NCBI GenBank assembly: GCA_031081585.1
Contig: JAVHLY010000010.1
Span: 1-64,000, forward strand
DNA: 64,000 bases
DNA from: Armatimonadota bacterium
Lineage (GTDB): Bacteria; Sysuimicrobiota; Sysuimicrobiia; Sysuimicrobiales; Humicultoraceae
Reading direction: 5' to 3'
The notes beneath the pieces are model-generated. The model ran no database searches. It was not told where the DNA came from and was given only the letters and a program-made list of their open reading frames with translations. The position numbers were made by a program, and so were the translations under genes. Shown here in pieces: positions 1 to 64,000 of the stretch (its first letter is position 1; each line of letters begins with the position of its first letter).

Positions 1-1
1 G

Positions 2-103
2 GTCCGCAGCCTCATCCAGGCGTGGCTGGAGCGCTGCCCGGTCTACCTGGCACTGCTCAAACCGATGGCGGTACAGACGCAGGTGGAGCTCCGGCGGGGC
101 TAG
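2..103 (+). CDS. C-terminal end of an OsmC-like protein (partial)
   Basis: The window opens inside an open frame that ends at a TAG at 101-103. Its last 33 residues include a short helix followed by RCPVYLAL and a closing beta-strand-like segment. This is the arrangement at the end of OsmC/Ohr-family proteins, where the second redox Cys lies in a (R/S)CP motif. If correct, the protein would be a thiol-dependent peroxide-handling enzyme. Too little is visible to exclude another family, and the start lies outside the window. A second, complete OsmC-family gene occurs at 49911-50381. Confidence 0.45.
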   Translation, partial: VRSLIQAWLERCPVYLALLKPMAVQTQVELRRG

Positions 104-164
104 TCGCCGCCTCCCGGCGGCACCTGCTCCGGCTCAGGCCTTCACGCCGGGCCGGGGCAGACCT

Positions 165-1091
165 TCACGCTCTACGAAGGACCCGGCGCCGCCGGCGCTC
201 GAGTGCCGGGAAGGCGCGCTGGACGTGGTCCTTGAACGCCCGTGCCGCTTCGCTGAGCATGCCCTCCCGGCGGTAGACCAGGTCGACCGGCCGGGTCAGC
301 GGCCGCGCATCACTGATCCGCACCTGGACCAGACGCCCCGTCCGCAGCTCCTCGCGGATGGCCAGCTGGGGCAGCATGGCGATGCCGATGCCCTTCTCGA
401 CCATCTTCTTGGCCGCCTCGATGCCCTCCAGCTCCAGCACCGTGTTGGGGAGGAGGCCGCCGCGGCGGAAGAAGCCGGTGATGAGGACCCAGTCGCTGCT
501 CCCCCGGTCGAAGAGCACCAGGGGCTGGGCCGCCGCCTCGGCCAGGCGCACCTCCCGCCGGTGGGCCAGCGGGTGCTCGGGGGGCGCCACCAGGACGATC
601 TCGTCGCGCCCCAGACGGACGGTGTGCACGGCAGGGTGGGCCAGCCCGCGTGCCAGACCGATCTCCGCCTCCTCGTCCAGCACCATGCGCAGGACGTCCC
701 GGGAGTGGCCCGAGCGGATGGCCACACGCACGGCAGGGTGCTCCACGCGGAACCCCTTGACGATCTCCGGCAGGAGGTACGTGGCCACCGAGAGGGCGGC
801 GGCGATGGTCACCAGCCCGCCTTCGCGTGACCGCGCCGCCTCCACCGCCTGCCGCCCTTCGGCCGCGGTCTTGAGGAGCCGCTCGGCCACCGGCAGGAAG
901 ATGCTCCCGGCGCGGGTCAGACGCGCGCCGCGGCCCGTCCGCTCGAAGAGGGGCTGGCCCAGGGCCCGCTCCAGCCGCTGGATCCGCGCGCTCACCGACG
1001 GCTGGGTGAGGAAGAGGGACTCGGCGGCTTTGGCAAAGCTCCCGTAGGTGGCCACGGCGACGAAGGCCTCAACCTGGGGCAGGTCGATCAT
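165..1091 (-). CDS. LysR-family transcriptional regulator
   Basis: A 308-residue LysR-type regulator of usual family length. The N-terminal winged helix-turn-helix (about residues 4-62) has the hallmark pattern SFAKAAESLFLTQPSVS followed by RIQRLERALG. The remainder is the two-lobed co-inducer domain related to CbbR/CysB-type proteins. I chose the ATG at 1091 because AGAGG lies 9 bases upstream; an in-frame TTG at 1100 has no such site. It is divergent from the zinc-ribbon/isocitrate lyase pair, so control of the glyoxylate-shunt gene is the natural guess. The ligand is unknown. Confidence 0.9.
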   Translation of the reverse strand: MIDLPQVEAFVAVATYGSFAKAAESLFLTQPSVSARIQRLERALGQPLFERTGRGARLTRAGSIFLPVAERLLKTAAEGRQAVEAARSREGGLVTIAAALSVATYLLPEIVKGFRVEHPAVRVAIRSGHSRDVLRMVLDEEAEIGLARGLAHPAVHTVRLGRDEIVLVAPPEHPLAHRREVRLAEAAAQPLVLFDRGSSDWVLITGFFRRGGLLPNTVLELEGIEAAKKMVEKGIGIAMLPQLAIREELRTGRLVQVRISDARPLTRPVDLVYRREGMLSEAARAFKDHVQRAFPALERRRRRVLRRA

Positions 1092-1102
1092 GATAGACAA
1101 CC

Positions 1103-1119
1103 TCTATAGCATGCATAGA
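1103..1119. promoter_or_regulatory. LysR box between lysR-type gene and isocitrate lyase operon
   Basis: A perfect inverted repeat with 5-base arms (TCTAT and ATAGA) around a 7-base centre AGCATGC. It contains the T-N11-A pattern of LysR-type operators (TAT...ATA core at 1105-1117). It overlaps the ribosome-binding site of the LysR gene, which suggests autoregulation as well as control of the divergent genes starting at 1192. Binding itself is inferred. Confidence 0.55.
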
Positions 1120-1191
1120 AGAAATCGTCTTCCACTATGAAGCACCGGTCGCCTAGGATGCAAGCCACCACAGGCGCGAGGAGGAAGGGCC

Positions 1192-1488
1192 ATGCGCACC
1201 CGTGTCGAGGCGACCGGGAGGAGCCGGGGTCGGACCTGCCCCTGCGGCGGGGTCCTGGCCTCCCGGCTGGAGGAGTGGAGCTGCCAGGTTTGCGGGGCGC
1301 CCTGCTGTCCGCGCTGTGCCTTCACCCCTGAGGCCACCACCTTCTGCAGCCGGTGCGCCGGGTCGGCCCCTGCGGCGGACGGCACGGCCTGGAGCCGCCG
1401 CACCCCGAGCCGGCCCGCCTGGAGCCCCTCGGACAGGGTGTGGGCGGGGCACCTGCAGCTCAACGGGGCGGGGAGGGACGGCTCATGA
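1192..1488 (+). CDS. small zinc-ribbon/B-box-like protein, translationally coupled to isocitrate lyase
   Basis: A 98-residue protein with nine cysteines in metal-binding spacing: C16-x-C18, C31-x2-C34, C38-C39-x2-C42 and C52-x2-C55. The block around CGAPCCPRC and CSRC resembles the treble-clef/B-box-like zinc domains of small bacterial proteins. An AGGAGGAAGG site lies just before the ATG. Its TGA overlaps the ATG of the isocitrate lyase gene (ATGA at 1485-1488), so the two are probably translated together. This overlap and the Cys pattern are why I call it a gene. The tail after residue 60 is low-complexity. Function unknown; a metal-dependent partner or regulator of the enzyme is a guess. 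Confidence 0.6.
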
Positions 1489-2816
1489 CGCACGACGCGG
1501 TCTCTGACCGCCGCCGGGGTGAGGCTGCCGACCTCGCCCGGGAGTGGGCCTCCGCTCCGCGCTGGCAGGGCATCCGGCGGGACTACACCGCCGAGGACGT
1601 TGTGCGCCTGCGCGGCTCGATCCGCATCGACCACACCTGGGCGCGCCTGGCGGCCGAGCGCCTGTGGCACCTGCTGACCACCCGTCCCTACGTGCCGGCA
1701 TTGGGCGCTCTGACGGCCACCCAGGCGGTGCAGATGGTGAAGGCGGGGCTCCCCGCCATCTACCTGAGCGGCTGGCAGGTGGCCGCGGATGGGAACCTGG
1801 GCGAGCAGGTGTACCCCGACCAGAGTCTCTACCCCGCCAACAGCGCCCCGGCGGCCGTACGGCGGATCACCAACGCCCTGCGCCGCGCCGACCAGGTCGA
1901 CTGGGCGGAGGGGCGGGAAGAGCGGGACTGGCTGGTCCCCGTCATGGCTGACGCGGAGGCCGGCTTTGGCGGACCGCTCAACGCCTATGAGCTCACGCGG
2001 GCGCTCATCGAGGCCGGCGCAGCCGGCGTCCACTTCGAAGACCAGCTGGCCTCAGAGAAGAAGTGCGGCCACCTGGGGGGCAAGGTCCTGGTGCCGACCG
2101 CGCACTTCATCCGCACGCTCACGGCCGCGCGACTGGCCGCCGACGTGGCCGGGGTGCCCACCGTCCTGATGGCGCGGACCGATGCCCTCTCCGCCACCTT
2201 CCTCACGAGCGACGTCGACCCGCGCGACCGGGCCTTCACCACGGGCGAGCGCACTCCCGAGGGCTACCACGTGGTGCGGGCGGGGCTGGAGGCCGCCATC
2301 GCCCGGGCGCTGGCCTACGCGCCCTATGCCGACCTGCTCTGGTGCGAGACCGCCCGGCCCGACCTGACGGAGGCGCGGCGCTTCGCCGAGGCGGTGCACC
2401 GGGCGTTCCCCGGCAAGCTGCTCGCCTACAACTGCTCCCCGTCCTTCAACTGGCGGCGCCACCTCGACGAGCGGACCGTCGCCCGCTTCCAGCGCGAGCT
2501 GGCGGCGATGGGCTACCGGTTCCAGTTCGTGACGCTGGCGGGCTTCCACACGGCCGCGGCGTCGATGTTCGAGCTGGCCCACGCCTTCGCCGCGGAGGGC
2601 ATGCCGGCCTACGTCCGATGGCAGGAGCGCGAGTTCGAGCTGGAACGGCTGGGGTACACGGCCACGCGGCACCAGCGCGAGGTCGGCACCGGCTACTTCG
2701 ACCAGGTGGCGCTGGTGATCTCGTCCGGGCGGGCCTCGACGCTGGCGCTGCGCGGGTCCACGGAGGAGGAGCAGTTCGCCACGCTGGGATCGGCGGCACG
2801 ACCGCCCGAGGCGTGA
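1485..2816 (+). CDS. aceA: isocitrate lyase
   Basis: 443 residues, typical for bacterial isocitrate lyase, which cleaves isocitrate to glyoxylate and succinate in the glyoxylate shunt. The catalytic signature KKCGH is present (Cys194), as are the substrate and metal-binding stretches around [22 protein letters not shown] and [10 protein letters not shown] start it at ATG 1485, with GGGAGG 9 bases upstream, rather than at a frame-open GTG further upstream. It forms an operon with the zinc-ribbon gene. No malate synthase is visible in the window. The shunt allows growth on acetate or other C2-yielding substrates. Confidence 0.93.
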
Positions 2817-2826
2817 AGTCGGGCGG

Positions 2827-3978
2827 TCACTCCTGCGCGGCCTCGGTGCGCAACGCGCGGACGTTGTAAGCCGGCACCGGCCGGGAGAAGCCCTTGAGGA
2901 CGAGCGGTCCGAGGGGCTCGGCCTCCACCGCCGTCTCGACGTCGGCCAAGACCCGCTGGCTGACCAGGATCTGGCCGGGGGCGGCCTCGTCGCACAGGCG
3001 CGAAGCCAGGTTGGTCACGGTGCCGATCGCGGTGTAGTCCATCCGCCACGAGGCCCCCACCGCGCCCAGGGTGGCGAAGCCCTCGGCGATGCCCACGCCG
3101 AACCCCAGCGCATGCCCGCGCCGCCGCCACGCCTCCAGCAGCTGCTGGACCCGCTCGCGCATGGCCACCGCCATGCGCACCGCCCGCAGCGCCGGATCGC
3201 TCACCGGCACCGGGTCGTTGAAGAAGACCAGGATCCCGTCCCCGACGAACCGCTCCAGCGTGCCGCCGAAGGCGAAGACCACCTCCCCGACGGCACCGTG
3301 GTACTCGCGCAAGAGGCCCAACACCTCTTCCGGCTCCGCCGTCTCGGCGAAGGCGGTGAAGCCCCGCAGGTCGCAGAACACGGCCGTGATCTCCCGGCGG
3401 TGGCTCTCCAGGAGGCGCTCCTCCCCGGCGGAGACCACCAGTTCGGCCAGCTGGGGCGAGAGGAAGCGACGCAGGCGGCCGACGCGCTCCAGCTGCGCGA
3501 GCTGCTCGGCGACGCGCCGCTCCAGCTGCTGGTTCCAGGCCTCGAGCTGCCGGGCCTGCGCCTCCAGCCGGGCCGCCTGCTCCTGCACGGTGTCGTGGAG
3601 AGCCTTGATCCGCAGCATCGAGCGCACCCGTGCCACCAGGGCGCTGTGGTCGACCGGCTTGGTCAGGTACTCGTCGGCACCCGCGTCCAGGCCGGCCACG
3701 ACGTCCTGCGGGTCGCCCCGCGCCGTGACCAGGATGACCGGCAGGAACGGCCGGGCGGGGTCGGCCTTGAGGCGGCGGCACACCTCCAGGCCGTCGAGGC
3801 GCGGCATCATGACGTCCAGGAGCAGCAGGTCCGGGGCGTGCTGGCGGGCCGCGGCCAGCGCCTGCTCGCCGTCGGCCGCCGTGAGGATGCGGTAGCCGCT
3901 CGCCGCCAGCCGTGTCCCCAGGATCTCCAGGTTGGCGGGGTTGTCGTCGGCGATGAGGATGACCGGCGGCTGGTTCAT
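2827..3978 (-). CDS. response regulator with class III adenylate/guanylate cyclase output domain
   Basis: 383 residues. An N-terminal receiver domain (about 5-120) has phosphoacceptor Asp55 in LLLLDVMMP and the conserved Lys107 in LTKP. A coiled linker (about 125-170) precedes a class III nucleotide cyclase domain (about 195-360) with metal-binding Asp203 in FCDLRGFTAF and the FVGDGILVFF motif. It is probably a phosphorelay-controlled cAMP or cGMP synthase. It is the last gene of a minus-strand three-gene operon after the histidine kinase (6528-4438) and a stand-alone receiver (4435-4052). Nucleotide specificity cannot be read with confidence. Confidence 0.9.
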   Translation of the reverse strand: MNQPPVILIADDNPANLEILGTRLAASGYRILTAADGEQALAAARQHAPDLLLLDVMMPRLDGLEVCRRLKADPARPFLPVILVTARGDPQDVVAGLDAGADEYLTKPVDHSALVARVRSMLRIKALHDTVQEQAARLEAQARQLEAWNQQLERRVAEQLAQLERVGRLRRFLSPQLAELVVSAGEERLLESHRREITAVFCDLRGFTAFAETAEPEEVLGLLREYHGAVGEVVFAFGGTLERFVGDGILVFFNDPVPVSDPALRAVRMAVAMRERVQQLLEAWRRRGHALGFGVGIAEGFATLGAVGASWRMDYTAIGTVTNLASRLCDEAAPGQILVSQRVLADVETAVEAEPLGPLVLKGFSRPVPAYNVRALRTEAAQE

Positions 3979-4051
3979 CGTTCCGGACGGCTCACGGGCT
4001 CAGGGGCCCGCTCGATCCGACGGTCCGTGCCGGGCACGGGTGCGGTGGCCC

Positions 4052-4435
4052 TCACGCCTTGGGGGGCAGGTGCCGGCGGACGAGCGCCAGGAGCTCCCGG
4101 GGGTTGTACGGCTTGGCGATGTAGCCGTCGCACCCGGCCTCGAAGGCGCGGGCGTCGTCCCCGCTCAGCGCGTACGAGGTCACGGCGATGATGGGGATGT
4201 GGGCCAGCTCCGGCGCGGCCTTGATGCGCCGGGTGGCCCCGTAGCCATCTAGCACCGGGAGCTGGATGTCCATGAGGATCAGGTCGGGCCGGTAGCGCGC
4301 GGCGGCGGTCACCCCGTCTTCCCCCGTCGTCGCCTCCAGGACCTCGTAGCCCGCGCTCGTGAGCAGGTCCCGGAGGATGCGACGGTTGTCCTCCTGGTCC
4401 TCGACGACGAGAATGCGTCGGGCGGACGCGGCCAC
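4052..4435 (-). CDS. single-domain response regulator (DivK/CheY-like)
   Basis: 127 residues that form only a receiver domain. The acidic pocket (VEDQ), phosphoacceptor Asp56 in LILMDIQLP, a Thr in AVTSYAL and Lys in IAKPYN are all present. It begins with a GTG two bases after the stop of the histidine kinase, so it is co-transcribed. It may relay phosphate between the kinase and the receiver-cyclase, or bind a partner protein. No DNA-binding domain is present. Confidence 0.92.
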   Translation of the reverse strand: MAASARRILVVEDQEDNRRILRDLLTSAGYEVLEATTGEDGVTAAARYRPDLILMDIQLPVLDGYGATRRIKAAPELAHIPIIAVTSYALSGDDARAFEAGCDGYIAKPYNPRELLALVRRHLPPKA

Positions 4436-4437
4436 CG

Positions 4438-6528
4438 TTACCCCTCCACACGGATGGGGAGCAGGACCCAGAAGGTCGAGCCCTGCCCGGGTTGCGAGCG
4501 CACCCCGAGGCGCCCGCCGTGCAGCGCGACGATCCGTCGCGCAATGGCCAGCCCCAGCCCGGTCCCCCCGGCCTGCCGGGTGCTCGAGCTGTCTACCTGG
4601 TGGAACTCCTCGAAAATGCGCTCCTGCTCGCCCTCCGGAATCCCCGGACCGGTGTCGCTGACGGACACCTCCAAGGCGTCCCCGACGACGCGCACGGCCA
4701 CGCGCACCTCGCCCGCCGGGGTGAACTTCACGGCGTTGCCCACGAGGTTCAGCAGGACCTGCAGGAGGCGCCGCTCGTCCCCGCGCCCCCGGGGCAGCCC
4801 CTCGGGGACGACCGCCCGCAGCCCCAGCCCTTTCTCCGCGGCCAGGGGCTCCACCGCCGTGACGGCGCTCTGCACCACGTCGGCCAAGGAGTAGTCGGCG
4901 AGGCTCAGGCGCAGCTCGCCGGCCTCGATCTTGGAGAGGTCGAGGACGTCGTTGATCAGGCGGAGGAGGTGGCGGCCGTTCTGCTGGACGCGTGCCAGCA
5001 CCTCCCGCAGCCGCTCGGGCACCGGCCCGTAGATCTCGTCGAGGACGAGCTCCGTGTACCCCAGGATGGCGTTGAGCGGGGTGCGCAGCTCGTGGCTCAT
5101 GTTGGCCAGGAACTGGGACTTGTGGCGGTTGGCCACCTCCAGCTCGCGGTTCTTCTCCTCGAGCTGGCGGTTGGCCTCCTGCAGCGCCCGGGTGCGCTCC
5201 GCCACCTTGCCCTCCAGCTCGCGGGCGTAGCGGCGGGTGTCCTCGAAGAGCCGGGCGTGCTCGATGGCGATGGCGGCCTGATCGGCCAGGACGGTGAGCA
5301 GCTGCCGGTCGACCTCGCCGAACTTGTGCGGCGCCCGGCTGACCACGTAGAGGACGCCCGTCACGCTCCCCTGCACGGTGAGCGGCACGGCGACGTGGGA
5401 GCGCGCGCCGATGCCGCGGACCAGCGGCAGGAAAGGACTGTCCGGCACCTCCGTCGGGTAGTCGCCGACGATTAGCGGGCGCCCCGTCCGTGCCACCCGG
5501 CCGCCCAGGCCCTCCCCGGGCCGGAAGCGCACCGCCGCCAGCGCCTCGCTCCCCTCGCCGGCCACGGCCCGCATGGCGAAGAGGTCCTGGCCGTCCTCGC
5601 GCAGCGCCAGCGCGGCCATGTCGGCGTCGAGCAGGGTGCGGGTCCGGTCGACGATGAGGCGCAGCGTCGGCTGCAGCGCCACCTGGGCGATGATCTCCTG
5701 CCCGATCTCGTAGAGGGCGCGCTGCTCGCCAACCTTGCGCTCGATGGCCGCCTGTTGCTCCCCGAGGGCCGCCGCCATCCGGTTGAACGAGTCCGCGAGC
5801 ACGCCCAGCTCGTCGCGCGTGGTGACGGGGATGGTCACGGCCAGCTGACCGCCGGCCACCAGCCGGGTGCCGCGCACGAGGTCGGCCACGGGACGCACCA
5901 GGCGCGCGCTCGTCCAGGCTGAGAGCGCCATCCCCCCCAGGACGAAGAGCCCGCCGAGCGCCAGGCCGGCGAGGCGGGCCCGGGCGATCTCCCGCTGCAC
6001 CGAGGTGAGGGTGAACCCGATCCGCACACCGCCCAGGCGCTCCCGTTCCGTGTCGAAGAAGGGCTGGGCGGCGTCCAGCACGTTCCCCGGGGCGGTGAAC
6101 CTGGAGTCGCGGTACTGCAGCAGCGCGGTCGGGCTGCGCACGGCCGGACCGTGGAACGGGTCCGCCGGGACCTGTCGAAAGTGCGGGTTCTCGCGCGTGC
6201 CGTCGGCCAGGATCCGGCCCTCGCGGTCGAAGACGTAGGCGTAGACGACCTCGGGGGTGGCCCGCACGTTCTCCAGGTAGGTACGCATCCGGTCGAACCG
6301 GCCCGGATCGTAGAAGGAGCCGGCCACGCTCTCCGCCAGCAGCGAGGCCAGCGAGCGGGCGCGGACCTCGAGTTCCCCCTGCACCTCGTGGGCGTAGAAC
6401 CGCAGCCCCAGGGAGACGAAGAGGACGGTCATGGTCACGACGACGCCGGAGAGGAGGAGGAACAGCCTCGTCCGGAGGCTGATGCGCGGGGTCAACGAAG
6501 ACGCCATGGGGAGGCCCCGCCGGGGCAT
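4438..6528 (-). CDS. membrane sensor histidine kinase with HAMP and GAF domains
   Basis: 696 residues in a full sensor layout. TM1 is at about 20-42, an extracytoplasmic sensor at 45-180 with a motif GRILADG, TM2 at about 187-207, HAMP at 208-262, and GAF at about 280-425. A coiled coil (430-468) leads to HisKA with His479 in MSHELRTP and a HATPase domain with N-box NLVGNAVKF, DTGPGIP and GTGLGLAI. It should autophosphorylate on His479 and pass phosphate to the two downstream receivers. The ATG at 6528 was preferred over ATG 6507, which has no purine-rich site. The stimulus is unknown; the GAF domain may bind a small ligand. Confidence 0.92.
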   Translation of the reverse strand: MPRRGLPMASSLTPRISLRTRLFLLLSGVVVTMTVLFVSLGLRFYAHEVQGELEVRARSLASLLAESVAGSFYDPGRFDRMRTYLENVRATPEVVYAYVFDREGRILADGTRENPHFRQVPADPFHGPAVRSPTALLQYRDSRFTAPGNVLDAAQPFFDTERERLGGVRIGFTLTSVQREIARARLAGLALGGLFVLGGMALSAWTSARLVRPVADLVRGTRLVAGGQLAVTIPVTTRDELGVLADSFNRMAAALGEQQAAIERKVGEQRALYEIGQEIIAQVALQPTLRLIVDRTRTLLDADMAALALREDGQDLFAMRAVAGEGSEALAAVRFRPGEGLGGRVARTGRPLIVGDYPTEVPDSPFLPLVRGIGARSHVAVPLTVQGSVTGVLYVVSRAPHKFGEVDRQLLTVLADQAAIAIEHARLFEDTRRYARELEGKVAERTRALQEANRQLEEKNRELEVANRHKSQFLANMSHELRTPLNAILGYTELVLDEIYGPVPERLREVLARVQQNGRHLLRLINDVLDLSKIEAGELRLSLADYSLADVVQSAVTAVEPLAAEKGLGLRAVVPEGLPRGRGDERRLLQVLLNLVGNAVKFTPAGEVRVAVRVVGDALEVSVSDTGPGIPEGEQERIFEEFHQVDSSSTRQAGGTGLGLAIARRIVALHGGRLGVRSQPGQGSTFWVLLPIRVEG

Positions 6529-6717
6529 TCGTCCCCGATCCCCCCTGCTCCTGGTCTCGGCGGATGTTTCTTCCTCTTCAAGGTCTACTGGAGGCGACGG
6601 AGGGGGAACGCGCCGCCGGCCCGCAGAACCTGGGGACCACAGGGCCTACGTCAGCAGACGCGGCGGCGGTGCGCAGCGCTCGCCCCGTGCCCCGCGACCC
6701 GACGGGAGGTGAGGACG

Positions 6718-7155
6718 GTGCGCACCGCTGGACGGACAGCCACACTCCTGGTCGGCATGCTCCTCGTGCTGGCGGCCGGACGCCCCGGTCCGCGAACGGA
6801 CGCCCAACCGCTGCGACGGCCCACCGTGCGGCTGCTCGCCCCGGCCGAGGGGGCGATCCTGCGGCGCGGACCGGTGCGGGTGGTCATGCGGGTCACGGGC
6901 GCCCGCCTGGTCCCGGCCGACGAGACGCACGATGCGGCCACCGGGCACTTCCACCTCTACCTGGACAAGGTGCCGGAGCACGCCGGCCGGCCGATCCCCA
7001 AAGGGGTGGACGGCATCTGGCATACGGCCGAGACGGCGTTCGTCACGCCGAACCTCTCCCCGGGCCTGCACACGCTCATCCTCGTCTGGGCGCACGGCGA
7101 CCACGTCCCCTACGCTCCCTGGGTCTCGGACACAGTGATGTTCGAGGTGCGCTGA
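6718..7155 (+). CDS. secreted DUF4399-like protein
   Basis: A 145-residue protein with an N-terminal signal peptide (basic start, hydrophobic core at about 8-20, then GRPGPRTDAQ). The mature part is a compact beta domain: a LLAPAEGA strand, TGHFHLYLD (75-83) and a closing LSPGLHTLILVWAHGDHVPY. This resembles DUF4399-type periplasmic proteins, which share a GHHHL-like motif. The two His residues at 77 and 79 could bind a metal. The GTG at 6718 follows GGGAGGTGAGG closely. Function unknown. Confidence 0.7.
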   Translation: MRTAGRTATLLVGMLLVLAAGRPGPRTDAQPLRRPTVRLLAPAEGAILRRGPVRVVMRVTGARLVPADETHDAATGHFHLYLDKVPEHAGRPIPKGVDGIWHTAETAFVTPNLSPGLHTLILVWAHGDHVPYAPWVSDTVMFEVR

Positions 7156-7279
7156 CGCGGCCGCGTTCCAGGGGTCAGGTGCCCCGCACTGTCGCGGTCC
7201 CTCCGTGGCGGTGCCGGGTTTCATCCGCCCGTGCGGGTGGAACAATCCTTCCAATCCCACCCTGGAGAGGGGCGGCGTC

Positions 7280-7342
7280 ATGTACATCGGCATCGGCTCC
7301 CTGATCCTCCTGATCCTCATCCTGTGGCTGATCTTTCGCTGA
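7280..7342 (+). CDS. 20-residue single-pass hydrophobic peptide (first of a tandem pair)
   Basis: ATG at 7280 with GGAGAGGGG 7 bases upstream, 20 codons, TGA at 7340. Apart from Tyr2, the C-terminal Arg, a Ser and a Trp, all residues are Ile, Leu, Val, Phe, Met or Gly. It therefore forms one membrane helix and nothing else. It is too short for normal gene calling, but the ribosome-binding site and the similar peptide 23 bases downstream support it. Such very small Trp-containing membrane peptides accompany envelope-stress genes in some bacteria. No function is assigned. Confidence 0.55.
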   Translation: MYIGIGSLILLILILWLIFR

Positions 7343-7365
7343 GCGCGCGCCGGAAGGAGGCGACG

Positions 7366-7425
7366 ATGATCTACATCCCCGTAGGCCTGATCCTGCTCAT
7401 CCTGCTGCTCTGGTGGTTGCTCTGA
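7366..7425 (+). CDS. 19-residue single-pass hydrophobic peptide (second of a tandem pair)
   Basis: ATG at 7366 preceded by AAGGAGG with 5-base spacing, 19 codons, TGA at 7423. It shares the plan of its upstream neighbour: Tyr-Ile near the start, a run of Leu/Ile and Trp residues near the C-terminus, but no terminal Arg. The shared design, two good ribosome-binding sites and the 23-base gap suggest a duplicated pair. It is likely to be an integral membrane peptide; role unknown. Confidence 0.55.
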   Translation: MIYIPVGLILLILLLWWLL

Positions 7426-7585
7426 GCCGCTGCCCTGACCGGGGTGGGGCAACGAGGGCGGCGGACTGACCGTCCCCGCGCCGTTCCGGAGCCGCCCGCG
7501 CCCTGGAGCCTTCAATGTTTGAAAGTTGCCACATCGGGTAAACCTCCACCCCAGGGACATCCATGCGCTGGTCTGGAGGGCATCG

Positions 7586-8122
7586 ATGAGGATGCGCACA
7601 TCCGTGCTGTGCTGTCTTCTGGGGCTGGTGAGCGGGCTGGAGCTGGTGAGCGGCGCGGGGCTGAGCGTGGCTGCGGCGGCACCGGCGACACCGGCGCCGA
7701 GCCCCACCCCTGCCATGACACCGTCCCCGGCCCCGGCCTCCCCGCCGGGCACCGTGCCGGGCGAGACCGGGGACGTCGTGGTCGGGGGCGTCATCGTGCT
7801 GCGGATCCGCGCTGAGGCCGGCGGGATGTCGGTACAGGAGCGGCTGGTGCAGGTGCGGCGGCGCATCGTGGAGGCGCTCAGCCGCACCCGAGGCACGGCC
7901 CCGCCGGTGACGGTCCGGCGGGTCGCCGGTCAGCCCGCCATCTTCGCCGGCGAGGTGCTGATCATCACCGTGGACGCCAACCACGCCCGCCTGAACGGGA
8001 TGAGCCAGCAGGCGCTGGCCGACCTCTGGGCTGCCCGGTTGCGCGAGGGGTTGGCCAAGGCAGCACCTCAGCCCGTGCCGGGCCTGCGCTCGCCTGGCCC
8101 CAGCCCGAGCCCGAGCCCCTGA
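7586..8122 (+). CDS. secreted protein with MscS-associated periplasmic-type domain
   Basis: 178 residues. A signal peptide (about 1-32) is followed by a Pro/Ala/Ser/Thr-rich linker (33-60) and a globular domain (about 65-160). In that domain VIVLRIRAE, QERLVQVRRRIVEAL, EVLIITVDANHARLNGMS and LADLWAARLREGL follow the pattern of the periplasmic domain found in front of some MscS-type channels. Here it stands alone with a Pro/Ser tail and no channel. ATG 7586 has GGAGGG 5 bases upstream. A strong hairpin follows the gene. Confidence 0.6.
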   Translation: MRMRTSVLCCLLGLVSGLELVSGAGLSVAAAAPATPAPSPTPAMTPSPAPASPPGTVPGETGDVVVGGVIVLRIRAEAGGMSVQERLVQVRRRIVEALSRTRGTAPPVTVRRVAGQPAIFAGEVLIITVDANHARLNGMSQQALADLWAARLREGLAKAAPQPVPGLRSPGPSPSPSP

Positions 8123-8154
8123 TCGGGGCCTGACGGGCAGGAGGCCGGACCGCT

Positions 8155-8186
8155 GCGGAGGCGTGCCGGGCGCGGCACGCCTCCGC
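8155..8186. terminator. strong hairpin between convergent genes
   Basis: A perfect 14-bp inverted repeat (arms 8155-8168 and 8173-8186) with a 4-base GGCG loop. It lies between the plus-strand gene ending at 8122 and the minus-strand gene ending at 8191, so it could stop transcription in both directions. No clear T-run follows on either strand, so classical intrinsic termination is likely but not certain. Confidence 0.6.
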
Positions 8187-8190
8187 GGTG

Positions 8191-8493
8191 TTACGTCCGC
8201 TGCCGCCGGCCGGAGGACCGGGGACGGGCATGTCGGGTCCGGGCGGACTCTCGCCGGGCCTGGCGCGCCTTGCGGCGGGCCTCAGACGGAGTCCGGGCCA
8301 CCTTGCCTCCGGCCGTGGGTGCACGCGGTCGGTCGGTGGAGCGGGGGCGGGTGGTCGGCCCGTGGGCGGCCTGGGGGTCGGACGGCCCGCGCCGTGCCTT
8401 CTTCACCCAGCGGTCCCCGCGCTTCTCGCACTCGTGCTTGAGCGCCGCGTAGGCCACCCGGTGGGCGCTCGCGCCTTCCCTTCCCCCGTTCAT
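8191..8493 (-). CDS. ChaB-tail domain protein (C-terminal part only)
   Basis: A 100-residue basic protein. Residues about 8-45 carry AHRVAYAALKHECEKRG, then DRWV and GPSDPQAA. This matches the C-terminal half of ChaB-like proteins, where AHRVA(W/F)AA(V/L)K, a Trp and GPSD are conserved. The N-terminal half of that family is absent: only eight residues precede the motif. The remaining two thirds is Arg/Lys-rich and may bind nucleic acid. The start is uncertain because no good ribosome-binding site precedes ATG 8493. A truncated ChaB relative or an independent mini-domain are both possible. Confidence 0.55.
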   Translation of the reverse strand: MNGGREGASAHRVAYAALKHECEKRGDRWVKKARRGPSDPQAAHGPTTRPRSTDRPRAPTAGGKVARTPSEARRKARQARRESARTRHARPRSSGRRQRT

Positions 8494-8545
8494 GAGGAGG
8501 GGAAGCGATGAGGCCCGTAGGACCACCACAGGGGAGGGATGTTGC

Positions 8546-9082
8546 ATGGACGCCTACCTGGCGGTGGTGAGCAAGCGCGAGGTGCGACGCTACGCGCCCC
8601 GCCCGCTGCCGGACGACCTGCTGCGGCGCATCCTGGAGGCCGGTCGGGCCAGCGGCAGCAGCCGCAACCGACAACCGTGGCGCTTCGTCGTCGTGCGCGA
8701 CCGGGAGCGCCTGGCCCGGCTGGCCACGCTGCTCAGCCGGCCGGAGAACCTGGCCGGCGCGGCGGCCGGCGTGGCCCTGACGCTCACCCAGCCGCGGGCG
8801 CTCTTCGACGCGGGCCGCGCCGCGCAGAACCTCATGGTGGCCGCCTGGGCACTGGGTGTGGGGACCTGTCCCAACACGCCCACCGACGCGGAGGGCGTGC
8901 AGCGTCTCCTGGAGGTCCCCGAAGGCCTGACCGTCCCCACCGTCATCTCCATGGGCTTCCCGGCACCGGGCCAGCCCCGCCCGCGCGCGGGGCGCGACCC
9001 CGAGGCGATCCTGCGGCGCGTGGACCGCCTGCCGCTCCACGAGATCGCCTTCGCCGAGACCTACGGGAGGCCGCTCGCGTAG
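8546..9082 (+). CDS. nitroreductase-family flavoprotein
   Basis: 178 residues, the length of short nitroreductases. The FMN-binding N-terminus has SKREVRRY and SSRNRQPWRF (38-47). The second conserved part is AAQNLMVAAWALGVGTCP. These enzymes use NAD(P)H and FMN to reduce nitro compounds, quinones or enones; the physiological substrate cannot be predicted. The ATG at 8546 follows GGGGAGGGATG. It stands alone between the ChaB-tail gene and the sugar cluster. Confidence 0.88.
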   Translation: MDAYLAVVSKREVRRYAPRPLPDDLLRRILEAGRASGSSRNRQPWRFVVVRDRERLARLATLLSRPENLAGAAAGVALTLTQPRALFDAGRAAQNLMVAAWALGVGTCPNTPTDAEGVQRLLEVPEGLTVPTVISMGFPAPGQPRPRAGRDPEAILRRVDRLPLHEIAFAETYGRPLA

Positions 9083-9183
9083 CTCCCCGGTCTTCGCCCG
9101 GGGCGCGCGCCCCAGGTGAAGCCACCGGGTCCGGAAAGAGGAACCCGCCTCGCTTCCGGCTAATTCTCATAAATGACGAGATC

Positions 9184-9200
9184 TGTCCACACTGCGGACA
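9184..9200. promoter_or_regulatory. inverted repeat upstream of the oxidoreductase/IclR/KDG operon
   Basis: TGTCC and GGACA arms separated by 7 bases, about 115 bases before the first gene of the operon. The 9083-9314 gap has no supported gene. An AT-richer patch (CTCATAAATG, about 9167-9176) just upstream could be a -10. The IclR-type regulator encoded at 10181 is the obvious candidate to bind here, but this is inference. Confidence 0.35.
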
Positions 9201-9314
9201 AAGCAACGCTCACCCGCCTGGTTGCGGAGACTGGCGTCCCCGCGCCGTCACCGCCCAGGCTGGATGTGGAGGCCGCACCGGCAGCGGGCGGACCCCCTAC
9301 TAAGGAGGGCAGCG

Positions 9315-10082
9315 GTGGAGCTTGAGGGACGGGTGGCCCTGGTCACCGGCGCGGCCACGGGCATCGGACGCGCCACGGCGCTGGCGCTGGCGGCCGCCGG
9401 GGCGGCAGGGGTCGTGGTGACCTACCGGTCGGCCGCATCCGCGGCGGCGGAGGCCGTGGAGGCCGTACGCGCCCGCGGGGCGGAGGCGCTGGCGGTGCAG
9501 GCGGACGTGCGGGATGACGGCGCGGTGCGGGCGATGGTGGCCCAGGTGGAGCGGCGCTTCGGCCGCCTCGACGTCCTGGTGAACAACGCCGGCACGACGC
9601 GCTGGATCCCGCTCCCCGACCTGGAAGCGCTCACCGACGAGGTCTGGCAGGAGATCCTGGACGTCAACCTGCTGGGCGCCTTCCGCTGCACGCGGGCGGC
9701 GGCGCCGCTGCTGGCCGAGGCCGGCGGAGTGGTGGTGAACGTCGCCTCGGTCTCCGGCGTGCTCGCCCCGGCCACGATGTCCTCCATCCCCTATGGCGTG
9801 GCCAAGGCGGGGCTCGTCCACCTCACCCGACTGCTGGCGGTGGCGCTGGCCCCGCGCGTGCGCGTGAACGCTGTGGCCCCGGCCTTCACCGACACCGGGT
9901 GGATGCGCGACCACTTTGGGGAGGCGTATGCGGAGACCGTCGAGCGCGCTGCCGCCCGCTACCCGCTGCGGCGCATCGCCACCCCCGAGGACGTGGCCGC
10001 CGCCATCCTGGGCCTGGTGCGGGGCGGCGATTTCGTCACGGGGCAGACGCTGCTGGTGGACGGGGGGCTGAGCCTGGAATGA
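9315..10082 (+). CDS. short-chain dehydrogenase/reductase
   Basis: 255 residues of classical SDR form. The nucleotide-binding TGAATGIG (11-18), NNAG (90-93) and catalytic Ser147, Tyr160 and Lys164 are present. The C-terminal GQTLLVDGG closes the fold. The GTG at 9315 has AAGGAGGGC upstream. It leads an operon with an IclR regulator, a KDG kinase and a KDPG aldolase. A sugar or uronate dehydrogenase role is therefore likely, for example on a 2-keto-3-deoxygluconate precursor. The exact substrate cannot be read from the sequence. Confidence 0.88.
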   Translation: MELEGRVALVTGAATGIGRATALALAAAGAAGVVVTYRSAASAAAEAVEAVRARGAEALAVQADVRDDGAVRAMVAQVERRFGRLDVLVNNAGTTRWIPLPDLEALTDEVWQEILDVNLLGAFRCTRAAAPLLAEAGGVVVNVASVSGVLAPATMSSIPYGVAKAGLVHLTRLLAVALAPRVRVNAVAPAFTDTGWMRDHFGEAYAETVERAAARYPLRRIATPEDVAAAILGLVRGGDFVTGQTLLVDGGLSLE

Positions 10083-10180
10083 GGCCGGGCGGGCGCGGGT
10101 GGAGCCCGCGCGGCGCCCGTCGCGCGGGGTGAGGTGCACGGTCGCGGCGGCAGCTCGACGGCGGACGAGGTGAGGAGGCG

Positions 10181-10951
10181 ATGCCGGTCCAGTCGGTCGA
10201 ACGCGTGATCACCCTGCTCGAGGCCCTGGCCCGGGCGGGCGGCCCGGTGCAGGTGCGCGAGCTCAGCGCGCAGGTGGGCCTGCCCCGGCCCACCGTCTAC
10301 CGCCTCCTGGAGACGCTCACCCGGCACGGGTTCGCCGTCTCCGCAGACGGCGGCTTCACGCTGGGCCCGCGAATCCTCTCGCTGGCCGCCCAGCGCCTGG
10401 AGCAGATCGAGCTGCGCGCGGTGGGCCGCCCCGTGCTGGAGGCGTTGCGGGACGCCACCGGCGAGACGGTCCACCTGGCGGTGCTGGAGCAGGGCCAGGT
10501 CGTCTACATCGACAAGCTGGAGTCGCCCGGCCCGCTGCGCATGGCCTCGGCCGTGGGGAAGATCATGCCGGCCCACTCCACGGCGCTGGGGAAGGCCATG
10601 CTCGCCCTCCAGCCCCCGGACGTGGTCGAGGCGGTGATCGCCCGCCACGGCCTGCCCCGCCGGACACCCAACACGATCACCGACCGGACCCGCCTGCTGG
10701 AGGAGCTGGCCCAGGTGCGCGCGCGCGGCTTCGCCATCGACAACGTGGAGAACGAGGAGGGGATCCGCTGCGTGGGCGCGGCGGTCCTCGACCACCGCGG
10801 CCGCGTCGCCGGCGCGGTGAGCCTGTCGGGAGCGGCCACGAGCATCACGCTGGAGCGGGCGCGGCGCGAGCTGGGGCCGCGCGTGCGCGAGGCAGCTCAG
10901 GCGATCTCCCGGGCGCTCGGGTGGACGGCGGGACGAGAGGGAGCGCGGTGA
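10181..10951 (+). CDS. IclR-family transcriptional regulator
   Basis: 256 residues. The winged helix-turn-helix (about 5-60) contains VQVRELSAQVGLPRPTVYRLLETL. The C-terminal ligand-binding GAF-like domain carries HLAVLEQGQVVYIDK, HSTALGKAML and the conserved GIRCVGAAVLDH. GGTGAGGAGG precedes the ATG. KdgR-type IclR proteins often control KDG kinase and KDPG aldolase genes, and those two genes follow directly, so a KDG-responsive repressor is the best guess. Confidence 0.9.
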   Translation: MPVQSVERVITLLEALARAGGPVQVRELSAQVGLPRPTVYRLLETLTRHGFAVSADGGFTLGPRILSLAAQRLEQIELRAVGRPVLEALRDATGETVHLAVLEQGQVVYIDKLESPGPLRMASAVGKIMPAHSTALGKAMLALQPPDVVEAVIARHGLPRRTPNTITDRTRLLEELAQVRARGFAIDNVENEEGIRCVGAAVLDHRGRVAGAVSLSGAATSITLERARRELGPRVREAAQAISRALGWTAGREGAR

Positions 10952-10952
10952 C

Positions 10953-11906
10953 GTGCCTGACGTGGTCGCCCTGGGTGAACCGCTGGTGGAGTTCGTCGCC
11001 CTGGAGCGGGGCGCGCTGGGAGAGGTCCGCACCTTCCTGCGGGGCTTTGGCGGGGACACCGCCAACTTCGCGGTGGCCGCGGCCCGCCTGGGAGCGCGGG
11101 CAGGCTACATCACGCGTGTGGGCGACGACGAGTTCGGCCGCGCCTGCCAGGCCCTGTGGCGGCAGGAGGGCGTCGACACCCGGGGGGTGATCGTCGAGCC
11201 GGGAGGGACCACCGGCATCTACTTCATCGCGCTGGACCGCGACGGCCGTCACACCTTCACCTACTACCGGGCCGGATCGGCGGCCAGCCGCCTGCGCCCG
11301 GCGGATATCGACCCCGCATACCTGGTGGAGGCGCGGTGCTTCCACACGAGCGGCATCACGCAGGCGATCTCCGAGGGGGCCCGCGCCGCCGCAGACGAGG
11401 CGATGGCCCGTGCCCGGGCCTTGGGAGTGACCGTCACCTACGACCTGAACGTGCGGCCCCGGCTGCACCCGGTGGCGGAGCTGCGCGACATCGTCGACGC
11501 CGCCCTGAGGCGGGCCCACATCGCCTTCCTGAGCAGCGAGGATGCCGAGTACCTCTTCCCCGGGGCGCCCCCGGAGACCGTCATGGAGCAGCTGCTCACC
11601 TGCGGACCGGACCTCGTCGTGCTGAAACGCGGCCCGCTGGGCTGTCTCGTGCGCACGGCGACGGGCGAGGTGGTGGACGCACCCGGGTGGCCGGTGACGC
11701 CGGTGGACGCCACCGGTGCCGGGGACGCCTTCGACGCCGCCTTCGTGGTGGAGCGGCTGCGGGGTCGAAACCTGGAGGAGGCGGCCAGATTTGCCAACGC
11801 GGTGGGCGCACTGACCACGCAAGGACTGGGAGCCATCGCGGCCCTCCCGACCCGGGAGGCGGTGGAGGCCTTCGTGCACCGGCGCGAGGAGGAAGTGGCC
11901 CCATGA
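10953..11906 (+). CDS. kdgK: 2-keto-3-deoxygluconate kinase (PfkB family)
   Basis: 317 residues of the PfkB/ribokinase fold. The N-terminal GGDTANFAVAAARLG and C-terminal DATGAGDAFDAAF motifs are both present; the latter contains the catalytic Asp and anion hole. YDLNVRPRL is typical of the KDG kinase branch. It would phosphorylate 2-keto-3-deoxygluconate to KDPG. The GTG start lies one base after the IclR stop, and its own stop overlaps the aldolase start (ATGA). Substrate choice rests on family resemblance and the neighbouring KDPG aldolase. Confidence 0.85.
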   Translation: MPDVVALGEPLVEFVALERGALGEVRTFLRGFGGDTANFAVAAARLGARAGYITRVGDDEFGRACQALWRQEGVDTRGVIVEPGGTTGIYFIALDRDGRHTFTYYRAGSAASRLRPADIDPAYLVEARCFHTSGITQAISEGARAAADEAMARARALGVTVTYDLNVRPRLHPVAELRDIVDAALRRAHIAFLSSEDAEYLFPGAPPETVMEQLLTCGPDLVVLKRGPLGCLVRTATGEVVDAPGWPVTPVDATGAGDAFDAAFVVERLRGRNLEEAARFANAVGALTTQGLGAIAALPTREAVEAFVHRREEEVAP

Positions 11907-12586
11907 GAGGGGGAGCGGAATTGAGCCCGTTCGGCTATGTGCTGGAGCGTGGTGTGTTTGCCGTGCTGCGGCTGGACGCCCCCGACCGGGCGCTTCCCCT
12001 GGCCGAGGCGATCGCCGCCGGCGGGGTGCGGGGCATCGAGTTCACCTGTACCACCCCGCAGGCCCTCACCCTGCTGGAACCGGCGCGCGCCCGCCTGGAA
12101 GGGCGCGCGCTGGTGGGGATGGGCACCGTCACCGACGGCCAGCAGGCCCGGGAGGCGGTGGCGGCGGGCGCGGCCTTCCTGGTCACCCCCACCCTCTCCT
12201 GGGAGGTGGTGGAGGTCGCGCAGGAGCGCGGCGTGCCGGTGATGATGGGCGCCTTCTCCCCCACCGAGGTGCTGGCCGCCTGGCGCGCGGGGGCGGACCT
12301 GGTGAAGGTCTTCCCCGCCCGCATCGGCGGGCCGGCCTACCTGCGCGACCTGCTGGCCCCGCTGCCCGACCTGCGCCTCGTCCCCTCCGGGGGGGTGGAC
12401 GTGGAGTCCGCTCCGGCCTACATCCGGGCGGGCGCGGTGGCGGTGGCGGTGGGCGGGGCGCTGGTGGACCGGGCGCTGGTGGCCCGCGGCGCCTGGGCGG
12501 AGATCACGGCACGGGCGCACGCGCTGGTCGAGGCGGTCGCCCGTGCGCGGACGGAGGGGGCCCAGGCGGGGGTGGGAGGGACGTGA
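11903..12586 (+). CDS. eda: KDPG/KHG aldolase
   Basis: 227 residues of the class I KDPG aldolase family. The catalytic Glu46 in GIEFTCTTP and Schiff-base Lys135 in LVKVFPA are present, with GMGTV and the closing PSGGV phosphate site. It splits KDPG into pyruvate and glyceraldehyde 3-phosphate in the Entner-Doudoroff route. It overlaps the kinase by 4 bases and the RbsD gene by 4 bases, so the three are translationally coupled. The tail beyond about 212 is a loose extension. Confidence 0.9.
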   Translation: MRGGAELSPFGYVLERGVFAVLRLDAPDRALPLAEAIAAGGVRGIEFTCTTPQALTLLEPARARLEGRALVGMGTVTDGQQAREAVAAGAAFLVTPTLSWEVVEVAQERGVPVMMGAFSPTEVLAAWRAGADLVKVFPARIGGPAYLRDLLAPLPDLRLVPSGGVDVESAPAYIRAGAVAVAVGGALVDRALVARGAWAEITARAHALVEAVARARTEGAQAGVGGT

Positions 12587-12978
12587 AGCGAGGCGGCATC
12601 CTGCACCCGGAGCTGCTGGCGGTCATCGCCCGCCTGGGGCATACCGACCGCCTGGTCATCGCCGACAGCGGGCTCCCCATTCCCCCGTCGGTGACGCGCG
12701 TCGACCTGGCCCTGGTGGCCGGCGTCCCCTCCTTCCTGCAGACCCTTGAGGCGGTGCTCCACGAGCTGGCGGTGGAGGGCGCCGTGGTCGCCGAAGAGAT
12801 GGGTACGCGCAGCCCGCACGTGCTGGAGGCGGTGCGCCGCCTGCTCGGTGCGGTGCCGCTGACCTTCGTCCCGCACGAGGCGTTCAAGGCCCAGCTCCCG
12901 GCGGTGCGCGCCGTCGTGCGCACCGGCGAGCAGACCCCCTACGCGAACATCATCCTCATCGCCGGCGTCACGTTCTGA
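12583..12978 (+). CDS. rbsD: D-ribose pyranase (RbsD/FucU family)
   Basis: 131 residues, usual family length. The catalytic His20 (in LGHTD), Asp28 (ADSGLPIP) and C-terminal YANIILIAGVTF are those of RbsD, which interconverts pyranose and furanose forms of ribose. The GTG overlaps the aldolase stop (GTGA). Placed after KDG kinase and KDPG aldolase rather than beside a ribose transporter, it may serve as a general sugar-ring mutarotase here; a ribose-type importer starts 3 kb downstream. Confidence 0.9.
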   Translation: MKRGGILHPELLAVIARLGHTDRLVIADSGLPIPPSVTRVDLALVAGVPSFLQTLEAVLHELAVEGAVVAEEMGTRSPHVLEAVRRLLGAVPLTFVPHEAFKAQLPAVRAVVRTGEQTPYANIILIAGVTF

Positions 12979-12995
12979 TGGCGGGAGTCTGCCGC

Positions 12996-13691
12996 TCATC
13001 CTCCGGCGAGCGCCCGGGCGGCGGCCGCGCGCAGGCGCACCAGCGAAACGGCCAGAGGCTGGTCGGGCAGGAAGAGGCCCGTCGATCCCCCCACCAGCAC
13101 GCGCGCCCCCGCCGCCACCAGCGGGCCGACGGTGCGGGGATTGACGTTCCCGTCCACCTCCACCAACGCCCCCGACCCGGTGCGGCGGAGGAGGGCCGCC
13201 ACCGCAGCCACGCGCCGGGCCGCGCCGGGCACCATGGGCCGGCCGGCGAACCCCGGCCGGACGGTCATGACCAGGACGCGGCTCACCAGGTCCAGGACCG
13301 GCTCGACGAGGGCGGGCGGCGTCTGCGGGTTGAGGGCCACGCCCGCTGCCATGCCGGCGGCCCGGACGGCCTCGACCGTCCGGCGCAACCTCCCGCGTGA
13401 CTCCACGTGCACCAGGCAGAGCGCGCAGCCCGCCCGGGCGAGGGCGGGCAGGAGCGGCCGCGGGTCCCGGACCATCAGGTGGGCTTCGAAGGGCCGGGTG
13501 GTCAGGGGGCGCAGGGCCGCCACCACCGGCGGCCCGAGGACGATGTTGGGGACGAACAGGCCGTCCATGATGTCGACGTGGAAACCGTCCACTCCCGCCG
13601 CCTCCAGGGCACGGACCGCCGCGCCCAGCGCCGTCAGGTCGGCGCACATCAGCGAGGCCACCACCTGGACTGTCCCTCCCTGTGCCTCCAC
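12996..13691 (-). CDS. rpe: ribulose-phosphate 3-epimerase
   Basis: 231 residues of the phosphate-binding TIM barrel. Metal and catalytic residues lie in FHVDIMDGLFVPN (His38, Asp40), HLMV (His71) and VEVDGNVNP, with the phosphate loop LVGGSTGLF. It interconverts ribulose 5-phosphate and xylulose 5-phosphate. I use the GTG at 13691, with GGGAGGG upstream, because the frame stays open for 46 more codons with no family resemblance. It ends 17 bases from rbsD in convergent orientation and is divergent from the RpiR regulator. Confidence 0.88.
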   Translation of the reverse strand: MEAQGGTVQVVASLMCADLTALGAAVRALEAAGVDGFHVDIMDGLFVPNIVLGPPVVAALRPLTTRPFEAHLMVRDPRPLLPALARAGCALCLVHVESRGRLRRTVEAVRAAGMAAGVALNPQTPPALVEPVLDLVSRVLVMTVRPGFAGRPMVPGAARRVAAVAALLRRTGSGALVEVDGNVNPRTVGPLVAAGARVLVGGSTGLFLPDQPLAVSLVRLRAAAARALAGG

Positions 13692-13714
13692 CGTGCCCTC
13701 CCGTCCCGCCGGCC

Positions 13715-13743
13715 CCCGGCGGGTCCGAGGGGGACCCGCCGGG
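13715..13743. repeat. GC-rich hairpin in the leader of the ribulose-phosphate epimerase gene
   Basis: A 12-bp perfect inverted repeat (arms 13715-13726 and 13732-13743) with a 5-base loop. It sits 24 bases upstream of the epimerase GTG on the minus strand. It could hinder leader transcription or translation, or mark the end of an upstream transcript. No T-run is present. Confidence 0.4.
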
Positions 13744-13849
13744 CTGAAAGAAACCTTCGTTAGCGCAGGCTGGAAACTGGAAGGAATTTTCGCGAACGCC
13801 TGCGAACCTTCCCTGTCGAACAGCCCCACGCCGATCCGACGGGTGTCCC
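13744..13849. promoter_or_regulatory. divergent control region with nested inverted repeats
   Basis: The region between the epimerase leader hairpin and the RpiR start is less GC-rich. It holds overlapping inverted repeats: GCAGGC/GCCTGC (13765-13770 and 13797-13802), GGAAGG/CCTTCC (13779-13784 and 13807-13812) and a central palindrome TTCGCGAA at about 13789-13796. This is a plausible operator for the adjacent RpiR regulator acting on itself, the epimerase and possibly the ABC cluster. I see no convincing -35/-10 pair. Confidence 0.35.
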
Positions 13850-14719
13850 ATGGCGGTCCGCGCGCGCTCGCCGGGCAACGCTTGCCTCCTGCGCATCGAG
13901 CGGAGCACCGCCGCCATGCGCCCCACCGAGCGCCGGGTCGCGGACTACATCCGCACCCACCCCGAAGAGGTCATCCGGCTCTCCGTCACCGCGCTGGCCG
14001 AGGTGGCCCAGGCCAGTGAAGCCACCGTGGTGCGCCTCTGCCAGCGGCTGGGCTACCAGGGGTACCAGGAGCTGAAGATCGCCCTGGCCCGCGAACTGGC
14101 CAACCCGCTGGCGCTCATCCACGAGGACATCCAGGAGGGCGACGGCCCCCGGGCGGTGATCGCCAAGGTCTTCGCCTCCCACCTCCAGACCCTGGAGCTG
14201 ACCCGCCGCACCCTCGACCCGCGCGCCCTGGCCCGGGCGGCCCAGGCGCTGGCGGAGGCGCGGCGGGTGGAGATCTTCGCCCTGGGCACCTCGGTGCCCA
14301 TCGCCCTCGACCTGCACGGCAAGGTCCTCCGCATCGGCGTGCCCAGCACCGTCACCGCCGACGCCCACCTGATGGCGGTGGCCGCCCGCCAGCTGGGCCG
14401 GCGGGACGTGGCGGTGGGGATCTCCCACTCCGGGGCCAGCCGCGACGTCGTGGACGCCGTGCGCGCCGCCCGCCTGGGCGGGGCGACGACGATCGCCCTC
14501 ACGAACTTCGGCCGCTCCCCGCTCACCCGGGTGGCGGAGATCCGCCTCTTCACCGCCTCCCAGGAGACGCGCTTCCGCAGCGAGCCGCTGGTCTCGCGGC
14601 TGGCCCAGATGGCCGTGGTGGACGCACTCTTCGTGGCCGTGGCGCTGCAGAACCCGGCGGCGGCGGTGCGGCACATGCGCACGGTGGAGGAGGCGCTGGT
14701 GGACAAGAAGCGGCACTGA
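13850..14719 (+). CDS. MurR/RpiR-family transcriptional regulator with SIS domain
   Basis: 289 residues. The N-terminal helix-turn-helix (about 20-95) has LSVTALAEVAQASEATVVRLCQRLGYQGYQELK, split here by position, typical of RpiR. The C-terminal SIS domain (about 125-270) has VAVGISHSGASRDVVDAV and a closing MAVVDALF helix, and should bind a phosphosugar. It precedes a phosphomannose-isomerase-like gene and a sugar ABC importer, so it probably senses a sugar phosphate from that pathway. Confidence 0.9.
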   Translation: MAVRARSPGNACLLRIERSTAAMRPTERRVADYIRTHPEEVIRLSVTALAEVAQASEATVVRLCQRLGYQGYQELKIALARELANPLALIHEDIQEGDGPRAVIAKVFASHLQTLELTRRTLDPRALARAAQALAEARRVEIFALGTSVPIALDLHGKVLRIGVPSTVTADAHLMAVAARQLGRRDVAVGISHSGASRDVVDAVRAARLGGATTIALTNFGRSPLTRVAEIRLFTASQETRFRSEPLVSRLAQMAVVDALFVAVALQNPAAAVRHMRTVEEALVDKKRH

Positions 14720-14773
14720 CCCCACGGCCGCCCGGTGCCGTCGGGAGGGCCCGGCCCGAGGAGGTGGTGGCAG

Positions 14774-16012
14774 ATGCGATCGCCGGAGATCGTCGAGCCG
14801 ACACCCGCAGCGGTGGAGCGCGCCCTCGACAGCGGCGACGGCCTCCTGCGCCTGGCGCCCACCTGGGTGCCGCGCTCCTTCCTCGTCCCGGGGCGGCGCC
14901 TGAAGCTCCACCCGCGGGACGTCTACGCCCTGGGCGCCCACCGCGGCGGCATCGACGAGCGCTGGCTGGGCTCGACCATCCCGGCGGCCAACGAGGGCGC
15001 CCCGCCGGACGAGGGGCTCTCCTACGTGGTCGGCCCGGACGGCCGCTTCACCCTGCGCGACGCCATCGCCGTGGCCGGCGAACGCATCATCGGCCGGGAG
15101 GTGATGGCCCGCTACGGCGGGTGGCCGGTCTACGCCAAGTTCTTCGACAACCTCGGGCCCATCCCGCACCACCTCCACCAGCGGGCGGCCCACGCGGCCG
15201 CCGTGGGACGGGCCCCCAAGCCCGAGGCCTACTATTTCCCGCCGCAGCTGAACGCCCAGGAGCACCGGTTCCCCTACACCTTCTTCGGGCTGGAGCCCGG
15301 CACCACGCGCGAGGCGTTGCGGCGCTGCCTCGAGCGGTGGGCGGAAGGCGACAACGGCGTGCTGGAGCTCTCGCGCGCCTACCGCCTGCGGCCGGGCACC
15401 GGCTGGCTGGTGCCGGCAGGGATCCTGCACGCTCCCGGGACGCTGGTCACCTACGAACCGCAATGGGCCTCCGACGTCTTCGCCATGTTCCAGTCCATGG
15501 TGGAGGACCGCCCCGTCCCCTGGAGCCTGCTGGTGAAGGACGTCCCGCCGGAGCACCACCAGGACCTCGACTACCTGGTCGACCTGGTGGACTGGGAGGC
15601 CAACCTCGACCCCGCCTTCAAGGCCCATCACTACCTGGAGCCCATCCCCGTCGCCCCCAGCGCCTCCGAGGGTTACGTGGACCGCTGGGTGGTCTACGGC
15701 CGCATCGACGGCCAGGCCCTGCTGCTGGCACGCGAGCTGACCGTGCGCCCCGGGGCCTCCCTCGTGCTGCGCGACGGGGCCGCCTCCTGTCTCGTAGCGG
15801 TGCAGGGGCGCGGGACCCTGAACGGCCAGCCCGTGGAGACGCCGATCGTGATCCGCTACGGCGAGCTGACCTGGGACGAGTGGTTCGTCAGCGCGGCGGC
15901 TGCGCAGGCCGGTGTGACCGTGCGGAACACCGGCAGCGAGGACCTGGTCCTGTTGCGCTACTTCGGTCCGGAGACGCTCCCGGACGTCCCGGAGGTGGGG
16001 ACGGCGCGGTGA
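14774..16012 (+). CDS. mannose-6-phosphate-isomerase-like cupin protein
   Basis: 412 residues. The cupin core has a metal-binding cluster PHHLHQ (His132, His133, His135), then Glu in a FFGLEPG strand and His in GILHAPGT. This is the metal-site order of type I phosphomannose isomerases. A second cupin-like half follows (about 300-400). It probably isomerises an aldose or its phosphate taken up by the ABC transporter encoded next. GAGGAGGTGG precedes the ATG. Its stop overlaps the GTG of the ATPase gene. The substrate need not be mannose 6-phosphate. Confidence 0.7.
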   Translation: MRSPEIVEPTPAAVERALDSGDGLLRLAPTWVPRSFLVPGRRLKLHPRDVYALGAHRGGIDERWLGSTIPAANEGAPPDEGLSYVVGPDGRFTLRDAIAVAGERIIGREVMARYGGWPVYAKFFDNLGPIPHHLHQRAAHAAAVGRAPKPEAYYFPPQLNAQEHRFPYTFFGLEPGTTREALRRCLERWAEGDNGVLELSRAYRLRPGTGWLVPAGILHAPGTLVTYEPQWASDVFAMFQSMVEDRPVPWSLLVKDVPPEHHQDLDYLVDLVDWEANLDPAFKAHHYLEPIPVAPSASEGYVDRWVVYGRIDGQALLLARELTVRPGASLVLRDGAASCLVAVQGRGTLNGQPVETPIVIRYGELTWDEWFVSAAAAQAGVTVRNTGSEDLVLLRYFGPETLPDVPEVGTAR

Positions 16013-17568
16013 GCCTGGCCGCCGCGCCCCTGCCTGCGGTCCCCGCCGTGGAGGTGCGCGGCGTGAGCAAGGCCTTCCCCGGCGTGCGTGCGCTCGACGG
16101 GGTGAGCCTGCGCATCCGCGGCGGCACCGTCCATGCCATCGTGGGGGAGAACGGGGCCGGCAAGTCCACGCTGATCAAGATCCTCACGGGCGTCTACCGG
16201 CCGGACGGGGGTGAGATCCTGGTGGACGGCCGCCCGGTCGTGATCGACAGCCCGGCGGCGGCGCGCCGCCTGGGCCTGGCGGCGATCTACCAGGAGCTCA
16301 CCCTGGTCCCGGAGATGACCGTAGCCGAGAACATTGCGCTGGGCCGCTTCCCGGCCCGCCTGGGCGTGGTGGACCGGCGGCGGCTGGAGGCCCGCGCCCG
16401 CGAGGCGTTGGCCCTGCTGGGCGAGCCCATCGACCCGCGCCTCCCGGTGCGCCGCCTCTCCGTGGCGCGGCAGCAGATGGTGGCCGTGGCCAAGGCCCTG
16501 GCCGCGGAGGCCCGCATCCTGATCATGGACGAGCCCACCGCCGCCCTCCCCCAGCGTGAGATCGCCCGGCTCTTCCGCGTCATCCGGCGGCTGCGCGACC
16601 AGGGGGTCACCTTCATCTACATCAGCCACCGGCTGGAGGAGATCTTCGAGATCGCCGACCACGTGACCGTGCTGCGCGACGGCCGGGTGGTGGGGGACCT
16701 CCCCGTGGCTGAGGCGGACGGAGACCGCATCGTCGCCCTGATGATCGGCCGCCAGCTCCACGAGTTCTTCCCCCGCGAGCGCCACACCCCGGGGGAGGAG
16801 GTGCTGCGCGTGGAGGGCCTCTCCGCTCCGCCGCGCGTCGTCGACGTCAGCTTCACCCTGCGGCGCGGGGAGATCCTCGGCCTGGCCGGGATGGTCGGCT
16901 CCGGGCGCACGGAGCTGGTGCGGGCCCTCTTCGGCGCCGACCCCGTGGCGGGCGGGCGCGTCCTCCTGGAGGGCCGGCCGGTGCGCTTCCGCTCGCCGCG
17001 CCAGGCCATCGCGCAGGGGGTGGGCCTGCTGCCGGAGGAGCGCAAGGGACAGGGGCTCGTCCTCGCCCTCAGCCTGCGCGACAACATCTCCCTGGCCGTA
17101 CTCGACCGCCTCGCCCGCCTGGGCGTGATCCAGGCGGCCCGGCAGACGCGCCTCGTGGCCGACCTGGTGCGCCGCCTGGACATCCGCACGCCGGGCCTGG
17201 AGCAACCGGTGATGTACCTGAGCGGGGGCAACCAGCAGAAGACGGTGCTGGCCCGCTGGCTGGCCCGCCGCTGCCGCGTGCTGATCTTCGACGAGCCCAC
17301 CCGCGGGATCGACGTGGGGGCGAAGGCGGAGATCTACCGGCTGATGAGCGCCATCTGCCGGGAGGGCGGGGCCATCATCATGGTCTCCTCCGACCTCCCG
17401 GAGCTGCTCTCCATGAGCGACCGCATCCTGGTCATGCGCCAGGGGCGCGTGGTGGGGGAGCTGCATCGGGAGGAGGCCAGCGAGGAGCGCGTCCTCAACC
17501 TGGCCCTGGGCGTGGAAGCCGGCGAGGCCGGAGGAGGGGTGGATGGCGGAGCCGTCGTCGGTGGGTAA
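16009..17568 (+). CDS. ribose-type sugar ABC transporter, double ATPase subunit
   Basis: 519 residues with two ABC domains in the RbsA/MglA layout. Domain 1 has Walker A GENGAGKST (46-54) and Walker B ILIMDEPTAAL. Its signature is the degenerate RRLSVARQQ. Domain 2 has the short, degenerate P-loop GMVGSGRTEL usual for this family, a normal signature YLSGGNQQK and LIFDEPTRGIDVG. It energises import through the permease encoded next. The GTG overlaps the cupin stop by 3 bases. Its C-terminus overlaps the permease start by 26 bases. Confidence 0.92.
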   Translation: MSLAAAPLPAVPAVEVRGVSKAFPGVRALDGVSLRIRGGTVHAIVGENGAGKSTLIKILTGVYRPDGGEILVDGRPVVIDSPAAARRLGLAAIYQELTLVPEMTVAENIALGRFPARLGVVDRRRLEARAREALALLGEPIDPRLPVRRLSVARQQMVAVAKALAAEARILIMDEPTAALPQREIARLFRVIRRLRDQGVTFIYISHRLEEIFEIADHVTVLRDGRVVGDLPVAEADGDRIVALMIGRQLHEFFPRERHTPGEEVLRVEGLSAPPRVVDVSFTLRRGEILGLAGMVGSGRTELVRALFGADPVAGGRVLLEGRPVRFRSPRQAIAQGVGLLPEERKGQGLVLALSLRDNISLAVLDRLARLGVIQAARQTRLVADLVRRLDIRTPGLEQPVMYLSGGNQQKTVLARWLARRCRVLIFDEPTRGIDVGAKAEIYRLMSAICREGGAIIMVSSDLPELLSMSDRILVMRQGRVVGELHREEASEERVLNLALGVEAGEAGGGVDGGAVVGG

Positions 17569-18556
17569 GGGGGCGGCGCTGCCGGCGGCGGAGCGGCGTC
17601 CGGCGCCCACGCCGGGGGAGGCCCTCCTGGCCGTGTGGGACCGTTACGGCATCCTCATCGCCCTGCTGGTCGTCTCCCTGACCATCGGGGCGCTGGAGCC
17701 GGTCTTCTTCTCCCCCATCAACATCCTCAACGTCGTCCGCCAGATCTCCATCATCGGCATCATCGCCGTGGGCGAGACGATGGTCATCCTGCTGGGCGGC
17801 ATCGACCTGTCGGTGGGCTCGGTGGTGGCCTTCACGGGCGCGGTGGCGGCCACGCTGATGGTGCCGCTGGCCCAGCCCATCCCCCTGGCTGCAGCCGCGG
17901 CGCTGCTGGTCGGGTTGGCCATCGGCTTCCTGAACGGCTTCGTCAGCCGCAAGGGCGGCATGCACCCGTTCATCGTCACCCTGGGGACGCTCAGCGTCTG
18001 CCGCGGGCTGACGCTCATCCTGGCGGGCGGGCGTCCCATCTCCGGGCTGCCCGAGGCCTTCCTGTGGCTGGGCGGCGGGGAGGTGGGCCCCATCCCCGTC
18101 CCCGTCATCCTCTTCCTCGGCCTGGTGGTCCTGGCCGGCTTCGTCCTGCGGCGGACCACCTTCGGCCGCAGTATCTACGCCATCGGCGGCAACGAGGAGG
18201 CGGCGCGGCTCTCCGGGGTGGCGGTGGACCGCATCTACATCGCCACCTTCGCGCTGGCCGGGCTGCTGTCGGGGCTCGCCGGGCTCGTCCTCACCTCCCG
18301 GCTGAACTCGGCGGAGCTGGTAGCCGGGCAGGGCTACGAGCTGGACGTCATCGCGGCGGTCGTCATCGGCGGCACCAGCCTCTTCGGCGGCGTGGGCTCG
18401 GTGTACGGGACGCTGGTCGGGGCGCTGCTCATCGGGGTGATCTCCAACGGGCTCAACCTGCTCGGCGTCTCCTCGTACTGGCAGCTGGTCGTGAAGGGGC
18501 TGGTGATCGTCGTGGCGGCCCTCATCGACAACCTCAAGCGCCGGTTCCGCCGTTAG
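17543..18556 (+). CDS. ribose-type sugar ABC transporter permease
   Basis: 337 residues with about nine or ten hydrophobic segments, of the RbsC/AraH family. Conserved motifs are MVILLGGIDLSVGS, the cytoplasmic loop YAIGGNEEAARLSGV that contacts the ATPase, and AAVVIGGTSLFGG near the C-terminus. It forms the membrane channel with the 16009 ATPase and the 18657 binding protein. The ATG at 17543 lies within the end of the ATPase gene, so translation is coupled. Confidence 0.93.
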   Translation: MAEPSSVGKGAALPAAERRPAPTPGEALLAVWDRYGILIALLVVSLTIGALEPVFFSPINILNVVRQISIIGIIAVGETMVILLGGIDLSVGSVVAFTGAVAATLMVPLAQPIPLAAAAALLVGLAIGFLNGFVSRKGGMHPFIVTLGTLSVCRGLTLILAGGRPISGLPEAFLWLGGGEVGPIPVPVILFLGLVVLAGFVLRRTTFGRSIYAIGGNEEAARLSGVAVDRIYIATFALAGLLSGLAGLVLTSRLNSAELVAGQGYELDVIAAVVIGGTSLFGGVGSVYGTLVGALLIGVISNGLNLLGVSSYWQLVVKGLVIVVAALIDNLKRRFRR

Positions 18557-18656
18557 CCGACCGGCCGGCGCGGAAGGAGGTGGGAGTGGACCGGGTCGGG
18601 CCTCGGGAGGGTCGCCTCCCGGCCGTCGTACACGCTTCGCAGGGAGGAGGGAGACC

Positions 18657-19634
18657 GTGCAGCGCAGGCTCTGGCAGATCGCCATCGCCGTGATTGCGGT
18701 CCTCCTGGTGCTGCAGGCGCCGGGGCCGCTCCCGGCCGCCGCACCACGGACCATCACCATCGGGCTCTCGTTCCCCTCGCTCTCCTTCGCCTGGTTCGCC
18801 TTCCTGGAGAAGGCGGTCAAGGACAAGGCGCGGCAGCTGGGGAACGTGAACGTCCTCTCCGTCGAGTCGCAGAACCAGGTCTCCAAGCAGGTGGCGGACA
18901 TCGAGGACATGATCGTCAAGAAAGTGGACGGCGTCCTCCTCGTCCCCATCGAGGTGCGGGCTGTCATCCCCGCCGTGCGCGCACTCAACCGCGCCAGGAT
19001 CCCCGTCGTGACCGTGGACCGGCGCCTGGAGGCCGGCGCGGGGGTGCAGATCCTGGCCCACGTGGGCGCGGATAACGTCGAGGGCGGCCGCATCGCCGGC
19101 CGCTACGTGGCCGACCAGCTCCGGGCCAAGTACGGCGAGGTCCGGGGCACCGTGGTGGAGCTCTACGGCACGCCCGGGGCGGGCCCCGCCATCGACCGCA
19201 GCCGGGGGTTCCGCGAGGTGCTCGACCGCTACCAGGGCGTGACCGTCAGGCAGTACACGGCGAACTTCCGCCGCGAGGACGGGCTGAAGGTCATGGAGGA
19301 CGCCCTGCAGGCCCTGCCGCGCATCGACGCGGTCTTCGGGGCCAACGACGAGATGATCCTGGGGGCGCTCGAGGCGATGAAGGCCAGCGGCAAGGTGAAG
19401 GTGGCCGACGTAATCACCGTGGGGTTCGACGCCCTGCCCGACGCGCTGCGGGCCATCCGGAACGGGGTGCTGGACGCCACCATCGAGCAATTCCCCGGCC
19501 GGCAGGCGTCCACCGGCTTCGAGATCCTGGTGGCATACATCCGGGAGCAGAAACGCCCGGCGTCGGCTACCGTGCTGATCAAGCCGCTGCTCATCACCAA
19601 GAGCAACCTCAACCGGGCGGAGAAGGGCTTCTAG
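18657..19634 (+). CDS. sugar ABC transporter periplasmic binding protein (RbsB-like)
   Basis: 325 residues. A signal peptide (about 1-28, cleavage near AAAPRT) precedes a type I periplasmic-binding fold of the RbsB group: IGLSFPSLSFAWF, ESQNQVSKQVADIEDMI, VPVVTVDRRLEA-type strand and GANDEMILGAL. It binds a pentose or hexose in the periplasm for the 16009/17543 transporter. GTG start after GGGAGGAGGG. A 100-base gap separates it from the permease. It is distantly related to the next binding protein at 19675, which belongs to another transporter. Confidence 0.9.
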   Translation: MQRRLWQIAIAVIAVLLVLQAPGPLPAAAPRTITIGLSFPSLSFAWFAFLEKAVKDKARQLGNVNVLSVESQNQVSKQVADIEDMIVKKVDGVLLVPIEVRAVIPAVRALNRARIPVVTVDRRLEAGAGVQILAHVGADNVEGGRIAGRYVADQLRAKYGEVRGTVVELYGTPGAGPAIDRSRGFREVLDRYQGVTVRQYTANFRREDGLKVMEDALQALPRIDAVFGANDEMILGALEAMKASGKVKVADVITVGFDALPDALRAIRNGVLDATIEQFPGRQASTGFEILVAYIREQKRPASATVLIKPLLITKSNLNRAEKGF

Positions 19635-19674
19635 CCCGGGGGGAACACCAGTCGGAGAGAAGGGAGGAGGAGCG

Positions 19675-20661
19675 ATGTCCCGACGCGTGTGGCTCCTGAC
19701 GCTGGCCGCCGTCGTGGCCCTGTGGCTGCTCCCGCCCGTCCAGGGGGCGGCGCGGCGCACCCAGGTGGCCTTCGTGCCGAAGCTGATTGGCATCCCCTAC
19801 TTCAACGCCATGGAGAAGGGCGGCAAGCAAGCGGCCGCCGACCTGAACGTCGAGTTCGTCTACACGGGGCCGACCACGGCCGACTCGGCCGCGCAGATCC
19901 AGATCGTGGACAACCTCATCACCCGGGGCGTGCCGGCCATCGCCGTGGCCCCCAACGACCCCACGGCTATCGCCCCCACCCTGAAGAAGGGGAAGGACCG
20001 GGGGCTCAAGATGTTCACCTCCGACACCGACGCCCCCAACTCGGTGCGCGAGGTCTTCGTCAACCAGGCCCTGGCCGAGGACATCGGCAACACCATCATG
20101 GACGAGCTGGCCAGAATGATGGGCCGGCGGGGCGAGTATGCCATCGTCTCCTGCGGCCCCACGGCGCAGAACCTGAACGCCTGGATCGAGATCGAGAAGA
20201 AGCGCCAGGCCGAACGCTACCCGGAGATGAAGCTCGTCGCCCTGAAGTACGCCGGCGAGGACATCAACGAGGCGATCAAGGTGACACGCGACCTCATCAC
20301 CGCCTTCCCCAACCTCAAGGGCGTCATCGGCCAGTGCTCGACCTCGGCCCCGGGGGCGGCGGAAGCGGTGACGCAGATGGGGAAGATCGGCAAGGTCTTC
20401 GTCACCGGACTGTCGGTGCCCTCACTCATGCGCAAGTACGTGAAGAACGGGGCCGTGCCCAGCTTCGTCCTCTGGGACCCGGTGAAGCTGGGCTACCTGA
20501 CCGTCTGGGCGGGGAAGCAGCTCGTGGACGGCAAGCCATTCGCCGCGGTGAACACCGTCCCGACCATCGGCCAGGTGCGCTACTTCCCCCAGCAGCGCAT
20601 GCTGTTGCTGGGCCCGCCGACCGTCTTCACCAAGGCGAACGTCGACCGGTTCGACTTCTGA
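19675..20661 (+). CDS. rhaS: rhamnose ABC transporter substrate-binding protein (RhaS-like)
   Basis: 328 residues with a signal peptide (1-25). The mature start AFVPKLIGIPYFNAMEKGG is highly characteristic of RhaS/AI-2-type binding proteins, followed by YTGPTTADSAAQIQ and APNDPTAI. It heads a run of ATPase, two permeases and rhamnose catabolic genes, the same grouping as the rhizobial rhaSTPQ importer. The ligand L-rhamnose is inferred from that context. GGAGGAGCG precedes the ATG. Confidence 0.85.
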   Translation: MSRRVWLLTLAAVVALWLLPPVQGAARRTQVAFVPKLIGIPYFNAMEKGGKQAAADLNVEFVYTGPTTADSAAQIQIVDNLITRGVPAIAVAPNDPTAIAPTLKKGKDRGLKMFTSDTDAPNSVREVFVNQALAEDIGNTIMDELARMMGRRGEYAIVSCGPTAQNLNAWIEIEKKRQAERYPEMKLVALKYAGEDINEAIKVTRDLITAFPNLKGVIGQCSTSAPGAAEAVTQMGKIGKVFVTGLSVPSLMRKYVKNGAVPSFVLWDPVKLGYLTVWAGKQLVDGKPFAAVNTVPTIGQVRYFPQQRMLLLGPPTVFTKANVDRFDF

Positions 20662-20712
20662 GCGACGGAGGGGGCGAGGCTGGAGCGCCCCGTCCCCTCC
20701 CGGGCACCGACC

Positions 20713-22233
20713 ATGAGCGGGCTGCTCGCCGCGCGGGACGTCTCCAAGGCCTTCGGCGGTGTCGTCGCCGTCCGCCATGCCTCCTTCGACGTGCGCCCGG
20801 GGGAGGTGCACGCGCTGGTGGGGCAGAACGGCGCCGGGAAATCCACCCTCATCCGCATCCTCTCCGGGGCGCTGCAGCCCGACAACGGCCAGGTCCTCTA
20901 CGCAGGGCGGCCGGTGCACCTGACCTCGCCCCGGGTGGCCCAGGACCTGGGCATCGCCACCGTCTACCAGGACCCGCTGGTCTACCCCGACCTGAGCGTG
21001 GTGGAGAACATCTTCATGGGCCGGGAGTTGCGCGACCGCCTGGGCAACATCGACTGGGCAGCGCAGCGCCAGGCAGCCGCCCGCCTCTTCGCCGACCTGG
21101 GGATCCGCGGCACCTTTCTGACCCAGCCCATCGGCCGGCTGACCATCGGCATGCAGCAGCTCGTCCTGATCGTGAAGGCGCTCTCCCACGCCTCGCGGGT
21201 GATCATCCTGGACGAGCCCACCGCCATCCTCACCCAGGGCGAGACGGAGCGGCTCTTCGGGGTCATCCGGCGGCTGCGCGCCGGCGGGGTGGGGATCGTC
21301 TACATCAGCCACCGACTGGAGGAGATCTTCCAGATCGCCGACCGGGTGACGGTGATGAAGGACGGGGAGGTGCGCGGCACCTTCCCTGTCGGGGCGATCT
21401 CCCGCGACCGGCTGATCGACCTGATGGCGGGGGAGATCTTCCACGAGCGGGCCGCCCGCGACGGCCGACGCATCGGGGAGGTCGTCCTGCGCGTGGAGGA
21501 GCTGGCCGTCCCGCCGACGGTGAAGGGCGTCTCCTTCGACGTCCGGCGCGGCGAGGTGCTGGCCCTGTTCGGGCTAGTGGGCTCAGGGCGCACGCAGGTG
21601 GCCCATGCCCTCTTCGGCATCGCCCCGGCGGCCCGCGGCCGCATCCTCCTGGACGGGGAGCCGGTGGCGATCACCTCCCCGGAGCAGGCCCTGCGCCTCG
21701 GCATCGCCTACCTGCCCGAGGACCGCAAGGCCCAGGGGCTCTTCCTGCCGCTGCCGGTGCGCTACGACCTGACCGTGGCCATCCTGCCCGCCCTGCGCCG
21801 CCTGCTGGGCGCGGTGGACCGCCGCCGGGAAGAGGCGGCGGGCGCGGCGATGGTACGGGCGCTGGGGATCCGCACCCCCGGGCTGCACACCCCCACCCAG
21901 GCGCTCTCCGGAGGCAACCAGCAGAAGGTACTGCTGGGGCGCTGGCTGGCGCGCCGTCCCCGGCTGCTCATCCTCGACGAGCCCACCCGGGGCGTGGACG
22001 TCGCGGCCAAAGAGGAGATCCACGAACGCATCTTCGCCCTGGCGGCGGAGGGCGTCGCCGTCGTGGTCATCAGCAGCGAGCTCCCCGAGGTGCTGAAGCT
22101 GGCCGACCGCATCCTGGTCCTGCACGAGGGGCGCGTGACGGCGCTGGTGGCCCGGGGGGAGGTGGAAGGCGAGGCGGCCCTGCTGCGGGCCGCCACGGGA
22201 GCGCGGGAGGTCTATGCAAACCCTCCCGCTTGA
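20713..22233 (+). CDS. rhaT: rhamnose ABC transporter, double ATPase subunit (RhaT-like)
   Basis: 506 residues with two ABC domains. Domain 1 has GQNGAGKST and VIILDEPTAIL; domain 2 has the degenerate GLVGSGRTQV, ALSGGNQQK and LILDEPTRGVDVA. It is the energy subunit of the importer formed with the binding protein at 19675 and permeases at 22214 and 23241. No strong ribosome-binding site precedes the ATG. The symbol follows rhizobial usage, where rhaT names the ATPase; it is not the enterobacterial H+ symporter RhaT. Confidence 0.88.
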   Translation: MSGLLAARDVSKAFGGVVAVRHASFDVRPGEVHALVGQNGAGKSTLIRILSGALQPDNGQVLYAGRPVHLTSPRVAQDLGIATVYQDPLVYPDLSVVENIFMGRELRDRLGNIDWAAQRQAAARLFADLGIRGTFLTQPIGRLTIGMQQLVLIVKALSHASRVIILDEPTAILTQGETERLFGVIRRLRAGGVGIVYISHRLEEIFQIADRVTVMKDGEVRGTFPVGAISRDRLIDLMAGEIFHERAARDGRRIGEVVLRVEELAVPPTVKGVSFDVRRGEVLALFGLVGSGRTQVAHALFGIAPAARGRILLDGEPVAITSPEQALRLGIAYLPEDRKAQGLFLPLPVRYDLTVAILPALRRLLGAVDRRREEAAGAAMVRALGIRTPGLHTPTQALSGGNQQKVLLGRWLARRPRLLILDEPTRGVDVAAKEEIHERIFALAAEGVAVVVISSELPEVLKLADRILVLHEGRVTALVARGEVEGEAALLRAATGAREVYANPPA

Positions 22234-23203
22234 ACGGGTGCCCCCCGCCCCGGTGCTCGTGCGCGGCCTGGCGGTGCTGCGCACGCGCGAGGCCGGCGTC
22301 GTCCTCTTCATCCTCGGGCTGGGGCTCGCCCTGCACGCCTGGACGGGCCGCTTCCTCACCCCGACCAACCTGGCCAACGTCCTGCTGAACAGCGCCCCCA
22401 CTGCCGTCGTGGCCCTGGGGATGACCCTGGTCATCCTCACCGGCGGCATCGACGTCTCGGTGGGCTCGACGCTGGGTGTCACCGCCGTGCTCCTGGGCTA
22501 CGCCGCCACGGCGGGATGGCACCTGGGCCTCCTGATCGCGATCGGCGTGCTGAGCGGTCTCGTCCTGGGGATGGTCAACGGTGGGCTGGTCGCCCGGGCC
22601 GGCGTGATGCCCATCATCGCCACCCTCGCCACCCTCTCGCTCTACCGGGCGCTCACCTTCCAGCTCCTGCGCGGCAAGTGGATCGCCGACATTCCCCCGG
22701 TCCTGCGCCCGCTGGGGCTCGGCACGGTGGGCGGGGTGCCGGTGGCCGCCCTCCTGGCCCTCGCCCTCACCCTCCTCTTCGCCTACGTCACCGCCCGGCG
22801 GCCGCTGGGGCGGCACATCTACGCGGTGGGCGGCAACGCCGAAGCGGCACGCCTGGCCGGGATCGACGTGGCCAGGGTGGCCTTCGTCGTCTACGGCGTG
22901 ACGGGCATGCTGGTGGGCGTGGCCGCGCTCCTCTACGTCGGCCAGACCGGCTTCGTGCAGTCCAACACGGGCGTGGGGTTCGAGCTGCAGGTGATCGCTG
23001 CCGTGGTGTTGGGCGGGACCTCCATCCTGGGCGGGCGCGGCAGCGTCGTGGGCAGCGTCCTGGGCGCCGTGCTGGTGGGCCAGATCAAGAACGGGCTGAT
23101 CCTGATGAACGTGAGCGGGCTGGCCGAGGGGATGGTGGCCGGCGTCCTGATCCTGCTGGCCGTGGCCGTCGACCTGCTGCGCACCCGGCGGGGAACCCCC
23201 TGA
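22214..23203 (+). CDS. rhaP: rhamnose ABC transporter permease (RhaP-like)
   Basis: 329 residues of the RbsC-type permease family with several membrane segments. MTLVILTGGIDVSVGS, YAVGGNAEAARLAGI and AAVVLGGTSILGGRGS are the expected motifs. It overlaps the ATPase gene by 20 bases and has GGGAGGT before its ATG. It pairs with the next permease (23241) as a heterodimer, as in the rhizobial rhamnose importer. Confidence 0.88.
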   Translation: MQTLPLERVPPAPVLVRGLAVLRTREAGVVLFILGLGLALHAWTGRFLTPTNLANVLLNSAPTAVVALGMTLVILTGGIDVSVGSTLGVTAVLLGYAATAGWHLGLLIAIGVLSGLVLGMVNGGLVARAGVMPIIATLATLSLYRALTFQLLRGKWIADIPPVLRPLGLGTVGGVPVAALLALALTLLFAYVTARRPLGRHIYAVGGNAEAARLAGIDVARVAFVVYGVTGMLVGVAALLYVGQTGFVQSNTGVGFELQVIAAVVLGGTSILGGRGSVVGSVLGAVLVGQIKNGLILMNVSGLAEGMVAGVLILLAVAVDLLRTRRGTP

Positions 23204-23240
23204 TGGGGTGCGGCCGGCGCTGGGCACTGGGAGGTCCCTG

Positions 23241-24224
23241 ATGGCTGCGCGGCTGCTGCGTGCCGTCGCCGCCGACCGCCCCCGCTTCCTCCTCGCCCTG
23301 CTGGTGGCCAGCTACGCCCTCTTCGCTCTGAGCGTCGACGGCTTCGCCACGCTCTACAACACCCTGAACATGACGCGCTACGGGGTCGAGATCGGCCTGC
23401 TGGCCCTGGGCGAGACTCTGGTGATCATCTCCGGCGGGGGCTCCATCGACCTCTCCGTCGGCTCGATGCTGAGCCTGGCCGGCATCGTCATGGGCCTGCT
23501 GGTCAAGCACCTGGCAGTGGACGTGTGGCTGGCTGCAGGCGCCGCCGTCCTCAGCGGGGCGGTGATGGGCGCCCTCAACGCCCTCTGCATCACCGCGCTG
23601 CGCATTCCCGCCCTCATCGTCACCCTGGGCACGCTCTACATCTACGGGTCGGCGGCGCTGGTGCTGACGGACACCGTGCCCATCTCGGGGTTGCCGGAAC
23701 GCTTCTACGTCCTGGGCCAGGGGGAAGTGCTGGGAATCCCCCTCCAGGTGGTGCTGGTCTTCCTCCCCGTGGCGCTGCTGCTGCACACTCTGCTGCGGCA
23801 CACGGTCTTCGGCCGTCACCTCTACGGCGTCGGCACGAACGAGGTGGCGGCGCGCTTCGCGGCCATCCCCGTGGAGCGGGTGCGATTCTGGGTCTTCACC
23901 CTCTCCGGCCTGCTCGCCGGAGTGGCCGCGGTCGTGATCACGTCCCGGGTGGCCAGCGCCCGCCCGGACGCGGGCTTTGGCTACGAGCTGCAGGCCATCA
24001 CCATCGCCGTGCTGGGCGGCACCCACATCGCCGGCGGCGAGGGCACCGTGCTGGGGACGGTGCTGGGCGTGGCCGTCATCACCGTGCTCTCCAACGGCCT
24101 GCAGCTGGCAGGCATCCACCCGATCTGGCAACTGGGGGCGGTGGGCGCGGTCCTGGCGGGCACCGTGGTCCTCAACCAGTGGCTGGCCCGCCGGGGGATG
24201 GCGGTGGGCGTGCAGGGAGGGTGA
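23241..24224 (+). CDS. rhaQ: rhamnose ABC transporter permease (RhaQ-like)
   Basis: 327 residues, a second RbsC-type permease. LVIISGGGSIDLSVGSM, YGVGTNEVAARFAAI and IAVLGGTHIAGGEGT follow the family pattern but diverge from the first permease (for example GTNE in place of GGNE). This fits a distinct heterodimer partner rather than a recent duplicate. ATG 23241 follows GGGAGGTCCCTG and was preferred over an earlier in-frame codon that lacks a ribosome-binding site. Confidence 0.88.
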   Translation: MAARLLRAVAADRPRFLLALLVASYALFALSVDGFATLYNTLNMTRYGVEIGLLALGETLVIISGGGSIDLSVGSMLSLAGIVMGLLVKHLAVDVWLAAGAAVLSGAVMGALNALCITALRIPALIVTLGTLYIYGSAALVLTDTVPISGLPERFYVLGQGEVLGIPLQVVLVFLPVALLLHTLLRHTVFGRHLYGVGTNEVAARFAAIPVERVRFWVFTLSGLLAGVAAVVITSRVASARPDAGFGYELQAITIAVLGGTHIAGGEGTVLGTVLGVAVITVLSNGLQLAGIHPIWQLGAVGAVLAGTVVLNQWLARRGMAVGVQGG

Positions 24225-24231
24225 AGCGGTG

Positions 24232-26289
24232 ATGCGGCCGGCGTGGTCGGAGGCGGAGGTCCACGGACGCACTCCCCTGGAGCAGCTCGTCTACCGCTCC
24301 CGGCTCCTGGGACAGGACCCCACCATCGTCAACTGGAAGGGCGGCAACACCTCGGCCAAGGCGGAGGAGGTGGACCACACCGGGCGCCGGGTGCGCACGC
24401 TGTGGATCAAGGGCAGCGGCTCGGACATGCGCACCGCCACCGTGCGCGACTTCGCCGGCCTGCGCCTGGACGAGGTCCTGCTGCTCGAAGCACGGGACCA
24501 CCTCTCCGACGAGGAGATGGTGGACTACCTCCAGCGCTGCCTCCTGCGGCCCGACTACCCCCGACCGTCCATCGAGACGCTCCTGCACGCCTTCCTGCCC
24601 TTCGCCCACGTCGACCACACCCACCCCGACGCGGTGATCGCCTTCTGCACCGCCGACCGCGGCGAGGCGGTGACGCGCGAGGTCTTCGGCGATGCCGTCC
24701 TCTGGATCCCCTACCAGCGCCCCGGCTTTGCCCTCAGCAAGGCGGTGGCCGCGGCGGTGCGCCGCCACCCCCAGGCCCGGGCGGTCTTCCTGGCCAAGCA
24801 CGGCCTGGTGACGTGGGGGGAGGACGCGCGCAGCTGCTACGAGGCCACCCTGGCGATCGTCGCCCAGGCGGAGGAGGCCATCGCCCGCCGCCGGCCCCGC
24901 GTGCCCTTCGGCGGCCTCCGGGTCACGCCCGCAGCCGAACGGGAACGGCGGCGCCTCCTCACCCACCTGCTGCCCCGGGTGCGCGGGGTGGTGAGCCAGC
25001 GCCGGCCGGCCATCCTCCACGTCGACACCACCCCCGACGTGATGGCCTTCGTGTGCAGCGAGCAGCTCACCACCCTGGCCACCGTCGGTGCGGCCTGCCC
25101 CGACCACCTGGTGCACACCAAGCACCGGCCGTGCATCGTGCCGGCCGGGGCCGAGGCCGGGCCGGAGGGCCTGGCAGGCGCGGCGGTGGCCGCCGTCAAG
25201 GAGTACGCGGCGGCGTACGAGCGCTACCAGGCCACCCACCGCCGGCCGGGCGACCCCGAGGGGGACCCCTTCCCGCGCGTCCTCCTCCTCCCCGGGCTCG
25301 GCATGGTCACCACCGGCCCCACCAAGGAGGCGGCGGCGCGCACGGCCGACCTCTACCACCGCGCCATCGCCGTCATGGCCGGCGCCGAGGCACTGGGCAC
25401 CTTCACCTCCCTCACGGACCGCGAGGCCTACGACGTGGAGTTCTGGCCCCTCGAGCTCTACAAACTCACCCTGGCGCCGCCTCCGCGCGAGCTGCACGGC
25501 CGCGTCGCCCTGGTGACCGGAGGCGCCGGGGCCATCGGGCGGGCGGTGGCCGAGCGCCTGGCGCAGGAAGGCGCGCACGTGGCACTGCTCGACATCGACG
25601 CGGACGGGGCCGCGGCGGTGGCGGCGGAGCTGCGGGAGCGCTTCGGCGAGGGACGCGCGCTCGGCCTCCCCGGTGACGTCACCGACGAGGCGGCAGTCCA
25701 GGCGGCCTACGAGCGCCTCGTGCTGGAGTACGGCGGCGTGGACATCGTGGTGAACAACGCCGGCGTGGCGCTGGCCCGGCCGGTGGAGGAGACCTCCGCC
25801 GACGAGTGGGATCGCCTCTTCGCCGTGCTGGCGCGCGGCTACTTCCTCGTCGCCCGGGAGGCGTTCCGGGTGCTGCGGGCCCAGGGCCGGGGCGGGGCGC
25901 TCGTCTTCGTCACCAGCAAGAACGCTCTCCTGGCCGGGCGCAACAGCGCCGCCTACAACGCCGCCAAGGCGGCGGAGCAGCACCTGATGCGCTCGCTGGC
26001 CGAGGAGGGGGGCGAGGCCGGCATCCGCGTGAACGCCGTGGCCCCCGATGCGGTGCTGCGCGGCTCGCGCATCTGGTCGGGGACCTGGCGCCAGCAGCGG
26101 GCGCGGGACTACGGGGTGGAGGAGACGGAGCTGGAGGCCTTCTACCGGGCCCGCACCACGCTCAAGGTGAACGTCTTCCCGGAGGACGTGGCGGAGGCGG
26201 TCTACTTCCTCGTCTCACCGCGGTCGGCGAAGACGACGGGGTGCACCATCACCGTGGACGGCGGCGTCCCGGGCGCGTACACGCGCTGA
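24232..26289 (+). CDS. rhaE: bifunctional rhamnulose-1-phosphate aldolase/short-chain dehydrogenase
   Basis: 685 residues with two domains. Residues about 1-410 form a class II aldolase/adducin domain with metal-binding [10 protein letters not shown] and [11 protein letters not shown]. Residues about 420-685 are an SDR with [21 protein letters not shown] and the YNAAK catalytic pair. The aldolase half splits rhamnulose 1-phosphate into DHAP and L-lactaldehyde; the SDR half is thought to oxidise the lactaldehyde. The same fused architecture accompanies RhaI in rhizobia and some Gram-positives. It starts 7 bases after the permease stop. Confidence 0.9.
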
Positions 26290-26302
26290 GGAGGGCGGCG
26301 GC

Positions 26303-27625
26303 ATGCGCGACGCAGCCTACACCGTGCTGGAACGGCAGCTGACCGACCGGGGGGTGGACGTGGCCCGGGTGCGGGCGGCGCTGCGGAGCCTGCAGATCGA
26401 GACCCCGTCGTGGGGGTACGGGGACTCGGGCACGCGCTTCGCCGTCTTCCCCTGGCCGGGCGCGGCGCGCACGATCTGGGAGAAGCTGGAGGACGCCGCC
26501 CTGGTCCACCGCCTGACCGGGGTTTGCCCCTCCGTGGCCATCCACATCCCTTGGGACGCCGTGGACGACTACGGACGGTTGCGCGAGGCGGCGCGGCAGC
26601 TCGGCCTGCGCATCGGCGCGGTCAACCCCAACCTCTTCCAGGAGGCGGCCTACCGGCTGGGCAGCGTCTGCCACCCCGATCCGGCGGTGCGGCGGCGCGC
26701 GGCGGCGCACATGCTCGAGTGCATCGAGGTGGCGCGCGCCGTCGGGTCGGACCTGCTGAGCCTGTGGTTCGCCGACGGGACCAACTACCCGGGACAGGAC
26801 GACTTCCGCGCCCGCCGGCAGCGGCTGGCCGAGGCGCTGGCCGAGGTCTACGCGGCCATGCCGGACGGGATGCGCATGCTCCTGGAGTACAAGTTCTTCG
26901 AGCCGGCCTTCTACCACACCGACCTGGCGGACTGGGGGATGGCCTACCTGCTGGCGGTGCGCCTGGGGCCGCGCGCGCAGGTCCTGGTGGACACCGGCCA
27001 CCACCCCCAGGGGACCAACATCGAGCACCTGGTGGCGGTGCTGCTGGACGAGGGGCGCCTGGGCGGCTTCCACTTCAACAGCCGCAAGTATGGCGACGAC
27101 GACTTGATCGTGGGAGCGATCAACCCCTTCGAGCTCTTCCTCATCTTCACCGAGCTCGTGGCCGCCGCCGAGGACCCGGACCCGACCGTCGCGGACGGGG
27201 CGCGGCGCGTCGCCTACATGCTCGACCAGTCACACAACGTCGAGGGGAAGATCGAGGCCGTCCTGCTCTCGGTGGAGCAGGTGCAGCGCGCTTACGCCCG
27301 CGCCCTGCTCGTGGACCGGGCGGCGCTGCGCCGCGCGCAGGCCGAGGGGGATGTCCTCGGCGCGCACCGCCTCCTGCTGGAGGCGTACGAGACGGACGTG
27401 CGTCCGTTGCTGCACGTCGTGCGGGAGGAGCTGGGAGCGCCAGCCGATCCGGTCGCCGCCTTCCGCCAGGGCGGCTATGCCGCGCGGCTGGCCGCGGCCC
27501 GCGGGGCGGGACGGCAGGGCGCGGGGCCGGGCGGCAACCCCTTCGCGACCGGGAGCGCCTCCGCGGCTGACAGTGCTCCCGCGGCCGATGGTGCCGCCGG
27601 CCCGGGCGGCACGTTGGGAGCCTGA
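26303..27625 (+). CDS. rhaI: L-rhamnose isomerase (RhaI type)
   Basis: 440 residues of a TIM-barrel isomerase resembling the Pseudomonas-type L-rhamnose isomerase rather than E. coli RhaA. Characteristic stretches are [59 protein letters not shown] and [13 protein letters not shown], which supply the metal and catalytic residues. It converts L-rhamnose to L-rhamnulose. A low-complexity Ala/Gly tail follows residue 400. GAGGAGGGCGG precedes the ATG. Confidence 0.92.
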
Positions 27626-27642
27626 AGCGCGGGCGACCGACC

Positions 27643-29115
27643 GTGGCCACGCTGCGCCTGCTGGCCATCGACCTGGGCGCCGAGAGCGGACGATGCATGG
27701 CCGGCGACTTCGACGGCGAGCGCGTGACCCTCTCGGAGGTCCACCGCTTCCCCAACGGCCCGGTGGCGCTGCCGGACGGCCTGCACTGGGACGTCCTGCG
27801 CCTCTTCGAGGAGCTGAAGGCGGGGATCCGCCGGGCCCGGCGCCTGGGGGCGCCACCGGCGGCGGTCGGGTTGGACACCTGGGGGGTCGACTTCGCCCTC
27901 CTCGACCGCCGCGGCGGACTGGTCCACAACCCCTACCACTACCGCGACCGCCGCACCGAGGGCATGGTCGAGGAGGCGTGCCGTCGCGTGCCCCGCGAGG
28001 AGATCTTCGCCCACACCGGCATCCAGTTCATGCCGATCAACGCGCTCTACCAGCTGCTGGCCATGGTGGTGCACCGGGACCCCGGGCTCGAGATCGCCGC
28101 CACCTTCCTGATGATCCCCGACCTCTTCGCCTACTGGCTGGCCGGCGAGGTGACCTGCGAGTTCACCGACGCCACCACCAGCCAGTGCTACGACCCTCGG
28201 GCCGGCGGCTGGGCCGCCACCCTCCTGGAGCGTCTGGGCATTCCCACGCACATCTTCCCGCGGGTGATCCCGCCGGCGACGGTGCTCGGCCCCCTGCGCC
28301 CCGTGGTGGCCGACGAGGTGGGTGGGACCCTGCAGGTGATCGCCCCGGCCACCCACGACACCGCCTCGGCGGTGGCCGCCGTCCCGGCGGACGAACCGGA
28401 CTTCGCCTACATCAGCTCCGGCACGTGGTCCCTCGTCGGTGCGGAACTCCCGCACCCCCTGATCACCCCGGAGAGCCTGGCCGACAACTTCACCAACGAA
28501 GGAGGGCTCGGCGGCACCTTCCGCTTCCTGCGCAACGTCATGGGCCTGTGGCTCCTCCAGGAGTGCCGGCGCCGCTGGGCCCAGGAGGAGGCGCTGACCT
28601 ACGAGCGCCTGGCCGAGGAAGCCGCCGCCGCCCCGCCCTTCGGCGCCCTCATCGACCCCGACGAGGAGCGCTTCCTGCGCCCGACCGACATGCCGGCACG
28701 CATCCGCGAGTACTGCCGGGAAACCGGGCAGCGGGTCCCCCAGAGCCGTGGCGAGGTGGTGCGCTGCGTCCTGGAGTCGCTGGCGCTCAAGTACCGCTGG
28801 GTCATCGAGCGCCTGGACCGTCTCCTGGGGCGGCGCACGCGCGTGGTGCACGTGGTGGGCGGGGGCTCGCAGAACGCCATGCTCTGCCAGTTCACGGCCG
28901 ACGCCACAGGGCGCCTGGTGCGCGCCGGTCCGGCCGAGGCCACCTCCCTCGGCAACATCCTGGCCCAGGCCTGGGCGCTCGGACACCTGAGCTCGCTGCG
29001 GGACCTGCGGGCGGTGGTGCGCCGCTCCGTCAGGGAGGCGGTCTACGAGCCCAGGCCCTCCGAGGGGTGGGAGGAGGCGTACGCGCGCCTGCGGCGGCTG
29101 CTGGGGGAGGGGTGA
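27643..29115 (+). CDS. rhaB: rhamnulokinase
   Basis: 490 residues of the FGGY kinase family. AIDLGAESGRCM, GLDTWGVDFALLD, HDTASAVAAVP, YISSGTWSLVG and HVVGGGSQNAMLCQ are the rhamnulokinase-type motifs. It phosphorylates L-rhamnulose to the 1-phosphate that the 24232 aldolase cleaves. It completes the import, isomerise, phosphorylate and split sequence of the L-rhamnose locus. The GTG start lacks a strong ribosome-binding site; it follows the isomerase by 17 bases. Confidence 0.92.
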   Translation: MATLRLLAIDLGAESGRCMAGDFDGERVTLSEVHRFPNGPVALPDGLHWDVLRLFEELKAGIRRARRLGAPPAAVGLDTWGVDFALLDRRGGLVHNPYHYRDRRTEGMVEEACRRVPREEIFAHTGIQFMPINALYQLLAMVVHRDPGLEIAATFLMIPDLFAYWLAGEVTCEFTDATTSQCYDPRAGGWAATLLERLGIPTHIFPRVIPPATVLGPLRPVVADEVGGTLQVIAPATHDTASAVAAVPADEPDFAYISSGTWSLVGAELPHPLITPESLADNFTNEGGLGGTFRFLRNVMGLWLLQECRRRWAQEEALTYERLAEEAAAAPPFGALIDPDEERFLRPTDMPARIREYCRETGQRVPQSRGEVVRCVLESLALKYRWVIERLDRLLGRRTRVVHVVGGGSQNAMLCQFTADATGRLVRAGPAEATSLGNILAQAWALGHLSSLRDLRAVVRRSVREAVYEPRPSEGWEEAYARLRRLLGEG

Positions 29116-29179
29116 TGGCGCGAGTCTCCTCAGCAGGTCAGGCCGGCCGCGCGGGACGTGGCGCCCGCGCCGCGAGCCG

Positions 29180-30130
29180 TCAGGTCAGCTGGACAGGACG
29201 CGGTGCCCGGGCGGCGAGCGCCTCGACCTCGGCGCGCGCGGGCAGCGACGGCTGCGCCCCCGGGCGCGAGGCCGCCAGCGCTCCCGCGGCCGACGCCAGC
29301 ACCCCCGCCTCGACCAGCGACCGCCCCTCCGCCAGCCCCACGGTCAGCGCGGCCACCCAGGCGTCTCCCGCACCCGTGGCGTCCACCGCGTCCACGGGGA
29401 CGGCCGGCACGTGCCAGGCCTCGCGCTCCCCGAGCAGCACCGCACCCTGCCGACCCAGCGTGACGGCCACGGTGCGCGGCCCGCGCTCGCGGAGGACCCG
29501 GGCGGCCTCGAGGGCCTCTGCGGCGTCGCCCACCGGGCGCCCCGCCAGCGTGCCCGCCTCACCCTCGTTCACCACCAGCACGTCGGTGAGCCGCCACAAT
29601 TCCCCGGCAAACGGACGCGAGGGGGCGGCGTTGAGCAGGGTGCGCCCTCCGACCGCGCGGGCGCGGCGGAAGGCGGCGACGGTGGCCCCGTCGGGCACCT
29701 CCAGCACCGCCCCCACCCACACCCCGTCCGGCAGGTCGAGCGCCTCGACGTCCTCCGGGCGCACGTCCCCGTTTGCTCCGGGGGCCACGGCGATGAGGTT
29801 CTGGCCGCCCTCCTCCACGACGATGAGCGCCACCCCCGTGGGACGGTCGGAGTGGCGCACCGCGGCGGCGTCGATCCCTTCGGCCGCCAGCGCCTGCTGG
29901 AGCTCCGCCCCGAAGGCGTCGCGGCCGACGCGGCCGACCAGGCGCACGCGCGCGCCGAGCCGCGCCGCCGCCACCGCCTGGTTGGCGCCCTTGCCGCCGT
30001 GGGCGGTGAAGAAGTCGGAGCCCACAACGGTCTCGCCCCGCCCCGGCAGGCGCGGGACGCGGACCGTGAGGTCCATGTTCAGGCTGCCGATGACGACGAG
30101 TTGCGGTGCGGGCGGGTGTGGGGAGGCCAT
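29180..30130 (-). CDS. rbsK: ribokinase
   Basis: 316 residues of the PfkB family, ribokinase branch. It has VVIGSLNMDLTVRVPRLP, the substrate loop GGKGANQAVAAARLG, NAAPSRP and catalytic DATGAGDAW. It phosphorylates ribose at O5. It is convergent with rhamnulokinase and divergent from the 30231 aldolase. I prefer ATG 30130 to the GTG at 30139 because GGGG lies 10 bases upstream of the ATG. Note that rbsD lies 17 kb away rather than beside it. Confidence 0.88.
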   Translation of the reverse strand: MASPHPPAPQLVVIGSLNMDLTVRVPRLPGRGETVVGSDFFTAHGGKGANQAVAAARLGARVRLVGRVGRDAFGAELQQALAAEGIDAAAVRHSDRPTGVALIVVEEGGQNLIAVAPGANGDVRPEDVEALDLPDGVWVGAVLEVPDGATVAAFRRARAVGGRTLLNAAPSRPFAGELWRLTDVLVVNEGEAGTLAGRPVGDAAEALEAARVLRERGPRTVAVTLGRQGAVLLGEREAWHVPAVPVDAVDATGAGDAWVAALTVGLAEGRSLVEAGVLASAAGALAASRPGAQPSLPARAEVEALAARAPRPVQLT

Positions 30131-30230
30131 GGCCGTCACGCCCCATCATAGCCGAGCCGCGCCGGCGCGACGGGGAGGAACCCTCTCCGGCCGCGCGTAA
30201 GCAGAAGACGTCCCGGACCCGGAGGATCCC

Positions 30231-31067
30231 ATGCCGAGCGGCAGAGCGCTACGGTTGCACCGCATCCTCGACCCCCGGACCGAGCGGGGGATCGTCGTGG
30301 CCTTCGACCACGGCCTCTTCCTCGGCCCCGTCCCCGGGGTGGAAGACGTCGTGGCGGCGATGCGCCGCGTCGCCGAGGGCGGGCCCGACGCCCTCCAGGT
30401 CTCGCCCGGCGCGGCCGCCGCCGCCGGCGCCATCTTCCACGGCCGCGGGGCGCCGGCGCTGGTGCTGCGCCTGGACGCCAGCAACACCTGGCGCTCCACC
30501 GCCCCACCCCGCGCGCCGTACCGCGTCCCGGTGGCCACCCCGGCCGACGCCGTCCGCCTGGGCGCCGACGCGGTGGTGGCCTTCCTCTTCACCGGCTACG
30601 CGGAAGACCGGGAGGAAGGCGCCAACCTGCAGGACGTCGGCCGACTCGCCTCCGCGTGCCGGGCGCTGGGGCTGCCGCTGGTGGTGGAGCCGCTGGCCGT
30701 GGCCCCGGGGAAGCACCTGGTCAACCCCCCCGAGGTGGTCGAGCTCATGGCGCGCATCGCCTGGGAGGCCGGCGCCGACCTGCTGAAGGTGGACTACACC
30801 GGCTCGCGCGAGACCTTCAGCCGCGTCGTGCGCGCGGCGGCGGTCCCGGTGCTGGTCCGCGGCGGGCCCCGCACGGAGACAGCGGCGGACGCGCTGGCCA
30901 TGGTCGCCGAGGCGCTGGAGGCGGGCGCGCGCGGCGTCGTCTTCGGCCGGAACGTCTGGCAGCACGACGACCCGGCGGGGATGGTGCGGGCGCTGCGGCG
31001 GATCGTGCACGAGGGCGCCGGGGTCGGGGCAGCGCTGCGCGAGCTGGCCCCCGCCGGCCGGTCCTGA
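30231..31067 (+). CDS. class I aldolase of the DhnA/DeoC-LsrF group
   Basis: 278 residues of the archaeal-type class I fructose-bisphosphate aldolase/LsrF superfamily. VAFDHGLFLGPVPG opens the barrel, LLKVDYTGS carries the Schiff-base Lys, and VLVRGGPR and FGRNVWQHDDP form the phosphate site. It cleaves or forms a ketose-phosphate C-C bond; the exact substrate is open. It leads a plus-strand run of oxidoreductase, PfkB kinase and aldose-epimerase-like gene. CGGAGGATCCC precedes the ATG. Confidence 0.8.
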   Translation: MPSGRALRLHRILDPRTERGIVVAFDHGLFLGPVPGVEDVVAAMRRVAEGGPDALQVSPGAAAAAGAIFHGRGAPALVLRLDASNTWRSTAPPRAPYRVPVATPADAVRLGADAVVAFLFTGYAEDREEGANLQDVGRLASACRALGLPLVVEPLAVAPGKHLVNPPEVVELMARIAWEAGADLLKVDYTGSRETFSRVVRAAAVPVLVRGGPRTETAADALAMVAEALEAGARGVVFGRNVWQHDDPAGMVRALRRIVHEGAGVGAALRELAPAGRS

Positions 31068-31070
31068 ACG

Positions 31071-32213
31071 ATGCCCGCCGTCCCCCGGCGGCCGCTGGGC
31101 ATCGCGGTCATCGGCTACGGGCTGATGGGCCGCGTCCACGCCCACGCCTACCGGGCCATCCCCATCTACTACGCCGGGCAGCCCTGCCCGCTGCGGCTGG
31201 TGGCCGTCTGCGACGTGGACGAGGCGCGCGCCCGGGAGGGCGTCGACCAGGCCGGTTTCGCCCTCGCCACCACCTCGCTGCGCGAGGCGGTGGAGCGCGA
31301 CGACGTCGACGTGGTGGACGTCTGCACCCCGAACCGCTACCACGCCGAGGCGGTGGAGGCGGCGCTGCGCGCCGGCAAGCACGTCTACTGCGAGAAGCCG
31401 CTGGCCTACGACCTGGCCGAGGCGCGCCGCCTGGCCGCCCTGGCCCGCGAGGCCGGCGTCAAGCACCAGGTCACCGCCGAGTACCGCTTCCTGCCGGCGA
31501 TGCTGCGGGCCCGCGCGCTGGTGGCGGAGGGGTTCCTCGGCCGCCCCTTCCACGTGCGCGGCGTCTACCTCCACTCGGGCTACGTCGACCCGGACCGGCC
31601 CCTGGAGTGGCGCCTGCGCCGGGAGATCATCGGCGGCGGCGTGGTGGTGGACCTGGGGCCGCACCTGCTCGACCTGATGCGCCACCTGGCGGGCGAGGTG
31701 GAGGCGGTCTGCGCCGACCTGGAGACCTTCACGCGCACCCGGCCCCTCCCGGAGCGGCCGGAGGTGCGCGCGCCGGTGGAGGTGGAGGACGCCGCCGTCT
31801 GCCTGCTGCGCTTCCGGAGCGGCGCGCTGGGGACGGCCGAGCTCACCCGCGTGGCCACCGGCGCCGAGGACGAGCTGCGGCTGGAGCTGCACGGCGACCG
31901 GGGCGCGCTGGCCTTCAACCTGATGGACCCCAACTGGCTGTGGGCCTACGACCGCACCGCCCCGCCGGAGCGGCGCGGGTTCACCCGCCTGCCCACCGTG
32001 CAGTACTACCCGCCCCCGGCGGCGGTGCCCTCGCCCAAGTTCACGCTGGGGTGGATCCGGTCGCACGTCCACGCCCAGTTCAGCTTCCTGCAGGCCATCG
32101 TCGAGGACCGGCCGGCGGCGCCGTCCTTCGACGACGCCGTGCGGGTGCACGAGCTGGTCGACGCGATCTACCGCTCGGCGGCGGCGCGCCGCTGGGTGAC
32201 GGTGGATGCCTGA
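31071..32213 (+). CDS. Gfo/Idh/MocA-family oxidoreductase
   Basis: 380 residues. The Rossmann part starts with AVIGYGLMGRVHAHAYRAIP and includes CTPNRYHAEAVEAAL and the conserved YCEKPLA. A C-terminal alpha/beta domain with VDLGPHLLDLMRHLAG supplies the catalytic His. It is an NAD(P)-dependent sugar or inositol dehydrogenase of unknown substrate. It begins 4 bases after the aldolase stop and overlaps the next kinase by 8 bases, so the three form an operon. Confidence 0.9.
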   Translation: MPAVPRRPLGIAVIGYGLMGRVHAHAYRAIPIYYAGQPCPLRLVAVCDVDEARAREGVDQAGFALATTSLREAVERDDVDVVDVCTPNRYHAEAVEAALRAGKHVYCEKPLAYDLAEARRLAALAREAGVKHQVTAEYRFLPAMLRARALVAEGFLGRPFHVRGVYLHSGYVDPDRPLEWRLRREIIGGGVVVDLGPHLLDLMRHLAGEVEAVCADLETFTRTRPLPERPEVRAPVEVEDAAVCLLRFRSGALGTAELTRVATGAEDELRLELHGDRGALAFNLMDPNWLWAYDRTAPPERRGFTRLPTVQYYPPPAAVPSPKFTLGWIRSHVHAQFSFLQAIVEDRPAAPSFDDAVRVHELVDAIYRSAAARRWVTVDA

Positions 32214-33159
32214 CGCGACCTGCGTCGGCGTCCTGGTGGCGGACGTGGTGGTCCGGCCGGTGGACGAGTGGCCGCAGCGCGGGCAGCTCGCGCTGGTGCA
32301 GGACGTGGCCGTGCGCTCCGGCGGGCTGGCGCACACCACGGGCGTCACGCTGGCGAAGCTGGGGGTGGCCACCGCCGTGGTGGGGCGCGTAGGCGCCGAC
32401 CTGTTCGGCCGCTTCCTCGTCGACGAACTTCACCGCCACGGCGTGGCCGCGTACGTGCGGACCGACGAGGAGGCGCCGACCTCCACGACCGTGGTGGCCG
32501 TGACCTCGGGCGGGGAGCGCTCCTTCCTTCACCTGGTCGGCGCCAACGGGCGATTGGTGGAGGAGGACGTGGAGGACGCGCTGCTGCGCCAGACCCGGGT
32601 ACTGCACCTCGGGGGCACTTTCATCCTGCCGGCCCTCGACGGCGAGCCCACCGTCCGGCTCCTCCGGCGGGCCCGCGGCGCGGGGTGCCTGACCTCGCTG
32701 GACGTGGCCTGGGACGCCCGCGGCCGCTGGATGGCGCTGCTCGCGCCGGCCCTCTCCCACCTCGACATCCTCTTCGGCAACCGGGAGGAACTCGGCCGCC
32801 TCACCGGCGAGGAGGACCCGCCGCGCATCGCGGCCGCCCTGCGCGCGCGGGGGGTGGGCACGGTGGCAGTGAAGATGGGCGAGCAGGGCGCCTACGTGGA
32901 CGGCACCGGCCCGGACGGCCGGGCGTGGCGGGGGCACCTGCCCGCCTACGTGGTGCCGGTGGTCGACACCACCGGCGCCGGAGATGCCTTCTGCGGCGGC
33001 TTCCTGGCCGGCACCCTCATGGGGTGGGACCTGGAACGCACCACCCGCCTGGCCAACGCCGCCGGCGCCCTGTGCGTGACGGCGCTGGGCGGCGCCGCCG
33101 GGGTGCGTCCACTCGGGGAGACGCTGCGCTTCATGGAGACGGCCGCGGTGCGGGCCTGA
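32206..33159 (+). CDS. PfkB-family carbohydrate kinase
   Basis: 317 residues. The N-terminal SGGLAHTTGVTLAKLGV differs from the strict ribokinase GGKGAN loop. The C-terminal DTTGAGDAFCGGFLAG is canonical, with catalytic Asp and anion hole. FGNREELGRLTG is a typical mid-domain segment. Substrate unknown; its place after an aldolase and a sugar dehydrogenase suggests a ketose or deoxy-sugar acid. It overlaps the oxidoreductase stop by 8 bases. Confidence 0.88.
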   Translation: MPDATCVGVLVADVVVRPVDEWPQRGQLALVQDVAVRSGGLAHTTGVTLAKLGVATAVVGRVGADLFGRFLVDELHRHGVAAYVRTDEEAPTSTTVVAVTSGGERSFLHLVGANGRLVEEDVEDALLRQTRVLHLGGTFILPALDGEPTVRLLRRARGAGCLTSLDVAWDARGRWMALLAPALSHLDILFGNREELGRLTGEEDPPRIAAALRARGVGTVAVKMGEQGAYVDGTGPDGRAWRGHLPAYVVPVVDTTGAGDAFCGGFLAGTLMGWDLERTTRLANAAGALCVTALGGAAGVRPLGETLRFMETAAVRA

Positions 33160-33219
33160 GGGCACGCAGGGGAAGCCTCCGCCCGGACCGAAGTGGACGA
33201 CTGCGACGGCAGACAACTC

Positions 33220-34299
33220 ATGTCCTCGATCCTGCTGTACGGGCGCACCTGGACGCCGGAGGCGCTGCGGGCGCGCGTCGGCCGCATGGCACAGCTGGCC
33301 GGCGCCACGCGCTGCATCCTGGCCGACGGCCCGGAGGCCGGCGTGGAGGCCGTGGACGTGCGCACCGGCGGGGGGCTGCGCTTCCTCGTCCTCCCCTCGC
33401 GCGGGCTCGACATCGCCGACGCCGAGTTCCAGGGGATCCCGCTGGCCTGGCGGTCGGCCACCGGGCGCATCCACCCGGCCTTCTACGAACCGGAAGGCCG
33501 CGGGTGGCTGCGCGGCTTCTACGGCGGGCTCATGGTCACGTGCGGCTACACCACGATAGGCGCCCCTTCGGAGGACGCCGGGGAGGCGCTGGGGCAGCAC
33601 GGCCGGGCCTCCTACCTGCCGGCGGAGGCGGTGGCGGTCGAGGAGGCGTGGGAGGGCGAGACCTACCGGATCGCCGTGCGCGGGATCGTGCGCCAGGCGG
33701 TGGTCTTCGGCGAGCACCTGGTGGTCCGGCGCACCATCGCCACGGCGCTGGGCGCCACCTGGCTGCGTCTCGACGACGAGGTCGAGAATGCCGCCGATGC
33801 CCCCACGCCCTTCATGGTGCTCTACCACGTGAACCTGGGCTTTCCGCTGCTGGACGAGGGCGCCGAGGTGGTCACCCCGGCGCGCACGGTGCGGCCCCGG
33901 GACGCCCAGGCCGCCCCGGGGCTCGGCGAGCACACCCGCGTGCACGGGCCGGTGGCGGGCTACCGCGAGCAGGTCTTCTACCACGACATCCCGCCGGGAC
34001 CGGACGGCGTGGCCGAGGCGGCGCTGGTGAACCGGGCGCTGCGCGGGGGGCTCGGGCTGGCCCTGCGCTGGGACGGCCGCGCCCTGCCGCGCTTCATCCA
34101 GTGGAAGATGCTCGGCCAGGGGACCTACGTGATGGGGCTGGAGCCGGCCAACTGCCTGGTGGAGGGACGGGCGGCGGAGCGGGCCCGCGGGACGCTGCAG
34201 GTGCTGGAGCCCGGGGAACGCCGGCGCCTGTGGCTGGAGCTGCACGTGCTGGCGGGGTCGGAAGCCCTGGACGCTTTCGTGGCCCGGGTCAAGAGATGA
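33220..34299 (+). CDS. DUF4432/aldose-1-epimerase-like protein
   Basis: 359 residues in the galactose-mutarotase superfamily, DUF4432 branch. LVLPSRGLDIADAEFQGIPL is the family hallmark, followed by GLMVTCGYT, LYHVNLGFPLLDEG (with a likely catalytic His) and a C-terminal MGLEPANC. It probably acts as a sugar mutarotase or related isomerase for this locus; the rhamnose cluster lacks its own mutarotase. I use ATG 33220; a GTG at 33193 would add nine residues with no family resemblance. The 34300-34483 gap that follows holds nothing I can identify. Confidence 0.75.
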   Translation: MSSILLYGRTWTPEALRARVGRMAQLAGATRCILADGPEAGVEAVDVRTGGGLRFLVLPSRGLDIADAEFQGIPLAWRSATGRIHPAFYEPEGRGWLRGFYGGLMVTCGYTTIGAPSEDAGEALGQHGRASYLPAEAVAVEEAWEGETYRIAVRGIVRQAVVFGEHLVVRRTIATALGATWLRLDDEVENAADAPTPFMVLYHVNLGFPLLDEGAEVVTPARTVRPRDAQAAPGLGEHTRVHGPVAGYREQVFYHDIPPGPDGVAEAALVNRALRGGLGLALRWDGRALPRFIQWKMLGQGTYVMGLEPANCLVEGRAAERARGTLQVLEPGERRRLWLELHVLAGSEALDAFVARVKR

Positions 34300-34483
34300 T
34301 GGCATCGGCGACGGGAGTCACGAGGGCGCCCCCCTGCGACTATGGACTGTCGAGCCCTTGCGGGCCCGGCGATCCACACGGAGAGACCTTCGTGGCCAGC
34401 CGACCAGGGAAGCATGAGTCGGATGTCGACAGGGTTGAGGAGCGTCACCCGGGACCAGCCCCGTCCATCCCGGGCACGGCGGC

Positions 34484-35410
34484 TCAGGCGGCGCCGAGCG
34501 GCTCGACTGCCACCAGCGGCAACAGGCGATCCACCTCTGCTCGCTCCACCGTGCCCGGGAGGAGCGTGGCCACGTCGGCGGCGGCCACGGCCACCCCCAG
34601 GCGCAGCGCGTCGACGAGCGGCTGCCCCGCCAGCAGCGCCGCCGCCAGGCCGGCCGCCAGACTGTCTCCGGCCCCGACCGCGCTCTCGCGCCGCACCTCG
34701 GGCGGCCGGGCCATCCAGGCTCGACCTGCCCGGACCAGCACCGCCCCCGCCTGGCCCAGCGTCACCACCACCCCGTCCCGCACCGGTACCTCCCGCGCCG
34801 CCGCCACCACGTCACCCAGGGCGGTCAGGTCGCGCCCTACCAGCGTGGCCAGCTCCTCCCGGTTCACCTTGAGGACCGTGGGTACAGCCGCCACAGCCTG
34901 GCGCAGCGCCTCTCCGCTGGTGTCCAGCACGGTGGGGCGACCCGGCGCCTCCGCGATGACGTCGCGGTAGAAGGTCGCCGGTACCCCCGGTGGCAGGCTC
35001 CCGGTCAGGACCAGCACGGACGCCTGGCCGAGCAGGCGGCGCACCCGCCGCCGCAGCAGGTCGGCCGTCCGTGCGTCCGCCTGCGGCCCGGGCTCGTTGA
35101 CGACGGTCTCGCCCAGCCCCGGCGCGACGATCACGGTGCACGTCCGGGTGGCCCCGCGGCCCCGGACCGCGCGCAGCGCGATGCCCTGCCGTCGCGCGTC
35201 CGTGACGAACCAGCGCCCGGCCGCGTCGTCCCCGACCGCGCCGACCACCGTGGCCTCGACCCCGAGCGCACGCGCCGCGCGGGCCACGTTCATCCCCTTG
35301 CCGCTGGCCAGGACGTGGACCGCCCGGGCACGGTGCACCCGTCCGGGCGCGAAGTCGGGGACCACGACCACCCGGTCGACACAGAGGTTGGGGGAGAGGA
35401 CCAGCAGCAC
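34484..35410 (-). CDS. 1-phosphofructokinase/tagatose-6-phosphate kinase-type PfkB protein
   Basis: 308 residues. LVLSPNLCVDRV at the N-terminus, ASGKGMNVARAARALG, LTGSLPPGVP, LKVNREELATLVG and AVGAGDSLAAGLAAALL mark the FruK/LacC branch, which phosphorylates ketose 1- or 6-phosphates. The start is uncertain. The GTG at 35410 aligns with the family N-terminus but has no clear ribosome-binding site; a GTG at 35473 would overlap the divergent gene. With an isomerase (35467) and aldolases nearby it may act in a ketose-phosphate route. Confidence 0.82.
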   Translation of the reverse strand: MLLVLSPNLCVDRVVVVPDFAPGRVHRARAVHVLASGKGMNVARAARALGVEATVVGAVGDDAAGRWFVTDARRQGIALRAVRGRGATRTCTVIVAPGLGETVVNEPGPQADARTADLLRRRVRRLLGQASVLVLTGSLPPGVPATFYRDVIAEAPGRPTVLDTSGEALRQAVAAVPTVLKVNREELATLVGRDLTALGDVVAAAREVPVRDGVVVTLGQAGAVLVRAGRAWMARPPEVRRESAVGAGDSLAAGLAAALLAGQPLVDALRLGVAVAAADVATLLPGTVERAEVDRLLPLVAVEPLGAA

Positions 35411-35466
35411 GCCGAAAGAGCGTACTGCCGGCGCGGAGATCCCGGCAAGGACGGGAGGGGTGGGCG

Positions 35467-36615
35467 ATGCCACTGCGTGACCTGCGTCCCCAGCGTACCC
35501 GGCGCAGCCCCGAGGAGCTGCTGCGTCACCTCCGTACCTTCGAGCTGGTCCCCCGCTTCTCGGTGGGGGTCTGGTACTTCTCCCCCATGGCCAGCCGCTT
35601 CCACGAGCCCTACGGGCCCGCGGTGGACCTGCCCGCCCGATTGGAGCGCGTCGCGGCGCTGCGGGACTACGGCGTGGAGGCGGTCGAGGCCCACTACCCC
35701 AACGAGATCAGCGAGGCCACGCTCGACCTCTGGCGGCAGTTCACCCGCGACACCGGCATCCGGCTGCTCACCATCGTCCCGGGGCTATTCGCCGACCGGG
35801 AGTTCGAGTTCGGCTCGCTCTCCTCCCCGCTGCCGGAGGCCCGGGAGCGCGCGCTGCAGCGGACCATCGCCGCCCTGCGCCTGAACCGCGAGCTGGACAC
35901 CGACTTCGCCATCGTCTGGCCCGGGATCGACGGCTACGAGAACCCCTTCGGGGTGGACCTGGCGGCCATGCGGGAGCGCTTCGCTGAGGGCCTGGCCGAA
36001 GCCATGGACGCCGTCCCCGGCGTGCGCATCGCCTTCGAACCCAAGCCCTACGAGCCGCGCGGGCGCATCCTCTACGGCTCGACGGCGGAGGGGCTCCTGC
36101 TGGCGGCCCGGGTGGAGGAGCGGCTGCGGGCGCCGGAGAACCGGCGGCTGCTCGCCGAGGGTCACGCGCTGCTGGCCCTCAACCCGGAGACGGGCCACAT
36201 GCTGATGGGCTATGAGGACCTGCCCTACGCCTTCAGCCTGGTGTGCGAGTACGGGCGCCTGGCCCACTCCCACTGGAACAGCCAGCCGCTGGGGAACTAC
36301 GACCAGGACCTGGACGTGGGCGTCGTGGCCCCGGAGCAGCTGGAGGCGGCGCTCTATGTGCTGAAGCTGCACGGGTACCGGGAGCACTTCGGCATCGACG
36401 TCAACCCGGAGCGCCTCCCGCCGGAGACGGCGGTGCGCAACTCCATCGACGCCATCCGGGCGGCGGCCGACCGGGTGAACGGGCTGGACCACGAACAGGT
36501 CCTCTGGGCGGTGACGCACCCGGACCGGGCGCGCGGCTGGCTGGAGGCCTACCTCATCCGGGTCCGCGCCTCCCGCCCGGAGCGCCTGCCGCCGCTCCCG
36601 CCGCTGCCGCGTTAA
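35467..36615 (+). CDS. xylose-isomerase-like TIM-barrel sugar isomerase
   Basis: 382 residues of the xylose isomerase-like superfamily. RFSVGVWYF, AVEAHYPNEI, RIAFEPKPYEPRG (Glu/Lys of the metal site), NPETGHMLM and HSHWNSQPLGNYDQDLDVG line the active-site barrel. This motif set is that of a dedicated family of predicted aldose/ketose isomerases distinct from classical XylA. It is divergent from the FruK-like kinase. GGGAGGGGTGGG precedes the ATG. The substrate cannot be fixed; a pentose or hexose is likely. Confidence 0.8.
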   Translation: MPLRDLRPQRTRRSPEELLRHLRTFELVPRFSVGVWYFSPMASRFHEPYGPAVDLPARLERVAALRDYGVEAVEAHYPNEISEATLDLWRQFTRDTGIRLLTIVPGLFADREFEFGSLSSPLPEARERALQRTIAALRLNRELDTDFAIVWPGIDGYENPFGVDLAAMRERFAEGLAEAMDAVPGVRIAFEPKPYEPRGRILYGSTAEGLLLAARVEERLRAPENRRLLAEGHALLALNPETGHMLMGYEDLPYAFSLVCEYGRLAHSHWNSQPLGNYDQDLDVGVVAPEQLEAALYVLKLHGYREHFGIDVNPERLPPETAVRNSIDAIRAAADRVNGLDHEQVLWAVTHPDRARGWLEAYLIRVRASRPERLPPLPPLPR

Positions 36616-36673
36616 GCCCGGCCATCGGCCCGGGGCCGCCACGCCCGCCGGACGATCCCGGGGGACCTCCGCC

Positions 36674-38206
36674 TCAGCCCCCTCGGGCGCCGGTGGGTGC
36701 CACGTCGCCGACTTCCCCGAAGATCTGGCGGTAGAGGTCCTCGCCGTAGCTGGTCGGCAGCGGTTCCCCCGGGACCAGCCTGAAGGTCCGGTGGCCGTCG
36801 GGCTCGCGGTGGGCCCGCAGGAAGAGGACGCCGCCGGGGCACCTCTCAGTGAACCCGTGGGCCAGCTCGTAGGAGTGGGTCACATAGAACACCCTAACGC
36901 CCGCTTCCACCAGGGCACGGACGATCCCGCCGGCGATCTCCGCCCCCTCCCGTTCGTTGGTGGCGGCGAAGGACTCGTTGAAGAGCACGAGGGAGTGCGG
37001 GGTCAACCGGCCGACGATGGTCCGCATTCGGTCCAGCTCCTCCTCCCACTTCCCCCGCTGCATGGCGGGATCTTCCTCCCGACGGTAGTGGGTGAAGAGC
37101 CTCTCGCAGAGGCTGGCCCGGAAAGCCTCGGCACCGACGAACATCCCGCACTGCATCATGAGGTGCGCCAGACCGACGCTGCGCAGGAACGTGGACTTGC
37201 CGCCCTGGTTGGCTCCGGTGATCACGACCAGGGGCACGTCGTCCGCGTCCACGTCGTTGCCGACCACGCGGCGCTCCAGGCGCAGGCTCAGAGCCACGTC
37301 GTAGAGGCCATGGCAGGAGAACCGGTGTCGGCCGGGCGGGAGCGGCTCGGGAAAGCACACCGGCTCTCCCTTCGCGACGAGCCGCTCCCACAGGGTCAGG
37401 CACCCGAGGTAGAAGGCCAGGGCCTCCCGCAGGGTCGTGAAGAACCCCAGGATGTGGTCGGCCGCCTGGGCCAGGACGTTGGCGGCCAGGTTGAGACCCC
37501 GGTCCCGTAGGTCCGCGAGGGCGCGCAGTCCGCTCTCGTCCCGGTCGGGGACGACGACGGTGTACGCGGCAGCGCGGTCGAAGCCCGGGACCCACTGCCG
37601 CCACCCGCCCCGGTGGGTAGGGGGCCGGCGCAGCGTATAGTCCCGCCCCTTGTTGCCCGGCCCGAGCCGCGCGCTGACGAACACGCCATGGCGGAACTGG
37701 AGCTGTCGCAGGTGGCCGGCGACCCGCTGCAGGTAGTCCTCGCTCAGGTCGCGCTTGAAGGTGGCGAAGAGGTCCCGAAAACCCTCCGAAGCGAACTCGT
37801 CGGCATGGGCCTCGGCGATGGCGCGCAGCTGCCTGAGCTGGCGCAGGAACAGCTGCATCACCTCGAGGGCCCCGTGCAGGATACCGGCGGGGTAGCGGAA
37901 GAAGGCGCTCCGGTAGACCTTCCGTTCACCGGTGATCGCTTCCAGCGCCACCGCGTAGAGCTGCCTGACCACCGCCGGATGGGCCAGGCAGTCCTGGAGG
38001 ACCCGCTGCCGGTAGGTGATCGCCTCGGGGTCGGTCAGGCTCGCCAGCATCACCGAGCGCGCCACCTCGGCGAGGAAGGCGTTGCCGCCGGCCATCGTCT
38101 CCCAAAGCGTCTCCAGCCCGAGGTCCTGCGCCAGGTCTGCCGCGTGCGGTGGCACCTCGCGGGTCCAGCCGACGTCCCCGTCCGGGTGCAGCAGGCGGAC
38201 GTTCAC
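36674..38206 (-). CDS. MutS-like ATPase, second of a tandem pair
   Basis: 510 residues, far shorter than mismatch-repair MutS (about 850). It has only an alpha-helical core/lever region (about 20-300) and a MutS-type ATPase domain (about 320-500); the mismatch-reading N-terminal domain is missing. Walker A is GANQGGKS (331-338). Walker B reads SLVLFNES, with Asn410-Glu411 where MutS has Asp-Glu. FAATN replaces the GxGTs signature, and VTHSYEL is the H-loop. The GTG overlaps the stop of the paired gene by 4 bases. Both lie downstream of a fluoride riboswitch and a cation antiporter. A heterodimer of the two is likely. Confidence 0.85.
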   Translation of the reverse strand: MNVRLLHPDGDVGWTREVPPHAADLAQDLGLETLWETMAGGNAFLAEVARSVMLASLTDPEAITYRQRVLQDCLAHPAVVRQLYAVALEAITGERKVYRSAFFRYPAGILHGALEVMQLFLRQLRQLRAIAEAHADEFASEGFRDLFATFKRDLSEDYLQRVAGHLRQLQFRHGVFVSARLGPGNKGRDYTLRRPPTHRGGWRQWVPGFDRAAAYTVVVPDRDESGLRALADLRDRGLNLAANVLAQAADHILGFFTTLREALAFYLGCLTLWERLVAKGEPVCFPEPLPPGRHRFSCHGLYDVALSLRLERRVVGNDVDADDVPLVVITGANQGGKSTFLRSVGLAHLMMQCGMFVGAEAFRASLCERLFTHYRREEDPAMQRGKWEEELDRMRTIVGRLTPHSLVLFNESFAATNEREGAEIAGGIVRALVEAGVRVFYVTHSYELAHGFTERCPGGVLFLRAHREPDGHRTFRLVPGEPLPTSYGEDLYRQIFGEVGDVAPTGARGG

Positions 38207-39738
38207 CGGGCCAGGCGCTCCTTCAGGCGTTCGTAGCTCAAACCGTACTGCTCGGCGATGGCCGCCGCGTAGGCGCGCCCGTCCGCCGGGCGGCGCACGA
38301 TCTTGAACGTCCGCCGGGTGGGGTTGGCGGGATCGACCGTGCTCACCATGCTCACCGTCTGGTCTCCGAGGGCGGCCAGCTCGTCGACGAAGGTCACCCA
38401 GACCCCCAGCAGGTCGAGCGCCAGGAACCGCTCGAGCACCCGCCGGCCCAGGAACCGGGCATCCCGCAGGCTGGTCGAGGTGAAGGCCTCGTTCACGATG
38501 ACCAGGCTGCGGGGCGTGGCGCGCGACAGGATCTCGCGCAACCGGAGCAGGTCGTCCTGGAGCTTGCCCCGCAGGTTCTCGACCCGCTCTTCCCGCTCGA
38601 AGTGGGTGAAGAGGCGGTCGCACAGGAAGAGGCGGGCCGCCGTCCCGGGCACCGGGCACCCCAGGCTGGCCAGGTAGTGCAGCTGGCCGACGGTCCGGGC
38701 GAAGGTAGTCTTGCCGCCCTGGTTGGGGCCGGTGACGACCATGATGCGCTCGGGTCCCCGGAGGGCGAAGTCGTTGCACACCACCGGCCGTCCCTCGCGG
38801 ACGAGCCGGTCAGCCAAGGCCAGGTCGTAGGTGTCGCGCGCCGCGATCGCCTTGGAGCGGTCGGACACGTCGGGATAGCAGAAGCGCAACCCTGCCGCCG
38901 AGAAGCGGCGGCAATGCTCCAGGTAAGCCAGGTAGAATTGGACCTCCCGGTCGAAGTCGGCGACCACGCGGTCCAGGAAGTCCCGGTAGCCCTCGCAGTA
39001 GCGGTGGAGGGCGCCGAAGACCTCGGGGTGGAGCAGGGCCACGCGCTCCAGAACTGCGGCCTCGACGTGGTTCATCTCCGGCCAGTCGCGGATGTCGACC
39101 CGGTTGTCCTTCGTTGGGCCCCGCCGGAACCGCTGAAAGGTAGCCTCCACATCCGCCGCATAGTCCCCCTCTCCCGCGTACCGGGCGACGCGGATGCGGT
39201 TGCCGTGGATGTGCAGGGAGTAGGTGACGCCTGCCAGGTCCTGGCGGAGCCGGGCGGTCTCGGCGGCGAGCGCGGTAAACCCGGGCGACCCGGCGTACCC
39301 GGCGAGATACGCCCGCAGGTCCTGGAAACCGCGCGACCGCAGGTCGAGGCCGCCGAGCGCCCGGCAGAGATCTCCGACCGCATCGAGGTACGTGGCGACC
39401 GCCTCCAGGAACCAGCGCTCCTGCTGCAGGGGATAGCGGAGCTTGGCGGCCCGCGCCAGCTGCCCCCGCACCGCGCGCATCCGGTCGGCAAAGGTGCGCA
39501 CCACCGCCTCCAGGGCCGTGCTTTCCAGGTCCCGGAAGACCTCGTGCCGGTACGCGATGCTCTCCAGGTCGGGCAGCGGGGTGTGGAAGAAACCCTGGAG
39601 CCGGTACTCGCTCCGGCCAGCGGTGACGGCCTCGACCACCTGATCGAGGTGCAGGTCGCGGAAGCAGTCCGGGGCCTCCGCGTCCTCCGCGGCGGCCCGC
39701 TGCTCCGGCCGGAGGAAGAGGATGCTGTGGACGCCCAT
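38203..39738 (-). CDS. MutS-like ATPase, first of a tandem pair
   Basis: 511 residues with the same layout as its neighbour: helical core (about 50-300) and MutS-type ATPase domain (about 325-511), no mismatch-binding or connector domains. Walker A is GPNQGGKT (337-344). Walker B is SLVIVNEAF with Asn416-Glu417, again Asn in place of the Asp of MutS; FTSTS replaces the usual glycine-containing signature. CDRLFTHFEREE and its counterpart CERLFTHYRREE in the partner show common ancestry. GGCGGAGCGGTC precedes the ATG. It starts 27 bases after the antiporter stop, so all three share a transcript. Confidence 0.85.
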   Translation of the reverse strand: MGVHSILFLRPEQRAAAEDAEAPDCFRDLHLDQVVEAVTAGRSEYRLQGFFHTPLPDLESIAYRHEVFRDLESTALEAVVRTFADRMRAVRGQLARAAKLRYPLQQERWFLEAVATYLDAVGDLCRALGGLDLRSRGFQDLRAYLAGYAGSPGFTALAAETARLRQDLAGVTYSLHIHGNRIRVARYAGEGDYAADVEATFQRFRRGPTKDNRVDIRDWPEMNHVEAAVLERVALLHPEVFGALHRYCEGYRDFLDRVVADFDREVQFYLAYLEHCRRFSAAGLRFCYPDVSDRSKAIAARDTYDLALADRLVREGRPVVCNDFALRGPERIMVVTGPNQGGKTTFARTVGQLHYLASLGCPVPGTAARLFLCDRLFTHFEREERVENLRGKLQDDLLRLREILSRATPRSLVIVNEAFTSTSLRDARFLGRRVLERFLALDLLGVWVTFVDELAALGDQTVSMVSTVDPANPTRRTFKIVRRPADGRAYAAAIAEQYGLSYERLKERLAR

Positions 39739-39764
39739 GACCGCTCCGCCCCCGCCTGCGCCCT

Positions 39765-40937
39765 CTACTCGTCCCCTTCCGCCGCGGCCGGGACCAGGAC
39801 CCCCGCTGCCGACTCCCCCGCGGCAGCGCCGCCGGCCGACGGCGAGAACCAGCGCTGGGCGACCAGCGTGGGGACGACCGCGGTGGCGATCACCGTCGTC
39901 ACCAGGAGGGAGAACTGGGTCCGGTCGAGGATGCCGGCCTGCAGGCCGTACAGTGAGGAGATCGTCCCGAAGGTCAGGCCGGTGCTCATCAACAGGGTGA
40001 GGTAGACGGCGCCGACGGGAGCGGAGCGCCGCGCCGCCGGCAGCACGCCGGCGAACTTCAGCGCCACCTTGACCGCGAAGAGGAGTCCCAGGGTCCTCAG
40101 GCTGGCGGCAACGGCGGTGAGCTGCACGTTCAGTCCGGCCTTGATAAAGAAGAAGGGCGTGAGCATGGCGAAGGCCACCACCCGGAAGCGGCGCTGCGTG
40201 TCCGGGTGCGTGGCGAAGATGCGGGAGAAGGCCAGACCCAGGACGAAGGCCGGCAGGACGGCATGGCTGTCGGACCGCTGCCCCAGGTACATGAGCGCCA
40301 GCAGGGCGGCAAAGGCGCCCTTGATCTCCGCCTCGATGATGCGGCCGCCGTAGCGCCTGAAGATCCAGGGCTGCAGGCGCGGCATGATCAGCACGATGGC
40401 CACCGCCACACCCACGAACCCTGCCATCCAGACCGTCGGCGTGACGAAGAGGACACTGAGGGCGGCGGCGGTGCCGAAGTCGGTGACGAAGGTGCTGGCC
40501 ATGAGGAGCTTGCCCAGCGCCGTGTGGGTGAGACCGGTCTCGACCAGCACGGCGTAGACCACCGCCAGAGAGGTGGTGGAGAGGGCTACGCCGGCAATCC
40601 GGCTGGCCTCGGGCGTCCAGTGCAGCCCCCACTGCGCCACGGCCCAGGCGCCGGCGAATGGCAGGAGGAAGGAGAGGCCGCCGATGAGGAGGCTCGGCCC
40701 GAGCTGCTCGCGCAGGACGTCCGTGTCGACTTCGGCTCCGGCGAGGAAGGTGAGGACGATCCCGCCAAAGCCGGCCAGGTAGTCGACCCACGGGGTAGTG
40801 TGCAGGCCGAGGAGGTTGCCGCCCAGGACCCCCAGCAGGATCTCGACCAGCGCGACGGAGATGCCGAGCTCCACCGAGGCGATGGTGGCCAGGAAGATCA
40901 GCAGCCCCAGGACCGTGGCAGTCCAGGCGTCCGTCAT
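39765..40937 (-). CDS. monovalent cation:proton antiporter (CPA2/KefB-like), under a fluoride riboswitch
   Basis: 390 residues with about a dozen hydrophobic segments. LTFLAGAEVDTDVLR and STTSLAVVYAVLVETG lie in the transport core, and FFFIKAGLNVQ and STGLTFGTISSLYGL mark the KefB/NapA-type CPA2 family. There is no C-terminal TrkA-N domain. Sitting directly behind a fluoride aptamer, it probably takes part in fluoride or linked H+/Na+ (K+) homeostasis; antiporters of this type are among the gene classes reported downstream of such riboswitches. GGGAGAGGGGC precedes the ATG. The ion is inferred. Confidence 0.88.
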   Translation of the reverse strand: MTDAWTATVLGLLIFLATIASVELGISVALVEILLGVLGGNLLGLHTTPWVDYLAGFGGIVLTFLAGAEVDTDVLREQLGPSLLIGGLSFLLPFAGAWAVAQWGLHWTPEASRIAGVALSTTSLAVVYAVLVETGLTHTALGKLLMASTFVTDFGTAAALSVLFVTPTVWMAGFVGVAVAIVLIMPRLQPWIFRRYGGRIIEAEIKGAFAALLALMYLGQRSDSHAVLPAFVLGLAFSRIFATHPDTQRRFRVVAFAMLTPFFFIKAGLNVQLTAVAASLRTLGLLFAVKVALKFAGVLPAARRSAPVGAVYLTLLMSTGLTFGTISSLYGLQAGILDRTQFSLLVTTVIATAVVPTLVAQRWFSPSAGGAAAGESAAGVLVPAAAEGDE

Positions 40938-40959
40938 GCCCCTCTCCCGAAAACGGCAA

Positions 40960-40996
40960 CTGGCGCGACCCCTGCGCCGGGCAGGGTCCGCGCCAG
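40960..40996 (-). repeat. second leader hairpin between riboswitch terminator and antiporter start
   Basis: On the minus strand, CTGGCGCG and a following GC-rich segment pair with a downstream near-complement ending GCGCCAG. This gives a stem of about 16 bp with one mismatch and a 5-base loop. It follows the fluoride terminator directly and ends 13 bases before the purine-rich GGGAGAGGGG (40946-40937 side). It could be a backup pause or terminator (a short TTTT occurs a few bases later) or an mRNA-stabilising element. Confidence 0.45.
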
Positions 40997-40998
40997 CG

Positions 40999-41027
40999 AA
41001 AAAGCCCCTACCCGCGAGGGTAGAGGC
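40999..41027 (-). terminator. intrinsic terminator of the fluoride riboswitch expression platform
   Basis: On the minus strand GCCTCTACCC pairs with GGGTAGGGGC around a TCGC loop (10 bp, one T-G wobble) and is followed by TTTTT at 41003-40999. The left arm reuses the GCCUC bases that form the aptamer pseudoknot. The two structures are therefore mutually exclusive: ligand-bound aptamer should prevent the terminator and turn the operon on. Confidence 0.88.
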
Positions 41028-41067
41028 TATCAGCCGTGAAGGCGGTTATCGGCGAGCCTCATCGCCG
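41018..41067 (-). promoter_or_regulatory. fluoride riboswitch aptamer (crcB motif)
   Basis: Read on the minus strand, this 50-base element matches the fluoride aptamer part by part. P1 is CGGCG/CGCCG (41067-41063 and 41054-41050). The conserved GAUGAGGC lies inside it, followed by a linker with AACC, a small stem-loop, then GGCUGAU and GCCUCUACC. GAGGC can pair with GCCUC as the ligand-stabilised pseudoknot. The similarity to the Thermotoga aptamer used for structure work is near base-for-base in the conserved positions. It lies between a consensus promoter and an overlapping terminator, 5' of the antiporter/MutS-like operon. Confidence 0.93.
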
Positions 41068-41085
41068 CGTGCCGATTTACCATGA

Positions 41086-41114
41086 AGTGTAGAAGGGCAG
41101 GCGGGGGCTGTCAA
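41086..41114 (-). promoter_or_regulatory. sigma-70-type promoter of the fluoride operon
   Basis: Minus strand: a perfect -35 TTGACA (41114-41109), a 17-base spacer and -10 TACACT (41091-41086). Transcription should begin near 41079, about 12 bases before the aptamer, which agrees with a short riboswitch leader. The plus-strand gene at 41230 is divergent; no comparable promoter is seen for it. Confidence 0.75.
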
Positions 41115-41229
41115 TGCACGGCCGGCTTTGCGGGGGCGCCGGCCACACCGACTTCGACATTGACCGCCGGCCGGAGTGGAGGGCACCGCGGAGAGACGTC
41201 GAAGACTACCCCGCGCCCGCACATGCACC

Positions 41230-42294
41230 ATGGCTGAGACGCCGGCGACGCAGTCCACCGAACCGCTGGCCGCGACGCAGGAGGCCCGCCGGCTGGAGCT
41301 TTCCTACGAGCTGGCCATCCTGGCCGCACTGGTCCTGCTCATGGCGCTCATCACCCTGCGGGCGCCCCGTTTCCTGCAGACCGACAACCTCTTCCAGATC
41401 GCCCGCAACTTCTCGTTCATCGCCGCCGTCGGGGTGGGCGAGGCCCTGGTGATCCTCACCGGGCGCGGGGGGATCGACCTCTCTGTGGGCTCGGTGGTCA
41501 GCCTGGGCGGGGTGGTGGCCACCAAGCTCCTCAGCCTGGGCCAGCCCCTGCTGCTGGCCATGGTCGCCGGCACCGCCGCCGGCGTGGGGGTGGGGCTGGC
41601 GAACGGCCTGCTGGTGACGAAGGCCAGGATGACGCCGCTCATCCCCACGCTGGGCATGCTCTCCGTGGCCGGCGGGCTCGCCCTGGTGATCACGCGGGGC
41701 TTCCCCATCACCGAACTGGGACCGCAGGCCGACCTCTTCGTGGCGCTGGGCGCCGGCTTCGTCGGCCCCGTGCCCGCGCCCGTGATCTACATGGCGGTGG
41801 TGGTGCTGGTGGGCTGGATCGTCACCACCCGCACGCCCTTCGGCTACGACCTCTATGCCGTGGGCGGCAACGAGGACGCGGCCCGCGTCGCCGGTATCGA
41901 CGTCGACCGGGTGAAGCTCACCGCCTACGTCGCCAGCGGCGGCCTGGCCGCCCTCACCGGGATCCTGCTGGCGGCCCGCCTCTCCGTGGGCGACGCCACC
42001 CTGGGCCAGGGGATGGAGCTGGGGGTCATCGCCGCCGTGGTCATCGGCGGAGTGAGCCTGCTGGGGGGACGGGGGTCGATCCTGGGGCTGGTCATCGGCG
42101 CGGCGTTGATCGGGGTGCTGCAGAACGGCATGGTGCTGATGGGGGTCCCGGCCTTCTGGCAGCAGGTGGTCATCGGTGCCACCATCATCGTGGCGGTGCT
42201 GCTCGACCGGGTGCGCCTGCGCCTGGTGGCGGCGGCGGCGCAGGCGGCCGCGGCTCCCGCCGGCGCGGCGCCCGGAGCGGTCGAGGGCCGCTGA
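41230..42294 (+). CDS. sugar ABC transporter permease (third system)
   Basis: 354 residues, RbsC-type permease with an N-terminal cytoplasmic extension and an Ala/Pro-rich tail. ALVILTGRGGIDLSVGS, YAVGGNEDAARVAGID and AAVVIGGVSLLGGRGS are the family motifs. It leads an operon whose order (permease, binding protein, single-domain ATPase, kinase) resembles Frc-type systems. The ATG at 41230 has no clear ribosome-binding site. Confidence 0.9.
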   Translation: MAETPATQSTEPLAATQEARRLELSYELAILAALVLLMALITLRAPRFLQTDNLFQIARNFSFIAAVGVGEALVILTGRGGIDLSVGSVVSLGGVVATKLLSLGQPLLLAMVAGTAAGVGVGLANGLLVTKARMTPLIPTLGMLSVAGGLALVITRGFPITELGPQADLFVALGAGFVGPVPAPVIYMAVVVLVGWIVTTRTPFGYDLYAVGGNEDAARVAGIDVDRVKLTAYVASGGLAALTGILLAARLSVGDATLGQGMELGVIAAVVIGGVSLLGGRGSILGLVIGAALIGVLQNGMVLMGVPAFWQQVVIGATIIVAVLLDRVRLRLVAAAAQAAAAPAGAAPGAVEGR

Positions 42295-42371
42295 GCCCAG
42301 ACGCCGGAGGGGAGGTGAGACGACAGCACGACACGGTGTGGCAGGCATGAGTCGCAAAAGGGGGTGGACGT

Positions 42372-43337
42372 ATGCGAACCATCTGGCTGCGCGTCCTGCT
42401 CGTCGGGGTCCTCCTGGGGAGCCTGGCGGGACTCCATCCGGTCGAGGGGGCGGCTCGGCCCGTCTTCGCCGTCGTCCCCAAGGCGATCAACAACCCGTTC
42501 TTCAACCAGGTGCGCGACGGCTGCATGGAGGCAGCCAAGCGCCTGAACGTCACCTGCGAGTTCACGGGGCCGGAGCAGACGGAGATCGCCCCGCAGATCC
42601 GCGTGCTGGAGGCGCTGGTGGCCCGGAAGGTCTCCGGGCTGGCCATCTCGCCGGTGGACGGCAAGAGCGTCGTACCCGTGATCAAGAAGGCGATGGCCGG
42701 CGGGATCCCGGTCATCACCTTCGACTCGGACGCGGCGCCGGAGTCCGGCCGGCTGGCCTTCGTGGGGACGGACAACGAGGCCGCCGGCAAGGAGCTCGGC
42801 CGGCTCTTCCTGCGCTTCGCCCCCAACGGCGCCACCTACGGCATCATCACCGGGGGCCTGGGAGCGGTGAACCTGAACCAGCGCATCAAGGGGTTCAAGA
42901 GCGTCGTCACCGACACCAGCAAGTACCGGGAGGTCAGCGGCTCGCCCTTCCCCAGCAACGACGACATCAACCGGGCCGTGCAGCTGGTGGAGCAGATGAT
43001 CACGGCCAACCCCAACCTCACCGCCATCGTCATGGTGGGCGGGTGGCCGCTCTTCGCCCCTGAGGCGTACAAGAACGCCGTGAAGAAGAAGGAAGCGGAC
43101 ATCAAGGCGGGACGCTTCACCGTCGTCTCCTTCGACACCCTGGAGCCGGAGCTGCGGCTGGTGAAGGAGGGGTTCGTCTCCGGGCTCGTGGGGCAGCGTC
43201 CCTACCAGATGGGCGTGCGGTCCATCGAGCTGCTCAACGACATCGTGGTCAAGAAGATGAAGCCGGCCCAGACCTTCTACAACACCGGCGTGGACATCGT
43301 CACCCGGGAGAACGTCGACCGGTTCCTCCAGAAGTGA
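42372..43337 (+). CDS. sugar ABC transporter periplasmic binding protein (third system)
   Basis: 321 residues with a signal peptide (1-25) and a type I binding fold: FAVVPKAINNPFFNQVRDGC, EFTGPEQTEIAPQIR, ISPVDGKSV, ITFDSDAAPESGR and VGTDNEAAGKELGRL. It is of the RbsB/FrcB kind and serves the 41230 permease. The ATG follows GGGGGTGG. The sugar is unknown; the xylulokinase two genes on hints at a pentose or pentulose-yielding substrate. Confidence 0.9.
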   Translation: MRTIWLRVLLVGVLLGSLAGLHPVEGAARPVFAVVPKAINNPFFNQVRDGCMEAAKRLNVTCEFTGPEQTEIAPQIRVLEALVARKVSGLAISPVDGKSVVPVIKKAMAGGIPVITFDSDAAPESGRLAFVGTDNEAAGKELGRLFLRFAPNGATYGIITGGLGAVNLNQRIKGFKSVVTDTSKYREVSGSPFPSNDDINRAVQLVEQMITANPNLTAIVMVGGWPLFAPEAYKNAVKKKEADIKAGRFTVVSFDTLEPELRLVKEGFVSGLVGQRPYQMGVRSIELLNDIVVKKMKPAQTFYNTGVDIVTRENVDRFLQK

Positions 43338-43359
43338 GGGATGGCGGCGGGGCCCGCCC

Positions 43360-44196
43360 GTGCCGCGTGCACGCCCGGTGCGGGACGGGCCCCCGCCGGT
43401 CGAGGCCGACGACCCGATCGTGACCGCTGCGTTCGCCCCTGCGCCCGCGACGGCGGCGACCGCCCCCGCGCCGCTGGTGGAGATGCGCCGCATCAGCAAG
43501 CGCTTCGGCGCGGTGCAGGCGCTGCGCGACGTGGACCTGACGCTCTTCCCCGGGGAGGTCCTGGGGCTGGTGGGCGACAACGCCGCCGGCAAGTCCACCC
43601 TGATGAAGATCCTCACCGGCGTCTACCAGGCGGACAGCGGCGAGATCCTCTTCGACGGGCGGCCGGTGCGCTTCGACGGTCCCGCCGCGGCGCGGGCGCG
43701 GGGCATCGAGATGGTCTACCAGGACTTCGCGCTCTGCGACAACATGGACGTCGCCCAGAACATCTGGCTGGGCCGCTGGCCGCGGCGCGGACCCTTCGTG
43801 GACCGCGCCACCATGGACCGGCGGGCCGAGGCGGTGCTGCGCCGCCTGCGGGTGGAGGTCTCCTCGGTGCGCGCCGAGGTGGCCACCCTCTCCGGCGGAC
43901 GACGCCAGAGCGTGGCCATCGCCCGCGCCCTCTCCTTCGAGCCGCGGGTGCTCATCCTCGACGAGCCCACGGCCAACCTCTCCCCGGCGGCCACGCGCGA
44001 GGTGCTGGAGGTGGTGCGCGGCCTGCGCGACCAGGGGGTGGGGATCATCTTCATCAGCCACCGCCTGCAGGAGATCTTCCAGATCGGCGACCGCATCACG
44101 GTGCTCAAGCAGGGTCGCCACGTCGGCACCCGCCCGGTGGCGGCAACCACCGAGGATGAGGTCCTGGAGATGATCGTCGCGGGAGTCCGCGCGTGA
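43360..44196 (+). CDS. sugar ABC transporter ATPase, single domain (FrcA-like)
   Basis: 278 residues with one ABC domain, unlike the double-domain ATPases of the other two systems. Walker A is GDNAAGKST (an Ala variant typical of this subfamily), Q-loop VYQDF, signature LSGGRRQSV, Walker B LILDEPTANLSP and H-loop FISHRL. Two copies would work with the permease. The start is uncertain: GTG 43360 gives a Pro/Ala-rich leader, and GTG 43420 is possible. It overlaps the xylulokinase by 4 bases. Confidence 0.88.
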   Translation: MPRARPVRDGPPPVEADDPIVTAAFAPAPATAATAPAPLVEMRRISKRFGAVQALRDVDLTLFPGEVLGLVGDNAAGKSTLMKILTGVYQADSGEILFDGRPVRFDGPAAARARGIEMVYQDFALCDNMDVAQNIWLGRWPRRGPFVDRATMDRRAEAVLRRLRVEVSSVRAEVATLSGGRRQSVAIARALSFEPRVLILDEPTANLSPAATREVLEVVRGLRDQGVGIIFISHRLQEIFQIGDRITVLKQGRHVGTRPVAATTEDEVLEMIVAGVRA

Positions 44197-45719
44197 CCCC
44201 CGCCGGGCCCTGCCTGCTGGGCCTCGACGTCGGGACGACCGGGGCCAAGGCGGTGCTGGTGGACGCCTCGGGAGCGGTGCGGGCCACGGCGACGCGGGAG
44301 TACCCGCTCCTCGTCCCCCGCCCGGGGTGGACGGAGCAGGACCCCGACGCCTGGTGGGAGGCCTCGGCCGAGGCGATCCGCGAGGCGCTCGCCCGGTCCG
44401 CGGTGCCGCCGGCGCAGGTCGCGGCGGTGGGGCTCACCGGCCAGATGCACGGCCTCGTGGCCCTCGACGCCAGCGGCCGCGTCCTGCGCCCGGCGATCCT
44501 CTGGAACGACCAGCGCACCCACGAGGAGTGCGCCTGGATCACCGAGCGTGTCGGTGCCGAGCGCGTCATCGCCCTCACCGGCAACCCCGCGCTCACGGGC
44601 TTCACCGCCCCCAAGCTCCTCTGGCTGCGCCGCCACGAGCCCGACGTCTACGGCCGCATCGCCCACGTCCTGCTGCCGAAGGACTACCTGCGCTTCCGGC
44701 TGTCGGGCGTGCTGGCCACCGACGTGGCCGACGCGTCCGGCACCACCTGGCTGGACGTGCAGCGGCGCACCTGGTCGGAAGAGATGCTCGCCGCCCTGGA
44801 CGTCCCGCGGGCGTGGCTGCCGACCGTACACGAGTCACCCGAGGTGACCGGTCGCCTCACCCGGGCGGCCGCCGAGGCCACCGGGCTCGCCGAGGGGACG
44901 CCGGTGGTGGCCGGAGCGGGCGATCAGGCCGCCCAGGCCGTCGGCACCGGCATCGTACGCGAGGGCCTGGTCGCCGTGACCATCGGGACGTCCGGCGTCG
45001 TCTTCGCCCACCTCGACGCGCCGCGCATCGATCCGCAGGGGCGCGTGCACGCCTTCTGCCACGCCGTCCCCGGCCGCTGGCACGTCATGGGGGTGATGCT
45101 CTCGGCGGGCGGCTCGCTGCGCTGGCTGCGCGACGCGCTGGGCGTGTGGTCGACCCGGGACGCCCCGGACCCCTACGAGCAGATGACGGCGGAGGCGGCC
45201 GCGGTGCCGCCCGGTGCCGAGGGGCTCCTCTTCCTCCCCTACCTGACCGGCGAGCGCACGCCGCACGCCGACCCCTTCGCCCGCGGGGCATTCGTGGGCC
45301 TGACGCTGCGCCACACCCGCGCCCACCTGGTGCGGGCGGTGCTGGAGGGGGTGGCCTTCGGGCTGCGCGACGCCCTGGAGATCATCCGCGGGATGGGCGT
45401 GGCCGTCGCCGAAGTGCGCGCCTCCGGCGGCGGGGCACGCAGCCCGCTGTGGCGGCAGATCCTGGCGGACGTCCTGGGCGTCGAGGTGGTCACCGTGACC
45501 ACCACGGAAGGCGCGGCCTACGGGGCGGCGTTGCTGGCCGGTGTGGGGGCGGGCCTCTTCTCCTCGGTGGAGGCCGCGTGCGAGACGGCCGTCGCCCCCA
45601 CCGGCCGGACGGTCCCGGACGGCGGCCGGGTCGGACGGTACGACGCGCTCTACCGCACCTACGGGGCGCTCTACCCGGCGCTGCGGGCGAGCGCGCGGGC
45701 GCTGCACGCGGTCTCCTGA
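44193..45719 (+). CDS. xylB: xylulokinase
   Basis: 508 residues of the FGGY family. LGLDVGTTGAKAVLVD, GLTGQMHGLVALD, ILWNDQRT, GAGDQAAQAVGTGI and SGGGARSPLWRQILADV are xylulokinase-type motifs. It should phosphorylate D-xylulose, or a related ketose, to feed the pentose-phosphate route. The GTG overlaps the ATPase stop (GTGA). No xylose isomerase of the classical kind is next to it; the TIM-barrel isomerase at 35467 is 9 kb away. Confidence 0.88.
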   Translation: MTPAGPCLLGLDVGTTGAKAVLVDASGAVRATATREYPLLVPRPGWTEQDPDAWWEASAEAIREALARSAVPPAQVAAVGLTGQMHGLVALDASGRVLRPAILWNDQRTHEECAWITERVGAERVIALTGNPALTGFTAPKLLWLRRHEPDVYGRIAHVLLPKDYLRFRLSGVLATDVADASGTTWLDVQRRTWSEEMLAALDVPRAWLPTVHESPEVTGRLTRAAAEATGLAEGTPVVAGAGDQAAQAVGTGIVREGLVAVTIGTSGVVFAHLDAPRIDPQGRVHAFCHAVPGRWHVMGVMLSAGGSLRWLRDALGVWSTRDAPDPYEQMTAEAAAVPPGAEGLLFLPYLTGERTPHADPFARGAFVGLTLRHTRAHLVRAVLEGVAFGLRDALEIIRGMGVAVAEVRASGGGARSPLWRQILADVLGVEVVTVTTTEGAAYGAALLAGVGAGLFSSVEAACETAVAPTGRTVPDGGRVGRYDALYRTYGALYPALRASARALHAVS

Positions 45720-45721
45720 CC

Positions 45722-46852
45722 TCAGAGGGAGGAGAGGGCGCGCGCCAGCAATTCCCCGACCAGGTAGCCCACGACGGCCACGCCCAGCCCCACTGCAAAC
45801 ATGTCCAGCCCGCTGCGCAGCGCTCCCCGGCCGGTGAAGACGCTGCGCGCCGCACCCACGGCGAAGTGCGCGAGCATGCTCACCGCGAAGGAGGTCCACA
45901 CCGCCGCGCGGCCGCCCGCGACGACGAACGGGAGCACCGGGATGAGCGCGCCCACCGCGGTGGCCACGCCTGTGATCCACCCCTCCCGCAGCGGCGAGGC
46001 ACGCTGCTCGGCGATGCCCAGCTCCAGCACCGTCTTCTCCTCAAGGGCCTGCTCAGGCCGGCCCATCACCCGCCGGGCGGCTTCGGCGGCCGTCTCGCGC
46101 GGCAGCCCGCGGGCCTGGTAGAGAAGTGAAAGCTCCTCCTCCTCGACGTCGGGCATCAGGCGCAGCTCCTCCCGCTCGAGGGCGATCTCGTACTCGTAGA
46201 CCTCACGTTCGCTCTGCGCCGCCAGGTAGCTGCTGCTCCCCATGGAGAGGGCGTCGGCGATGAGCCCCGCCACCCCCGAGACGAGGACCAGGGCATGGGG
46301 GACGTCCGCGCCCAGCACCCCCATGACCAGCCCGAAGTTCGCGGTCAGCCCGTCATTGAACCCGTAGACGACGTTGCGCAGCACCCCGCCCGAGGCGGTG
46401 CGGTGCCAGGGCTCGCCCCGGGCGCCGAGCAGGGCGCCCAGGCGCTCGGCGTGGGCGGCTGACTCGCGGGCCAGTTCCCGCGCCGCCGCCACCGCCTGCG
46501 GGTGCCCGTACCGGCGCGCCCCGGTGAGGTAGGCCTTGGTCTCCCGGGCCTCCTCGCCCAGCAGCAGCGCCAGCAGCGCCTCGCGGCCGGCCAGCCGGGC
46601 CAGGAGGAGGAGCAAGCGGGCCCGCAGGCTGGGGCGGTAAGGGCCGACCGCCTCGCCGGCGTCGCGGAGCACGTCCGCCCAGCGGCCGACGTGCCGCGCC
46701 TCCACACCGGCCAGTTCCCGGTAGAGCCGCGCGCGCTCGGCGTCGGGCTCCATGGCGGCCAGGCGCTCGTAGAGGTAGGCTGCATCCCCTTCGTCCTGCC
46801 AGTGGCGGCGCCAGAGGGGCACCTGGCGGTCGGCGACGGAACGGCCGGTCAC
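45722..46852 (-). CDS. ferritin-like domain fused to VIT1/CCC1-type iron transporter
   Basis: 376 residues. The N-terminal half (about 15-150) is a ferritin-like/erythrin domain with metal-ligand patterns EGD (Glu21), GVEARH (Glu51, His54) and ESAAHAER. The C-terminal half is a VIT1/CCC1 membrane domain with NVVYGFNDGLTANFGLVMGV and DALSMGSSSYLAAQSE, and an acidic loop with EEEELSLLY. This resembles MbfA-type bacterial proteins that export iron from the cytoplasm. The GTG at 46852 is the best start that keeps the whole ferritin-like domain. Ends 3 bases from xylulokinase, convergent. Confidence 0.88.
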   Translation of the reverse strand: MTGRSVADRQVPLWRRHWQDEGDAAYLYERLAAMEPDAERARLYRELAGVEARHVGRWADVLRDAGEAVGPYRPSLRARLLLLLARLAGREALLALLLGEEARETKAYLTGARRYGHPQAVAAARELARESAAHAERLGALLGARGEPWHRTASGGVLRNVVYGFNDGLTANFGLVMGVLGADVPHALVLVSGVAGLIADALSMGSSSYLAAQSEREVYEYEIALEREELRLMPDVEEEELSLLYQARGLPRETAAEAARRVMGRPEQALEEKTVLELGIAEQRASPLREGWITGVATAVGALIPVLPFVVAGGRAAVWTSFAVSMLAHFAVGAARSVFTGRGALRSGLDMFAVGLGVAVVGYLVGELLARALSSL

Positions 46853-46978
46853 GCCGGCATCGTAGCACCGGCGCCCTGCCGGAGGCGCGGGCGCCGGCCG
46901 ACGGCCAGCAGGCCCGGCCCCGCCCCCTCCCGAACGCTCTCCACACCGAGAACTCACCGTGAGAGGGGGGACACGTTC

Positions 46979-47269
46979 ATGCCCACCTACGTGCAGCTCG
47001 TCACCTGGACGGAGCGCGGGGCGGCCGCGGCCCGGGAGACGATCCAGCGGGCCCAGCGGGTGCGGACGGAGGGCCAGCGGATGGGGATCCGTTTCCGCGA
47101 ACTGGTCTGGACGATGGGGCGGTTCGACGCGGTGGCGGTTTTCGAGGCGCCCGACGACGAGACGGCGAGCCGCTTCGCCCTGTGGGTCGGCTCCCAGGGC
47201 GCGGCGCGCACCGAAACCGTCCGCGCCTACACCGAGCCGGAGATGACGAAGATCGTGGAGGGGCTCTGA
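46979..47269 (+). CDS. GYD-domain protein
   Basis: 96 residues, entirely a GYD domain: MPTYVQLVTWTERG, RELVWTMGRFDAVAVFEAPDDETASRFAL and a short C-terminal strand ending EMTKIVEGL. GYD proteins are small ferredoxin-like-fold proteins of unknown role, often near stress or redox genes. AGAGGGGGGAC lies before the ATG. It is followed by tRNA-Ser. Confidence 0.85.
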   Translation: MPTYVQLVTWTERGAAAARETIQRAQRVRTEGQRMGIRFRELVWTMGRFDAVAVFEAPDDETASRFALWVGSQGAARTETVRAYTEPEMTKIVEGL

Positions 47270-47299
47270 GGGCCGGCCGGAGCGGCGATGGCGCGGGAC

Positions 47300-47308
47300 T
47301 GCTATACT
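47300..47308 (+). promoter_or_regulatory. extended -10 promoter of tRNA-Ser
   Basis: TG-C-TATACT, an extended -10 element whose last base is 25 bases before the mature tRNA 5' end. No good -35 is seen 16-18 bases upstream, which is tolerated with an extended -10. Confidence 0.5.
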
Positions 47309-47333
47309 GAAACCGTTGACTCCAGCGCATCGC

Positions 47334-47423
47334 GGAGGGGTGTCCGGAACCCGGTAACGGAGCGGTCTCGAAAACCGCCGGGCCCCGCGGCCCTTGTGGG
47401 TTCAAATCCCACCCCCTCCGCCA
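47334..47423 (+). tRNA. tRNA-Ser(CGA)
   Basis: A 90-base class II tRNA. The 7-bp acceptor stem GGAGGGG/CCCCTCC, a D arm, an anticodon stem GCGGT/ACCGC with loop TCTCGAAAA (anticodon CGA, reading UCG), a long variable arm (CGGGCCCCGCGGCCC) and a T arm GTGGG/CCCAC with TTCAAAT are all visible. The discriminator G and the CCA end are encoded. Ser is supported by the anticodon and the long variable arm. Confidence 0.95.
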
Positions 47424-47486
47424 GGGTCCCGGGTGGCGCGCGAGGCTGATGCCGGTCGAGACGGGAAGGGCGCCCTTCAGGTGAGG

Positions 47487-48293
47487 ATGAGTACCGTTCG
47501 CAACTGGGTCCGGACCCAGTTGCGGTCGGTACGCCCGCCCGGACACCCCTGGGTCCCGCTGCCCCGGCCGCTCGTCCCCGTGGTGGTGGTCCGTCGGCTG
47601 AACCGTTTCGCGGTGGCGGTCCGGCCCGAGGGCGGGAAGACCGTCCTGCGACTCCACCTGCCCAACTCAGGGCGCATGACCGAACTGCTTCGCCCCGGGA
47701 CCCGCGGTCTGGCGCTCCTGCAGCGCGGCCGCCCGCGCCGGCGCACGGCCGGCACTCTGCTCCTGGTGCGCTACCGGCGGCGCTGGGTCGGCGTGGACGC
47801 GCGCCTGCCCAACCGTCTCTTCGAGGCCGCCATGCGCGCAGGTACCCTGCCTGCGTTCCGGCACTACGTCCGCTGGAGGCCGGAAGCTCCGCTCGGCCGC
47901 GGGCGGGTGGACTTCCTCCTCATGGGGCGCGACGGCGTCTGTCTGGTGGAGACCAAGTCCTGCAACCGCGTGGACGGCGCCGTGGCCCTCTTCCCCGATG
48001 CCCCCACGGCCCGGGGGGCCCGCCACCTGGAGGACCTGGCCCGGGTGGCGCAACGCGGCGGGAGGGCCGCCGTGGTCTGGATCGTCCAGCGGAGCGACGC
48101 GCGAGCCCTGCGTCCCTTCGCCGCGGCGGACCCCGACTTCGCCCGGGCCGCGCAACGGGCCGCTGCCCGGGGCGTCCGGTTCTACGCGTACGCCTGCCGG
48201 GTCACGCCCCGGCGAGTGACCCTGCTGCGGCGGATCCCCGTGCGGTTGGGAGCGGCGCGCTGGACCGACGGGGCGGCCTCGGCCGGTGGCTGA
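47487..48293 (+). CDS. sfsA: SfsA-family protein (predicted nucleic-acid-binding/nuclease)
   Basis: 268 residues from ATG 47487. The SfsA signatures are clear: RFAVAV, HLPNSGRMTELL, DFLLMG then LVETKSCN, FPDAPTARGARHLEDL, and WIVQRSDARALRPFAAADPDFA. SfsA has an endonuclease-like fold and was first linked to maltose fermentation. The first 30 residues exceed the usual family start and are encoded partly by a 26-bp perfect palindrome. A later start is therefore possible, but no good alternative ATG exists before the conserved region. It overlaps the next gene by 8 bases. Confidence 0.85.
   Translation: MSTVRNWVRTQLRSVRPPGHPWVPLPRPLVPVVVVRRLNRFAVAVRPEGGKTVLRLHLPNSGRMTELLRPGTRGLALLQRGRPRRRTAGTLLLVRYRRRWVGVDARLPNRLFEAAMRAGTLPAFRHYVRWRPEAPLGRGRVDFLLMGRDGVCLVETKSCNRVDGAVALFPDAPTARGARHLEDLARVAQRGGRAAVVWIVQRSDARALRPFAAADPDFARAAQRAAARGVRFYAYACRVTPRRVTLLRRIPVRLGAARWTDGAASAGG
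47499..47524. repeat. 26-bp perfect palindrome downstream of tRNA-Ser, at the sfsA 5' end
   Basis: A perfect, loop-free palindrome; the left arm is CGCAACTGGGTCC and the right arm its exact complement, centred at 47511/47512. It lies 75 bases after the tRNA CCA end and inside codons 5-13 of the sfsA frame as called. As DNA it is an ideal site for a dimeric protein; as RNA it would be a hairpin with little loop. No T-run follows. Confidence 0.6.
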
Positions 48294-49044
48294 AGCCTCG
48301 GCAGCCCGACTGGCCCTGATCACCTTCGGGGGAGCGCTGGCCACGGCGCTGGCCACCGGGCTCGGCGGCGTCCCCTTCCTGTTCGTCACCCGTCTGCCGC
48401 AGGCGCTGCTGGGCCTGGCCTGGGGGTTCAGCGGCGGGATGATGCTCTCCGCCTCCGTCTTCAACCTGGTCTTCGCCGGCGTCCAGATGGCCGGCTACAA
48501 CGTGGTGGCCCTGGGCATCGCCCTCGGGGCCTTCGCCTTCTGGCTGGCCGACCGCCGGATGGGGCACCACGGCCTGAACTTCTTCCACCTGCGGGGCGCT
48601 CCGGCCCGCCGCGTGGTCCTCCTCATCGGGAGCATGACCGTGCACAGCATCTCCGAAGGGATCGCCGTCGGGGTCGGGTTCGGATCGGGTGTGCTGACGC
48701 TGGCCGTCCTGCTGACCATCGCCATCGCCATCCACAACATCCCCGAGGGCCTGGCGGTGTCGCTGCCGTTGCGGGCCGAGGGGTTCTCGGGATGGGCCTG
48801 CGTCGGGTGGTCGATCTTCACCAGCCTCCCCCAGCCGCTGCTGGCGGTTCCCGCCGCCCTGGCCGTGGCCATCTTCCGGCCGCTCGTCCCTCTGGGGTTC
48901 GGCCTCGCCGCCGGCGCCATGGGGTTCCTGGTCGCCAACGAGATGATCCCCGAGGCCGCCGAGCACAGCGGCCGGGGGAATGCGGCGGCGGCGGTCATCG
49001 GCGGCTTCCTGGTGATGATGCTGCTGCAGAACGTCCTGCAGTAG
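48286..49044 (+). CDS. ZIP-family metal transporter
   Basis: 252 residues with about eight membrane segments. The two ZIP metal-site helices are present: SMTVHSISEGIAVGVGFG and IAIHNIPEGLAVSLPL (HSxxEG and HNxPEG), with an upstream GGMMLSASVFNLV. It should move Zn2+, Fe2+ or a similar divalent cation. The GTG overlaps the sfsA stop by 8 bases. It lies upstream of a CsoR/CstR-family regulator and near an iron exporter, so metal homeostasis is a theme of this stretch. Confidence 0.9.
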   Translation: MAEASAARLALITFGGALATALATGLGGVPFLFVTRLPQALLGLAWGFSGGMMLSASVFNLVFAGVQMAGYNVVALGIALGAFAFWLADRRMGHHGLNFFHLRGAPARRVVLLIGSMTVHSISEGIAVGVGFGSGVLTLAVLLTIAIAIHNIPEGLAVSLPLRAEGFSGWACVGWSIFTSLPQPLLAVPAALAVAIFRPLVPLGFGLAAGAMGFLVANEMIPEAAEHSGRGNAAAAVIGGFLVMMLLQNVLQ

Positions 49045-49094
49045 TCGCGGTGCCCGCGTCGTTGACGCGGATCCGGCGGAGTGGCAATGTACTT

Positions 49095-49112
49095 TACCGG
49101 GTAGTGTATAAA
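49095..49112 (+). promoter_or_regulatory. promoter/operator of the CsoR/CstR-like regulator
   Basis: An extended -10 (TG-TATAAA, the hexamer at 49107-49112) overlaps a short near-palindrome TACCGGGTA (49095-49103). The latter resembles half of the TACCC/GGGTA operator seen before the hsp20 operon at 51190. Autoregulation by the encoded regulator is a reasonable inference. Confidence 0.4.
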
Positions 49113-49130
49113 GCCATGGAAGGAGGGGTC

Positions 49131-49415
49131 ATGGCGGCGCCCCTGCGGCTTGGCGAAGAGGTCACTGCGCCTGTGGCGGCGCGCCTGCGCCGCATCGAAG
49201 GCCAGATCCGCGGCTTGCAGCGGATGCTCCAGGAAGGGCGGGACTGCACGGAGATCGCCCAGCAGGTGGCAGCCACCCGGGCCGCTCTGGACCGGGTGGC
49301 CATCGACCTGATCGCGGCCGGACTGGAGCAGTGCCTCCGCATGGAGGTGGAGGGCAAGCCCCAGGCTCAGAGCGCCCTGCGCAAGCTGCAGCGCACCTTC
49401 CTCATGCTTCGGTAG
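49131..49415 (+). CDS. CsoR/CstR-family (DUF156) transcriptional repressor lacking the copper-site His
   Basis: 94 residues of the all-helical CsoR family, with RLRRIEGQIRGLQRML and QQVAATRAALDRVAIDL. Cys39 and Cys68 are spaced as in CsoR (29 apart), but the His four residues before the second Cys is Gly64. Copper-sensing CsoR needs Cys-His-Cys. The Cys pair without His is the CstR-type persulfide-sensor pattern, though nickel or formaldehyde-type branches use other ligands. ATG 49131 with AGGAGGGG is chosen over ATG 49116. A matching operator lies in the promoter of the convergent hsp20 operon. Confidence 0.85.
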   Translation: MAAPLRLGEEVTAPVAARLRRIEGQIRGLQRMLQEGRDCTEIAQQVAATRAALDRVAIDLIAAGLEQCLRMEVEGKPQAQSALRKLQRTFLMLR

Positions 49416-49494
49416 CACCGTCACGTGGGGCGGTGTCCGGCCCTCCGCGGGGCGCCCGCTCGGCCGCCCGGGCTCCCGTCCGCGGGCATTCGGG

Positions 49495-49914
49495 TCAGCG
49501 CACGATGAGGACCGGGCAGGGAGCCTCCGCCGCCACCCGCTGGCTCACGGACCCTAGGAGGGCGGCCCGCAGCGGGCCGAGTCCCCGCGAGCCCATGACG
49601 ATGAGGTCGCACCCGCGGGCATGGGCGACTCGGAGGATGGCGTCGACCGGGGGCCCCTCCAGGACCTCCACCTCGTGGGCCACCCCGGCCTCCTCCAGGA
49701 TTCCCGCCGCCTCGCGGGCCACCGCCTCGGCCGCCGCCGTGCGCTTCGCCATGAGGTCCTCGAGGTAGGGAGACCCCAGGTCGTGCGGCACAGGCTCGAA
49801 GGCCGTCAGCACGACGACGCGGGCATCGTACCGTCGGGCCACATCGGCGGCCAACCGGGTCGCCCGCCGGGCGTGGACCGATCCGTCGGTGGCGAGCAGG
49901 ACCGTGGAGATCAT
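49495..49914 (-). CDS. universal stress protein (UspA family)
   Basis: 139 residues, single Usp domain. It starts TVLLATDGS and carries the ATP-binding GSRGLGPLRAALLGSVSQRV (G-x2-G-x9-G(S)) and closes PCPVLIVR. It is the last gene of the minus-strand stress operon hsp20-DUF2892-osmC-uspA. Its ATG overlaps the OsmC stop (ATGA). The role is ATP-binding stress adaptation; the operator at 51190 suggests induction by metal or reactive sulfur species. Confidence 0.92.
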   Translation of the reverse strand: MISTVLLATDGSVHARRATRLAADVARRYDARVVVLTAFEPVPHDLGSPYLEDLMAKRTAAAEAVAREAAGILEEAGVAHEVEVLEGPPVDAILRVAHARGCDLIVMGSRGLGPLRAALLGSVSQRVAAEAPCPVLIVR

Positions 49915-50381
49915 GCCATCTCGACGCCATCCACCCGGACGGCCACGTCCACCGGAATCCCCTGGCGGACGCTCGCCGTCACGATGCAGAACTCTTCGAA
50001 TAGATGGCGGCAGCGCTCCACCGCTGCCCGCTGCGCGGGGGATACCCCGCTGATGTCCAGCCCCGCCAGGATGCGGCCAATCCGCCACCGCCCCCGCGCG
50101 TTCCGGCGGATGTCGACATCGACCGTAACGGCCAGCCGGGCTCCCTCGACCCGGGCCCGCTCCAGGCAGTGCTGGAGGCTACTGGCCAGGCAGTGACCTA
50201 CGGCCGTCGCCACAGGGCGAGCCGGGTTGGGGCCGGCCCCGGTACCGAGGGGTGGGGCTTCGTCCACGGTGAGCCGCCAGGCCGGGTGGTCCATGGCCAC
50301 GCTGAACCGGTACCGGTCTTCCTGAGCCAGGCGCACCTGCGCCTGCAGGCGGTCCTCAGTCTCCACGCGCACCTGAGCCAT
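49911..50381 (-). CDS. OsmC-family protein
   Basis: 156 residues. The family core is present: a beta-rich N-terminus, GHCLASSLQHCLERA (Cys64, Cys72) and a C-terminal FEEFCIVTASVRQGIPV with the second conserved Cys. OsmC/Ohr proteins reduce organic peroxides or act on thiols and persulfides through a Cys pair. GGGAGG precedes the ATG. In this operon, with a CstR-like operator and a DUF2892 protein, a reactive-sulfur role is possible. Confidence 0.85.
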   Translation of the reverse strand: MAQVRVETEDRLQAQVRLAQEDRYRFSVAMDHPAWRLTVDEAPPLGTGAGPNPARPVATAVGHCLASSLQHCLERARVEGARLAVTVDVDIRRNARGRWRIGRILAGLDISGVSPAQRAAVERCRHLFEEFCIVTASVRQGIPVDVAVRVDGVEMA

Positions 50382-50446
50382 CGCCGTCCTCCCAGCGGGT
50401 GTCCGGGGGACGGCGGGCACCGCCGGCCGCCCCCCCGCCCTGCGGA

Positions 50447-50656
50447 TTACGACTTCCGCGGTGACGCCGAGCAGGTCTGGAGGCCCAGGAGGGCGTACAG
50501 CGGGCACCGCCCCGCGACCCCGGTGACCAGCCCGACGAGCGCCAGCGCGTAGAAGAGGGCGCTCCAGGGCCCGGCTACCCGCAGCCCGACCCCCAGCGCC
50601 ACCAGTCCGAGGAGCACACGGATGATGCGATCTGTCCTCCCGACGCACCCACGCAT
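50447..50656 (-). CDS. DUF2892 (YgaP transmembrane-type) protein
   Basis: 69 residues: an Arg-rich start, DRIIRVLLGLVALGVGL as the first helix, a second helix YALALVGLVTGVAG and then RCPLYALLGLQTC. This is the DUF2892/YgaP membrane domain, usually joined to or beside a rhodanese. No rhodanese is present here. Cys residues in RCPLYALLG are conserved in the family. It lies between hsp20 and osmC in the operon. Confidence 0.85.
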   Translation of the reverse strand: MRGCVGRTDRIIRVLLGLVALGVGLRVAGPWSALFYALALVGLVTGVAGRCPLYALLGLQTCSASPRKS

Positions 50657-50668
50657 GGGCCTCGCCTC

Positions 50669-51139
50669 CTACCGCTCCACTGTGACGGCCACCCGCCTGG
50701 GGGCCGCCGTCGTGCTCTTGGGCAGCACTACCTGCAGGACGCCGTTGGCCAGCGTGGCCTTCACCTGCTCGACGTCCACGTCCACGGGCAGCTCGATGGT
50801 CCGGACGAACCGCCCGGCGGGCCGCTCGCACCACAGGTAGGCGTCCTCCTTGACCTCCTCGACCGGGCGGGCCGCCCGGACGGTGAGCAGCCGGCCCTGC
50901 TCCACCGTCACCTCCACATCCCCGGGCGCCACGCCGGGCAGGTCTACCTTGGCCACGAGCTGGTCCCCTGCGTCGTAGAGGTCCACGGCGGGCAGGAGCC
51001 CGGTCTCGTCGCCGCGCCCCGGTGTCCGGTCGAACCACCGGTCCATCCCCCAGAGCCGGTCCAGCTCCCGGCGCAGCTGGTCGATCTCCCGCCAGGGATC
51101 CCACCATCGACCTGCCTTTCGGCTCTTCACCAGCGCCAT
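50669..51139 (-). CDS. HSP20 small heat-shock protein
   Basis: 156 residues. A short N-terminal arm (WDPWREIDQLRRELDRLW) precedes an alpha-crystallin domain (about 48-145) with LPAVDLYDAGDQLVAKVDLPGV and the closing ANGVLQVVLPK. It is an ATP-independent holdase against aggregation. It heads the minus-strand stress operon; GGGGAGGTGAGGGG precedes the ATG. The promoter carries a CsoR-type operator rather than an obvious heat-shock element such as CIRCE. Confidence 0.93.
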   Translation of the reverse strand: MALVKSRKAGRWWDPWREIDQLRRELDRLWGMDRWFDRTPGRGDETGLLPAVDLYDAGDQLVAKVDLPGVAPGDVEVTVEQGRLLTVRAARPVEEVKEDAYLWCERPAGRFVRTIELPVDVDVEQVKATLANGVLQVVLPKSTTAAPRRVAVTVER

Positions 51140-51181
51140 GACCCCTCACCTCCCCACGGAGTCCCTTTCGCTTTCGGCGCC

Positions 51182-51212
51182 ATTATACCATACCCCCTAG
51201 GGTATAATTCAA
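51182..51212 (-). promoter_or_regulatory. promoter of the hsp20 operon with CsoR-type operator in the spacer
   Basis: Minus strand: -35 TTGAAT (51212-51207), a 19-base spacer and a perfect -10 TATAAT (51187-51182). Inside the spacer, ATACCC (51190-51195 on plus) and GGGTAT (51200-51205) form a 6-4-6 inverted repeat. It is close to the CsoR/CstR operator consensus ATACCC-N4/5-GGGTAT known from Bacillus and others. A repressor bound here would block the polymerase. The rest of the gap, 51213-51461, holds nothing I recognise. Confidence 0.75.
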
Positions 51213-51461
51213 TGAGCCCCACCTCACCGTAGCCGCAAGCCGACAGCGCTGTTCATCGGACCCGGACCTGATTTCGCCGGACTGCCTGCCCGAGCGCCCT
51301 GATCCGGCGGGAGACCGACGGGAGCCGGCCGGGTGGCCGATGGGGCGGGTGCGCCGCCCCCTCTCACTGGCCGGCAAGCTCCTGGGCCTGCGGAATACTC
51401 TGTCGGCCCGATAGCCAGGCCCGGTCACCTGTGCCACGGTATCCGGTGAGAGGGTCCGACG

Positions 51462-51884
51462 GTGAACAGGCAGGCTCCGGTGGTGCCGACGCCGCCGCGG
51501 AAGGGAACCCCGGCGGATTTCGCGGGGGTTTGCGGCCTCTACTGGGAAGGAAGCGCCTGGTACGAGACCCTGGAGGTGACCTGCGGCACGCAGGGCCAGG
51601 TCGACCTGGGGAAGGTGTGCCCGGTGTACGCCTGCGCCCGCGAGCGGCAGGTGGCCCACTGCGGCACCTGCCCCGACTTCCCCTGCCTCCTCCTGGTCCA
51701 GCTAGCCGCGCAGACCGGGGGAGGCGACCTGCGCATCGAGTCGGCCGCCCGCCGGGCCCACCTCGGCGAGACCGCCTGGGCGAACTGGGCCCGGGAGCAG
51801 AAGATGTGGCTCACCCACTTCTGCCCGCTGCGGACGCTCCCCCTCCACCACCCACAGGACCGCACGCCTCCCACAGTCGGCTGA
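51462..51884 (+). CDS. DUF3795-family Cys-rich protein
   Basis: 140 residues. Cysteines fall in the DUF3795 pattern: AGVCGLYWEG, LEVTCGT, KVCPVYACARE, HCGTCPDFPC. They suggest a zinc or Fe-S site. The Trp-rich C-terminal helix WANWAREQKMWLTHFCP follows. Function unknown. The GTG start has GAGAGGG upstream. It stands between the stress operon and the convergent MEMO1 gene. Confidence 0.8.
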   Translation: MNRQAPVVPTPPRKGTPADFAGVCGLYWEGSAWYETLEVTCGTQGQVDLGKVCPVYACARERQVAHCGTCPDFPCLLLVQLAAQTGGGDLRIESAARRAHLGETAWANWAREQKMWLTHFCPLRTLPLHHPQDRTPPTVG

Positions 51885-51902
51885 CATCCCCTGGGCAGGG
51901 CG

Positions 51903-53081
51903 TCACTCCAGCACGATGCTGGCGAAGGAGACCAGCCCTCCGGCCGGGTCGGGAGCCTGGCCGTACCTGAGCAGCCGTCCGCGCGTCGGCGCCAGGACCC
52001 GCAGGAGCACGTAGACCGGCAGAGCCGCGTCGATCCGCTGCCGGTTGCCGTCCTCCATCACCGCCTGCCAGAACCCCTCCGCGTCCCCGGCCAGGACCCG
52101 CTCCAGCACCTCCCGGTCCCGTACCGACGTTCGCGCGGCCAGCGCCGCGTCCACCGGCTCGCCGTCCCCGAAGCGGGGTCCCACGTGGCTGAAGTCCACG
52201 CTGGCCAGCAGCGCCACCTTCCGGCCGCCGCCCCGGTAGGCGCGCAGGGCCTCCACCAGCCCGTCCGTCTCGTCGGGAGGACGTGCCGCCGCGCCGGGGA
52301 GCGCACAGAGGAGCGGGACGATCCCTACGGCCTCGCCGTACAGGTGCCGCAGGAAGAGCGCCTGAAACTCGATGGAGTGCTCGGCCCGGTGGGCCTCCTC
52401 ATAGTGGAGGAGGCCGTCGAGGCGATCGCTGAGGAAGGCCACGGCGGCCTCGTCCACCCGCACGGGGCCCAGCGGCGTGGCGTAGGGCTTGGCCGTCAGG
52501 ACGAAGGGCACCGGTGCGCCGCCATGGGCCACTCCCAGGACGACGACCGTCTCCGGGGGATCCTGGGCCAGCGCCCGGTGCGCCCAGGCATAGCACCACC
52601 CGCCGCGGGGCAGGTCGATGTGCGGCGCGACGACCCCGCGCGGTCGCACCCCGGCCAGTTCCGCGGGGACCACCGCGCCCAGGTGGCAGTCCAGCTCCTC
52701 CACCAGCGCACGCGGGTCCGCGGGGTAGGACTTGCCGGCGTGGAAGGGCGGCCGCTCGGGAGCGGCGTTGTACGCCTCGATCACGGCCCGGCGTCGCTCC
52801 GCGAAGCGCTCCGTGAGCAGGAGCCCGTGCCGGTCCAGCTCGTCGATGACCCGCTGCAGGTCCCAGGAGAAGAGCAGCTCCCCGCCCGTGCGGCGGGCGT
52901 ATTCCGCCTGCACGTCCACCGCGTCGGAGGCCCCGTCGAGCAACGAGGCGATGAGAAAGGTGCGCGGGGGCAGCAGGACGGGATCGGGGACGATCCCCTC
53001 CAGGTCGCGCAGGCAGACGAGGTCACGCCCGTCGACGCGCACGGGGTAGGCGTCGAGCGGCCGGAGCTTCGGCAGGGGCAT
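51903..53081 (-). CDS. MEMO1-family (AmmeMemoRadiSam system protein B) protein
   Basis: 392 residues. The C-terminal MEMO1 domain (about 125-390) has APHIDLPRGG, LGVAHGG, HRAEHSIEFQALFLRHL and SVDFSHVGPRFGD, whose His/Cys-like pocket resembles extradiol dioxygenases and binds metal. An N-terminal extension (1-110) is predicted to be helical and resembles the usual long forms. Partners AMMECR1 and the radical-SAM protein are not in the window. GGAAGGGGTGA precedes the ATG. Confidence 0.88.
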   Translation of the reverse strand: MPLPKLRPLDAYPVRVDGRDLVCLRDLEGIVPDPVLLPPRTFLIASLLDGASDAVDVQAEYARRTGGELLFSWDLQRVIDELDRHGLLLTERFAERRRAVIEAYNAAPERPPFHAGKSYPADPRALVEELDCHLGAVVPAELAGVRPRGVVAPHIDLPRGGWCYAWAHRALAQDPPETVVVLGVAHGGAPVPFVLTAKPYATPLGPVRVDEAAVAFLSDRLDGLLHYEEAHRAEHSIEFQALFLRHLYGEAVGIVPLLCALPGAAARPPDETDGLVEALRAYRGGGRKVALLASVDFSHVGPRFGDGEPVDAALAARTSVRDREVLERVLAGDAEGFWQAVMEDGNRQRIDAALPVYVLLRVLAPTRGRLLRYGQAPDPAGGLVSFASIVLE

Positions 53082-53147
53082 AGGCCGTCACCCCTTCCAT
53101 GATGCCATGCGGGGAAAGCGGCTCACGGGCTAGGATGGGGGCGGAGC

Positions 53148-53399
53148 ATGCGCGCAGGGCTGGCGATGTTCTGGCTGCTCATGGCGGCGCTCGAGCTTTC
53201 CCGCCGCTGGACCCCCACCGCCGTCGGTTGGCTGGGCGCGGCGGGCCCTTGGCTGGTGGTGGGCGCGACGCTGGCGCCGGCGGTCCGGGCGGTGCGCGAA
53301 TGGCGCGACCGGCGCCCGGTGGAGGCCGTGAAGGCGGTGCTGTGGACCATCCCCGGCCTCGTCACCCTCCTGGCCGGTCCGGGCTGGCTGCGCTTCTGA
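53148..53399 (+). CDS. small membrane protein, function unknown
   Basis: 83 residues with three hydrophobic segments (about 3-17, 26-45 and 62-78) joined by Arg-rich loops (REWRDRRPVEAVK). I do not recognise a family. GGGGGCGGAG precedes the ATG. It is divergent from the MEMO1 gene with a 66-base gap. The 53400-53492 stretch after it shows nothing notable. Confidence 0.55.
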   Translation: MRAGLAMFWLLMAALELSRRWTPTAVGWLGAAGPWLVVGATLAPAVRAVREWRDRRPVEAVKAVLWTIPGLVTLLAGPGWLRF

Positions 53400-53492
53400 T
53401 CGGGCCGTCGCGGCGGTGGCGGGGGGGGTGCACACCTGCCGGGCCTGCCCGGCGCGGTCCCCGTCTGGTCGGGCCTGCGCCTGCTCTGCCCG

Positions 53493-54407
53493 CTACTTCA
53501 ACCTCGCCGTCAGCCGGTCCCAGTTGGCGTCCACCCAGGCCTGGAAGCGCTCGACCGCTTCGGGGTCGTCCAGGAGGTGCCGGAAGCGGCCCTGGCGCTC
53601 CAGCCAGGCCCGGACCGGCAGCGGCGGTCGGGGCGTGAAGGTGAGGCGGTAGCGGCCGTCCGCCACTTCGTAGAGCGGCCAGTAGCGCGTCTCGACGGCC
53701 AGCCGGGCGATCTCCACGAGGTCCTCGGGCGGGTAGTCCCAGCCCGGCTGGCACGGCGTCAGCACGTTCAGGAACGTGGGGCCCGGCGTGGCCAGGGCCT
53801 TCTGCAGCTTCTTCGCCAGGTCGCCCCAGTGGCTGATGCTGGCCTGCGCGGCGTAGCGGACGCCGTGGGCCACCACGATCTCCGTCAGGTCCTTGCGGGG
53901 CTCCAGCTTCCCCCGACCGTGCGCGCCCACCGGGGTGGTGGTGGTGCGGGCACCCGGCGGTGTTGCGCTGGACCGCTGGATGCCCGTGTTCATGTACCCC
54001 TCGTTGTTGTAGCAGATGTAGAGGAAGTCGTGGCCGCGCTCGATGGCCCCGCTCAGGCTCTGCAACCCGATGTCGTAGGTGCCGCCGTCGCCGCCGATGG
54101 CCACGACCTTCGGGACCCGGCGGATCCGCCCGCGCGCGAACAGCGCCCTGGCCGCCGCCTCCACGCCCGAGGCGGTGGCCGCGGCGTTCTCGAACGCGTT
54201 GTGCAGCCAGGGGACAGGCCAGGCCGAGTACGGGTAGATGGTCGAGACGACCTCGAGACACCCCGTGGCGTTCACCACGACGGGCGGATCCGGTGCCACG
54301 GCCAGCAACAACCGGACGAGCACGGGGATGCCGCACCCGGCACAGGCGCGGTGGCCCGGGGCGAGGCCCTGCGACCGTTTGGAGAGCTCCCGCAGGTTGA
54401 GCGACAT
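53493..54407 (-). CDS. porB: 2-oxoacid:ferredoxin oxidoreductase, beta subunit
   Basis: 304 residues. HRACAGCGIPVLVR (Fe-S ligands CxxC), a third Cys in NATGCLEVVST, the TPP-binding GDGGTYDIGLQSL and NNEGYMNTG, and TPCQPGW are those of PorB in pyruvate-type oxidoreductases. The beta subunit binds TPP and a 4Fe-4S cluster. It overlaps the alpha-subunit stop by 1 base (TGATG) and ends the operon CBS-gamma-delta-alpha-beta. Confidence 0.92.
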   Translation of the reverse strand: MSLNLRELSKRSQGLAPGHRACAGCGIPVLVRLLLAVAPDPPVVVNATGCLEVVSTIYPYSAWPVPWLHNAFENAAATASGVEAAARALFARGRIRRVPKVVAIGGDGGTYDIGLQSLSGAIERGHDFLYICYNNEGYMNTGIQRSSATPPGARTTTTPVGAHGRGKLEPRKDLTEIVVAHGVRYAAQASISHWGDLAKKLQKALATPGPTFLNVLTPCQPGWDYPPEDLVEIARLAVETRYWPLYEVADGRYRLTFTPRPPLPVRAWLERQGRFRHLLDDPEAVERFQAWVDANWDRLTARLK

Positions 54408-55594
54408 CAGCCGTCCTCCACGCCCAGGTAGACGGGGCCCGGAACCGGCTCCTCCTGGAAGAGCGCCCGGAGGCGCTCCAGGTCCCGGGCGCGCAGCTCC
54501 CGGCCGCCCAGACCGTAGATCACGTCGGTGACCGCGGGGGGAAAGGCCTGACCGTACAGGGCCGCCCGCACCTCGATGCCCAGGGGTCCGCCCAGGGTAC
54601 TGAGCGAGTCCGCCCGGTCCATCACGACGACGCGCGCGACGTGGGAGAGCGCCTGCCGCACGGCCTCGGCGGGGAACGGCCGGAAGGTCAGCAGCCGCAC
54701 GACCCCGATCCTGCCGGAGGCACTGGAGCGGCCCGCCAGGGCCTCGCGCACCACGTCGGCGGTACTCCCCAACAGGAGCAGGGCGCCGTCGGCCTCCTCC
54801 AGCCCGCTGGCCTCCAGGTGGACCGGCAGGTCACGGCCGAAGTGGGCATTGAAGGCGGCCGTCTCGCCCGCGATGACCTCCAGGGCCCGGCCCATGGCGT
54901 TGGCCAGGGCGCGGCGGAAGTCCATGTAGGCGTCCGGCAGGGCCAGGGGGCCCACCGTGAGGGGCCCGGCGCCCTCCCCGTCCAGCAGGCGGTAGCCGCT
55001 GGTGCGCGCCTCCCCCACGAAGGCCCGGACCGCGTCATCGGCGTAGACCAGGACCGGTTCGAGGCTGTGACTGAGGGTGAACCCGTCGAGACAAACCATC
55101 ACCGGCACCCGGGCGCGCTCCGCCACCCGCACGGCCAGGATGGAGAGGTCGTAGGCCTCCTGGACGGTGCCGGCGTAGAGCTGGACCCACCCGGCGTCCC
55201 GGGAGCCCATCACGTCGGAGTGGTCGCCGTGGATGTTGAGCGGGGCTGAGAGGGCCCGGGTGGCCACGGCCATCACGATGGGCAGCCGCAGGCCGCTGGC
55301 GATGTAGAGGACCTCGTGCATCAGCGCCAGCCCCTGGGAGGAGGTGGCGGTCATGACGCGAGCACCGGCGGCGCTGGCGCCCACGCAGGCGGAGATGGCC
55401 GAGTGCTCCGACTCGGTCGGCACGAATTCGGTCGTGGCCTCGCCGTCGGCGAGGTAGCGGGCGAAGCGCTCCACCACCTGGGTCGACGGCGTGATGGGGT
55501 AGGCCGCCACCACGTCGGGGTTGATCTGGCGCCAGGCCAGCGCCACGGCGTCGTTGCCGGTGAGGCCTTGCCGCCTAGCCACCACCGTGCTCAT
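54407..55594 (-). CDS. porA: 2-oxoacid:ferredoxin oxidoreductase, alpha subunit
   Basis: 395 residues. GNDAVALAWRQINPDVVAAYPITPST, TESEHSAISACVGASAAGARVMTATSSQGLALMHE and NIHGDHSDVMGSRDAGW are diagnostic of PorA. It binds the substrate 2-oxoacid, most likely pyruvate, making acetyl-CoA with reduced ferredoxin. The ATG at 55594 has GAGGAGGAG upstream and overlaps the delta-subunit stop (ATGA). Confidence 0.92.
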   Translation of the reverse strand: MSTVVARRQGLTGNDAVALAWRQINPDVVAAYPITPSTQVVERFARYLADGEATTEFVPTESEHSAISACVGASAAGARVMTATSSQGLALMHEVLYIASGLRLPIVMAVATRALSAPLNIHGDHSDVMGSRDAGWVQLYAGTVQEAYDLSILAVRVAERARVPVMVCLDGFTLSHSLEPVLVYADDAVRAFVGEARTSGYRLLDGEGAGPLTVGPLALPDAYMDFRRALANAMGRALEVIAGETAAFNAHFGRDLPVHLEASGLEEADGALLLLGSTADVVREALAGRSSASGRIGVVRLLTFRPFPAEAVRQALSHVARVVVMDRADSLSTLGGPLGIEVRAALYGQAFPPAVTDVIYGLGGRELRARDLERLRALFQEEPVPGPVYLGVEDG

Positions 55595-55908
55595 CGCTCC
55601 TCCTCGACCATGGTGATGGCCGCCGCCGAGGGGGGGCACACCGCCGCGCAGACCCCGCACCCCTTGCAGTAGTCGAGGTCGATGCCCACGACCCGCCCGC
55701 CCGCGACCAGGACCGAGGTGTCGGGGCAGTAGAGCCAGCACAGGAGGCAGTGCACGCAGCGGTCCAGGTCCAAGCGGGGACGGCGCTCGCGCCAGTCCCC
55801 CGTGAGGAAGCGCCGGCTGGTCTCCCCGGGCAGGACGGGGCCGGCGTCCAGGTCCCGCCAGGGCAACGCGGCCGGCTCAGCTGGCATCGGCGAGAGCGCT
55901 CCGGACAT
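55591..55908 (-). CDS. porD: 2-oxoacid:ferredoxin oxidoreductase, delta (ferredoxin) subunit
   Basis: 105 residues. Two 4Fe-4S motifs are present: CVHCLLCWLYCP and CKGCGVCAAVCP. They form the internal electron wire to ferredoxin. The start ATG 55908 has GAGGTGAGGC immediately before it, which decides it over ATG 55887. It overlaps the end of the gamma subunit by 32 bases. Confidence 0.9.
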   Translation of the reverse strand: MSGALSPMPAEPAALPWRDLDAGPVLPGETSRRFLTGDWRERRPRLDLDRCVHCLLCWLYCPDTSVLVAGGRVVGIDLDYCKGCGVCAAVCPPSAAAITMVEEER

Positions 55909-56989
55909 GCCTCACCTCGTCCATGGCGGCCTGCGCGGCGCGCAGATTCGCCTCGACGGTCTCCGCCGGGAACTCAGCAGCCAACCGGTCGCGCAGCCAG
56001 CGCAGGAACGCGGTCGGGTCGAACCAGGTGAAGAGCGCGACGACGGCGGCCAGCATCGGGACGTTGGGGATGTCGCGCCCCAGGGCGGCGCGGGCGAGGC
56101 GGGAGGCGTCGAGGGCCACCACCCGGTCGGCGCGGACCCCGGGGAGGGCCGGCGGCTCGGGGGCGTTGATGATCACCCACGTGGCCGGCGTGACGCCCTC
56201 CCACACGGTGGGAGACCGGACGAGGCGTGGGTCAAGGATCACGATCGCGTCGGGTCGCTCCACCGGTCCGCGCTGGCCGATCGGCCACGGGCTCAACCGG
56301 GTGAACGCCTGGACGGGCGCGCCGCGGCGCTCGGGGCCGAACTCCGGTGCCGCCTGGCCAAACCCTCCGGCATCGATGACGGCCTCGGCCAGGAGCGTGG
56401 CCGCCGTCTTCGCCCCGTAGCCTCCCCGGCCGTGCCAGCGGATGGTCAGAGGCCGGGTGACCGGCGCCATGGGCACCCCCGCCTCGTCCACACTCACCAG
56501 CCCCGGGCCACGCACCGCGGCGGACGTCCCCGCACCCGCCCGGACCTCCTCGTCCGCCCCCGGGGCCCGCGGCCGCAGCACGAAGGTGCACCGGGGATCT
56601 CCACGGCTGATCCACTCCTCCTGCTCCACCTCGGCGCCGGTGAGGGCCTCCAGGACCGCCCGGGCCAGCCCGCAGGCATCGAGGGGCTCCAGCGCTCTCC
56701 CGTCCAGCGGGCAGACGCTGAGCCAGAGCCGATGGCCGTCGGGCGCGGACTCGACCGAGGCCGCCTCCCCCCCGAAGAACAGGTCGCGGACGGCGGCCAG
56801 CCGGGCGGACAGGTCCGGCAGCGAGCGGATGTGGGAGTACCGGGTCGCGATCTCCCGCGCCAGGTCCTCACTTCCAGGCACCGCCTGCGCCGCTCCGCCC
56901 GGCCCGACGCGCGCCAGCACCCCCAGGCAGGCCGCATACGGAGACCCGGCGGTCCCTGGCGGCCCGGGCGGCGGTGCCACGAGACCCAT
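55877..56989 (-). CDS. porC: 2-oxoacid:ferredoxin oxidoreductase gamma subunit with extra N-terminal Cys-containing domain
   Basis: 370 residues against about 190 for PorC. Residues about 181-370 are the gamma domain: IRWHGRGGYGAKTAATLL, EFGPERRGAPVQAFTR and a central RADRVVALDASRLA. Residues 1-140 form a second domain, in frame, with SVCPLDGRALEPLDACGL and WISRGDPRCTFVLRP (Cys93, Cys106, Cys134). This resembles the ligand/cluster-binding C-terminal domain of SufR-like or V4R-type regulators; the helix-turn-helix is missing. An internal ATG (Met174, 56470) could give a normal-length gamma subunit. The start is 5 bases after the CBS gene stop. Confidence 0.7.
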   Translation of the reverse strand: MGLVAPPPGPPGTAGSPYAACLGVLARVGPGGAAQAVPGSEDLAREIATRYSHIRSLPDLSARLAAVRDLFFGGEAASVESAPDGHRLWLSVCPLDGRALEPLDACGLARAVLEALTGAEVEQEEWISRGDPRCTFVLRPRAPGADEEVRAGAGTSAAVRGPGLVSVDEAGVPMAPVTRPLTIRWHGRGGYGAKTAATLLAEAVIDAGGFGQAAPEFGPERRGAPVQAFTRLSPWPIGQRGPVERPDAIVILDPRLVRSPTVWEGVTPATWVIINAPEPPALPGVRADRVVALDASRLARAALGRDIPNVPMLAAVVALFTWFDPTAFLRWLRDRLAAEFPAETVEANLRAAQAAMDEVRHVRSALADAS

Positions 56990-56994
56990 CAGCG

Positions 56995-57450
56995 CTAGGA
57001 GCGGCGGCTGCGGGCGTCCGCGCGGTGCCGGCCGCGGGATCTCGCCCGCTCCCGGCTCACCGTCACAGGGCTGGGAACGGCGAGCTTCGGCCGTTCGTGG
57101 AGGTCGAGGAAGAGCTGCACGATGTCGCTGGCGCTGACGATGCCGACGACGCGTCCGCCGGCGACGATGGGGATGCGGCGCACCATGTGCTCGAGCATCA
57201 TCCCCGCCAGCTCCTCCACGGGGGTGTCCTCCGCCGCCGTGACCGGGTCGGGGGTCATCACGTCGGCCACGGTCTCCCCCGCCCGACCCACCAGGTCCAC
57301 CAGGCTCACCATGCCGAGCAGCTGGCCGTCCCGGCCCACGACGGGAGCACCGTGGATCCGGTAGCGGACCAGCAGCTCCCCAGCCTCGCTCACGGACATG
57401 TCGGGTTCCAGGGTCACCACGTCGGTGGTCATGATCGCGCGGGCGTCCAT
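56995..57450 (-). CDS. CBS-domain pair protein
   Basis: 151 residues with two CBS motifs: MTTDVVTLEPDMSVSEAGELL with HGAPVVGRDGQLLGMVSLVDL, then MTPDPVTAAEDTPVEELAGMM with RRIPIVAGGRVVGIVSASDIV. A basic tail of about 30 residues follows. CBS pairs bind adenine nucleotides such as AMP, ATP or SAM. As first gene of the 2-oxoacid oxidoreductase operon it may sense energy state. It is a close paralogue of the 59563 protein. GAGGGGGAAG precedes the ATG. Confidence 0.9.
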   Translation of the reverse strand: MDARAIMTTDVVTLEPDMSVSEAGELLVRYRIHGAPVVGRDGQLLGMVSLVDLVGRAGETVADVMTPDPVTAAEDTPVEELAGMMLEHMVRRIPIVAGGRVVGIVSASDIVQLFLDLHERPKLAVPSPVTVSRERARSRGRHRADARSRRS

Positions 57451-57668
57451 GGCTTCCCCCTCTCTCGGGGCCGGCAACCCCACCCGGCCTCCCAGCCTCC
57501 ACTGTGCCGTGGCGGGGGCCGCCCCACCATCGGGCCGGGGGTGGATTCCCACGGGCCCGGAATCGGCCTCGCGCCCGAGGGCAATCGGGCCGACACCGGA
57601 TGGTCTCGGGAGCGGGGCCTGTCCACGCTGGAGGGGAGACGGGCCGAAGTGCCGAGAGGGGAACAACC

Positions 57669-58343
57669 ATGCAGGTGCTGCGGGCAAAGGACGTGATGAC
57701 CACACCGGTCATCACCGTGCGACCGGAGGCTTCGCTGGCCGAGGTGGCGCGAACCCTGGTGGGGAGCCGGATCAGCGGCGCTCCGGTGGTGGGTGCGGAC
57801 GGAACCCTCCTGGGGATGGTCACCGAGGCGGACCTGCTGCCCAAGGAGGCGGGACCGGTGCACCTCCCCGGAGTGTGGGGCCTGCTGGAGGGCCTCACCC
57901 GCGAGGTGCAGGAGCAGATGCGGCGGTACCGCGGGCGTACCGCCGCCGAGGTCATGACGCGGCCCGTGATCACCGCGGAGGAAGACACCCCCGTCCGCCA
58001 GCTCGCCGCCCTCATGATCCGACATCGCATCAACCGCATCCCCATCGTGCGGGAGGGGAAGGTGGTGGGAATCGTCAGCCGCAACGACATCCTGCGCGCC
58101 CTGGCCCGGACCGACGAGGAGCTGGCCGCCCTGGTGCGCGAGACCATCGTGCGGGACCTCTGGATCGACGTTGACGCTCTGGACATCGCGGTGCGGGACG
58201 GGGTGGTCACCATCGCCGGCCGGGTGGACCGGCGGGGAGACGTCTCGCTCATCGAGTCCTACGTCCGGCGCATCGACGGCGTGGTGGACGTCGACGTCCG
58301 GGGCCTTGCCTACGCCCTGGACGAGCGGGCCCTGGCGCCGTAA
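57669..58343 (+). CDS. CBS-BON protein
   Basis: 224 residues: CBS1 (VMTTPVITVRPEASLAEVARTL), an insert of about 35 residues (LPGVWGLLEGLTREVQEQMRR), CBS2 (VMTRPVITAEEDTPVRQLAALM) and a C-terminal BON domain (about 150-215) with VRDGVVTIAGRVDRRGD. The CBS part should bind adenine nucleotides and the BON part membranes or a partner. It is divergent from the CBS gene at 57450; the 218-base gap between them has no recognisable operator. It is followed after 11 bases by the multicopper oxidase. Confidence 0.9.
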   Translation: MQVLRAKDVMTTPVITVRPEASLAEVARTLVGSRISGAPVVGADGTLLGMVTEADLLPKEAGPVHLPGVWGLLEGLTREVQEQMRRYRGRTAAEVMTRPVITAEEDTPVRQLAALMIRHRINRIPIVREGKVVGIVSRNDILRALARTDEELAALVRETIVRDLWIDVDALDIAVRDGVVTIAGRVDRRGDVSLIESYVRRIDGVVDVDVRGLAYALDERALAP

Positions 58344-58354
58344 GGGAGGACACC

Positions 58355-59497
58355 ATGCAGCGCAAGACGATGGCCATCCTGTTCTTCATCGCCGCTGCCA
58401 TCGCCGCCCTGGTGCTGGCCGGTCCGGCCCGGGGGCCGCGGCTGACATGGCCACCTGCGGCGACTCGCGCGTCGGCGCCGGCCGCCGAGGACATCACCCA
58501 CGCCCATCATCGGGGCGTGCACCTCATGGATTTGCTGATGGGCGGCCCGCTGGCGGCTCAGGCCGCGGCCAAAATCGCCGCCCAGGTCCCCTCCGCCCCG
58601 CCAGGACCGAAGGCAAGGGTGTACAGGGAAGGCGGGAAGGCGGTGCGTGAGTACACGCTGGAGATCGTCGAGAAGACCATCGACTTCGGCGGCGGCAATA
58701 CCTGGACCGTGTGGACCTACAGCGGCACGGTGCCCGGCCCGACGCTGCGGGCGAAGGTCGGTGAGATCCTGAGGGTCCGGGTAATCAACCGGCACAACCG
58801 GACCCACAGTTTCCACACCCACCTGAGTCACTACCCGTTGGAGAACGACGGGTCGCAGGCCAACGTCATCAGCGGCAGAGGCCGGGGGGCCATGATCCCG
58901 CCGGGCAAGGAGTATGTCTACCAGTTCCGGCCCGAACGGGCCGAGGCCGTCTACTATCACTGCCATGCAGCGGACAGGGAGTTTCCCATCAACCAGCACA
59001 TCCTGCAGGGCCTCTACGGTATGATCATCGTCGAGGACTCCAGGGCGCCCGCCGGGCGCGAAGAAGTGTTGTTCATGGCGGAGTCCACGCGCCTGCGCCA
59101 GGGGACCAAGGTCCCCCCGTATGTCATGAACGGCCTGGGAATTCCGGGTGGGGAACGCGCCCTGGAGGAGCTCTTCAAGGAGCAAGGCCTCCAGGGTGTC
59201 GTGAACCAGCTGGGCAAGACCGTGCCCTTCTACACGATGAAGGTCGGCGAGTCCATGAAGCTGCACGTGGTGAACATCGGGAACCTGGACCACAGCCTGC
59301 ACATCCACGAGATCCCCCTGGTCTCCCTGGGCGTGCTGAACGGCCGGCCGTGGCCGGGGCAGGTGCTGCCCCTGGTGGGTGGCGCCATGGACACGCTGCT
59401 GGTCCGGTTCCGCTATCCGGGTCTGTGGCTCTTCCACTGTCACGTGGTCAACCACGCGGACGCGGGCATGGTGGGCCTCTTCGTGGTGCAACCGTAG
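58355..59497 (+). CDS. secreted two-domain multicopper oxidase
   Basis: 380 residues with a signal peptide (1-26). Two cupredoxin domains follow. In the first SFHTHLSHY and YYHCHAADREFPINQH occur; in the second HSLHIHEIPL and FHCHVVNHADAGM, the type 1 copper motif HCH-x3-H-x4-M. The His pairs supply trinuclear-site ligands. It is probably a laccase- or nitrite-reductase-like enzyme acting outside the membrane. A His-rich mature start (HAHHRG) is notable. GGGAGGACACC precedes the ATG. Substrate unknown; metal oxidation is possible given the metal genes nearby. Confidence 0.88.
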   Translation: MQRKTMAILFFIAAAIAALVLAGPARGPRLTWPPAATRASAPAAEDITHAHHRGVHLMDLLMGGPLAAQAAAKIAAQVPSAPPGPKARVYREGGKAVREYTLEIVEKTIDFGGGNTWTVWTYSGTVPGPTLRAKVGEILRVRVINRHNRTHSFHTHLSHYPLENDGSQANVISGRGRGAMIPPGKEYVYQFRPERAEAVYYHCHAADREFPINQHILQGLYGMIIVEDSRAPAGREEVLFMAESTRLRQGTKVPPYVMNGLGIPGGERALEELFKEQGLQGVVNQLGKTVPFYTMKVGESMKLHVVNIGNLDHSLHIHEIPLVSLGVLNGRPWPGQVLPLVGGAMDTLLVRFRYPGLWLFHCHVVNHADAGMVGLFVVQP

Positions 59498-59562
59498 CCC
59501 GGTATGCCGGCATACCCACTGGTTCGTCACGCAGCGACGCCCCGACGCTGAGAGGAGGTCCC

Positions 59563-59982
59563 ATGGAGACACGAACCGTTATGACCCGAGAGGTGAAGAC
59601 CGTACGGCCCGAGACTCCCCTGGACGAAGCGCTCCAGTTGTTTGTGCGCGCGCAGATCCACGGCGCCCCCGTGGTCGACGCTGAGGGCCGGCTGCTGGGG
59701 ATGGTGAGCTTCACCGACCTGGCCGAGCGGGCGGGGGAGGACGTGACGGTCGGGGACGTCATGCGCCGGGACGTGCCGACCGTCTCCGAGGAGACGCCGC
59801 TGGCGGAGGCCGCAGCCCTCATGCTGCGCGAGCGCGTGCGCCGCCTGCCGGTGCTCCGTGGGGACCGCGTGGTGGGGATCCTCACGGCCACCGACATCGC
59901 CCAGACCTTCATCAACCTGCACGAGGAGCCCCGGAGGCGCCGCAGGCCCACCGCGGAGACCACGCCGTCGGGACGGGCGTGA
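59563..59982 (+). CDS. CBS-domain pair protein
   Basis: 139 residues with two CBS motifs: MTREVKTVRPETPLDEALQLF/HGAPVVDAEGRLLGMVSFTDL and MRRDVPTVSEETPLAEAAALM/RRLPVLRGDRVVGILTATDIA. The layout and wording match the 56995 protein closely, so the two are paralogues flanking the CBS-BON/oxidase pair. AGAGGAGGTCCC precedes the ATG. Its stop overlaps the start of the aldolase (GTGA). Confidence 0.92.
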   Translation: METRTVMTREVKTVRPETPLDEALQLFVRAQIHGAPVVDAEGRLLGMVSFTDLAERAGEDVTVGDVMRRDVPTVSEETPLAEAAALMLRERVRRLPVLRGDRVVGILTATDIAQTFINLHEEPRRRRRPTAETTPSGRA

Positions 59983-61079
59983 CACCGGGCGCCGCCACGG
60001 TCGCCCTGAGCCCTGGCAAGCTCCTCAACCTGGTCCGCCTGGCCGACCGGGACGGCCGGTTCCGCATGCTCGCCGTGGACCAGCGCGACTCCCTCCGGGC
60101 AGCGCTGGCCCGGGCCACGGGCCGGTCCCCGGGCCAGGTCTCCTACGAGGAGCTGGCCCGCGTCAAGACCCTCCTGACCGAGATCCTGGCGCCCCACGCC
60201 ACGGCGGTCCTGGTCGACCCCGTCTACGGCTTCCCGCACGCCGTCCCGCTGGTCCCCCGGGACGTGGGCCTCCTCACCGCGCTGGAGGAGACCGGCTACG
60301 AGCCCGCCGGCGAGGGTGGGCGCGAGCGGCGCGCCCGCCTCGTGGAGGGCTGGTCGGTGGACCAGGTCAAGCGGTCGGGGGCCAACGCCGCCAAGCTGCT
60401 GCTCCACTACAACCCGGAGGCCTCGGCGGCGACGCGGGCGCACCAGCAGGGCCTGGCCCAGGCGGTGGGGGAAGCGTGCGCCCGGGCAGACCTCCCGTTC
60501 TTGCTGGAGGTGGTGACCTACCCGCTGGGAGCTCCGGCGGCGGACACGCCGGAGTTCGCCCGGGACCGCCCCCGGTACACGGCGGCCGCCGCCGAGGAGT
60601 TCTCGCAGGAGCGGTACCGGGTCGACGTGCTGAAACTGGAGTTTCCCGCCGACCTCCGGTACTGCCCGCCGTTCCACCACGGCGTCTTCGACGGCCGGGA
60701 GCGGCCGGCGGTGTACACGTTGACCGAGGTGCGTGCCGCCTGCCGGGCCGTCTCCGAGGCCGCCAGGCCGCCGTGGGTCCTCCTGAGCGGAGGTGTGGGG
60801 ATCGACGAGTTCCTGGTGGGCCTGGAGCTGGCGGTGGAGGCGGGAGCCAGCGGGTTCCTGTGCGGACGCGCCATCTGGCAGCCGGCGCTGGCCCGCTACC
60901 CCGACCTGACGGCCATGGAAGCGTGGCTGCGGACCGCGGGGACCCGCAACCTCCTCCGGGCCGGCGCGGCGGCGGTGGGGGCCCGCCCGTGGTTCGAGGT
61001 CGTGGGCGGTCCGGGGGCGCGCCTCCAGGTCCGGGAGGCCGGCGAGGGCTGGCACCGGAAGTACGGCGGCACCCCGTAG
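59979..61079 (+). CDS. LacD-like class I tagatose/ketose-bisphosphate aldolase
   Basis: 366 residues. RFRMLAVDQRDSL, AVLVDPVYGFP, AAKLLLHYNP, FLLEVVTY, VDVLKLEFPAD (Schiff-base Lys) and WVLLSGGVGIDEF follow the LacD tagatose 1,6-bisphosphate aldolase group. The following gene is a phosphofructokinase, so the pair may phosphorylate and split a ketose phosphate. It overlaps the CBS gene by 4 bases and ends 7 bases before the kinase. Confidence 0.82.
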   Translation: MTPGAATVALSPGKLLNLVRLADRDGRFRMLAVDQRDSLRAALARATGRSPGQVSYEELARVKTLLTEILAPHATAVLVDPVYGFPHAVPLVPRDVGLLTALEETGYEPAGEGGRERRARLVEGWSVDQVKRSGANAAKLLLHYNPEASAATRAHQQGLAQAVGEACARADLPFLLEVVTYPLGAPAADTPEFARDRPRYTAAAAEEFSQERYRVDVLKLEFPADLRYCPPFHHGVFDGRERPAVYTLTEVRAACRAVSEAARPPWVLLSGGVGIDEFLVGLELAVEAGASGFLCGRAIWQPALARYPDLTAMEAWLRTAGTRNLLRAGAAAVGARPWFEVVGGPGARLQVREAGEGWHRKYGGTP

Positions 61080-61086
61080 GAGCCCC

Positions 61087-62046
61087 GTGAAGCGCATCGC
61101 CATCCTCACCAGCGGCGGGGACGCGCCCGGCATGAATGCGGCGATTCGGGCGGCGGTCCGGCTGGCCGCGGCGCGGGGCGTGGAGATCCTGGGTGTCCGC
61201 CGCGGCTACCTGGGCCTCATGCAGGGCGAGTTCCTGCCGCTCGATTCCACTGCGGTGGGCGGCATCATCGAAGCAGGGGGGACCATCTTGCGCACGGCCC
61301 GCTGCGAGCCCTTCAAGACCGCGGAGGGCCAGGGGCAGGCTCTGGCCGCCCTGGAGCGGGCGGGCGTCGACGGCCTCCTCGTGGTGGGCGGGAACGGCAG
61401 TCAGGCCGGGGCCTTCCGCCTCTCCCAGCTGGGCGTCCCCGTGGTGGGGATCCCGTCGACCATCGACAACGACGTCCCGGGCACCGACCAGACCATCGGA
61501 GCCGACTCGGCTCTCAACACCATTGTGCAGGCCATCGACCGCATTCGCGACACGGCGTCCGCCCACGAGCGCACCTTCGTCGTGGAGACCATGGGCCGCG
61601 ACTGCGGGTGGCTGGCCCTGAACGCGGCGCTGGCCACGGGAGCGGACATCGTGCTCATCCCGGAGGCCCCCATTCCCCTGTCCGACGTGGCCGGCCGGGT
61701 GAGGGAGCGGAGGCGACTGCGCAAGGCGCACACCATCATCGTGGTGGCCGAGGGGGCCGGACGGGGCGTGGACGTGGCAGCCTACCTGGCCGACCTGACG
61801 GGCCTGGAGGTGCGGGCCACGGTCCTCGGCTACATCCAGCGCGGCGGGGCCCCCACGGCTTTCGACCGAATCCTGGCCAGCCGTCTGGCGGCTGCGGCCG
61901 CCGAGGCCCTCCTGGGCGGACAGACGGGCGTGCTCATCGGCCTGCAGGGCAGGGACCTCGTCCCGATCCCGCTGGATCGCACGGTGGCTGAGCGCCGCGC
62001 CCTCAACCTGGACCTGTTCCGACTGGAAGGGATCTTCTCGGTCTAG
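61087..62046 (+). CDS. pfkA: 6-phosphofructokinase
   Basis: 319 residues. ILTSGGDAPGMNAAIRAAV, GIPSTIDNDVPGTDQTIG (catalytic Asp in TIDND), ETMGRDCGWLAL and GYIQRGGAPTAFDR are canonical. The ATP-site loop reads GGNGSQAGAF: Gly keeps it ATP-type, but Asn stands where E. coli PfkA has Asp103. It phosphorylates fructose 6-phosphate or possibly tagatose 6-phosphate, given the LacD-like aldolase just before it. AGGAG precedes the GTG. Confidence 0.92.
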   Translation: MKRIAILTSGGDAPGMNAAIRAAVRLAAARGVEILGVRRGYLGLMQGEFLPLDSTAVGGIIEAGGTILRTARCEPFKTAEGQGQALAALERAGVDGLLVVGGNGSQAGAFRLSQLGVPVVGIPSTIDNDVPGTDQTIGADSALNTIVQAIDRIRDTASAHERTFVVETMGRDCGWLALNAALATGADIVLIPEAPIPLSDVAGRVRERRRLRKAHTIIVVAEGAGRGVDVAAYLADLTGLEVRATVLGYIQRGGAPTAFDRILASRLAAAAAEALLGGQTGVLIGLQGRDLVPIPLDRTVAERRALNLDLFRLEGIFSV

Positions 62047-62178
62047 CTGCTGGCGTTCCAGGTAGGCTGACCCCGTGGGATCCGCAGGCGCAGGATCTGA
62101 GCCGACGGGCTGGTACCCGCCCGCCTGAGCCTCGGGCAGGAAGCAGGCGATGGTATCGCGAATCGTGCGAACCGGATG

Positions 62179-62194
62179 GTGAGAACGTTATCAC
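62179..62194. promoter_or_regulatory. LacI-family operator upstream of a sugar ABC operon
   Basis: GTGAGAACGTTATCAC is a 16-base palindrome with one mismatched pair. It matches the LacI/GalR pattern TGA-N-AACGTT-N-TCA. It lies 156 bases before the sugar-binding protein. No LacI regulator is encoded in the window. The rest of the 62047-62349 gap shows only weak GC-rich repeats and no gene. Confidence 0.6.
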
Positions 62195-62349
62195 ATTCGG
62201 TGGCCGGGAGGTGAGGCGCCGCTTGCCGGCGCTGCGGGCCGCCGTCCGCGCAGGGGCCGGGACGCCCGCACGAAGGGTCGACGTGCGCGCGGGGGCAGCC
62301 GGAGACGACGAGACCGCGCAGGAGCGCGAGCAGTGGAGGTGAGGGGGAG

Positions 62350-63669
62350 ATGAGGGGAGACGATGCGGGCCATCATGGGATGGTGAGCCGGCGCGCTTTG
62401 CTCAAGACGGCGGCGGCGACGACGCTGGCGGCGTCGACAGGGCTGTGGCGCCTGCCGTGGGTGGCGGCCCAGGAGCGCGTCATCACCCTGGACTACTACA
62501 CGCTCTTCCACAGCGGCGACGCCGCGGCCATGGAGCGCATCGTCCGGCGGTTCAACGCCGAGAGCCGGACGGTAAAGCTGAACTTGCTGCAGGGGCAGTG
62601 GGCCGAGTACTATGCGCAGCTGTTCGCCGCCGTGGGGGCGGGCAACGCGCCGCAGATCGGCATCTGCCACTCCAGCCGGGTGATGGACGTCTACCGGGCG
62701 CTGACGCCGCTGGAGGAGTCGCGGGCGGGCAACCTGCTCGAGGTCGCCGACATCCGGGCGTCACAGTACACCAGGAAGGTATGGGAGGCCGGCGTCTACC
62801 AGGGCAGGCGCTACCTGGTCCCGCTCGACTCGCACATGTGGGGGCTGTGGTACAACAAGGACCTGTTCCGGCAGGCGGGCCTGGACCCGGATCGTGCGCC
62901 CGAGACCCGTGAAGAGTTCGAGCGGGCCTGCGAGGCGCTGCGTACGCGTACCGGCCGCTTCGCCTTCCACCCGGCCGAAGACGCGCTGCCCCGGAAGGTT
63001 CGCCGCGCCTGGGAGATCCTGTTCTGGGGGCAGGGCGGCGAGCTGCTGACGCCCGACGGGAGGCGCGCGGCGTTCAACGACGACCGCGGCCTGCGCGCCC
63101 TGGACTACCTGGTGACCATGATCCGCCGCGGCTGGAACCAGCCGGGGACCGACGGGTTCAAGCAGTTCGCTGCGGGGCAACTGGGCATGCTGCTGGCCGG
63201 CAACTGGTACCTGCCCACGGCGAAGGACAGCGGGGTGAACTTCGGGTTCCACTACGTGCCGAAGTTCTTCGAGCGGGCCGTGACCTGGGGCGACAGCCAC
63301 AACCTGGTGATCCCGCGCCAGCGGCCCGACCGCGTGACCAACGAGGTGCTGGTGGCGGCCATCCGGACAATCAAGTGGATCAACGAGCACTCGGACGAGT
63401 GGGGCATCTACGGCGGGCACATTCCGGCGTACCTGCCCGCGCAGCGCTCGCGGGCGCTGCTGGAGTCCGACTCGTGGCGGCTGGCGCTCAACAAGTTCGC
63501 CGACATGGCGAACCGCGGCTACGTGCACTACCCGCTGACCCATGAGAAGGCGCCGCAGGTGCACGCGGCCATCGAACCGTACATCCAGGAGGCGTACAAC
63601 CTCCGGTTGGCCCCGCGCGAGGCGCTCGCCCGCGCCGAGGCGGAGGTCAACCGCGTGCTGGCGGGATAG
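62350..63669 (+). CDS. extracellular sugar-binding protein of a family 1 ABC importer (Tat-type signal)
   Basis: 439 residues. A twin-arginine-like signal (SRRALLKTAAATTLAAS, about 13-29) is followed by a large type II binding fold: VITLDYYTLFHSGD, NAPQIGICH, YLVPLDSHMWGLWYNKDLF, GQLGMLLAGNWYLP and a C-terminal EPYIQEAYNL. It binds an oligosaccharide or monosaccharide outside the cell. This is the CUT1-type class, unlike the three CUT2-type systems earlier. GAGGTGAGGGGG precedes the ATG. A permease follows. Confidence 0.9.
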   Translation: MRGDDAGHHGMVSRRALLKTAAATTLAASTGLWRLPWVAAQERVITLDYYTLFHSGDAAAMERIVRRFNAESRTVKLNLLQGQWAEYYAQLFAAVGAGNAPQIGICHSSRVMDVYRALTPLEESRAGNLLEVADIRASQYTRKVWEAGVYQGRRYLVPLDSHMWGLWYNKDLFRQAGLDPDRAPETREEFERACEALRTRTGRFAFHPAEDALPRKVRRAWEILFWGQGGELLTPDGRRAAFNDDRGLRALDYLVTMIRRGWNQPGTDGFKQFAAGQLGMLLAGNWYLPTAKDSGVNFGFHYVPKFFERAVTWGDSHNLVIPRQRPDRVTNEVLVAAIRTIKWINEHSDEWGIYGGHIPAYLPAQRSRALLESDSWRLALNKFADMANRGYVHYPLTHEKAPQVHAAIEPYIQEAYNLRLAPREALARAEAEVNRVLAG

Positions 63670-63674
63670 CGGAG

Positions 63675-64000
63675 ATGCCGCAGCGGTGGCGGAGGGGCCC
63701 CGGCCCCCCGGGCGCCCCTCCCGTGCCCCAGGCGGAGGTTCGAACGGTCGGCCTGCCCGCCCCGGCTTCGCGGGCGGTGGCGGCGCCGGTGGAGGCGGGG
63801 CCTGCGCGCCGGCGAACCCGGCGCAGGCAGTGGCTGCAGGTCGGCGAGATCGTCATCTTCCTGCTGCCGTTCGCCGCGTTCTGGATCCTCTTCCGCCTGG
63901 GGCCGGTGCTCTACGGCGTGGTCATCAGCCTGTACCGGTGGGACCCGCTGGGAGACGCCCGGTTTACCGGGGCGCGCAACTACCTGGCGCTGGCCAGGGA
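63675..64000 (+). CDS. sugar ABC transporter permease (MalF-type), cut by window end
   Basis: The first 108 codons are visible. A Pro/Arg/Ala-rich cytoplasmic N-terminus (about 1-56) precedes a first membrane helix, EIVIFLLPFAAFWILFRLG. Then come the typical VLYGVVISLYRWD and FTGARNYLAL of CUT1 MalF/UgpA-type permeases. It begins 5 bases after the binding-protein stop. GGAG abuts the ATG, so the true start could be a later GTG (63723). Confidence 0.85.
   Translation, partial: MPQRWRRGPGPPGAPPVPQAEVRTVGLPAPASRAVAAPVEAGPARRRTRRRQWLQVGEIVIFLLPFAAFWILFRLGPVLYGVVISLYRWDPLGDARFTGARNYLALAR

Follow-up and report, generated by a model that had tools for sequence, protein, structure and literature searches.

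The closest described systems to the locus reported here are the fluoride riboswitches (the crcB motif, Rfam family RF01734) and the genes that stand behind them. In Weinberg et al. 2010 (PMC2864571), terminators overlap the crcB motif, an arrangement in which ligand should raise expression, and one motif-associated gene carries the label ‘DNA repair (mutS)’. Taken together with a further account (PMC11139923), the published gene contexts include mutS, K+/Cl- transport and Na+/H+ antiporters; PMC11139923 ranks the antiporters second by frequency among riboswitch-linked classes and assigns them to pH homeostasis. For export of fluoride itself, a 2026 paper (PMC13104614) still names two exporter classes.

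Here, we describe a locus that belongs to this group and extends it. In a 64 kb stretch of bacterial DNA (the window), a fluoride riboswitch on the minus strand precedes three closely spaced genes, encoding a cation/proton antiporter and two MutS-like proteins, A and B (table 1). The gaps between the genes are 26 and -4 nt, and the genes flanking the three on both sides point the opposite way. Very probably, the three genes form a dedicated fluoride-induced resistance operon under an ON riboswitch, the fluoride response and the roles of the proteins being read from sequence. An earlier, sequence-only reading of this DNA had taken in the switch and the leader of the antiporter gene, and both hold; the operon itself runs further, through the two MutS-like genes to 36674. 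A divergent sugar ABC-transporter operon (41230-45719, plus strand), with a permease, a binding protein, an ATPase and a xylulokinase-like kinase, begins about 115 bases away from the promoter of the riboswitch. A defence-system reading of the locus was set aside, as none of the three proteins has a significant PADLOC match.

Table 1. Features of the riboswitch-led operon, with their positions in the window, and loci elsewhere that carry two further families discussed in the text.
Feature	Position	Strand	Remarks
Sigma-70-type promoter TTGACA-N17-TACACT	41086..41114	-	-35 at 41114-41109; -10 at 41091-41086
Aptamer RF01734	41014..41075	-	full-length match, 43.3 bits against a gathering threshold of 34
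Pseudoknot strand 1, AGGCU, P1 loop	41055..41059	-	pairs with 41028-41024; covaries across relatives
Pseudoknot strand 2, AGCCU (switching strand)	41024..41028	-	also starts the 5' arm of the terminator
Intrinsic terminator	40999..41028	-	11-bp stem 41028-41003, 4-nt loop, T-tract; shuffle test
Second strong hairpin, between terminator and ribosome site	40959..40997	-	z -3.5 for the window stretch
CPA2-fold cation/proton antiporter, 390 aa	39765..40937	-	PF00999 E 5.6e-33; without RCK domain; TD replaces DD, extra Lys290
MutS-like protein A, 511 aa	38203..39738	-	MutS domain V only; Walker B Asn-Glu
MutS-like protein B, 510 aa	36674..38206	-	MutS domain V only; Walker B Asn-Glu; 4-base overlap with gene A
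Tandem small-protein loci	L056 ~5105-6262; L035 5564-6570; L036, L037, L038, L039, L040, L047, L048, L050, L055, L058, L158
DUF6062 loci	L035, L047, L055, L057, L058, L089, L091, L097, L123, L133

The RNA is the best-defined part of the locus. The sequence-only reading had called a fluoride riboswitch and proposed the Rfam covariance model as the check; that search gives a significant match, with an E-value of 1.2e-10 when 701 bases are searched and of 1.1e-8 for the whole window, and all 64 positions of the model are covered by the aptamer. No other cis-regulatory RNA above threshold occurs within the 64 kb. The score itself is moderate (43 bits, where other RF01734 matches in the phylum reach up to 61), and a covariance model of our own, built from an alignment of 17 other sequences with the window sequence left out, recovers the window riboswitch at 48.9 bits. 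In particular, the pseudoknot is well conserved: all five pairs are kept in 38 of the 42 fluoride riboswitches of the phylum, and many compensating types are found among the 42 (AGGCU/AGCCU, GAGCU/AGCUC, GAGCC/GGCUC, AAGCU/AGCUU and others). A match to TCV_Pr at 41000-41030 (25.1 bits, gathering threshold 40) was dismissed as chance, the region being the terminator hairpin.

The elements around the aptamer complete the switch. The promoter described beforehand is indeed present, with 10 of 12 consensus matches and one occurrence found where shuffled sequences give an expectation of 0.0. Of eight relatives checked, six also have a promoter before the aptamer, with 10-12 of 12 consensus matches and, in one of them, a full TTGACA-N16-TATAAT; the other two (L043 and L048) have no convincing promoter at this place. 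Downstream, the expression platform competes with the pseudoknot: the terminator is built from the same AGCCU strand. On this point the sequence-only reading was right about the overlap and the T-tract and needed correction in detail, since the stem has 11 bp rather than 10. The shared strand is AGCCU at 41028-41024. The terminator alone folds at -20 kcal/mol (z -5.1 against shuffles), the ligand-free fold of 70 nt yields it, and a terminator containing the switching strand is found in 37 of the 42 riboswitches of the phylum. The second hairpin of the leader has no T-tail and is perhaps an element of mRNA stability; a comparable one is found in L044. The antiporter gene then starts at an ATG at 40937 behind a GGAGAGG ribosome site, and its product is, as predicted, a cation antiporter by its Pfam match.

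The leader thus fits the published ON-switch arrangement, with competing helices that make the proposed switching logic legible, and we regard the RNA, on its family match and predicted pairing, as an ordinary fluoride ON riboswitch, a full RF01734 member and a textbook case. Transcription would start about 11 nt ahead of the core of the aptamer. In the absence of fluoride, AGCCU would join the 11-bp terminator, and transcription would stop before the antiporter. Fluoride entering the cell as HF would be bound by the aptamer as a Mg2+-fluoride complex, which would hold the AGGCU:AGCCU pseudoknot; the terminator would then not form, and all three genes would be transcribed, presumably as one transcript. 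At the protein level, the antiporter, from a specialised subfamily of CPA2 whose ion site is changed, would exchange ions as the membrane part of the defence, and the MutS-like pair would most likely be an asymmetric A-B ATPase heterodimer of clamp-like build, working outside mismatch repair.

The same genome holds a second fluoride riboswitch, at L056 5001-5071 (contig C32 6998-7068, plus strand), which scores 31.7 bits, below the gathering threshold. It has a terminator of its own and, in place of the usual AACCGCC, an altered joining block (AUGUGCCC). Behind this and other fluoride riboswitches (table 1) directly stand two tandem small proteins of about 130-170 aa, in many cases with DUF6062 and an MFS transporter after them. 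They show a hint of a ribbon-helix-helix at the N-terminus and a coiled coil at the C-terminus, have no confident Pfam or NCBIfam match and have no relative among 80 loci of other phyla; possibly, they are an undescribed family of the fluoride regulon. DUF6062 (PF19538) is itself recurrent in fluoride-riboswitch operons and islands across phyla. Such islands, in which about 13 kb holds three to six riboswitches, several of them as divergent pairs, are found at L089, L114, L064, L123 and L076.

The antiporter is tied to the riboswitch well beyond this one locus. Its clade was followed in 43 genomes of the phylum (the window's own included) and in 50 genomes of other phyla. Within the phylum, a full-length member (44-100% identity) is present in 13 genomes, and in two others the copy is broken or split (G029 and G041). 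Twelve of the 13 full-length members lie 25-91 nt behind an RF01734 match; the 13th (G011) is part of a riboswitch-led operon, in which the riboswitch is followed by a coiled-coil pair, a DUF6062 gene and then the antiporter. As the broken copies likewise lie behind a riboswitch, the clade stands within a fluoride-riboswitch operon in all 15 clade-bearing genomes of the phylum. In the genomes of other phyla, a riboswitch directly precedes 9 of 14 full-length members. None of six distant CPA2 paralogues (25-31% identity) is on a contig with a riboswitch match.

The clade also differs from these paralogues at the ion site. The antiporter scores 81.5 bits against the NCBIfam CPA2 subfamily TIGR00932, short of the cut-off of 238.3, and a single-sequence search against solved structures returned no matches. 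A profile search did match the Na+/H+ antiporter 4bwz (E 2.6e-16) and KefC (8bxg, E 2.5e-9). Across 26 aligned clade proteins, the first Asp of the DD motif is replaced by Thr, Asn or Cys in every one, whereas all six distant paralogues keep DD. Lys290 is invariant in the same 26, four residues before Lys294, where the paralogues have Ala; Lys294 aligns to the core lysine of NapA and is kept in the clade and in the six paralogues. At position 320, the clade has Gly and the paralogues Arg. Judged from the alignment, the ion site of the clade is rebuilt and is more positive around the DD/Lys pair than that of a Na+ exchanger, and Lys290 would face it.

What the antiporter transports we infer from these changes and from the genomes in which it occurs. 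The balance is even for an ordinary Na+/H+ or K+/H+ exchanger, which would correct cytoplasmic pH or cation balance after HF has entered. This is the reading given for riboswitch-linked antiporters in PMC11139923. The nearest solved relatives, a Na+/H+ antiporter and KefC, favour it too. The loss of the first Asp and the gain of Lys290 throughout the clade, while the paralogues keep DD, make ordinary Na+ binding doubtful. Moreover, the classic direction of such exchangers imports protons, which would worsen acidification by HF. On the other hand, exchangers of the ND type exist, so that loss of the first Asp alone leaves cation transport possible. We consider it unlikely that the antiporter itself exports fluoride (e.g. 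by F-/H+ exchange) as a third class beside Fluc/CrcB and CLC-F, although several observations point that way. Neither CrcB (PF02537) nor CLC (PF00654) has a match anywhere in the window's genome, which is 96.5% complete, and both are missing from 12 of the 15 clade-bearing genomes of the phylum and from 6 of the 12 outside it. The clade appears dedicated to the riboswitch by linkage, and its ion site has lost one Asp and gained one Lys; the change of Arg320 to Gly opposes this gain of charge, yet it too shows a rebuilt site. CLC-F, likewise, is a proton-coupled exchanger. Against fluoride export, absence of the known exporters is not specific inside the phylum, where 24 of the 28 genomes without the antiporter also lack both (Fisher p 0.68); outside it, both are lacking in 6 of 12 clade-bearing versus 6 of 36 clade-free genomes (p 0.049). 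A clean mutual exclusion between the antiporter and CrcB/CLC, which would have spoken for export, was not found; the weak contrast with clade-free genomes allows a replacement of known exporters by the antiporter rather than proving it. We know of no CPA protein that moves anions.

The MutS-like pair is widespread. A scan of GTDB species genomes gave at least 574 relatives of protein A, and the loci studied are the best 80 of these, picked by similarity to the window's A protein, so that the riboswitch fraction given below may be biased upwards. Many bacterial phyla are represented among the 80, as are archaea (Woesearchaeota, Bathyarchaeota, Thaumarchaeota and one other), and identity is 49-61%. 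Gene B directly follows A in 79 of them, and the remaining locus is at a contig end. With our own covariance model, 44 of the 80 loci have a riboswitch 16-400 nt ahead of A, where 2.7 would be expected from the density of matches in the same DNA, and 52 have one when weaker matches at the same place are included; 12 loci have no riboswitch whatsoever at E < 0.01. Frequent neighbours are genes for CrcB, MFS, DUF6062, the antiporter and UspA. In some genomes (L036, L049 and L053) the pair is directly behind a riboswitch without the antiporter, so that more than mere read-through is involved. The pair often stands alone in this way, and this rules it out as a passenger of the antiporter operon.

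Both proteins carry MutS domain V (PF00488, E 4e-16 and 3e-20 for the pair) and neither has Pfam domain I (PF01624), II, III or IV or an Smr domain; PF01624 is present in the genome's MutS1. Their predicted folds (pLDDT 86.6 for A and 81.4 for B) match MutS, MutS-beta and the core of MutS2. The Walker A motif GxNxGGK[ST]T is found in 79 of 79 A proteins. The Walker B motif, Asp-Glu in MutS, is invariantly Asn-Glu in the 41 A and 36 B proteins aligned, with one Asp exception in a larger set of B; the same Asn was introduced deliberately in E. coli MutS D693N (crystal structure 3k0s). The two ATPase sites therefore differ, most A proteins reading VTFxDEL where VTH is kept in B. Elsewhere, the window's genome also encodes a canonical MutS1 (domains I-V, beside MutL) and a MutS2 (domain V and Smr), both with Asp-Glu in Walker B, and the pair is thereby ruled out as the genome's mismatch-repair MutS.

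What the pair does is again a matter of weighing. It is rather unlikely, in our judgement, that its role is DNA repair or DNA protection during fluoride stress, as the label published in PMC2864571 would have it. The homology to domain V and the matches of the predicted folds to MutS-beta, MutS and MutS2 speak for such a role, and a clamp-like heterodimer could bind DNA. Yet A and B lack domains I-IV and Smr, have lost the Walker B Asp in all aligned proteins and are accompanied by separately encoded MutS1, MutL and MutS2; judging by these features, ‘DNA repair’ is probably the wrong label for the riboswitch-linked pair. By analogy with KamC, the pair may instead be an ATP-driven reactivase that frees fluoride-locked enzymes, a tentative and unlikely reading in which enolase or pyrophosphatase, held in Mg-fluoride-phosphate complexes, would be among the possible targets. 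Fluoride toxicity acts largely via such inhibition of enzymes, according to PMC11139923. The NCBIfam matches include KamC, which is a MutS-like reactivase and similar in length, and MutS-like proteins outside DNA repair therefore exist. The match is confined to the shared ATPase domain (68.7 bits against a cut-off of 300), and no gene for a partner enzyme lies within the operon, both of which count against a reactivase. The clamp of our preferred A-B heterodimer could thus act on DNA or on something else (e.g. fluoride-locked enzymes), and the evidence favours neither. We would call decidedly unlikely, as a whole, the furthest-reaching proposal that these sequences allow. Under it, the clade marked by T/N/C-D, Lys290 with Lys294 and Gly320 would use the scaffold of a cation antiporter for proton-coupled anion exchange and would make up a third fluoride-exporter class; the A-B pair would be an ATPase dedicated to fluoride tolerance, spread over bacteria and archaea.

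As a guide, the riboswitch appears to mark two protein families as dedicated fluoride-response genes. The antiporter clade, whose ion site is rebuilt and which occurs in genomes without either exporter class, offers a cheap and direct test for a third, and the missing domains and the Asn in Walker B make the ‘DNA repair’ label of the MutS-like pair testable. The parts of PMC2864571 and PMC11139923 used here are silent on a fixed A-B pair without mismatch-recognition domains and on an altered antiporter ion site. Neither is described in the literature searched, from which subscription papers were largely absent, and priority is therefore not established.

Compared with known systems, the window RNA shares with RF01734 the conserved core, the pseudoknot, the overlapping intrinsic terminator and the position in the 5' leader, and it differs in its short P3 loop and otherwise in nothing of note. 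The antiporter has the CPA fold (by profile match), the second Asp and the core Lys in common with NapA-type 4bwz and with KefC (8bxg); unlike them, it has Thr/Asn/Cys for the first Asp, the added Lys290 and no RCK domain. Fluc/CrcB and CLC-F are families unrelated to the antiporter, and neither is encoded in the window's genome, but the antiporter, like them, stands behind fluoride riboswitches. The A-B pair resembles MutS1, MSH2/MSH3, MutS2 and KamC in ATPase domain V and, as predicted models, in overall fold; it differs from them by the absence of recognised domains I-IV and of Smr and by its Asn-Glu Walker B, and the A subunit has lost a His which the B subunit keeps. Altogether, this RNA is followed in the published crcB contexts by genes of the kinds seen in the operon described here.
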